The notes under the pieces are model-generated. The model did not search any database, was not told the DNA's origin, and saw only the letters and a program-made list of their open reading frames with translations. A stretch of 33,363 nucleotides of DNA from Thermoanaerobaculia bacterium. Lineage in GTDB: Bacteria; Acidobacteriota; Thermoanaerobaculia; Multivoradales; JAIOJS01. Shown piece by piece: positions 1 to 33,363 of this stretch. Within the stretch, counting starts at the first letter, position 1. The number at the start of each line of letters is the position of its first letter. The position numbers were made by a program, and so were the translations under genes. The stretch is taken from contig JAIOJS010000414.1 in NCBI GenBank assembly GCA_019911795.1, forward strand, positions 1-33,363. The letters run 5' to 3'.

Positions 1-575
1 AGTTCGACGCTCTCACCGGTTTCCAGCCGCTCGGAAACCACGAGCCGCCCGAGAGGAAGCGTCTCGAGCAGAGCAGCCCCCGCCCGTTGGGCCAAAACGT
101 AGACGGCCGCACCGTTTGCGAGAGCTACCATCAAGTCGGGGAGGTAGCCGAGAGCAAAGACGGAGAGGGGTCCAACCGAGGCCGTTGTGTTCGACGGCAC
201 GGAACTCCCGGTGGCTTCACCTCTCTCTCCCTGGCCGGAGGACGTTGGGGCCGTCAGGTCGGCCGGCCGAGCGTCCTCCTCCTGCAAGTGCTCCAGGCTT
301 CCAGTGACCGAACCAAAAGCGATTGCCTGGCCGGCTCGTGCGCTCGCCTTGGTGCGAATCCGCTCGCCCTCGAGGCGAGTGCCGTTGCGAGATCCCAAGT
401 CGGCGACCTCGAGCCGGTCACCCGAGAGGACGACGAGGGCAGCGTGGTGCCGAGACACGGAAGGGTGCTCGATGCAAATATCACAGCCGGGGTCGGAACC
501 TACGAGGTTCTCCCCCGGCTTGAGCCGTCGGCGGCGAGTCTCGCCACCCTCTCGCAACAGCAGTCGAAAGGCCAT
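1..575 (-). CDS. FHA-domain protein, C-terminus beyond window edge (possibly an FHA-linked regulator)
   Basis: My own reverse-strand translation from ATG at 575 gives MAFRLLLREGGETRRRRLKPGENLVGSDPGCDICIEHPSVSRHHAALVVLSGDRLEVADLGSRNGTRLEGERI..., with typical FHA motifs (GSD..CDI.I..PSVSRHHA; DLGSRNGT). Absent from the ORF track because no stop lies in the window. Confidence 0.88.
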   Translation of the reverse strand, partial: MAFRLLLREGGETRRRRLKPGENLVGSDPGCDICIEHPSVSRHHAALVVLSGDRLEVADLGSRNGTRLEGERIRTKASARAGQAIAFGSVTGSLEHLQEEDARPADLTAPTSSGQGERGEATGSSVPSNTTASVGPLSVFALGYLPDLMVALANGAAVYVLAQRAGAALLETLPLGRLVVSERLETGESVE

Positions 576-630
576 GTTGGCCGATCTTACACCTCGCACG
601 CCAACGGCCGAGTAGGAGCTCAGACCTCTC

Positions 631-3159
631 CTACCAGGCGGACGTGTTACCGCTCTCGAATCCATCCGCGAAGATCAGATCCACCGCAACCTGAACTGTA
701 AGTTGGTGCGATGTCACGACCGATGTATTGCTGGCCAGTGCCTCGTCCCATTCTCCGACCTCACCGAACTGAGCGCTCTGGCTCTTGTCCGCGTCGACGA
801 TACAGCCAAACCAATAGCTACCGGGCGGGACCGACGAAGGGAACGGGACCGAAAGGTCAACGGACACGGTGGATCGGCCGAGAACTCCACCGGCGACTCG
901 GACCCGGCCCAAGAACCTATCCCCCGACGAGATGGTCTGGTTGGTCGATGCATAGAAGTCGACATCGAAGCCTCGACTGTCTCCCCCGCCGAGGTTCTCG
1001 ACATCACAACTCGCTGAGAAGGGAGCGCCGGCGGAAACCACCGAAGGAGAGAACGCCAGCTGTGGCTCCTCGGCGGCTTCTAGGTTGGCGGCCAAGTCCT
1101 GCAGTAGCTGCCAGGCGAGTCCGGGAAAGTGGTCGCAGCGGATATCGTCATCGGGTCCCGTCCCCGTCGTCTGTCCGCACCAAGTGATCCGGTCACCGTC
1201 CTGAGCAAAGAGATTGATCGAGACAGCGTCCGGTCCTAGCTGGACGATAGCGGAATCGCTGATAGCGAGCGTCGACGGTGTCGAGTTCCACCCCTTGGTC
1301 CCCCCCTTGTCGAAAAGCTGGGCGTTGGAGGGAAATGACGGATGGTTGTCGAGAGGGGTGCCCTCGAGCATGACAGCCAGAGCTTGGGAGGTCGGGGTCG
1401 GATCCAGCAGGTCCCCCTCCCACAGTTTCTCCATCAACCCGCCCTGTGCTCGTGGCGTCACACTCGAGATCCCAGAGGCGTACAGCCGGTTGTGTCCACG
1501 GACCGAGTTGAATGCAGGGAACCCATCGGGAAAGATCTGCTCCAAGTCCTGGAACGCATCGGACCCGGTACGAAACAGCGGCTCGAATGCTGATGGCGGG
1601 ACGAGAAAGTATGAGGGTTCGGACTCGAAGCCGCTCCCCTGTTGGCCCTGCCAGAGGATCGTGCGATCGATGTCCTGGATGCTCAAGACCAACCCGTACT
1701 CCTTGCCGACCCCTGGGATCCCTGAGATCCAATGGTTCAGGCTCTGATCGGAATTGGCCGTCCCCAGCGTTGGATGGTCGACCAGAAGGGATGCGGCGGC
1801 GTTGTCGCTGACCTGCATCATCGCCTGGTCAAACCGAGCCACGGAGAATTGCAGCCCCCAGTCTGTGTTGCCGAGGCCAGGAAAATCATTCAACGGGCCG
1901 GAGAGTTGGTCCCGCTCGTCGACGTACCAGCGAAATCTCGAATCGACCCCATCGGTGTAGTTGCCAATCCAAGTGAAGGCGATCTCGCCCTCCTGTTCTT
2001 CGCGCTTCAGTTTGACGTGAATCGCCGTCTTGACGGTGCTCGCGGCGTAGAAGGGCTCGGTATGGCGGTTCGCGATCGATTGGTTGGTTCCGAGATTGCG
2101 CGCATAGAGTCCAAGCCTGCCGCGCGGTGCCCCTGCCCCACCCTCGAAGGCCGCAATGAGAGCATCCAACTGAGCAGAGTTGGACTCCAGGTCCGGCTCG
2201 GACGGCATCGCCGACACTTCATGCAGCGACTTCACGGTGTCACCCCAGACACCGTTGAACCTCAGAGTGCCGCCGCTGACATAAGAGTCGATATCGATGA
2301 GGAACGTGTTCCCGTCTGCATTCTGGCTGTTTCGAGTGGCGAGTTCCGTAGAGGTCATCCCTCGATATTGCGCCCATTCCCCGCCTGGATATTGCGCGAT
2401 GATCATGGCGTAGCGATAGCCGCGGGCTGGATCCCAGTACCGTTCGAGATCGATGACCCGACCCGCCATCGGGCTCACGAGATCGGTCACATCGGGCGAC
2501 TGTAAACCGTAGTAGAGATGGGTCATCGGTTGGTTGGGGTCCTTGACCCAGATCCCGGCATACTTGAGGTTGCCCCCTGAATCCGTATAGGCCTCGAAGT
2601 CGATTAGCGAGTAGCCGAGCGTCAGATAGGTCTTCAGATTCGCCTGGAACTGATCATCGGTCTGTGTCGTCCTCAGAACAGCGCCATAGAAGTCGCCGTC
2701 CTCCAGAAAGATGGACGAATAGCGCTTGTTCCCATCGAAGTAATCGACCTCCACATCGAGATAGCGTCCCGCCTTGGCCGCCATCGCGTTGAAGAAGGTT
2801 TCCCACTCGGAGTAGGGTCCCTGGATCAGGGTGTGGACGACAGCGCCCGTGTCGAGAAAGAGGGCCGTGAAGCGCTCCTGCGAGCCGTTCCAGCGGATCT
2901 CGAGATCGACCAGCTCACGACCCAGGTTGGCCTGGCTGATGATCGCAGCATCGAGAGTGGCTCGGCTGACGTCGAGTTGCCAGGCCGTGCCTGAGGCGCC
3001 TGCAATCTGCTCCGGGCGAGTTCCATACCATTCGGTGGTGGACCCATCATCGGATTCACTTACGGTTTCGAAGTCGGAGGCAAACGCAGCTCCGGCTACG
3101 GCGAGAAAGGTGGATAGAAGCAGGGCCGTCAAGGCCGGGGATGACAACGGGTTTCGCAT
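631..3159 (-). CDS. Secreted class A beta-lactamase-like serine hydrolase with N-terminal tandem repeats and C-terminal CARDB-like domain
   Basis: Signal peptide; SxxK (ASTVKTAI), SDN (QVSDNAAAS) and KGGTKGW (KTG-like) motifs; N-terminal ~45-50 aa repeats (W....Y.A.I/F..) like bacterial tandem repeat domain 1; CARDB-like region (SCDVENLGGGDSRGFDVDFYAS); ends IFADGFESGNTSAW. Confidence 0.85.
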   Translation of the reverse strand: MRNPLSSPALTALLLSTFLAVAGAAFASDFETVSESDDGSTTEWYGTRPEQIAGASGTAWQLDVSRATLDAAIISQANLGRELVDLEIRWNGSQERFTALFLDTGAVVHTLIQGPYSEWETFFNAMAAKAGRYLDVEVDYFDGNKRYSSIFLEDGDFYGAVLRTTQTDDQFQANLKTYLTLGYSLIDFEAYTDSGGNLKYAGIWVKDPNQPMTHLYYGLQSPDVTDLVSPMAGRVIDLERYWDPARGYRYAMIIAQYPGGEWAQYRGMTSTELATRNSQNADGNTFLIDIDSYVSGGTLRFNGVWGDTVKSLHEVSAMPSEPDLESNSAQLDALIAAFEGGAGAPRGRLGLYARNLGTNQSIANRHTEPFYAASTVKTAIHVKLKREEQEGEIAFTWIGNYTDGVDSRFRWYVDERDQLSGPLNDFPGLGNTDWGLQFSVARFDQAMMQVSDNAAASLLVDHPTLGTANSDQSLNHWISGIPGVGKEYGLVLSIQDIDRTILWQGQQGSGFESEPSYFLVPPSAFEPLFRTGSDAFQDLEQIFPDGFPAFNSVRGHNRLYASGISSVTPRAQGGLMEKLWEGDLLDPTPTSQALAVMLEGTPLDNHPSFPSNAQLFDKGGTKGWNSTPSTLAISDSAIVQLGPDAVSINLFAQDGDRITWCGQTTGTGPDDDIRCDHFPGLAWQLLQDLAANLEAAEEPQLAFSPSVVSAGAPFSASCDVENLGGGDSRGFDVDFYASTNQTISSGDRFLGRVRVAGGVLGRSTVSVDLSVPFPSSVPPGSYWFGCIVDADKSQSAQFGEVGEWDEALASNTSVVTSHQLTVQVAVDLIFADGFESGNTSAW

Positions 3160-3659
3160 GGGTACTCCTCAGATCGGGTTTGTCGGATACTTCGCCCTAG
3201 AGCAACCCCAGTGCCAGGAGCCCTGGACCACGATTCCGATGGACCCAAAGAGTCCATAAGATCACCTACCGAGTACCACCAAGTCCTTTTATTCCAACGG
3301 TGTACACAGCTTCTCGCCGCCTAGTCGCCAGAGTTGACAGACGCAGACCTCCAGCGAGTCCACCGAGAATCTCCTCTCGGGATCGAGAGGATCGGAAGGG
3401 GCATTCTCAGGAGCGAGATTCAGGGCGCTCGGACCCACCGAGGCCTCGAGTTCCTATTCGTCGGTCGGGAGGAACCCGAGCCTAGTGATCTAGGCTCTGG
3501 TGGACTGTAGCCCCCAAACGATTAGCGCCTGGCCGGCCCTCAGGGCCGAGCTCGGCGTTGCCCCTCCTCGACAGAGGTCCCGCTATGCCTGGGTCGGGGC
3601 GCCTTGATCTCGCCCCTGATGACACGCCCAACCACTAACCGTTCGAGGGTTACAGTCCA

Positions 3660-5828
3660 CTAGTTAGTTGGCGGTGCCAGGTCTTCCGTGCTCGATGCCC
3701 CGATGAGGGTCCGAATCCTCACCACCTCCCCTTCGGCCTTGAGCCGCCTAGGGGCGTCTTCGGGAAACTGTGCCGCGACGATCTTCTGAATCCTCTCGCG
3801 CACTGGTAGGGCCGCTTCTGGGTCGCTCAGATTCTTCTCCAAAAGATCCGCCAACCCCGTCAACGGCACCTGGAGCAATGCATGATCTGGCCCGACAACC
3901 GCTTCTAGCTCCTCCACGGCACGCGAGAAAAATACCCGGGCTTCTTCATAGCGGCCCCGGCGCACCGCGATCAGTCCCGCATTGTGGCTCTGTAGGGCTG
4001 CGTCCGGTGTTCCTGGAGTCCAGCGCTCGACGAGGGCGCGCGCGCGTTCCGCCTCCGCCGCGGCCTCGTCGTCACGATGGAGCAAGAGCAGGGCGTGAAC
4101 GCGGTTCACCGACACTGCCGTCGCCGGGAAGGAGTCCGACTCGCCCCGCTGCCCGAGGATGGCGATAGCCTCGTCCAAGGCAGCGACTGATTCTTTCGCT
4201 CGCTCCTGAAGGTTGGCGACCGCTCCAAGGTTCGTCAGGCTCTCGACGATCGACAGATCGTCGCTTCTCAACTGGGCGCGTTTGGTGGCGATCGCCCGAT
4301 CGATCAACTCCGCCGCCCTCATGAGGTCGCCCATCGAGGCCCTCGTTTCGGCCAAGTCATCCCAAAGATCGGCCTGGAGCAGGGGTTCGTCCACGAGTTC
4401 GACGTCGATGCGCGACTCGGCAGCGTCCAGTAGCTCTTCGACGGAAAGCGGCTCCCCCTTGGCTCGTTGCAGGGGACTTGCTTCGCGAAAGACCGAGAGC
4501 AGGAAGTCCTTCAATCGGACCGCTCGCTCGCTCTCGTGTTGCGCCTGGAGGGCGGCCTCCTTGGCGTGACCGGTCTGCATCAGCGCGACGGTCAATCCCG
4601 CAACCAGGGAGAACAGGGTCAGGACCGTGGCAACCGCCGCCACTCGATTCCGACGCAGGAACTTGCTCAGTCGATACGAACGGGTATCCGGACGAGCGGA
4701 GACCGGTTGGCCGCCGAGATGACGCCGGAGGTCGTCGGCCAGTGCCGCCGCCGACCGGTAACGACGCTCCGGTTCGCGAGCGAGGGCCCGGAGGAGGATC
4801 GTGTCGAGGTCACCCTCCAGACGACGGGCACGGCGACGGGTCTCCGGCCCACCAGTCGAGGTCCGTTCGAGCCGTTGTGAGGGTCTCTCCGTAACCTCGC
4901 GTTCCACCTCCTGAACAAGTGCCCCGGGACTGTTGTTGGTTCTTGGGTTGGGCAATTCACCGGTGAGCAGTTCGTAGAGCAGAACCCCCAGCGCATAGAC
5001 ATCGGTGGCGGTCGTGACCGCCTCACCGAGAACCTGTTCCGGTGCGGCATAGGACGGCGTGAAGCCGCGCAGTTCGGATCGGCTCTCACCCGCGTCCGAT
5101 TCTCCTTCGAGGACCTTGGCCAACCCGAAATCGAGGAGCTTCGGCAAGCCCTGAGCCGTGATCAGGATGTTGGAAGGCTTGAGATCGCGATGAAGGACGA
5201 GCGAGCGATGGGCGTAGTCGACCGCCTCGGCGACGGCGATCACGAGGTCGAGAATCCTCTCGACCGACAGGTCTGAGCGGCTCGCATAGCGGGTGATCGG
5301 CTCGCCTTCGATCAACTCCATGGCAAACCACGGGCGTCCGTCCGCAGCCAGACCACCATCGAGGAGGCGAGCGATCGCGGAGTGCTCGAGCCTGGCCAGG
5401 ATCTGCCGCTCCAGCAGGAACCGTTGGACCATCCCATCGGTCGAGAGTCCGAAGCGCACCATCTTGATCGCCGCGCGCTGATCGAATCCACCCTGACTAC
5501 GCTCACCGAGAAAGACCTCTCCCATACCGCCTTCGCCGAGTCGCTCTTTCAGGCGCCACGACCCGACCTGACCGAGCTGGCTCGAACCTTCATCCGACAG
5601 CAGCTTGCGACTGGTCTCAGAGACGACCTCTACCCTTCCCCGTTCCAAGGGCCCTTCGGCGACCGCGTCTCTGGTCAGCATCCGTTCGAGGAGCCTGGCC
5701 ATCTCGGGAGCGGTCTTGGCGATCTCCTCGACGCGAAGACCTCGGGCGCTCGCGTCCAGATCGAGGAGCTCGCCGAACTCGCGGACGAGATCCGATGGCG
5801 TCGAAGGCTCTCTAGGGTCGCCCATCAA
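3660..5828 (-). CDS. Serine/threonine protein kinase with transmembrane segment and C-terminal TPR region
   Basis: Kinase motifs GEGGMGEVFLG, AAIKMV, LHRDLKPSNIL, LLDFGLAKVL, APEQVLGEAVTTATDVYALGVLLYELLTG; TM VAAVATVLTLFSLVAGLTVAL; TPR-like helices after. Confidence 0.95.
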   Translation of the reverse strand: MMGDPREPSTPSDLVREFGELLDLDASARGLRVEEIAKTAPEMARLLERMLTRDAVAEGPLERGRVEVVSETSRKLLSDEGSSQLGQVGSWRLKERLGEGGMGEVFLGERSQGGFDQRAAIKMVRFGLSTDGMVQRFLLERQILARLEHSAIARLLDGGLAADGRPWFAMELIEGEPITRYASRSDLSVERILDLVIAVAEAVDYAHRSLVLHRDLKPSNILITAQGLPKLLDFGLAKVLEGESDAGESRSELRGFTPSYAAPEQVLGEAVTTATDVYALGVLLYELLTGELPNPRTNNSPGALVQEVEREVTERPSQRLERTSTGGPETRRRARRLEGDLDTILLRALAREPERRYRSAAALADDLRRHLGGQPVSARPDTRSYRLSKFLRRNRVAAVATVLTLFSLVAGLTVALMQTGHAKEAALQAQHESERAVRLKDFLLSVFREASPLQRAKGEPLSVEELLDAAESRIDVELVDEPLLQADLWDDLAETRASMGDLMRAAELIDRAIATKRAQLRSDDLSIVESLTNLGAVANLQERAKESVAALDEAIAILGQRGESDSFPATAVSVNRVHALLLLHRDDEAAAEAERARALVERWTPGTPDAALQSHNAGLIAVRRGRYEEARVFFSRAVEELEAVVGPDHALLQVPLTGLADLLEKNLSDPEAALPVRERIQKIVAAQFPEDAPRRLKAEGEVVRIRTLIGASSTEDLAPPTN

Positions 5829-6433
5829 GGACTCGGGTCGGCGCCCATGAGCTGGTCATGGAGAAGAGCCCTGGCCGCTCGCCAGTCTCGCAGCACCGTC
5901 CTCTCGGAGATGCCGGTCGCGTCGCCGATCTCGGCAAAGGTCAGACCGCCAAAGAAGTGCCACTCTACGGTCTGAGCCAGCCGCGGTTCTTCGGCTTCCA
6001 GCTGATCGAGGGCCACATTCAAAGCCAACAGCTCTTCGACCGACGAACCGGCCGCGGCCACCGACAAGGTCGCAGGGTCCAAGTCGACCGCCACCTGGTC
6101 TCCCCATCGCTTCGCCGAGTTTCGCTTGCGGGCTCCATCGATCACGATCTGCCGCATCGCCCGCGAGACGACAGCAAAGAAGTGGACCCGATCGGCGAAC
6201 GGCAACTCATCTTGCCTGGCCAGGCGCAAGAAAACCTCGTGGACCAGCGAAGTTGCTGAAGGACCCTTGCGCGCTCCTCTGAGATGCCGGACCGCGAGCT
6301 GCCGGAGGTTGGGATAGACCAATTCGAACAGCTTCTGGGATGCGCTGTCATCTCCAGCCCTCGACGCAAGCAGGAGCAGGGAGATATCCCCCTGAAGCCC
6401 CTCGGCGGGTTCCTTGGTGACCATTGAGCGCAT
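5825..6433 (-). CDS. ECF-type RNA polymerase sigma factor (TIGR02999-like, kinase-associated type)
   Basis: LLLLASRAGDDSASQKLFELVYPNLRQLAVRHL, SLVHEVFLRLA, region 4 LTFAEIGDATGISERTVLRDWRAARALL; stop overlaps the kinase ATG (ATGA, 5825-5828). Confidence 0.93.
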   Translation of the reverse strand: MRSMVTKEPAEGLQGDISLLLLASRAGDDSASQKLFELVYPNLRQLAVRHLRGARKGPSATSLVHEVFLRLARQDELPFADRVHFFAVVSRAMRQIVIDGARKRNSAKRWGDQVAVDLDPATLSVAAAGSSVEELLALNVALDQLEAEEPRLAQTVEWHFFGGLTFAEIGDATGISERTVLRDWRAARALLHDQLMGADPSP

Positions 6434-6617
6434 CCTATACTCGATCCGCCCCTGGAATCTCGGCCTGATGAGTATCTCCTAGCTGCGATCTCGAGATGGG
6501 ATTCGCCTAGGTTTCCTTCCCTCGGTCCGATTGCCGATTCCATCGCCAGCTCCATCGATCGCGGGTTGGATAGACCAGTCTCTCGCAAGACGCTCCCTCG
6601 GTCCTCGCGATCCAAGA

Positions 6618-8432
6618 TCATGGTGTGGCCAACCCCCAAGCCTGGGTGTCGCCCCCCTCGAAACCATCACCAAAAAGCAGCGTGCTGTCCGCAATCCAGA
6701 GATCGAACTTCCCGCGTACTTCGTGGTCGGCTACGTAGATTATTCCCTTCGAGTCGGGGGTCCATTGAACCCTCTGTGCCGCCGAATCCGCCGGGATTGG
6801 CGTCGAGTGGACCCGCTGCGGCGACGCGGTCCCGTCGCTTCGAACCCGGTAGACATCCACTCGCTCGTCCACAGATTGGTCTGCGAGGTAAGCGACCCAA
6901 GCACCGTCCGGAGAGACTCTAAACTCCTGAACCTCACCTCCGAAGGCAAAGATCGAATAGCTCAATCGCTCCGCCTGCGAAGAGAAGTCGAGGTTCACCG
7001 CGAAGAGCTCCGACGTCGAAGCCGATAGGAGATCACCACAGAAGTACAGTCTTCCCCTCGAGGGCGAACTCGAGGAAGAGTCGGTCCGGCACTGCGAGTC
7101 GATTCCGCTGCCGGCGGGTGGGTTGCCAAAGAGTGGATGAGGAGACGAGGAACCATCGAGGGGAGCGCTCCACCACTCGAGCTTGCCGTCGACCCGAAGG
7201 TCTCCCTTGATGAGAACCAACTCTTCGTCCAAACCGGTGACCTGTGCTGCACTGAAAACCTCGAGTTCCGGCCCCAGGGGGTCGTTCAGAAGAATCCCGC
7301 TCTGCCAGGGACCCTCAATGGGTACCCGATACGCATTCGTCGAGCCGGTAGCCGAAACCTGAGTACGGTGGACGATGAAGTTGTTCCGTTCCCATACATC
7401 CACAACTCCGTAACCTGAGAGGATCGGGGAATTTAGTCGCACCGAGGCTTCGGAGGGACCGTCGATGGGGACACTCCACATCTCGCGGCGGTTGCTCACA
7501 TTTGCATCTGCAATGTACACGACCCGAGCGGAGTCGGAGGAGATCAGGGCGGTGAAGACATCACCATTAATCTGAAGGGGCACACTCAAACGGGTACTCG
7601 CCGTGAAGGGACCCTCGATGGGGACTGAGAACAGCTCAAAGACTTCATCGAAACGCTGATCGGCCGAGTAGATGACCCGTGAGCCATCGGGACTGAGCAC
7701 ATCGCCATAGGCAAAGTTCAGCTCTCGAACATTGCCGGCCTCGATCATGGAACCATTGAGCCGTGTCGGCGAAGCGGATCCGTTCCATGGCACACTCCAG
7801 AGTTGAACCTTGGTCTCGTTGGGTTCTCTCGCGCGAAAGAGAAGGCGCTCTCCGGCCCCGAGAACTTCGAGCACCCACAGATCGTCGCTGAGCTGGTTCG
7901 GCGGCTGCGCGCCGTCCACTGGCGTTACCCAGAGTTCGGAAGCTCCTCCCCCAATCACCTTGAACCACGCCCTAGAACCGTCGTCCGACAGTCCCATAGA
8001 GATGTCAACTTCCTGGCCCATGGCCAAAGCTGGACTGAGTCGAATCGCGGCCGCCGCGGGACCCTCGATCGGAACACTCCAGAGTTCTTTCCGGCCGAGG
8101 GTCATCTGATCCGTCGCATAGACAACCGTCTGACTGTCCGGAGTGACGAAGAAGCGAAACTGCGGATCGCTCCCTGGAGGACGGATGGCCGAGAGGCGCC
8201 TCGGCTCTCCTTCGTATCGGGGAGCGGAGAACAGGTCCGATATGCCACTGGTCTCGGCGTCGACCTGAAACACGACCCACTCTCCGTCCGGAGATACCTT
8301 GATGTTGAAAGACACTACATCGGAGGTCGGGAGCCCCGCCGGCGACAGCTTCCTCACTTCGACATCGGACGGTTGTCCCCACGACGGGCTGCTGCTCAAG
8401 GAAAGCACGATCCATAGGTACCGGTACTTCAT
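6618..8432 (-). CDS. Secreted TolB/WD40-like beta-propeller protein
   Basis: Signal peptide; repeated propeller blades (VSPDGEWVVFQVD, LSPDGSRVIYSAD, VSPDGAWVAYLAD, WTPDSKGIIYVAD) and repeated ELWSVPIEGP units; ends LLFGDGFEGGDTQAWGLATP. Confidence 0.88.
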   Translation of the reverse strand: MKYRYLWIVLSLSSSPSWGQPSDVEVRKLSPAGLPTSDVVSFNIKVSPDGEWVVFQVDAETSGISDLFSAPRYEGEPRRLSAIRPPGSDPQFRFFVTPDSQTVVYATDQMTLGRKELWSVPIEGPAAAAIRLSPALAMGQEVDISMGLSDDGSRAWFKVIGGGASELWVTPVDGAQPPNQLSDDLWVLEVLGAGERLLFRAREPNETKVQLWSVPWNGSASPTRLNGSMIEAGNVRELNFAYGDVLSPDGSRVIYSADQRFDEVFELFSVPIEGPFTASTRLSVPLQINGDVFTALISSDSARVVYIADANVSNRREMWSVPIDGPSEASVRLNSPILSGYGVVDVWERNNFIVHRTQVSATGSTNAYRVPIEGPWQSGILLNDPLGPELEVFSAAQVTGLDEELVLIKGDLRVDGKLEWWSAPLDGSSSPHPLFGNPPAGSGIDSQCRTDSSSSSPSRGRLYFCGDLLSASTSELFAVNLDFSSQAERLSYSIFAFGGEVQEFRVSPDGAWVAYLADQSVDERVDVYRVRSDGTASPQRVHSTPIPADSAAQRVQWTPDSKGIIYVADHEVRGKFDLWIADSTLLFGDGFEGGDTQAWGLATP

Positions 8433-8633
8433 CGTTCGTCTCCTAGGACTCCTACCATTGAAAGTGAGGGACGCTCCCTTCGGCCTCGATCGCGGCTCTA
8501 CCTACCAGAACGCAATCCGATCGCAAGGACTGACACCCCCCAAAGGACCCCTGATACAGCCAGCCGAGGAACCTACAGCTCGGCGTAGACCTGTCCCATG
8601 CGCACGGGATCAGAGGCCACAGCCGCGTTGCCC

Positions 8634-9509
8634 CTAGTTGGCGATCTTCCAGGCGCCATCCTCGAGAGCCAGGCCGATTCCTACGCTCGAGGATGTGAAG
8701 TTGACCGTTCCATCGTCTCCAGGAGTACTCGTCGTCGTGTAGCCGTTGAAATAGGCGGTCCCGGAATGGACGTAGAGCGCGCCGCTCTCCTGAATGAGGT
8801 GGATTAAGTCACCCATGTCAGAAAACATCGAGCGTCGGTAGCGGTCACTCTCCTCGCGCTCCTCGGGGCTCAGACTGAGCCGCTCGGCCTGGGCCTCCTC
8901 GGTCGCTAGGAACATCGCGGAGTCGACATCGACCGCCAAAGCGGCCCCGTAGGACAGCAATAGCTTGCCGATCTCGTGGTCCAGGATCTCGGCCCCTCGG
9001 AACTGAGGCTCGGAGTTCTCCCCCGGACCAAAATCGATGAACTTGGGACCAGCGGTCACTCGCCAGATACCGTCCTCGAGTCGGAGAATACCCAACGCCA
9101 CTCCCGCGCCGTCCTCTGAAGGAACGGAGAGTTCTGCCGCATCGGCATAGAACGTCATCACTCCACGGCTTTCGAGGTCGCGAGCGAAGGTCTCTGGATC
9201 GGGCGCCGACAGGCGGGCTGCCTCAGCGTCCTCCTGCTTGTACTCGTCAGATAGAGCGATCCACTCGTCCCTGACGTCCCGACTACTCATCATCTGGACC
9301 CGCCCCAGTTCCCCGTTCTTCAGCAAGCGAGAGGCCTCCAGAATAGCCTTGCCGGCCGGATGTTCTGCGATCGCTTTCCCCTCGAGCTGGGTCCCGGGCT
9401 CTTGAGCTCCGACCCACCCCGAGACTGAGGCGAACACGAGCGCGAAGGCCAGCGACGTCGGTAGTCGGCGAGGCCTGGAGATCGACTTCGGTAGGACTCG
9501 ATGCTGCAT
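8634..9509 (-). CDS. Hypothetical secreted protein
   Basis: 291-aa ORF with N-terminal hydrophobic signal (LPTSLAFALVFASVSGWVGAQ); no recognised domain. Confidence 0.7.
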   Translation of the reverse strand: MQHRVLPKSISRPRRLPTSLAFALVFASVSGWVGAQEPGTQLEGKAIAEHPAGKAILEASRLLKNGELGRVQMMSSRDVRDEWIALSDEYKQEDAEAARLSAPDPETFARDLESRGVMTFYADAAELSVPSEDGAGVALGILRLEDGIWRVTAGPKFIDFGPGENSEPQFRGAEILDHEIGKLLLSYGAALAVDVDSAMFLATEEAQAERLSLSPEEREESDRYRRSMFSDMGDLIHLIQESGALYVHSGTAYFNGYTTTSTPGDDGTVNFTSSSVGIGLALEDGAWKIAN

Positions 9510-9727
9510 GATGCTTCCCCTTGGGTAGTCTGCCTGGAAGGAATGTCCAGGCTCACTGAATAGAACGGAGACCCCGCCCTATTCATGACACGAACATCCC
9601 ACCGCAGTCGGGTCGCTCAGCCCAAACAGCGCATCCGGTCTATAGACTCCCGCGATTCATAGAGAGCTGGTATCGAGCCGTCGGGGTCGCTTTACCACTG
9701 TCTGCGGGAACTGAGTGGAGGACGTGC

Positions 9728-11428
9728 CTACGTCCCTGCGCCCCGCTTGGTCATAGTTTCGGCCATGGACCAGACGCCGAAAACGCGTGCCAAGAAGACG
9801 ACCGGTTGTACTTGCCGCGGCTGTCCCTGGCCGCGGTTCATCTCGCACGCAGTGATCAGGTCAACGCCGCCCTCGCGTTGCGGGAATGCGTGCGCACCAA
9901 GCCGGATCTGAACCGCCGAGAGGTCATCGCCATCCTGGGAGAGTCGTTTGGAGCCGGCGTCTGGTCCCGCGGCCAGGGACAGCCGCGGCAAGTACAACCG
10001 GTCGTCTTCTTGGCACGCGTTTTCGGCGGCTTCCAGAGCGTCGTCCAGTTCGCGTTGTGCGAGGAGCGCCAGCGCGAGCGCAGCCCCCCAGACCGCACAC
10101 CGGCTGTCGCCCGGGCTGCAGGCGATGCCTTCGGACAGGTACCGGATTGCTGTGGCATAGTCGTGTCTGACCAGGAAGGCAGCCCCGAGGGCGGTCTTGG
10201 CATGCCCGTTCTCTGGGTTCACCCTAATCGCCTTCTGCAGGATCGGCAGGGCACGATCCACCTGCCCGACATCGGCAAGCGCGCAACCGACCAGGCCGAG
10301 AATCGTTGAATCCTGATTCTCCAATGCCAGCGTCCTGTCCACCGCCGCGATGACCGCCGGCACCGTCGTGTCGTCTTCCTGCAGCAGCCCGAACCGATGG
10401 CCGAGCGCCATGAGCAGGGCTAGATGGGCATGGGCCAAGGCAAGATCTGGATCGAGTGCGATGGCCCTTTCGATCATCTCGGTGGCCTCGACGAAAGTGG
10501 TGCGGTGCCATCCCTTGAGGGCGAGCAGCACGATGGCCTGCATCAGCAGGGTACGAGCACTCGGCGCGCCGCCGTCCGTCTTCAGTTCGGCCGCCATGGC
10601 CTGCATGAGGCGCGGTTCGAGTCGCCGGATCATCTTCTGTAGCAGCGTCCCCTGATCGCCGATCCCTATCGTAGTTCCAAACTGCTGCGCCCATATTTGG
10701 ATCCCACTGAGCGTTTCCGTCAAAGCCGCGTCGGCCGTCAGCAGGGTCCCTGCCTGTTGCAGGCGGACCTCGAGGACATGGGTAATCGCGAAACGAGACC
10801 GCAACTCGAAGGGATCCGTCATTCGGTCCGCCTCGGGAAAGGAAGACGCGATGGACAGGAGCGGAATGCGCGCCAGGATCGACGCAGTGCGCGTCCGTAG
10901 GGCGCGGGCGAGGTGGTCGAGCCCCTCGTCGCCCATGGTCTCGAACGGGCGGACATAGAGTGCCGGCCCCAAGGCTACGTCGGATCTCGGCGGACGTTCG
11001 CCTACCGGGGTGGTACTAGCGGTAGCCACCGGCACCGCGAACTGGATACCGCGCCCGCGAAGAGTTCGAATGTATTTCTGGTCCCGGCCCGTATCTCCCA
11101 AAGCCCGGCGTGCTGACTTGATGGCGGTGGAGATGGTGCTTTCGGACACGATCCGTCCCTCCCAGACGGAATCGACCAGCCGATCACGGCTCAGCACCTC
11201 CCCGGGGTGCTCGAGCAACTGGATCAGCAGATCCATCACGAGCGGTTCCACCGGGATGACCACCGAACCGCGGCGCAACTCGAACGCCCTGTTATCCAGC
11301 TGGAAATCTCCGAAGCGAAAGATCTCGATAACGCCCCCATTCTGACGCTGCTCATCCAAGGCGTGACCCCACACTTTCCACACGTTAGCCCACTTGGCCC
11401 TCAAGCATGAAGATTCCGTTGGCCGCAT
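9728..11428 (-). CDS. CadC/OmpR-type winged-helix transcriptional regulator with TPR region; 3' end rearranged
   Basis: IEIFRFGDFQLDNRAFELRRGSVVIPVEPLVMDLLIQLLEHPGEVLSRDRLVDSVWEGRIVSESTISTAIKSARRALGDTGRDQKYIRTLRGRGIQF is a typical Trans_reg_C domain, followed by TPR helices. Start uncertain (ORF track 11497; candidate ATG 11428 or TTG 11359). C-terminal ~65 codons disturbed by the inverted repeat. Confidence 0.85.
   Translation of the reverse strand: MRPTESSCLRAKWANVWKVWGHALDEQRQNGGVIEIFRFGDFQLDNRAFELRRGSVVIPVEPLVMDLLIQLLEHPGEVLSRDRLVDSVWEGRIVSESTISTAIKSARRALGDTGRDQKYIRTLRGRGIQFAVPVATASTTPVGERPPRSDVALGPALYVRPFETMGDEGLDHLARALRTRTASILARIPLLSIASSFPEADRMTDPFELRSRFAITHVLEVRLQQAGTLLTADAALTETLSGIQIWAQQFGTTIGIGDQGTLLQKMIRRLEPRLMQAMAAELKTDGGAPSARTLLMQAIVLLALKGWHRTTFVEATEMIERAIALDPDLALAHAHLALLMALGHRFGLLQEDDTTVPAVIAAVDRTLALENQDSTILGLVGCALADVGQVDRALPILQKAIRVNPENGHAKTALGAAFLVRHDYATAIRYLSEGIACSPGDSRCAVWGAALALALLAQRELDDALEAAENACQEDDRLYLPRLSLAAGPDAGSKRLSQDGDDLSAVQIRLGAHAFPQREGGVDLITACEMNRGQGQPRQVQPVVFLARVFGVWSMAETMTKRGAGT
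9775..9836 (+). repeat. Left arm of 62-bp perfect inverted repeat
   Basis: cgccgaaaacgcgtgccaagaagacgaccggttgtacttgccgcggctgtccctggccgcgg is the exact reverse complement of 9967-10028. Confidence 0.97.
9967..10028 (-). repeat. Right arm of 62-bp perfect inverted repeat
   Basis: ccgcggccagggacagccgcggcaagtacaaccggtcgtcttcttggcacgcgttttcggcg is the exact reverse complement of 9775-9836; the spacer is 130 bp. Confidence 0.97.
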
Positions 11429-11490
11429 GCTCTGGCCATAGGACGCGTGCATACCGCCGCAGCCACCAGACAAGAGAATGGGAGTCCAAC

Positions 11491-11709
11491 ATGCCACTCG
11501 TAGATATTCAGGTCCTCGCAGGTGTTTTCAGTGCAGCCGAGAAGCAGAGCATGATCAGCAAGGTCACCGACGTCATGGTTTCCATCGAAGGCGAATCCAT
11601 GCGTGGAGTGACCTGGGTGCGGGTCATCGACGTGCCCAGCGGTCAGTGGGGCATCGGGGGCAAAGCCCTGACCGCAGACGATGTCAAAGCAATACAGGCT
11701 GGCGGCTAA
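11491..11709 (+). CDS. 4-oxalocrotonate tautomerase-like protein
   Basis: ATG at 11491 gives MPLVDIQVLAGVFSAAEKQSMISKVTDVMVSIEGESMRGVTWVRVIDVPSGQWGIGGKALTADDVKAIQAGG; Pro directly after Met as in the tautomerase family; size and fold pattern fit. Confidence 0.88.
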   Translation: MPLVDIQVLAGVFSAAEKQSMISKVTDVMVSIEGESMRGVTWVRVIDVPSGQWGIGGKALTADDVKAIQAGG

Positions 11710-11775
11710 GCTGCCGAGCCGATCCGGCGACGGCGTAGGGTGGGATCCAATGGTAGCAAGAGACTCCGTGATCTC

Positions 11776-13080
11776 ATGAGCTCGAACCGTCTAGACCCAC
11801 AGCACGACCTGATCATCATTGGGGGCGGTATTGGGGGCATCATCAGCCTCAAGTACGCCAAGGACGCGGGCCTCGACGCCATCCTGCTGGAGAAGGGCGA
11901 TGCCGTCGGTGGCCTCTGGCGGGATCTTCCCGCCTGGCAGGATCTCCAGATCCGCAAAGAGGACTGGACGCTGGGTGATCTGCCGATCGCAGGCGAAAAC
12001 CAGGCCAGCGTCCTGGCCAATATTCGCGAGTGGATCGACCGATTCAATCTCGCACCGTCGATTCGCCTGGGTACCAGGGTGCGAGCGGCCCGCTCTACCC
12101 GTCGCGGGTGGAGAGTCCACGCCGATGGGTACGCCGGTCATTCCAGATTCCTGATCGCCGCCACGGGTGGCCACAATCGCCCCGTCGTTCCGCAGATCGA
12201 GAGAGCCCAAGCGACGCTGACCGAGTACCACTCGTCGACACTGCGCGACCCTTCCGAAGTGACCGGCAAGGACGTGGTGGTCGTGGGCGGAGGGGCCTCG
12301 GCGTTCGATCTCCTCGATCTGTGCCTCGAGCACAAGGCCCTCAGCGTCACCTGGGTGTATCGCTCGCTCAAGTGGATGCTCCCCACCCTTCGCCGCAAGT
12401 ACTACGCGTCGAACCTGCGTTCCCTTGCGCGGATGCAGATGCTCGGCATCCCGGCGGCGATGCTGAACAAGCGGACCGACCGGAACCTTCGCAACCGCTA
12501 CAGGAAGGCGGGCCTCGACGAACTGACACCGGATAGATCGATCGACCTCGGACACCAGATGCTCATCCCCGGCCGGCGACGTATGGTCCAAGACCTCGAG
12601 AAGATCAACCGCCACAAAGGCGAGATAGTGCGTATCGACGGAGATACTGTGCGGCTCTCCTCAGGGCGATCGTGCCGTGCTGATCTCGTTCTATGGGGCA
12701 CTGGATACGAAACGGACTTGAGCTACCTTGAGGCCGGCGACCTGTCGCGGCTCACCAGCCTCGCGGCCATCAAACGGCGCTGTGGGGCGCACTTTCTCGC
12801 GCTGGATGCGCCGAATCTCTTCCTTCTGGCGCCGGGAGTCCTGGAGACGATCACCTCGACTCCATGGGCTTACGCCCACGCGGCGAAGTCGATCATTTCC
12901 CATATCCGCGGTAACCCTGTTTTCGATTCGACGCCGGTCCCGACCAACGCAAACTACTTCGACATGGTCCGCTTTCTCGCGAAGCGGGATCGGGGCAACT
13001 ATCCCCGTGCACTGTGGTATCTCAAATATCTCAGTCTGGCCTTCCGTCAATCGAGTGGTCGGCCGCTGCCCATCCCCTGA
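11776..13080 (+). CDS. Flavin-containing monooxygenase / NAD(P)-binding oxidoreductase
   Basis: LIIIGGGIGGIISLKYAKDAGLDAILLEKGDAVGGLW (FAD site), VVVVGGGASAFDLLDL (second Rossmann site), LVLWGTGYETDLSYL; start ATG 11776 preferred over the 11740 GTG. Confidence 0.9.
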   Translation: MSSNRLDPQHDLIIIGGGIGGIISLKYAKDAGLDAILLEKGDAVGGLWRDLPAWQDLQIRKEDWTLGDLPIAGENQASVLANIREWIDRFNLAPSIRLGTRVRAARSTRRGWRVHADGYAGHSRFLIAATGGHNRPVVPQIERAQATLTEYHSSTLRDPSEVTGKDVVVVGGGASAFDLLDLCLEHKALSVTWVYRSLKWMLPTLRRKYYASNLRSLARMQMLGIPAAMLNKRTDRNLRNRYRKAGLDELTPDRSIDLGHQMLIPGRRRMVQDLEKINRHKGEIVRIDGDTVRLSSGRSCRADLVLWGTGYETDLSYLEAGDLSRLTSLAAIKRRCGAHFLALDAPNLFLLAPGVLETITSTPWAYAHAAKSIISHIRGNPVFDSTPVPTNANYFDMVRFLAKRDRGNYPRALWYLKYLSLAFRQSSGRPLPIP

Positions 13081-13209
13081 GGGATGCCACGGGGACCGGC
13101 GGCTACGATCCTCAACCGCCCCCTCGAGTCAAGGACCGAGGCGCATGATCATGCTCTTCAGCCCATGGCATTGTCTCGCTAGGCTCCTTCTGCTCAGTTG
13201 AGATGAAGT

Positions 13210-14490
13210 ATGGAGGAGCGACCATTGAAGCCAGCAAAGATCGGAAATCGATCCGTCGAGACCCTCGTGTTCCTGCTAGTTGTGACGGCGCAACTAACTG
13301 CTGCGGATACGTTCATAGTCGACACCGAGTTGGATACCCTGTCTACCGGTTGCTCCCCTGTCATCGTCGGCGATTGCAGTCTGCGGGGAGCCATCGAGCG
13401 GGCGAATAGCCATCCTGGAACCGACATCGTGACCTTTGGATTCAGCGCCTCGGACTTCACCCTGACACGCTTGGGAGCCGACGAGGACCTCAATCAGACC
13501 GGCGACCTCGATATCCTCGACGTGGTTCACATCGTGGGAAACGGCAACACCGTGATTGACGCGACGCTGATCGGCGATCGGGTCTTTGATATTTCTTCCG
13601 CCAGCGAGGACATGTTGTTCTTCAAGGACCTTACGGTTACGGGTGGGACGGCTCCGGCCGGCGACGCCTTATTCAAGGGAGGAGGTATTCGTTGCCAGGA
13701 CGGAGCTTTTGTTCTCGATGGGGTTGTCGTGGTCGCCAACGGCCCGGTTCGGGAAGGCGGTGGTGTCTACTCGGAGTGTGATCTCACGCTCAATGTCACG
13801 TCGATCAACGGGAACTCAGCCACGAATGGTGGTGGTGGGATCTCAATGTTCAGCGGCGCCCTCTCCGCCACTCTGTCGGCGATCGTCGACAACCACGCCG
13901 CGCACGGTGGGGGACTCTCAGTTGGCATTCCCGCCACCGCCGACCTCGACAACATGACCCTCAGCGGCAATACCGCCACGAACGACGGCAGTGCAGTCCA
14001 GAACTCTGGCTCTCTGGAGCTCGACTTCGTCACCATCGTCGCCGCTTCGCCAGGGGTGACCGCCCTGGCCCATCTCAACGGTTCTGGGGTGACCACTTTG
14101 AAGAACACTCTGATCGCAGGAACCTGTCGGACGGTTCCGCCGGGTCTCTTCATCACGGGCGGCGGCAACCTGGAGAGTCCGGGCGATAGCTGTGGACTCA
14201 ATCCCACGATCGACCTTATCAATGTTGCGGATGCCGGACTGCTGCCGTTGGGTGACTATGGTGGAGCCACCCTCTCGCACATGCCCCGGGCTAGTAGCCC
14301 AGCCGTCGATGATCCGCTCGGTTCGACGACCGGCTGTCCGACCTATGACCAGCGCTTTGGCCCAAGCCGTCCTCTCGACGGGAACAACGACGGTATCGCA
14401 GCCTGCGACATCGGAGCGATCGAAAGGGATCATCTGTTCTTCGATGACTTCGAATCGGGCGACACGACTCAGTGGTCAGCGGGTCCGTAG
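13210..14490 (+). CDS. Secreted CSLREA-domain / right-handed beta-helix protein
   Basis: CSPVIVGDCSLRGAIERANSHPGTDIVTFG resembles the CSLREAI motif; beta-helix style repeats (GGGVYSECDLTLNVTSINGNSATNGGGGISM...); ends LFFDDFESGDTTQWSAGP. Confidence 0.87.
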   Translation: MEERPLKPAKIGNRSVETLVFLLVVTAQLTAADTFIVDTELDTLSTGCSPVIVGDCSLRGAIERANSHPGTDIVTFGFSASDFTLTRLGADEDLNQTGDLDILDVVHIVGNGNTVIDATLIGDRVFDISSASEDMLFFKDLTVTGGTAPAGDALFKGGGIRCQDGAFVLDGVVVVANGPVREGGGVYSECDLTLNVTSINGNSATNGGGGISMFSGALSATLSAIVDNHAAHGGGLSVGIPATADLDNMTLSGNTATNDGSAVQNSGSLELDFVTIVAASPGVTALAHLNGSGVTTLKNTLIAGTCRTVPPGLFITGGGNLESPGDSCGLNPTIDLINVADAGLLPLGDYGGATLSHMPRASSPAVDDPLGSTTGCPTYDQRFGPSRPLDGNNDGIAACDIGAIERDHLFFDDFESGDTTQWSAGP

Positions 14491-14555
14491 TCTCGGCCTG
14501 GTATTGATCGGCTCCGCTACAATCCAGACCGGTGTACCGCAAAGTAAGGAGTTCG

Positions 14556-17500
14556 ATGGCCTGGCTGGATGCCCGCCAAACGAGTCGCCTCTCGAACCAT
14601 CGCCGGTCGATGATCGGCCTCGTTGGCCGGGTCCTCTGTGTTCTGTCATGGCTGGGTGGAGAGGTTCAGGCTGAGAGCTGGCCCATTAGGGCGGTGGACA
14701 ACGACGACGGCTTTCCGAGCGCCGAAGTGCGGTCGATCGATCGCGATGAGATGGGTTTTCTCTGGTTCGGAACCCTGTCGGGGCTCGTTCGCTACGACGG
14801 TCAGCGTTTCGTAACGTGGCGCAGCGGGCAGGATCTTCCGGCTGTTTCGATCCTCGACGTGACCTGGGCCGGTGGACAGTATTGGGTGGCGACGTCTGGA
14901 GGATTGCTGAGGTCGCGCCCCCTCGAGGAGAACTTTGAATCTGTCCCCGGCCTCGACGGGAGTGAAGTCCGGCTCGCCTGGACCGATTCCGAGGGCAGGC
15001 TCTGGATCGGGACGGGAAGCCGCTTACTCGAACTCGACCCAGCAACCGGGCGGATCCTCGAAGAACCCGACTTCGATCTCAGTGGTCTGGAGGGGCCGGC
15101 CCTCGACGCCGTGAATGACCCTGATGGAAATCAGTGGTTCGCACTGGACGGTGGAATCGTCCGTCGCTCGGAGGTGGGGTGGACGACCTACCGATTGGGG
15201 GATTGGAACGGGTCGCGACGTGTCGTTTCCCTGGACGCGGACCTCGACGGCTGCCTGCGCCTGGTCGTGGGCGGTCGACTGGTTGCCATGCGACCTGACT
15301 CGGAAGTGAACGATTCCTCGTCGGAAGCGCTGAGCCGGCCGGCGGCGGCTCCAGGTTCGGGCACTGGGTGTCCCGAATCGCTGGGCACGAGTTGGTGGGT
15401 TGGGCCGGAGCACGGACTTCCGGACCTGTACTGGGAAGGAGACGTCCTTCGCGACCGAGAAGGCGTAGTCTGGGTGAGTACCGTCGACGGGTTGTTTCGA
15501 GGCGATGGCGAGGGCTGGAAACCGCTGGGTGAGGCCGAAGGGTTCGACTCACGACGGGTCCGCCAGCTCTTCGAAGACACCGTCGGGAACCTATGGGCGG
15601 CGACAAAATTCGCCGGGGCTCAAGTCATCCTAGCTCGGGGTTTTCACACCTTCAATCATCACGACGGCCTCGGTGGTGGCGAGCCGGGCTTCGCTCTCAA
15701 GTCGCTCTTCGAGGGGCCGAACGGATCGATGCTCGCCGTCAGCGGAGTCGAGGGTGGGGAACGATTCATCGAGCAGTTCGATGGTCAGAGGTGGCACTCC
15801 GTAGTCCCTCGTTCTCCTAGCGGTCTCGGCCAGATGAGCTGGGGCCGAGGCCAGCTGATCGCGGTGGATTCCTCAGGCTCTTGGTGGGTTCCTACCAGCC
15901 AGGGCCTTCTTCGGTGGGACGGGGTAACCGATGTCGAGACACTAGGTAGTCGCCTCCCGGATCAGACCTTTACGTCCGATCAGGGGATGGGCCGCGGGCA
16001 GGTGCTCAGCCTCTACGAGGATCGCCACCGAGACCTCTGGGTCGGTTCGGACGGCGACCGCCCCGTGAGTCGCTGGCTTCGGGCCGAAGGGCGTTTCCAG
16101 AGCTTTGGAGCCGAGGAGGGTATCCCTCCTGATGCCCGTTCTGCCTACACCTTTGCAGAAGACCGCAACGGCCACCTGTGGATCGGCCTCTACCGTCAAG
16201 GCATCCTTCGCTGGGATGGGTCCGAGATGCGACATTTCGGAGAGGCGGCAGGAGTGCCCGCCGGGCGAGTCACCGATCTGCACGTCGACCAGAGTGGGAG
16301 GTTGTGGGCCGCTTCGCTGGAGAGAGGCCTGATCGTCTGCGACGACCCGACCGCGCCGGACGTCAAGTTTCGGCCGGTAACCCAGATCGTGGCTCGCGAG
16401 GGCGTCGAGGCGATCGACGAGGACGCCCAGGGTGTGTTCTGGCTGGGTACCGAGAACGGACTGCTGCGATGGATTCCCGGCGCCGAGTCGGCGGAGCGTC
16501 TCGGCACTTCAGTCGGTCTCGCCAGTCCTCGGGTGCTCGCCCTCCACCGTGATACTGAGGGTAACTTGTGGGTGGGAACGCCGGGAGGAGTCTCCCGCTT
16601 TGTTGAGCCCGACGAACAACTCATACAACGATCGCCGTTGATCACGGCCATTGCCATCGATGGAGAGGAAGTTCCTCTGTCGATGCTCGGAGTACGAGAC
16701 CTGACCCTGGCCCGCTTGTCCCCGGGAGACCACCAGATGCGGCTGCATGCCACGACACCGATCGGCGCCCTCCAATCGGATATTCCCATGGAATGGCGTT
16801 GGGGGAAGGGTCAATGGACCCCAATGATCGACCATGGTGAGGTCCACTTGGCTGGGATCGGTGCTGGCGACCACTTCCTCGAAGTGCGCTGGGCGTATCA
16901 GGGGCACGAGGGTCCGGACGGAGTGAAGCCACCGGCGGCGACACTCGTCTTTTCGGTCGCTCACCCGTTCTGGCGTCGACCGCTCTTTGCCTTGGCGATG
17001 ATCGTGATCGCGATCGGTAGTTTCTCCTACTGGCATCGCCGACGGGTTCGGCGGTTGCTAGAACTCGACCGTGTTCGAACCCGAGTCGCGGCTGATCTCC
17101 ATGATGATCTTGGCGGCACACTCTCTCGGATCTCGCTGCTCAGTGAGTTGGCTCTTCGTGAACTCGGTTCCGGTCAGCCGCTGATCGAGGAAGTGGGAGA
17201 GTCCGCTCGCGAGGGGCTCGAGTCGATGCGTGATCTGATTTGGGCCCTCGATCCGAGGCAAGATGACCTCGAAACGCTTTTCTCACGACTCCGAGACTTC
17301 GCGATACGTCAGCTCGAGCCGGTCAACGTCTCCTTCAGGATGACCCTGGCGCCCGACCTGGAGAGGTTTGCGCTCGAAGGCGAAGCGAGGAGAGACCTCT
17401 TCCTGACTCTCAAGGAGGCCATTACCAATGTTCACAAGCACGCTCAGGCGCGAAATGTCTCGGTGGAAGTGGTTTTGTCCGAGTCCGTACTCGAGATCCT

Positions 17501-17681
17501 CGTCGATGACGATGGCAAGGGGATTGACTCGGGACAGAGCGTTGGTCGAGGTCTCCTCAACATGCGGCAGCGGGCCTCCAACCTCCGCTCATCCCTTACG
17601 GTGAGTCACCGCCCGTTTGGAGGGACTCGCGTTGCCTTGATCATTCCCATCCGTCAGCTGAGCCCGAATAGCAATGGATAG
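14556..17681 (+). CDS. Two-component regulator-propeller sensor histidine kinase (HisKA_3 type)
   Basis: Repeated propeller motifs (GFLWFGTLSGLVRYDG, GNLWVGTPGGVSRF), TM segment (LFALAMIVIAIGSFSYW), H-box RVAADLHDDLGGTLSRISLLSELA, HATPase motifs (EAITNVHKHAQARNV, DDDGKGID). Start ATG 14556 preceded by aagtaaggag. Confidence 0.93.
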   Translation: MAWLDARQTSRLSNHRRSMIGLVGRVLCVLSWLGGEVQAESWPIRAVDNDDGFPSAEVRSIDRDEMGFLWFGTLSGLVRYDGQRFVTWRSGQDLPAVSILDVTWAGGQYWVATSGGLLRSRPLEENFESVPGLDGSEVRLAWTDSEGRLWIGTGSRLLELDPATGRILEEPDFDLSGLEGPALDAVNDPDGNQWFALDGGIVRRSEVGWTTYRLGDWNGSRRVVSLDADLDGCLRLVVGGRLVAMRPDSEVNDSSSEALSRPAAAPGSGTGCPESLGTSWWVGPEHGLPDLYWEGDVLRDREGVVWVSTVDGLFRGDGEGWKPLGEAEGFDSRRVRQLFEDTVGNLWAATKFAGAQVILARGFHTFNHHDGLGGGEPGFALKSLFEGPNGSMLAVSGVEGGERFIEQFDGQRWHSVVPRSPSGLGQMSWGRGQLIAVDSSGSWWVPTSQGLLRWDGVTDVETLGSRLPDQTFTSDQGMGRGQVLSLYEDRHRDLWVGSDGDRPVSRWLRAEGRFQSFGAEEGIPPDARSAYTFAEDRNGHLWIGLYRQGILRWDGSEMRHFGEAAGVPAGRVTDLHVDQSGRLWAASLERGLIVCDDPTAPDVKFRPVTQIVAREGVEAIDEDAQGVFWLGTENGLLRWIPGAESAERLGTSVGLASPRVLALHRDTEGNLWVGTPGGVSRFVEPDEQLIQRSPLITAIAIDGEEVPLSMLGVRDLTLARLSPGDHQMRLHATTPIGALQSDIPMEWRWGKGQWTPMIDHGEVHLAGIGAGDHFLEVRWAYQGHEGPDGVKPPAATLVFSVAHPFWRRPLFALAMIVIAIGSFSYWHRRRVRRLLELDRVRTRVAADLHDDLGGTLSRISLLSELALRELGSGQPLIEEVGESAREGLESMRDLIWALDPRQDDLETLFSRLRDFAIRQLEPVNVSFRMTLAPDLERFALEGEARRDLFLTLKEAITNVHKHAQARNVSVEVVLSESVLEILVDDDGKGIDSGQSVGRGLLNMRQRASNLRSSLTVSHRPFGGTRVALIIPIRQLSPNSNG

Positions 17682-17756
17682 ACACAACCCAAGGGAATCA
17701 GTCGGTTAGGACATTCCTGCCAGAATGGAGCAAGTATCGCGAATGGAGCAGAGATT

Positions 17757-18419
17757 TTGAGCATCGAACCGGGGATTGAACGAGAGGCACTGAGAGTTGG
17801 TCTCATCGAAGACGATCGAGCCATCCGGAAGGGCCTTCGCCAGCTGATCGACGGGACGCCGGGCTATCGCTGCCTGGGAGATTGGATGAGCGCCGAGGCC
17901 GCGCTCGCCGACTCGACCGTCGGCCCCCTCGACGTTCTGTTGGTCGACGTCAATCTGCCGGGGCGCAGCGGGGCAGAAGCCTTGCCTGACCTGAAGGTAC
18001 GATTCCCCACGTCGGTGGTCGTCATGCATACGGTCTTCGACGACGATGACCGTCTCTTCGAAGCCATCTGCAACGGGGCGATGGGCTATCTTCTCAAGGG
18101 CATCCGACCGGCGCGCCTGTTGCAGGCAATCCAGGAGGCGGCGGATGGTGGTGCTCCTCTCTCGCCTTCGATCGCGCGCCGGTTGATGAAAGTCTTCCGA
18201 CGCCCTGTGCGCCGGACGGAGCACGCGACCTCCCTGACGCCCAGAGAACTCGAACTCCTGGCCCTACTGTCCGAGGGACAGAGCTACCAGAGTGCCGGTA
18301 CCAAGCTTCAGATATCGATCAATACGGTAAGGAACCACGTGCGGTCGATCTACGACAAGCTCCACGTCCACTCCAAGTCGGCCGCGGTCAGCAAGGCGAT
18401 TCGTTCCGGATTGATCTAG
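17757..18419 (+). CDS. LuxR/NarL-family response regulator
   Basis: REC domain (VGLIEDDRAIRKGLRQLI, DVLLVDVNLPGRSG) and LuxR HTH (LTPRELELLALLSEGQSYQSAGTKLQISINTVRNHVRSIYDKLHVHSKSAAV); next to the histidine kinase; TTG start. Confidence 0.93.
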   Translation: MSIEPGIEREALRVGLIEDDRAIRKGLRQLIDGTPGYRCLGDWMSAEAALADSTVGPLDVLLVDVNLPGRSGAEALPDLKVRFPTSVVVMHTVFDDDDRLFEAICNGAMGYLLKGIRPARLLQAIQEAADGGAPLSPSIARRLMKVFRRPVRRTEHATSLTPRELELLALLSEGQSYQSAGTKLQISINTVRNHVRSIYDKLHVHSKSAAVSKAIRSGLI

Positions 18420-18508
18420 AAACAGCGGATCCGAGAGAGCCCTGAAAAGGGTCCTCCTCAATAGGAAGTCCGACGGCCCAGTATCGCCAAGACGGCACTC
18501 AAACGATG

Positions 18509-18541
18509 CGAGGGAAACCCGCTTCTCGCGGACCTCCCTCG
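18509..18541. terminator. Possible bidirectional terminator hairpin between convergent genes
   Basis: cgaggga ... ccgc ttctc gcgg ... tccctcg: interrupted stem between convergent genes; no strong T-tract. Confidence 0.3.
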
Positions 18542-18565
18542 ATCAGAAACTCCTAGAAGAGCTTC

Positions 18566-19018
18566 TCAGTCGTCGTCGATCTCGCCACCGCTCCAAGTGA
18601 TGTAGACCCACTTGTCGTTCTCTTTCACCAGGACGTCGGTGTACCGACCGTGCTCCGTTTCTCTCTTGCCGTCCATATCCTCGGACATGACGCTGTAGTA
18701 GTAGTGAGCTACTCCGACGTTGCCTTCTACGACGATGCTAACCGGGGTGACGGTCGCCTCCAGTGTCTTGGACTTCTCCGCGTTCCGCTTCCACCATTTC
18801 TGAATCGTCTCGCGATTCCGGGGCGCCGGATAGTTGTTGTCCCATGCGGTGACGTTGGCATGGCAAACGGCCTCGCACCAATCGGTATCGTCGTCAGCAT
18901 CCCAAGTCCACTGCACCACTTTCCAGACTTCCTGCTGCTCCGCCGACCATTCCTGCGCGACCGCCATCGGTACGAATAGCAACGCCATCAGGCCCATCAT
19001 TGGTAGGATCTTCTTCAT
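18566..19018 (-). CDS. Secreted SnoaL/NTF2-like (DUF4440-type) protein
   Basis: ATG 19018: MKKILPMMGLMALLFVPMAVAQEWSAEQQEVWKVVQWTWDADDDTDWCEAVC...; signal peptide; NTF2-like pattern (HYYYSVMSED....GRYTDVLVKENDKWVYITW). Confidence 0.8.
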   Translation of the reverse strand: MKKILPMMGLMALLFVPMAVAQEWSAEQQEVWKVVQWTWDADDDTDWCEAVCHANVTAWDNNYPAPRNRETIQKWWKRNAEKSKTLEATVTPVSIVVEGNVGVAHYYYSVMSEDMDGKRETEHGRYTDVLVKENDKWVYITWSGGEIDDD

Positions 19019-19398
19019 ACACTCCACCTCTTTCGGTCGTGAGCAGAGTCGGTGCCTCAAAGTACGGGCGAGCGACATCCGCTGTTTGTGAGTCGATTCA
19101 ATTCAGTGTAGTCGAAGAGAACTCCAGAACCCCGAAGTGGCCTCTCTCCGGACTTTGCCATTGAACGAATCCAAGCCCCCCGTCGGACGACCGATGCGCG
19201 GGCGCGGGCTTCGGGCGAACCCCAAAAAAGCCCTTACCCGAGCGGCAGTGACGTTATCCTCGCTCCCCCCTCCTCTCCAACTGTAAGGCCCTCCATTCAA
19301 GGAGCCGCTAGATTCCAGTAGAATGGAGAGTTGCCGACGACACTTACTTGCAGATCTACCCGAGTTCCGTGGGTTGATTTCCGCAGTCAAGAGCCTCA

Positions 19399-20343
19399 AT
19401 GAACCAATCCACCCTCGAACCAGACGATTCCGCATCCAGTCGAACTATCGAAGGGATGATACTCGGGGCCCCGGCCTATTTGGTCGTCGTCGCGGTAGCC
19501 GTCGTCACCGGACTTATCTGGGTGATGGACTGGACTACTGGTGCGGAGATCTCCTTCTCCATCTTCTACTTTGGTCCCCTCGGAGTTGCCACCTGGCGAT
19601 TCGGCCTGAGGGCCGGCATTGCGTCGGCCATTGTCTGCTCCGCCGCCTGGTTGCAAGCGGACTGGTTCGGAGGAGCCACCTACTCACACCCCTACATCGC
19701 ATACTGGAACGGATCCGTTCGACTGTTTTCGTTCTTGATCTTCGCCTATCTCCTAGCGGCCCTCCATCGAGAGTTGACGTTGCAGCAGCAGCTCGCACGG
19801 ACCGATCCCCTGACCGGTCTCGCTAACCGCCGTCATTTTCTAGAGGTGACCGCCTCGGAGATCGCCCGGTCAGGGCGCTACGGTCACACTCTGTCATTGG
19901 CCTATCTAGATCTCGATGGCTTCAAGCAGATCAATGATCAGTTTGGGCACCCTGAAGGTGACGCAGTGCTGATGGCAATGGCAGGAGTGCTTCAGTCCAC
20001 TCTCCGCCGCCCCGACGTGGCGGCTCGCCTAGGAGGCGACGAGTTCGGAATCCTGCTACCCGAGACCGGGGAGTTACAACTCGACGAATTGCTCCAGCGA
20101 CTCCAAGGTGAGTTTTTGACCGCAACCAGCAACCGAGGATGGGCCGTTACGGTCAGTGGAGGTGCCGTTGCTTTCCTCGACTCCCCTAGACGCGTCGACC
20201 GGGCGATCGCTGAGGTGGATGGCCTTCTCTACGAGGCCAAACGGGCGGGGAAAGGGCTGCTCCTGATCAAGACCTGGCGACGAGACCCCAACGTTGCGGC
20301 CTCGGGTGACGAGCATCAGACCTTGGGCGATCCCAATATCTGA
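19399..20343 (+). CDS. Membrane-bound diguanylate cyclase (GGDEF)
   Basis: N-terminal TM helices; DPLTGLANRRHFLEV; ARLGGDEFGILLPETG active site; RRPD-VAARL-GGDEF matches RxxD-x5-GGDEF inhibitory-site spacing. Confidence 0.95.
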   Translation: MNQSTLEPDDSASSRTIEGMILGAPAYLVVVAVAVVTGLIWVMDWTTGAEISFSIFYFGPLGVATWRFGLRAGIASAIVCSAAWLQADWFGGATYSHPYIAYWNGSVRLFSFLIFAYLLAALHRELTLQQQLARTDPLTGLANRRHFLEVTASEIARSGRYGHTLSLAYLDLDGFKQINDQFGHPEGDAVLMAMAGVLQSTLRRPDVAARLGGDEFGILLPETGELQLDELLQRLQGEFLTATSNRGWAVTVSGGAVAFLDSPRRVDRAIAEVDGLLYEAKRAGKGLLLIKTWRRDPNVAASGDEHQTLGDPNI

Positions 20344-20429
20344 CGTCGGACCTCGGCTGCCGACAGTGTCCAAGCTCCAAGTCGACGCTCAAAGGAGACC
20401 GCGGTGCTCTAGAGGTTCCGGGCTACCCA

Positions 20430-22100
20430 CTAGAGGACGCGGTTCTGTTTCCACTCGCTGAAAGCCTCGGGTGTCAAAGGTCGCGAATAGTAGAAGCCTT
20501 GAGCGAAATCGACTTGATGCTCACGCAACCAGGACTCGACGGCTCGAGTCTCGACGCCCTCCGCGATGACTTGGATATCGAGTTCGTGGGCCATGGAGAT
20601 AGCGGATCGAACGATGGCCTGGTCGGAGGTCGAGGAGTCCACCCCGGTGATGAATTCCCGATCGATCTTGATGTAGTCGATGGGCAGCAACTTGAGATAG
20701 GCGAGGGAAGAGAACCCGGTTCCGAAGTCGTCGATCGCAGTGCGGCAGCCCAGTTGACGCAACTTGGAAAGACTGTCGGCGGCCCCCTCGGGATCAGTCA
20801 TCAGCACCGTCTCGGTGACCTCGAAGATGACCCTCGAAGAGGTGACTCTGCTCGAACGCATCAGGGCCGCGAACTCCTCGATCCATTGTTCGTCGTAGAG
20901 AAGTCTCGTCGAGAGATTGATCGAGACATAGCCAGTGTCTCCAAAGCCTGCGCTTTGGAGACAACGGAGGACTGTTGACAGCGCCCATTGGTGCAGCGGG
21001 TGAATCAGTATCGTCCTCTCGAGCTCGAAGATGAAGCTCATGGGAGCCAGGAGACCGCGTTCGGGATGTTGCCAACGGAGGAGTGCTTCCGCCCCCACGA
21101 GTCGGCCATCCTGGAGTCGAACGATGGGCTGGTAGTGCAGGACGAACTCGTTCTCGGCAATCGCTTGCGGTACCCGGGCCAACAGCGCAAGAGCATCCTT
21201 CTTTGTCGTTTCGCCAGTTTGGTGGACCCAAACCCGACGCCCCCTCTCTGCGGCCTGTCGTGCCGCGATTCTTGCGATCTGGAGAAGGGCCACGGGATTG
21301 GTGCCGTGGTCCGGAGCGATCGCTACCCCGACTACGGTGTCGACGAAAATCGAAACGCCCTCGACTTCGATGGGTTGCGAGACACATTGGACGAGCTGCG
21401 TGGCAAGTGACTCAGCCTCCAGTCTCCCGGCGGCCTGCGCAGTACCCAAGGCGAAAGACAATAGTTGACATGCTGGTATAGCCGAGTCCGGTACCATCTT
21501 CTCGATACGACCGGCTACGGTCTCCATTAGCCTCTCGATCGACTCGAAGCCAAAGGCCTCGGCGATCTCGGTTCCGTTCTCAATATTGACGTGAAAGATG
21601 GCCACCGTCTCCGAATCACGACGGCTGGCGATGAGACCGGAAAGAATCTCGAGTAGGCTCCTCTGGTTGGGCAAGTGACTGGTTGCTGCATGGTAGGCGA
21701 GCCAGCGGTAGTCTTCGAGGTGCCCCCGGAGTCGATGCAATGTCATCCCGCTAACCCCACCGACGACTGCAAACAACCCGGTCCGGGTCAGCCAACCGAT
21801 GCTAGTTTGAGCTTCACCCGCATCGACCCCGAATGGCATCAAGGGTCCGAGAGCGAGACCCGCCGCGATTCCCGCAAGAACGCCTCCAATGCGCGGAAAG
21901 GCGAACGCCGCAACGAGAATCGGCACGTACATGATGTGGCTGAGCGGAAACTGTGTCCCTCCGGCCATGTAGACCAGAACCGCTCCGATCACCGTGGCAG
22001 CGAGAACTCCTAGGGTGACCACTATCGACCACTTGACCGATATCCTAGGGAGCCCTCGGGGCATCTCTTTCGTTGGAGCCGCAAACTGGTCGTTGTTCAC
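20430..22100 (-). CDS. Membrane-bound degenerate-GGDEF/EAL c-di-GMP phosphodiesterase
   Basis: EALLRWQHP, SINLSTRLL, FEVTETVLM, AIDDFGTGFSSLAYLKLLPIDYIKIDREFI, VIAEGVET; GGDEF position is degenerate (LLSFALG); N-terminal TM region. Confidence 0.95.
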   Translation of the reverse strand: MNNDQFAAPTKEMPRGLPRISVKWSIVVTLGVLAATVIGAVLVYMAGGTQFPLSHIMYVPILVAAFAFPRIGGVLAGIAAGLALGPLMPFGVDAGEAQTSIGWLTRTGLFAVVGGVSGMTLHRLRGHLEDYRWLAYHAATSHLPNQRSLLEILSGLIASRRDSETVAIFHVNIENGTEIAEAFGFESIERLMETVAGRIEKMVPDSAIPACQLLSFALGTAQAAGRLEAESLATQLVQCVSQPIEVEGVSIFVDTVVGVAIAPDHGTNPVALLQIARIAARQAAERGRRVWVHQTGETTKKDALALLARVPQAIAENEFVLHYQPIVRLQDGRLVGAEALLRWQHPERGLLAPMSFIFELERTILIHPLHQWALSTVLRCLQSAGFGDTGYVSINLSTRLLYDEQWIEEFAALMRSSRVTSSRVIFEVTETVLMTDPEGAADSLSKLRQLGCRTAIDDFGTGFSSLAYLKLLPIDYIKIDREFITGVDSSTSDQAIVRSAISMAHELDIQVIAEGVETRAVESWLREHQVDFAQGFYYSRPLTPEAFSEWKQNRVL

Positions 22101-22676
22101 CGTCCCTCAGTCTCCATGATTTTCACGGAAAGATCTGTCCGCGAAAGCAACATTCCCAGTCGCACGCCCGACAATCGCGATACTACCATGAATTTTACAA
22201 CCTATAGGGCATACTATTGTCGGAGAAAGCTATCCCTACCACCCCAGAATGAGGTGTCACCCCAGTTCCGATCACGCTCCTAAGAAGGCAGGGCCTGGGC
22301 CTCCTGCGCTAGCCATCAGCTGCAAGAAGATTTGAGGTGACCTGCGAAGCCTCGGCGACTAACTGAGGCCGAACGGCGTTCCGACGTCTACGAGCTACAG
22401 ATTGAAACCGGCACGAGCACTGCTCGGCGCGACGGCCCTTTCCCGCAGCGACCGGGCGGAGGATTCCTCCGCCCTTCGAGGACGCAGTGGATGCCCTGTC
22501 CGATGCACCAGGGCTCGACCCAAGCCGCGGGGTCTTCCTCCGAGGTCTTCTTACTGTTTGCCATAAAAAATTGTGGTAGTTTGACAGTAGCTATTACCTA
22601 CTCCGACCGAATCACGCGGCGCCGCGGCTCTCAGTGATTTGCTAGGCCCCCGGAACCCTGCTCTGGAGCTACCAAG

Positions 22677-23094
22677 ATGCGCCGAGTGACCCTACCCATC
22701 GAAGTCCTCTTCACGGCTGTCCTGATCGTACCGGCGTGGGCGGCGGCCCAGCCAACGCCGCTCGACCCGGCGGAATTCCAGGTCAACACCTACACCACCG
22801 ACGCTCAGCGTCTTCCTACGATCGCCGTCGATCTCGAAGGCAACTTCGTCGTCGCCTGGGACAGCCTCGGCTCGAACGGCAGCGACACCAGCAGCTTCAG
22901 CATCCAAACGCGACGGTTCGACGCCGATGGCGTACCCATCGGCGTTGACTTCCAGGCCAACACCTACACCACGAACGGTCAGTCCTATCCCGCGGTCGCC
23001 GTCGATCCCGAGGGCAATTTCGTCGTCGCCTGGACCAGCAACGGCTCGAGCGGCAGCGATACCAGCGGCTCTAGCCTCCAGGCGCGACGGTTCG
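22677..23094 (+). pseudogene. 5' portion of a secreted repeat protein (FQVNTYTT...VAVDxEGNFVVAW units), truncated or fused
   Basis: Signal peptide followed by two 174-nt repeats (22776-22949; 22950-23094 incomplete). Homology between the copies stops at 23094, mid-repeat, and the reading frame then runs into unrelated out-of-frame sequence to 23273. Confidence 0.6.
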
Positions 23095-23098
23095 GCCG

Positions 23099-23542
23099 CC
23101 CGACCTTGGTCGTCAACTCGCCCTCGGGCGGCACCGGCGGCCCCACCTGCAAACCCCGGTCGGCCTGGTCTATCGCGTCGTGCGAACTGGATCTCCGCCC
23201 CCAGCCCTTCGCCTCCCCGAACGCTTCCGACTCCGCGGTGAGGACGACCCGCGGGTGCCGCAGGATTACCTGACCCGTAACCTCGTCGGTCAGCTCCACT
23301 ACATGCTGGGCGTTACCTTCGAGCGACAAGACCTCGCTCGCTCGCTACGCGAGCTGGCCGAGGCGGCGCAGGCGGCCCCCGACAACGACGTGCTCTTCTT
23401 CAACCTCGGCCTGATCTATGGACGCATGGGCCGGGCCGAAGACGCTGAGCGAGCCTTCGCCCGCGCCGCTGCCATCGATCCTCGGGCACGACAGGGCGAG
23501 GGCAACCTCTCGGTCGAACTGCAATCAGTCACGATCGACTGA
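23099..23542 (+). pseudogene. 3' fragment of a TPR-containing protein (possibly the C-terminus of a membrane glycosyltransferase-like protein)
   Basis: Open frame continuing upstream of the 23180 start: PDLGRQLALGRHRRPHLQTPVGLVYRVVRTGSPPPALRLPERFRLRGEDDPRVPQDYLTRNLVGQLHYMLGVTFERQDLARSLRELAEAAQAAPDNDVLFFNLGLIYGRMGRAEDAERAFARAAAIDPRAR; no credible native start. Confidence 0.6.
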
Positions 23543-23674
23543 ACACAGCCACGCCGGTCACGACCGAGGAGTTCCTACAAACTAAGAGCCGCTCCGAGGG
23601 TCGCCCCAACGTGGCCCTCACCACCCCTTTGAGGCATCGCGCCGAGGGTGATGGCGAACTCCAGGCGACCCCTA

Positions 23675-23727
23675 TTGACAGACCTGAATCACTGTGTATA
23701 CTCACATTCACAGTGTGTATACACAGT
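23675..23727 (+). promoter_or_regulatory. Sigma70-like promoter with overlapping operator for the GntR/YtrA operon
   Basis: TTGACA (23675-23680), 16-bp spacer, TATACT (23697-23702); perfect 11-bp inverted repeat ACTGTGTATAC (23691-23701) / GTATACACAGT (23717-23727); 12-bp palindrome TGTGTATACACA (23714-23725); ATG follows at 23736. Confidence 0.8.
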
Positions 23728-23735
23728 AGACCCTC

Positions 23736-24128
23736 ATGAACCAAGATTTCATCCTCTCTCAAGCCGACGGACGCCCCATGTATCGCCAGATCATGGAGCA
23801 GATCAAACGACGGGTGGCGGTCGGCGACTGGCTTCCCGGCGAGCAGTTGCCGTCCATTCGGGAACTCGCGGCCGCGGTGCGAGTCAGCGTGATCACCATC
23901 AAGCGTGTCTATCTAGAACTCGAGCGAGAGGGCGTCATCGTGACGCAGCAGGGCAAAGGCAGTTTTGTCGCCGAGGACCTCGAACTCAGCCAAAAGCTGC
24001 ACGAACAGGAACTGGAGGTCCATCTCCAGAACTCGGTCCGGGTTGCCTCGATTCTCGGCCTCGATCCCCAGGAACTCCAAGAGCGCCTAGCTCACATTTA
24101 CAAGAGTCGAAACGAGGACACAGAATGA
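23736..24128 (+). CDS. GntR-family (YtrA subfamily) transcriptional regulator
   Basis: RPMYRQIMEQIKRRVAVGDWLPGEQLPSIRELAAAVRVSVITIKRVYLELEREGVIVTQQGKGSFVA, with a short C-terminal region typical of YtrA types. Confidence 0.95.
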   Translation: MNQDFILSQADGRPMYRQIMEQIKRRVAVGDWLPGEQLPSIRELAAAVRVSVITIKRVYLELEREGVIVTQQGKGSFVAEDLELSQKLHEQELEVHLQNSVRVASILGLDPQELQERLAHIYKSRNEDTE

Positions 24129-24940
24129 ACTCAGCCCTTTCAACCCTGACCCGCCGGGCGGCGGCATCCGCCGTATTCGTCTTCATGGCATGGACTCCGG
24201 TGAGCGTCGCTCAATCCGACAATCAATCCGACACACAACCCGCCACCCAACCAGCCGCTCAAACCACCGAGTCTCTCCTCGCCGCCCACGTGACCGCGCT
24301 GGGTGGCCGTGCGGCCATCGAGCGTATCGAGAGCCTACAGCGCAGCGGTCGCCTTACCTTCGAAAGCGAGTTCACCGGATCTCTATCCGGCACTCTCGAT
24401 CAAACTCTGGTTCTCGGCAGCAAGGTCTACAACTCCTCGCAGCTCGGCGTCTTCTCCACCACCACCGCGTGGGACGGAACCACCGGCTGGGAACGAACGG
24501 CTCAAGGGCAGCGGGTCCTTGCCGGGGCGGAGTTGCAACAACTCCAGGCACAATCCGACTGGTTCTTCTCGACCGGCCTCGGATCTTCGGAACTGACCTC
24601 GGTCGAGCGACTCGACGACCACGAGATCGATGGTGTGGCTCACTATGCGCTGCGCTATCAAGGTCCGATTCTGGGAGACATCACGGCTTACCTCGATCCG
24701 CAGACTCACTTGATCTCGCAGACCATCCAAACCGTGGAGATCCCGGGAATCGGTCAGGTGGTGGCAGTCACCGACAGCTGGGACTACACCGCCATTGACG
24801 GAGTCCTCATACCTCGGAAGATCAGCGTTGCCCTCGAGGGACTCTTCGCGAGCCAGATCGAGTTCGAGTCGACCCTCGTCAACGGCGCGATCGATGCCAC
24901 CCTCTTCGAGCTCCCGGTCCTACCGGATCCGGTCAACTGA
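24125..24940 (+). CDS. Secreted protein, possibly LolA/outer-membrane-lipoprotein-sorting-like
   Basis: ATG 24125 overlaps the GntR stop (ATGA); signal peptide AAASAVFVFMAWTPVSVAQ; beta-rich LAAHVTALGGRAAIERIESLQRSGRLTFES...YLDPQTHLISQTIQTVEIPGIGQVVAVTDSWDYTAIDGVLIPRKI. Confidence 0.8.
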   Translation: MNSALSTLTRRAAASAVFVFMAWTPVSVAQSDNQSDTQPATQPAAQTTESLLAAHVTALGGRAAIERIESLQRSGRLTFESEFTGSLSGTLDQTLVLGSKVYNSSQLGVFSTTTAWDGTTGWERTAQGQRVLAGAELQQLQAQSDWFFSTGLGSSELTSVERLDDHEIDGVAHYALRYQGPILGDITAYLDPQTHLISQTIQTVEIPGIGQVVAVTDSWDYTAIDGVLIPRKISVALEGLFASQIEFESTLVNGAIDATLFELPVLPDPVN

Positions 24941-24984
24941 CCCGGTTCCACTCTTCACACCCTCCAACCCAGATCGAGAAATCC

Positions 24985-26025
24985 ATGCCACCCGAGGTCT
25001 GTTCACTCACTATTCGTCGCTGGATTGGCATCGCTCTGATGCTTCCGGCGGTGGGATCCGGCGCCACCATCCAGACCATCGATTTCGACAGTCCGGCGGT
25101 GGGACGAAGCCAGCGCTATCAGATCGTACTGCCGGACAACTACCGTACCGACGCCGCTCCCTACTCTGTGCTCTACCTGCTCCATGGCGTCAATGAGAGC
25201 TACCTCGACTGGAGCCGATCGCTCGAGGCGGTGCGGTGGACCGATCGCTACCCTGGACTGTTGATCGTCCTCCCTGACGCCGGTAACAGCTGGTATATCA
25301 ATTGGCCGGAGTCCGAACGCGATCGATGGGAGGACTTCATCATCGAGGACTTGATCGCCGAGGTCGACGGGAGATTCCACACCCAGGCAACTCGCGACGG
25401 GCGAGCCCTTGGCGGCTTCTCGATGGGAGGCTACGGCGCTCTGATGTTGGGGCTACGGCATCCCGAGAAGTTCGCCAGCATCGGCAGTTCCAGCGGCTAC
25501 CTGGGGTACGCCCGTCAGGCGGCCGAAAACCTTCGGCACCCGCCCGAGGTAATCGGTCGTCGGAGCCGCCCGTCGGCTCTTGGGGATGCTGCCAGGGCCC
25601 GACGGCACCAAGCGGACCTAGAGATCGGAGTCGAAGGGTTCGACAGTCTCGCCGAACGCACGCCAATCGGCCGTCCCTTCGTCGACGCCGAAGAGGCCGA
25701 AGGTCACGACCCCTATTGGCTGCTGCCTAGAGTCCCGCGGGATCAACTGCCCCACATCTCCCTCGATTGCGGTCGTGAAGACCCCCTCTACGGTTTCACC
25801 GCCGAGTTCGTGCAGTTGTTGTTGCAGGAAAAAGTTCCGTTCACCTACCAGCAGATGGCGGGCGGCCATGACCGCAGCTATCGAACTCGAGCTCTCAGCT
25901 ACCTGATGGCCAATCACTACGACCGGATCCAACGGCCGCTTCCCGCCCCGCCGGAAGACGGCCGAATCTCTACACCCACCGATACCGTCCCCGCGCCCGC
26001 GCGAACGCAAGGAGACCTTCGATGA
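24985..26025 (+). CDS. Secreted esterase family (esterase D/PHB depolymerase-like alpha/beta hydrolase)
   Basis: YQIVLPDNYRTDAAPYSVLYLLHGVNESYLDW, nucleophile elbow GGFSMGGYGALMLGLRHPEKFASIGSSSGYL, HD in GGHDRSYR. Confidence 0.92.
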   Translation: MPPEVCSLTIRRWIGIALMLPAVGSGATIQTIDFDSPAVGRSQRYQIVLPDNYRTDAAPYSVLYLLHGVNESYLDWSRSLEAVRWTDRYPGLLIVLPDAGNSWYINWPESERDRWEDFIIEDLIAEVDGRFHTQATRDGRALGGFSMGGYGALMLGLRHPEKFASIGSSSGYLGYARQAAENLRHPPEVIGRRSRPSALGDAARARRHQADLEIGVEGFDSLAERTPIGRPFVDAEEAEGHDPYWLLPRVPRDQLPHISLDCGREDPLYGFTAEFVQLLLQEKVPFTYQQMAGGHDRSYRTRALSYLMANHYDRIQRPLPAPPEDGRISTPTDTVPAPARTQGDLR

Positions 26026-26918
26026 CCGACCCTGTGGTCCAGTTTCATGGAGTCAGCAAACGCTACTCCCATTTCTTGCTCCAGGACGTCGACCTCGAGT
26101 TGCCGCGAGGAGGCATCATGGGCTTCATCGGCCCCAACGGCGCCGGCAAATCGACGGTGATCCGCATCCTGATGGGACTCGTCCGACCCGACCGAGGCGA
26201 GGTACGAGTCCTCGGACAGGACATACCGAAGGGTCAGGTGCAGGCTAAACGCGACATCGGTTTCGGATCCGAGGATCTGCGGCTCTACCGACAGACGACG
26301 CTGGACTGGCACATGGAGTTCGTGCGCTCGATCTACCCCTCCTGGGACCAGAGCTACGCCGACACCCTGCTCCGACGCTTCGACCTCAAACGAGACCAGA
26401 AGGTCAAGGGCTTCTCCCACGGACAGCGTGTCAAGGCTGCCCTCCTGCTCGTCCTCGCTCGCCGCCCCAAACTGTTGGTGCTCGACGAACCGACGACCGG
26501 ACTCGATCCCGTCGCCCGCGCCGAACTGCTGGACGAGTTGATGGAGGTCGTCGTCGACGACGATCGTTCCATCCTCTTCTCCTCTCACAACACCCTCGAC
26601 GTGGAACAGATCTCCGACTACATCACCTTCATCGACCGTGGGAGGATCCTCGCGACGGACGACAAGGAAACGTTCCTCGATCGTTGGCGGCGCCTGCGCC
26701 TCGAACTTCCTCCCGAGACTGTCCTACCGAACCCTCCTGGTGTCGTCTCGACCCAGCGCCAGGGCCATCTCTGCGTAGTGACCACCAATCAGTTCGAGCC
26801 TGAAACACCCTCTCTGTACTCCGCGGTCGGAGCGACGGTCACGGCCGTCGAACCCCTAACCCTGGAGGAGATCTTCATCGCCACCGTCCGTACCAGTCGC
26901 GAGGTCCAACCTTCATGA
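26022..26918 (+). CDS. ABC transporter ATP-binding protein
   Basis: Walker A GPNGAGKST, signature region KGFSHGQRVKAALLLVLARRP, Walker B LLVLDEPTTGLDP; ATGA overlap with the esterase. Confidence 0.97.
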   Translation: MTDPVVQFHGVSKRYSHFLLQDVDLELPRGGIMGFIGPNGAGKSTVIRILMGLVRPDRGEVRVLGQDIPKGQVQAKRDIGFGSEDLRLYRQTTLDWHMEFVRSIYPSWDQSYADTLLRRFDLKRDQKVKGFSHGQRVKAALLLVLARRPKLLVLDEPTTGLDPVARAELLDELMEVVVDDDRSILFSSHNTLDVEQISDYITFIDRGRILATDDKETFLDRWRRLRLELPPETVLPNPPGVVSTQRQGHLCVVTTNQFEPETPSLYSAVGATVTAVEPLTLEEIFIATVRTSREVQPS

Positions 26919-27589
26919 ACCAGGAAATGCTTCGCCGCCTCGTCCTCAAGGACTGGCACTTCAACCGCACCGCGATTCTTATCTGTCTCGGCCTGGGCGC
27001 CCTCTCCCTCAAGGTCCTGACCCTGCCGTCCGAGGGAGCCTTTTACGCCGGCTCGGTTCTCCTCATTTCGGTGGTGATCGGCCTTGGCATCCACCTGGTG
27101 ATCTCGACCGTCGTCTACGAAAGGAAGCACCAGACGCTCCCCTTCGTCATGAGCCTTCCGATCTCCCCGATGGAGTACGTCGTGGCCAAGATCCTCGCCA
27201 ACCTGAGCATCTTCGCCGCCACCTGGACGATCCTCTGCGTGGCCACCCTGAGCGTGATCTGGGCCAGCCCTGGACTACCCAACGGATTGCTGCCGCTGGC
27301 CGTGATCCTGCTCGCTGAACTCTTCGCCGCCTACTGTCTCACTCTGGCCGTTGCCCTGATCACGGAATCCGAGGGCTGGACGATCGTGATGCTGGTAGTG
27401 GGCAATCTCTTCTTCAACTACTTCCTCTACTTCATCACCCACCTCGAAAACATCGCCACCCATCTGCAGTCCCCTGTTGCGGTGTGGAACCGCCCGGTGT
27501 GGTGGACGTTGGCCGCCATCACCACCACCATCTCCCTCTCCCTGGCCGGTACCTTGGTCGCCCAGACCCGCAAGACGGACTTTCTATAG
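26915..27589 (+). CDS. ABC transporter permease
   Basis: Multiple hydrophobic helices; YERKHQTLPFVMSLPISPMEYVVAKILANL is typical of ABC-2 permeases; ATGA overlap with the ATPase gene. Confidence 0.9.
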   Translation: MNQEMLRRLVLKDWHFNRTAILICLGLGALSLKVLTLPSEGAFYAGSVLLISVVIGLGIHLVISTVVYERKHQTLPFVMSLPISPMEYVVAKILANLSIFAATWTILCVATLSVIWASPGLPNGLLPLAVILLAELFAAYCLTLAVALITESEGWTIVMLVVGNLFFNYFLYFITHLENIATHLQSPVAVWNRPVWWTLAAITTTISLSLAGTLVAQTRKTDFL

Positions 27590-27785
27590 CGGCCGATCAC
27601 GGCATGGGTTCCCATAGCCCAAGTCAGCAGGCCACTCCTCGACCGGATCAATGATCCACAAGGAGGATCCTTACACCAAGTACCTCTTGCAACCACGTGC
27701 CAGTCGGTTGCATGGCCGCGCCATCCTGATCTCGTTCATCGGTGTGGTGCCAATCGACACGTGCGACCTCGGGAACCCAATCGGT

Positions 27786-28658
27786 TCAAGGGTGCATCAA
27801 CTCCCAGGCACTGGGAATCGCACCCTCGTCGCTGACCAGGGGAGCCAACTCGGGGTCGGCCAGAACCTCGTAGAGGGAGCGCATCTCTCCCTGGACCCTG
27901 ATCTGCGAATAGACCAACCGCAACCCATGGCTGTAGTCGGCGTACCGGGCATCGTGCACGGTACTCAGAGGCTGGATCGGTTTGCCGTTGGGACGATGCC
28001 AGCCGTAGATCGCGATGCGGCCGCGGCGCTGGACCAGGCGGCCAGTCAGCACGACATCCTTCTTGTGCCCGGCGATGAGTTCGCCGGGTGGAATGCCGAC
28101 CACCTGGCGCTCGATGAGCTGTCGATGACGCATGTAGTACTCGCTGGAGCGCATCTTCGGCCCTGGGGGCAACGGCGCCGGCATCAAGTGATGAGGCGCT
28201 TGTTCAAAGATCGCGTCCACGATCCGGGTCGTCGGCAACAAGCAGTCGAAACGGTCGGCGATCTCGGTCGCCGAAGGGTGGGTCAAAGGCATGCGGAGGA
28301 AATCGTCGTCGCTGCCGATCGCCAAGTAGTCCGGGATCACCCAGACCACCACTTGAACCGTCTCGCCGTGGAGTTCGCCGCTTAGCTCGACCGGCACTAG
28401 GTGTCGGACAAAGTCTGGCACGTTGCCCCGCGTAATCTCAGCCACCGCCGCCCGCTGTCGAGCCGCTCCCCGCATCTTCGAGGTCCGCCGGGCGAACTCC
28501 GACCCGGTGATCGCGTCGGCCGGTCGCGGCGGGACGATTCGTGCCACGACCTCGCTCGGGTCAAAGGGTGCTGGGCTCCCGCCCGCAATGCCGACGCGTT
28601 GCTCGCCCACCAGCAGGAGAAGGAGGACGAGGGGACTGATTCCCAAGAGGAGACGCAT
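27786..28658 (-). CDS. Secreted protein of unknown function with His/Asp-rich conserved-looking motif
   Basis: ATG 28658 (MRLLLGISPLVLLLLLVGEQ signal). Contains GHKKDVVLT and YGWHRPNGKPIQPLSTVHDARYADYSHGLR. TGATG overlap with the upstream gene stop. Confidence 0.8.
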   Translation of the reverse strand: MRLLLGISPLVLLLLLVGEQRVGIAGGSPAPFDPSEVVARIVPPRPADAITGSEFARRTSKMRGAARQRAAVAEITRGNVPDFVRHLVPVELSGELHGETVQVVVWVIPDYLAIGSDDDFLRMPLTHPSATEIADRFDCLLPTTRIVDAIFEQAPHHLMPAPLPPGPKMRSSEYYMRHRQLIERQVVGIPPGELIAGHKKDVVLTGRLVQRRGRIAIYGWHRPNGKPIQPLSTVHDARYADYSHGLRLVYSQIRVQGEMRSLYEVLADPELAPLVSDEGAIPSAWELMHP

Positions 28659-29689
28659 CAGGGATTCTCCCGCTGCGGGGCGACCGTCTTGCAACAGCGA
28701 AACCCGAGGTGGTAGTTGTGGTGGCTCTTCGGGTCCATGACTCGACTACCGTGCCAAAAGGGCGCTCGCCAACGGCACCAGTCCTCATGGGCCCGGTACT
28801 GATCGAAGATGAACCAGCTCCCCTTCATCTCGGTCACTCCCAGTTGGTCGCCCCGGCTGGCTAGTTGTTCCGGCGCCAAGGGCAGGTTCATGTGCTCGGC
28901 GGCGTTTCCGTTGAGGTCGTAGACCCCGAGCGAGCTGCGGCAGGCTGGAAACGCGCCGGCGGGATAGGTATTCGATCCGCACTGCCGCCAGTTCCCGCCG
29001 TCGCAGCCCTCACTCTTGCTGCTCGCCGCCGCGCAGACGCCAGGTTGGTACTGGCCTCCGTAGGACCAGGACTTGTCCGCGGCGTGAGTCCGGTTGTGGG
29101 CTTCACGCATCGCCTTGACGGCCGCGGCCTCATCGCGATTGACAGAGAGGTCGAACCGGTAGTCGGGCGCGGTGAGGGCGCCGGCGCAAGCACCTTCCCA
29201 CTCGTGCGCATCACACAGCCGTTTGCCGACCGCGGTGCACAGCTCAGCCGCCTCCCGGGCCCGCACCCAGACCACCGGGAAAGCGCACGGAACGTCGGGA
29301 AACTCGAACTGATCGATGCAGACCCGAGCGTCGGTCGCCGACTCGGAGTTCGGATCGAAGAGCGGAACCATGAACGGCGCGCCGCACCGTCGCTCCAGCT
29401 CGGGATCACTGCCGCTTCTGGCCAACGGCTGCCGCTCACGGCACTGCTCGACCGTCATCGGGTGGCGAGTGATCTGCGGATTGCCCTGCCCGACGAAACC
29501 CGATTCCGCGAAGATCTCCCGCACCCGTCGTGTCTGGTCCGGGGTCAACCGATGGACGAGACTTAGCTCTTCGAGAAGCGCCTCGTTCTGCTCGGCGAGA
29601 GTCTGCCCCGAAGCCACCATTACCTGACTGGTGGTCAGCAAGACGAGCAACACCTTCGCAACGCTGCGGAACCTGTAGCTGAAGATCAT
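28658..29689 (-). CDS. Secreted FGE/SUMF1-like (formylglycine-generating-enzyme-like) domain protein
   Basis: CIDQFEFPDVPCAFPVVWVRAREAAELCTAVGKRLCDAHEWEGAC, YDLNGNAAEHMN, HLGFRCCKT are FGE-sulfatase domain signatures; signal peptide. Confidence 0.85.
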   Translation of the reverse strand: MIFSYRFRSVAKVLLVLLTTSQVMVASGQTLAEQNEALLEELSLVHRLTPDQTRRVREIFAESGFVGQGNPQITRHPMTVEQCRERQPLARSGSDPELERRCGAPFMVPLFDPNSESATDARVCIDQFEFPDVPCAFPVVWVRAREAAELCTAVGKRLCDAHEWEGACAGALTAPDYRFDLSVNRDEAAAVKAMREAHNRTHAADKSWSYGGQYQPGVCAAASSKSEGCDGGNWRQCGSNTYPAGAFPACRSSLGVYDLNGNAAEHMNLPLAPEQLASRGDQLGVTEMKGSWFIFDQYRAHEDWCRWRAPFWHGSRVMDPKSHHNYHLGFRCCKTVAPQRENP

Positions 29690-31692
29690 GACGCCTCCTT
29701 CAAGCTCTCGTCGTCTGCGCCCGGCTGCGTCGGCTCACGGCGGAGGAGGTAGAAAAAATCACGGTTGTCTGGGAAGGCTAGAAACCGCGGCAACCAGCGC
29801 CCGTCCCCGGTCTCGTCCAGCACCTTCATCTCTTCCATGAGGTGGCTTGTGACCAGCTTTTCACCCTCCGACCGATAGGTGGCCAGGTAGGTGTGCTCGA
29901 GCGCGTTCATGTCGAGCAGCAGCGCGTAGCGACAGCCACTCGCCTGGAAGACGCGGGCCATCCCCGAGGGAGTAGCACTCGAGAAGTAGCCGTACACGAG
30001 GTAGTCGCCCTCCGGTTCCGATAGCTGACAAAGGCCCGCTCTCAAGGTGCGGAGTCGTTGGTCCTGGGAGCCGGACCAGTTGCCCTCCATCCATCTGGGA
30101 ACGAGCTCGCCGGGACCGGGCTCGCCGGTGACGGAGTCGGGCTCGATCAACGGGACACCGTTCTGACGAGCGTGACGGACCTGCCCCAGGCGCTCGTTAT
30201 CCTCTTCGCGCCAGGTCCGGAGTTCGACCCGGCCGTCATACCAAACTACGACCGTGGCGAGTCCTGGCTGGAGCTTACTCAGAACGGTACCCTGTTCGAC
30301 GAAGCCGTAGTGGGATCCGAAGTTGTGGGTGGCGAGGCCGGTGCGCTTGAATGCGCCGTGGCTCCGCTTAAAGCCGGCGGCGAAGGCGGCGCCCAAGCGA
30401 GGTGCCGAGATGGGATCAACTTGCCCGGTGCGGGCCAACGGCTCAGTCGTCCCGATGCCGTCCGGGCCCGGGAGGCTCTCGTTTCTCACCTCCGGTAGGG
30501 TGCGCTCCGACCACGTCACCCGAGGGTGGTCGGTGCCCAGGGCAATGGCCACCTCGAAGTGATCTACATCGAAGGCCACGAGGTATACCAGGGCTCGTGA
30601 TTCGACATCGTCCAGGGGGAGGACTCGACCCAACTGGGCGGCGATCACCTCGCGATTGACGAGCTGGGGTTGCACGGCGGCGACGAAGGCCCCAGGTAGT
30701 TCCCGCACGGGGTACCAGCGGCCAGCCACTAATTCGCCTGAGACCCTCGGCTCGAACTCGGGTTCGAGCTCGAGCGCCAACCCCTCCGGCATCAACAGGC
30801 TACCCTCGTAGCGTGGGTCGAGCCGAGGCGCCGGCGGGGCACCTACGCTCCGCGGGACGCGAGGCAAATCGGTGCCGGCCAAGGGATCTCCCGCCGCCAG
30901 ATGGCTATCCCGATAGAGGTTCTTGCGGACGAACACGGTCAGCGCCTCACCCCCCCGAATTCGATCCCGTAGGAAATCCGTCGCCGATTCCAGGCGGGTT
31001 TTTCGCCCCTCGGTGCGCGAGCGGAGGAGCAAGCGGCCGCCACAAAGGCGCACGTAAGCGCGCTGCCGCGCTCTGGCGGCGGCGAGAGAGGGGTCGGCAT
31101 CGCGCGACCAAAGCGCGCAGGGCGCTACGCCCTCCTGGGAACGCAAGACCAGACTGGTCGGATGAGCCGGGTCGAGCAGCAATTCGGTCCCCTCGGGATC
31201 GGTGTTCTCGAGGTGATAGGTGTCGACGGCTCGACCGTGGTCGAAGGTGAGGATCAAAAGAAACCAACGGTTGATCAATGGGTTCAAGTCGACCAGGGTC
31301 GCGATCCCCGAAACGCCGGCGCCGTCCTCGATCGGAGCTTGATAGGTCTCCCGGTAAAGCTGAAGGTCGAGAACGGTCTTCGCGCGCGGAGCGGCGTAGG
31401 CCTCGAGCCGCTCGGGACTCGGCGCCGCGAGCGGCCTTGGGGCCCGGAAGGGTTCTGCTGGTTCCGATGCATCCGGCACCTCGAGGAGTGGTTCCACCGA
31501 CGCTACGACCACCTGGTCGAGAACTGCCTCGAGAACTGCCTCGGCGGGGGGTGGGGCCGAACGAACCGGCCGCAGCCGCACTCCAGCCGCCACCACCGCG
31601 CTCGAAAGAACAAGGAAGACAAGGCCTCGGCGACGCCAGGCCCGCCATCGCACCGACCCTCTCGACCCCTGCTCGCGAACTGGGGGCATCAC
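29686..31692 (-). CDS. Membrane-anchored protein, divergent phosphodiester-glycosidase (NAGPA)-like C-terminal half
   Basis: N-terminal TM ([18 protein letters not shown]), Pro/Ala/Glu linker; C-terminal pattern GAFKRTG...[32 protein letters not shown]...[11 protein letters not shown]...[10 protein letters not shown]...[33 protein letters not shown] resembles NAGPA; ATGA overlap with the FGE-like gene. Family call is inference. Confidence 0.6.
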
Positions 31693-31899
31693 GGACCTCC
31701 TCCATCGGTCATTATAGAGCTATTCTGCGGGATGATGACTCTGTGGAAGGCCGGCCAAGACACGGGTTTCGTCCCGAAAGAAGCCTCCCTAAGGACCGTG
31801 GGCTCACGCCGGACCGCTGGTTACGATCTTCGAGAGTCGGTGCCTCCGGCGTATACTGCTGGACCTCTACCAACTAATCGATATCCAGTAGGAGACGCG

Positions 31900-33015
31900 A
31901 TGAGCCGAGTGAGGGCCTTGATCGGAACCAAGAAGGGCGCCTTCGTGCTGAGTTCGGATGGTCGACGCGAGAACTGGAGGGTCGAGGGTCCCCATTTCGC
32001 CGGTTGGGAGGTCTACCACCTCAAGGGCTCCCCCGTCGATCCAGACCGCATCTACGCCTCTCAGTCCTCGGGGTGGTTCGGGCAGGTCGTGCAGCGTTCG
32101 GACGACGGCGGCCAGAATTGGAAACCGGTGGGCAACGAGTTTCTCTACGAGGGCGACGCCGGAACCCACCAGTGGTACGACGGCTCGCCGCACCCCTGGG
32201 AGTTCGCCCGGGTCTGGCACTTCGAACCTTCGTTGGACGACCCTGACGTCGTCTTCGCCGGAGTGGAGGACGCGGCCCTCTTCCGTTCCGTCGATGGCGG
32301 AAAGACCTGGAGCGAGCTGCCCGGGCTCCGTGGCCACGGTTCGGGGGCGAGCTGGGCACCTGGTGCCGGCGGCCTTGGTCTGCACACCATTCTCCTCGAC
32401 CCAACACGCCCGCAGAGATTCCACGTAGCGATCTCCGCCGCTGGCGTCTTCCGAACCGACGACGGCGGCGCCAGTTGGCAACCGAAGAACCAGGGCCTCT
32501 GTTCGGAACACATCCCCGATGCGACGGCGGAAGTCGGACATTGTGTTCACCGGATAGCCCTACACCCCTCGCGTCCCGATGTCCTCTTCATGCAAAAGCA
32601 CTGGGACGTGATGCGGAGCGACGACGGCGGGGACAGCTGGCGCGAGGTGAGTGGGAACTTGCCTTCGGACTTCGGTTTTCCGATCGAGGTTCATGCCCAC
32701 GAGCCGGAGACGGTCTACGTGGTGCCGATCAAGAGTGATTCCGAACACTACCCTCCGGAGGGGAAGCTCCGCGTCTACCGCAGTCGCAGCGGGGGTGATG
32801 AGTGGGAGCCTCTGACCGAGGGCCTGCCGCAGGAACACTGCTATGTCAACGTTCTGCGCGACGCGATGGCGGTGGATTGCCTCGATCCCTGCGGCGTGTA
32901 CTTCGGGACGACGGGAGGGCAGGTCTATCTGTCCCCCGACGCCGGGGATCACTGGAACCCGATCGTTCGCAACCTACCGCCGGTGCTCTCGGTCGAGGTG
33001 CAGACCCTGCCGTGA
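31900..33015 (+). CDS. BNR/sortilin-like beta-propeller protein (WD40/YVTN/BNR-like repeat)
   Basis: ATG 31900 after an aggag [25 protein letters not shown]; repeated Asp-box motifs ([44 protein letters not shown]). The ORF-track start at 31162 is an antisense extension. Confidence 0.9.
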
Positions 33016-33308
33016 TTCGCGTCGTCCTACCGTACCCGCTGGCCCGCCTGGCCTCGTGCGAGCGAGAGCTCGAACTCGAGGTCGAGGGTGCGGTCTCGAT
33101 CGGATCGGTTCTCGATGCCCTCGAGACACGTCTACCCATGCTTCGGGGAACGATTCGCGACCCTGTGAGCGGGCGACGCCGACCCTTTCTGCGTTTCTAC
33201 GTCGACAGCCGGGACCTCTCCGACGCCGCTGCCGAGGTCGCCCTACCGGACGCGGTAGTGCGGGGCGATGAGCCGTTCCTGGTGATCGGAGCCATCGCCG
33301 GCGGCTGA
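33012..33308 (+). CDS. MoaD/ThiS-family ubiquitin-fold protein ending in Gly-Gly
   Basis: GTG 33012 overlaps the stop of the BNR gene (GTGA): [98 protein letters not shown]. Confidence 0.9.
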
Positions 33309-33363
33309 GGGCTGCTCCCCTGCTTTCAGCCCGCGCTTGGGGTGAGATCGAGCGACTCGTCCT

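What the first reader, a model, noticed from the sequence alone, without database searches (positions are those of the whole stretch)
631..690. Shared C-terminal tail on unrelated secreted proteins (instance 1: beta-lactamase-like protein, IFADGFESGNTSAW)
Three secreted proteins of unrelated architecture in this window end with the same motif: IFADGFESGNTSAW (this gene), LLFGDGFEGGDTQAWGLATP and LFFDDFESGDTTQWSAGP. Consensus about [LI]-[LIF]-F-x-D-x0-1-FE-[SG]-G-[DN]-T-x-x-W at the extreme C-terminus. Such recurrence on unrelated passengers suggests a sorting, anchoring or secretion tag. An alternative is the leftover start of a jelly-roll/LamG-like domain, since those often begin with similar DDFESGDLSxW strings.
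Basis: partly seen in the sequence, partly recalled or inferred. Interest (0 to 1): 0.7.

Follow-up and report, generated by a model that had tools for sequence, protein, structure and literature searches.

The report
Shared C-terminal tag on exported proteins
About 150 places in this bacterium's genome encode the same ~15-20-residue ending, nearly always at the very end of otherwise unrelated exported proteins; it looks like an undescribed address tag for putting proteins on the cell surface, and its presence follows that of a particular sortase-like enzyme across related species.

Summary
The window's genome has 143 FxDGFExG sites against 0 for the reversed pattern. Of 65 sites examined, 62 lie at the extreme C-terminus, 61 of those with Trp exactly 10 residues after Asp. 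The consensus is [IL]F-x-DGFE[ST]G[DN]T-x-x-W(SxTVP)-COOH.

Passengers are unrelated (S8, M14 and M36 peptidases, beta-propellers, beta-helices, a beta-lactamase-like protein) and mostly carry signal peptides. The tail is confined to some lineages of one Acidobacteriota class (Thermoanaerobaculia). It occupies the slot that IPTL-CTERM fills in tag-free relatives.

By sequence it is the detached N-terminal edge of a ConA-like jelly-roll, but not decay: it is invariant and kept at protein level.

A second tail, PVELxxFx[VI]E-COOH, co-occurs. It is the missing first strand of an Fn3-like protein encoded next to a PorU-like C25 peptidase. That C25 subfamily is in 15 of 17 tail-bearing and 0 of 19 tail-free genomes.

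Best reading: a new short C-terminal sorting or docking tag of a T9SS-like surface-display system without detectable SprA. Tag status is well supported; the partner is inferred from co-occurrence; the docking mechanism is untested, and no strandless jelly-roll acceptor was found.

The parts
634..675 (-). Tail 1, IFADGFESGNTSAW-COOH (stop codon 631-633)
631..3159 (-). Passenger 1: 842-aa protein with predicted signal peptide, BTRD1 repeats, class-A beta-lactamase-like (Beta-lactamase2) domain, weak CARDB-like stretch, then the tail
   Evidence: ORF; Pfam
1297..2112 (-). Beta-lactamase2 domain of passenger 1 (residues 350-621)
6621..6680 (-). Tail 2, LLFGDGFEGGDTQAWGLATP-COOH (stop codon 6618-6620)
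6618..8432 (-). Passenger 2: 604-aa PD40-type beta-propeller protein with predicted signal peptide
14434..14487 (+). Tail 3, LFFDDFESGDTTQWSAGP-COOH (stop codon 14488-14490)
13210..14490 (+). Passenger 3: 426-aa protein predicted as a beta-helix, choice-of-anchor Q domain directly before the tail
14230..14427 (+). choice_anch_Q domain (NF041518, residues 341-406) immediately upstream of tail 3
   Evidence: E 1.2e-12

Best explanation
The tail is a genuine C-terminal sorting tag of Sec-exported proteins in part of the acidobacterial class Thermoanaerobaculia. Shown: it sits at the extreme C-terminus of many unrelated exported proteins, is conserved at protein level, takes the place of known anchor signals, and is the solitary N-terminal edge of a ConA-like jelly-roll. 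Inferred: after Sec export, cargo is recognised by its tail and displayed on or attached to the cell surface by a T9SS-like apparatus without detectable SprA. Its best candidate component is a PorU-like C25 cysteine peptidase found almost only in tail-bearing genomes and usually encoded next to a small exported, often lipoprotein-like, Fn3 protein. A second tail of the same genomes (PVELxxFx[VI]E) is exactly the first strand that this Fn3 protein lacks, so I infer that tails work by docking as a donated strand or edge into an incomplete beta-sandwich partner, with the C25 enzyme processing or attaching cargo. For the DGFESG tail itself the docking partner was not found.
For: C-terminal placement: 62/65 own-genome sites; 109/119 in the named-genome scan. 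Signal peptides. Conservation: 192 distinct tails with F/D/F/E/G/W invariant (W was not required by the regex), Ser by TCN 108 and AGY 47. Slot of known anchors: choice_anch_Q is usually followed directly by the tail in tag-bearing genomes, while such proteins in tag-free G365 and G042 end IPTL-CTERM-like; a tagged M36 peptidase (L040) matches the C-terminal part of the myxosortase- and rhombosortase-dependent M36 models and has choice_anch_J before its tail. Phylogeny: counts are bimodal within families f2 and f8 and within one genus. Origin. Co-occurring tail PVEL: 29/46 tag-rich against 2/104 other genomes. C25 subfamily: 15/17 tail-bearing against 0/19 tail-free genomes, Fisher 2.4e-8, concordant inside families f2, f4, f8, f11, f82, f85; His and Cys of the GHGG and TC motifs invariant in 14/14; nearest solved structure is PorU 6za2. 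Fn3 neighbour lacking the PVEL strand, fused to C25 in G365, intact PVEL-Fn3 in Bacteroidota T9SS cargo.
Against: The C25 link is co-occurrence in 36 genomes that I chose, after other machinery families gave no such pattern; two tail-rich genomes (G320, G359) lack a detectable ortholog and G310 was typed only by match length. Other C25 proteins match PorU even better and occur in tail-free genomes. No strandless jelly-roll was found in tag-bearing genomes, and AlphaFold2 puts the motif at a moderately confident N-terminal edge, not in a core strand. The tail-to-Fn3 docking concerns the other tail. No localisation or processing data exist. A few tags are internal, and one directly follows a signal peptide.
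Confidence: 0.5

Rival explanations
1. The tail is an outer-membrane export signal read by a type II-like secretion system rather than an anchoring tag; cargo is released.
For: Tagged proteins are Sec substrates of the kind T2SS exports; a T2SS-like operon with secretin and pseudopilins is present in tag-bearing genomes. GlyGly-CTERM genomes likewise usually carry T2SS (PMC3237569).
Against: The same operon occurs in tag-free genomes, including G108 and G371, so it does not follow the tail. No linear C-terminal T2SS signal is known (own knowledge).
Confidence: 0.15
2. The tail is a mini-adhesin or structural cap: a retained edge of a lectin-like jelly-roll that binds a surface polymer or stabilises the passenger directly, with no dedicated machinery.
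For: Homology to a ConA-like lectin fold; some proteins keep the whole jelly-roll in the same place.
Against: Fifteen residues are unlikely to bind glycans alone; passengers share no fold to be capped; lineage-wide gain or loss and co-occurrence with PVEL tails and C25 argue for a system.
Confidence: 0.12
3. The tail is evolutionary debris: truncated jelly-roll domains spread by recombination of 3' gene ends, without function.
For: Clear sequence origin in a jelly-roll.
Against: No jelly-roll remnant after the stops; six invariant residues across 192 tails; serine in both codon boxes; tail length peaks at W or W+5; restricted to exported proteins; 143 sites in one genome against 0-2 in sister lineages.
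Confidence: 0.06
4. The tail is a degron or quality-control tag for periplasmic tail-specific proteases.
For: Extreme C-terminal placement with a free terminal residue.
Against: Carried by about a tenth of the predicted secretome (20 tagged genes against 215 SP-like genes), including large enzymes; takes the slot of anchor signals.
Confidence: 0.04

Closest known systems
Type IX secretion C-terminal domains with PorU sortase (Bacteroidota)
   Same: Sec signal peptide plus C-terminal signal on many unrelated cargos; beta-sandwich origin; PorU-like C25 peptidase co-occurs; short and long signal versions are known (Prevotella intermedia, PMC11969387); the PVEL-Fn3 domain is found in T9SS cargo
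   Different: Tail is 15-20 residues with no CTD motifs; SprA_N not detected in 40 genomes (the control genomes lack it too); Acidobacteriota; C25 orthologs score below the PorU equivalog cut-off
PEP-CTERM/exosortase, IPTL-CTERM, GlyGly-CTERM/rhombosortase, MYXO-CTERM/myxosortase
   Same: Lineage-specific C-terminal tags on dozens of exported proteins, often after choice-of-anchor domains, found by phylogenetic profiling (PMC1569441, PMC3237569, PMC11980579)
   Different: No transmembrane helix and no basic cluster; EpsH-like proteins occur with and without the tail
LamG/ConA-like jelly-roll domains starting D-x-FESGDxxxW
   Same: Tail equals the first ~25 residues of such a domain
   Different: Rest of the domain absent in nearly all tagged proteins; the stop usually follows within 0-6 residues of W
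Donor-strand complementation (chaperone-usher pili) and split domains
   Same: A short strand of one protein completes the beta-sandwich of another: inferred here for PVEL tail and strandless Fn3 protein
   Different: Tail is C-terminal on soluble exported enzymes; not shown for the DGFESG tail

Membership tests
Type IX secretion cargo/system | SprA translocon present | tested here: inconclusive
   SprA_N PF14349 0 of 40 genomes; none of the control genomes carries it either
Type IX secretion cargo/system | PorU-type C25 sortase | tested here: inconclusive
   C25 subfamily matches NF033707 at 1e-57 to 1e-68, below its 420-bit cut-off; best PDB match PorU 6za2 E 2.5e-19
Type IX secretion cargo/system | Cargo ends in a 40-100 aa CTD | tested here: not met
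   Conserved part is 15-20 aa; the residue before [IL]F is unconserved; NCBIfam finds no CTD in window proteins
PEP-CTERM / IPTL-CTERM / GlyGly-CTERM / MYXO-CTERM / LPXTG | Signature motif, hydrophobic helix, basic C-terminus | tested here: not met
   Consensus has no helix or basic cluster; no NCBIfam model hits the tail
PEP-CTERM / exosortase | Presence follows exosortase | tested here: not met
   PF09721 hits in 31 of 36 genomes, tag-bearing and tag-free alike
C-terminal sorting signals in general | Extreme C-terminal position on many unrelated Sec-exported proteins, lineage-restricted | tested here: met
C-terminal sorting signals in general | Required for surface localisation or processing | not testable with these tools
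   needs an experiment
LamG/ConA-like jelly-roll domain | Complete ~200-aa fold present | tested here: not met
   44 tail-only against 11 long matches in held loci
Donor-strand complementation | Acceptor lacking exactly the donated strand | tested here: inconclusive
   Sequence fit for PVEL tail and Fn3 neighbour; none found for DGFESG tail

The most novel reading that the evidence does not exclude
These bacteria use a split-domain surface-display system: cargo carries only the first strand or edge of a beta-sandwich (DGFESG..W or PVELxxFxVE) as its C-terminal tag, the rest of the domain is a separate surface protein that captures it, and a PorU-like C25 peptidase encoded beside the Fn3 acceptor completes processing or attachment, without the T9SS translocon.
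Probability: 0.25. Interest if true: 0.9.

Novelty: new variant of a known kind. Interest (0 to 1): 0.72.

Why it matters
If true, a large, mostly uncultured bacterial lineage has an undescribed way to sort dozens to ~150 exported enzymes, with a recognisable tag, a candidate sortase and a second, independent tag. It would let annotation pipelines predict surface proteins in Acidobacteriota, and would show how a beta-sandwich C-terminal signal can shrink to a single edge. It also makes testable whether PorU-like C25 enzymes work outside the type IX system.

Tried and rejected
T9SS by SprA: none detected. T2SS/T4P secretins: the first TIGR02517 hits turned out to be PilQ of a pil operon, so my first reading (T2SS lost together with the tags) was withdrawn; the T2SS-like operon occurs with and without tags. 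Exosortase: no discrimination. Neighbour clustering around tagged genes found only kinases, ECF sigma factors and sulfatase-like proteins. Jelly-roll remnants downstream of tails: none. Strandless jelly-roll acceptor in tag-bearing genomes: none. Literature search for the motif: nothing relevant. AlphaFold2 of window protein 3 left its last ~120 residues below pLDDT 50 on a shallow alignment, so it says little. Apparent spread to Kangiella, Peribacter, Acidimicrobiia, Chloroflexi and Acanthopleuribacter records: 1-7 sites per genome, mostly internal or isolated.

Full report
What is there. The window lies in contig C251 of a 5.41-Mb draft genome. Three exported proteins of different architecture end in variants of one tail: a BTRD1 plus class-A beta-lactamase-like protein, a PD40 beta-propeller and a beta-helix protein with a choice-of-anchor Q domain.

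Size of the effect. In the same genome DGFExG occurs 151 times and its reversed control never. Of 65 distinct sites examined, 62 end within 35 residues of the motif, and 61 of those have Trp at +10 although the pattern did not ask for it. The exceptions are an aspartyl-tRNA-synthetase-like protein (L006; assignment from sequence appearance) and two internal sites. Over 192 distinct tails from many genomes the consensus is [ILV]F-x-DGFE[ST]G[DN]T-x-x-W, ending at W (29 tails) or five residues later, typically as SxTVP (83 tails have that length). Third codon positions vary (identity 0.53 against 0.89 at positions 1+2) and Ser is coded by both TCN and AGY, so the amino acids are what is kept. 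A heuristic finds signal peptides in 25/31 and 54/64 complete tagged genes against 50/164 and 108/375 untagged. In an unselected 1.16 Mb of the congener G015, 20 of 800 genes are tagged, 15 of 16 complete ones with a signal peptide against 199 of 780 untagged.

Taxonomy. A scan of named genomes returned almost only Thermoanaerobaculia or Acidobacteriota records. G015 has contigs of exactly the lengths of two Thermoanaerobaculia 7_bin.54 records, 171585 and 165608. Across 297 genomes of the phylum and 150 of the class, counts are bimodal: 40-143 in many genomes of several families, 0-2 in whole sister genera, with some intermediate genomes. A looser pattern keeps the contrast, for example 4 against 108 in two genomes of one genus. 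Records labelled Kangiella, Peribacter or Acidimicrobiia hold single sites.

It takes the place of known anchors. choice_anch_Q occurs 16, 11 and 6 times in tag-bearing G015, G310 and G152, and 0-2 times in tag-free relatives. In tag-bearing genomes it is usually followed directly by the tail; in tag-free G365 and G042 proteins with this domain end in an IPTL-CTERM-like helix. A tagged protein, L040, matches the C-terminal part of the myxosortase-dependent and rhombosortase-dependent M36 peptidase models and has choice_anch_J before its tail. Other passengers are S8 and M14 peptidases, FG-GAP and LVIVD propellers.

Where it comes from. An Acanthopleuribacter protein has the motif at the start of a ~200-aa domain. 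Searching that domain in 31 genomes gives, in tag-bearing genomes, almost only hits to its first ~25 residues followed at once by a stop, and a few complete copies at protein ends. AlphaFold2 (mean pLDDT 87.9) and Foldseek show a ConA-like lectin fold with the motif at its N-terminal edge, pLDDT about 60-74. No domain remnant follows the tail stops.

A second tail. PVEL[LMQ]xFx[VI]E directly before the stop was noticed on choice_anch_Q proteins. Over 150 genomes it occurs in 31, never in the reversed control, and in 29 of 46 DGFESG-rich against 2 of 104 other genomes (Fisher 7.6e-17, not corrected for phylogeny). The exceptions are G387 (12 PVEL, no DGFESG) and G365 (one).

Candidate partner. 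Of the machinery families tested, SprA, secretins and exosortase do not follow the tails. Peptidase_C25 is widespread, but one subfamily of roughly 800-950 aa in most genomes, 36-57% identical to the G015 member over most of its length, is found only with tails. Counting G310 by match length, it is in 13 of 15 DGFESG-rich genomes, in G387 and in G365, and in none of 19 tail-free ones (Fisher 2.4e-8); G320 and G359 lack it. Contrasts inside families f2, f4, f8, f11, f82 and f85 agree. His623 and Cys665 (G015 numbering) are invariant in 14 of 14. The nearest solved structure is PorU (6za2, E 2.5e-19), ahead of gingipains; NF033707 (PorU) scores 195-231 bits against a cut-off of 420.

The Fn3 neighbour. 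In ten genomes the gene right after this C25 encodes a 140-202-aa exported protein, in several with a lipobox-like Cys, whose core is LKWSTASEVDNFGYDVYRS.... In G365 the same core is fused to the C25 protein, and the next tailed ORF ends TPVELMSFSVE. In Bacteroidota T9SS cargo the homologous domain begins with the strand the acidobacterial proteins lack, e.g. LPVELTSFTATTAGSAAVR-LAWATASEVN; a profile of the acidobacterial cores matches four such domains at 1e-9 to 1e-13 (search of four sequences) starting just after it. The PVEL tail is that missing strand. This is the main ground for proposing that tails dock into incomplete beta-sandwich partners.

What is not shown. No strandless jelly-roll was found in tag-bearing genomes, so docking of the DGFESG tail rests on analogy. 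The C25 association was found after several other families were tried, in genomes picked by me. One protein carries the tag right behind its signal peptide (L133), and two related proteins carry it before a Gal-binding-like domain; these fit docking better than C-terminal cleavage. Nothing here shows localisation, processing or covalent attachment.

Noticed in passing
L214, L217, L082, L186; 31 genomes of the class: Second C-terminal tail PVEL[LMQ]xFx[VI]E directly before the stop, co-occurring with the DGFESG tail.
   Followed up: yes
L293:1927-5372 (own genome), L294, L296-L299, L302, L303, L305, L306: Two-gene unit: PorU-like C25 peptidase and a small exported or lipoprotein-like Fn3 protein lacking its first strand; fused in L300.
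   Followed up: yes
L133, minus strand, residues ~40-58 of the ORF: The tag sits directly behind a signal peptide at the N-terminus of a mature hydrolase-like protein.
   Followed up: partly
L253 (G144, tag-free): Exported jelly-roll that lacks the DGFESG edge and is followed by dockerin-like repeats.
   Followed up: no
f2/g2 genomes (G089, G108, G126): This clade lacks tags, PilQ-type secretin, C25, exosortase-like and choice_anch_Q hits together, suggesting a simplified surface.
   Followed up: no
window 22677-23273: Relative of a tagged repeat family (QVNTYTT...FVVAWDS) that has lost its tail; the following ORF looks like a TPR protein, perhaps a rearrangement.
   Followed up: no
window 3660-6433: ECF-type sigma factor and Ser/Thr kinase-TPR pair between tagged genes 1 and 2; such kinases recur near tagged genes (19 proteins in 17 loci), possibly only because they are common.
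   Followed up: no
L153:3828-5276, L050:2400-3542: Tag in the middle of the protein; in L153 it precedes a GBD_T9SS_assoc-like domain, and L050 is its relative.
   Followed up: no
L034 and L042 (JAHZIX01, P_S1_bin.14): Record labelled Deltaproteobacteria has the size and exact tag counts of G344, a genome of the window's order, so its public label is probably wrong.
   Followed up: partly
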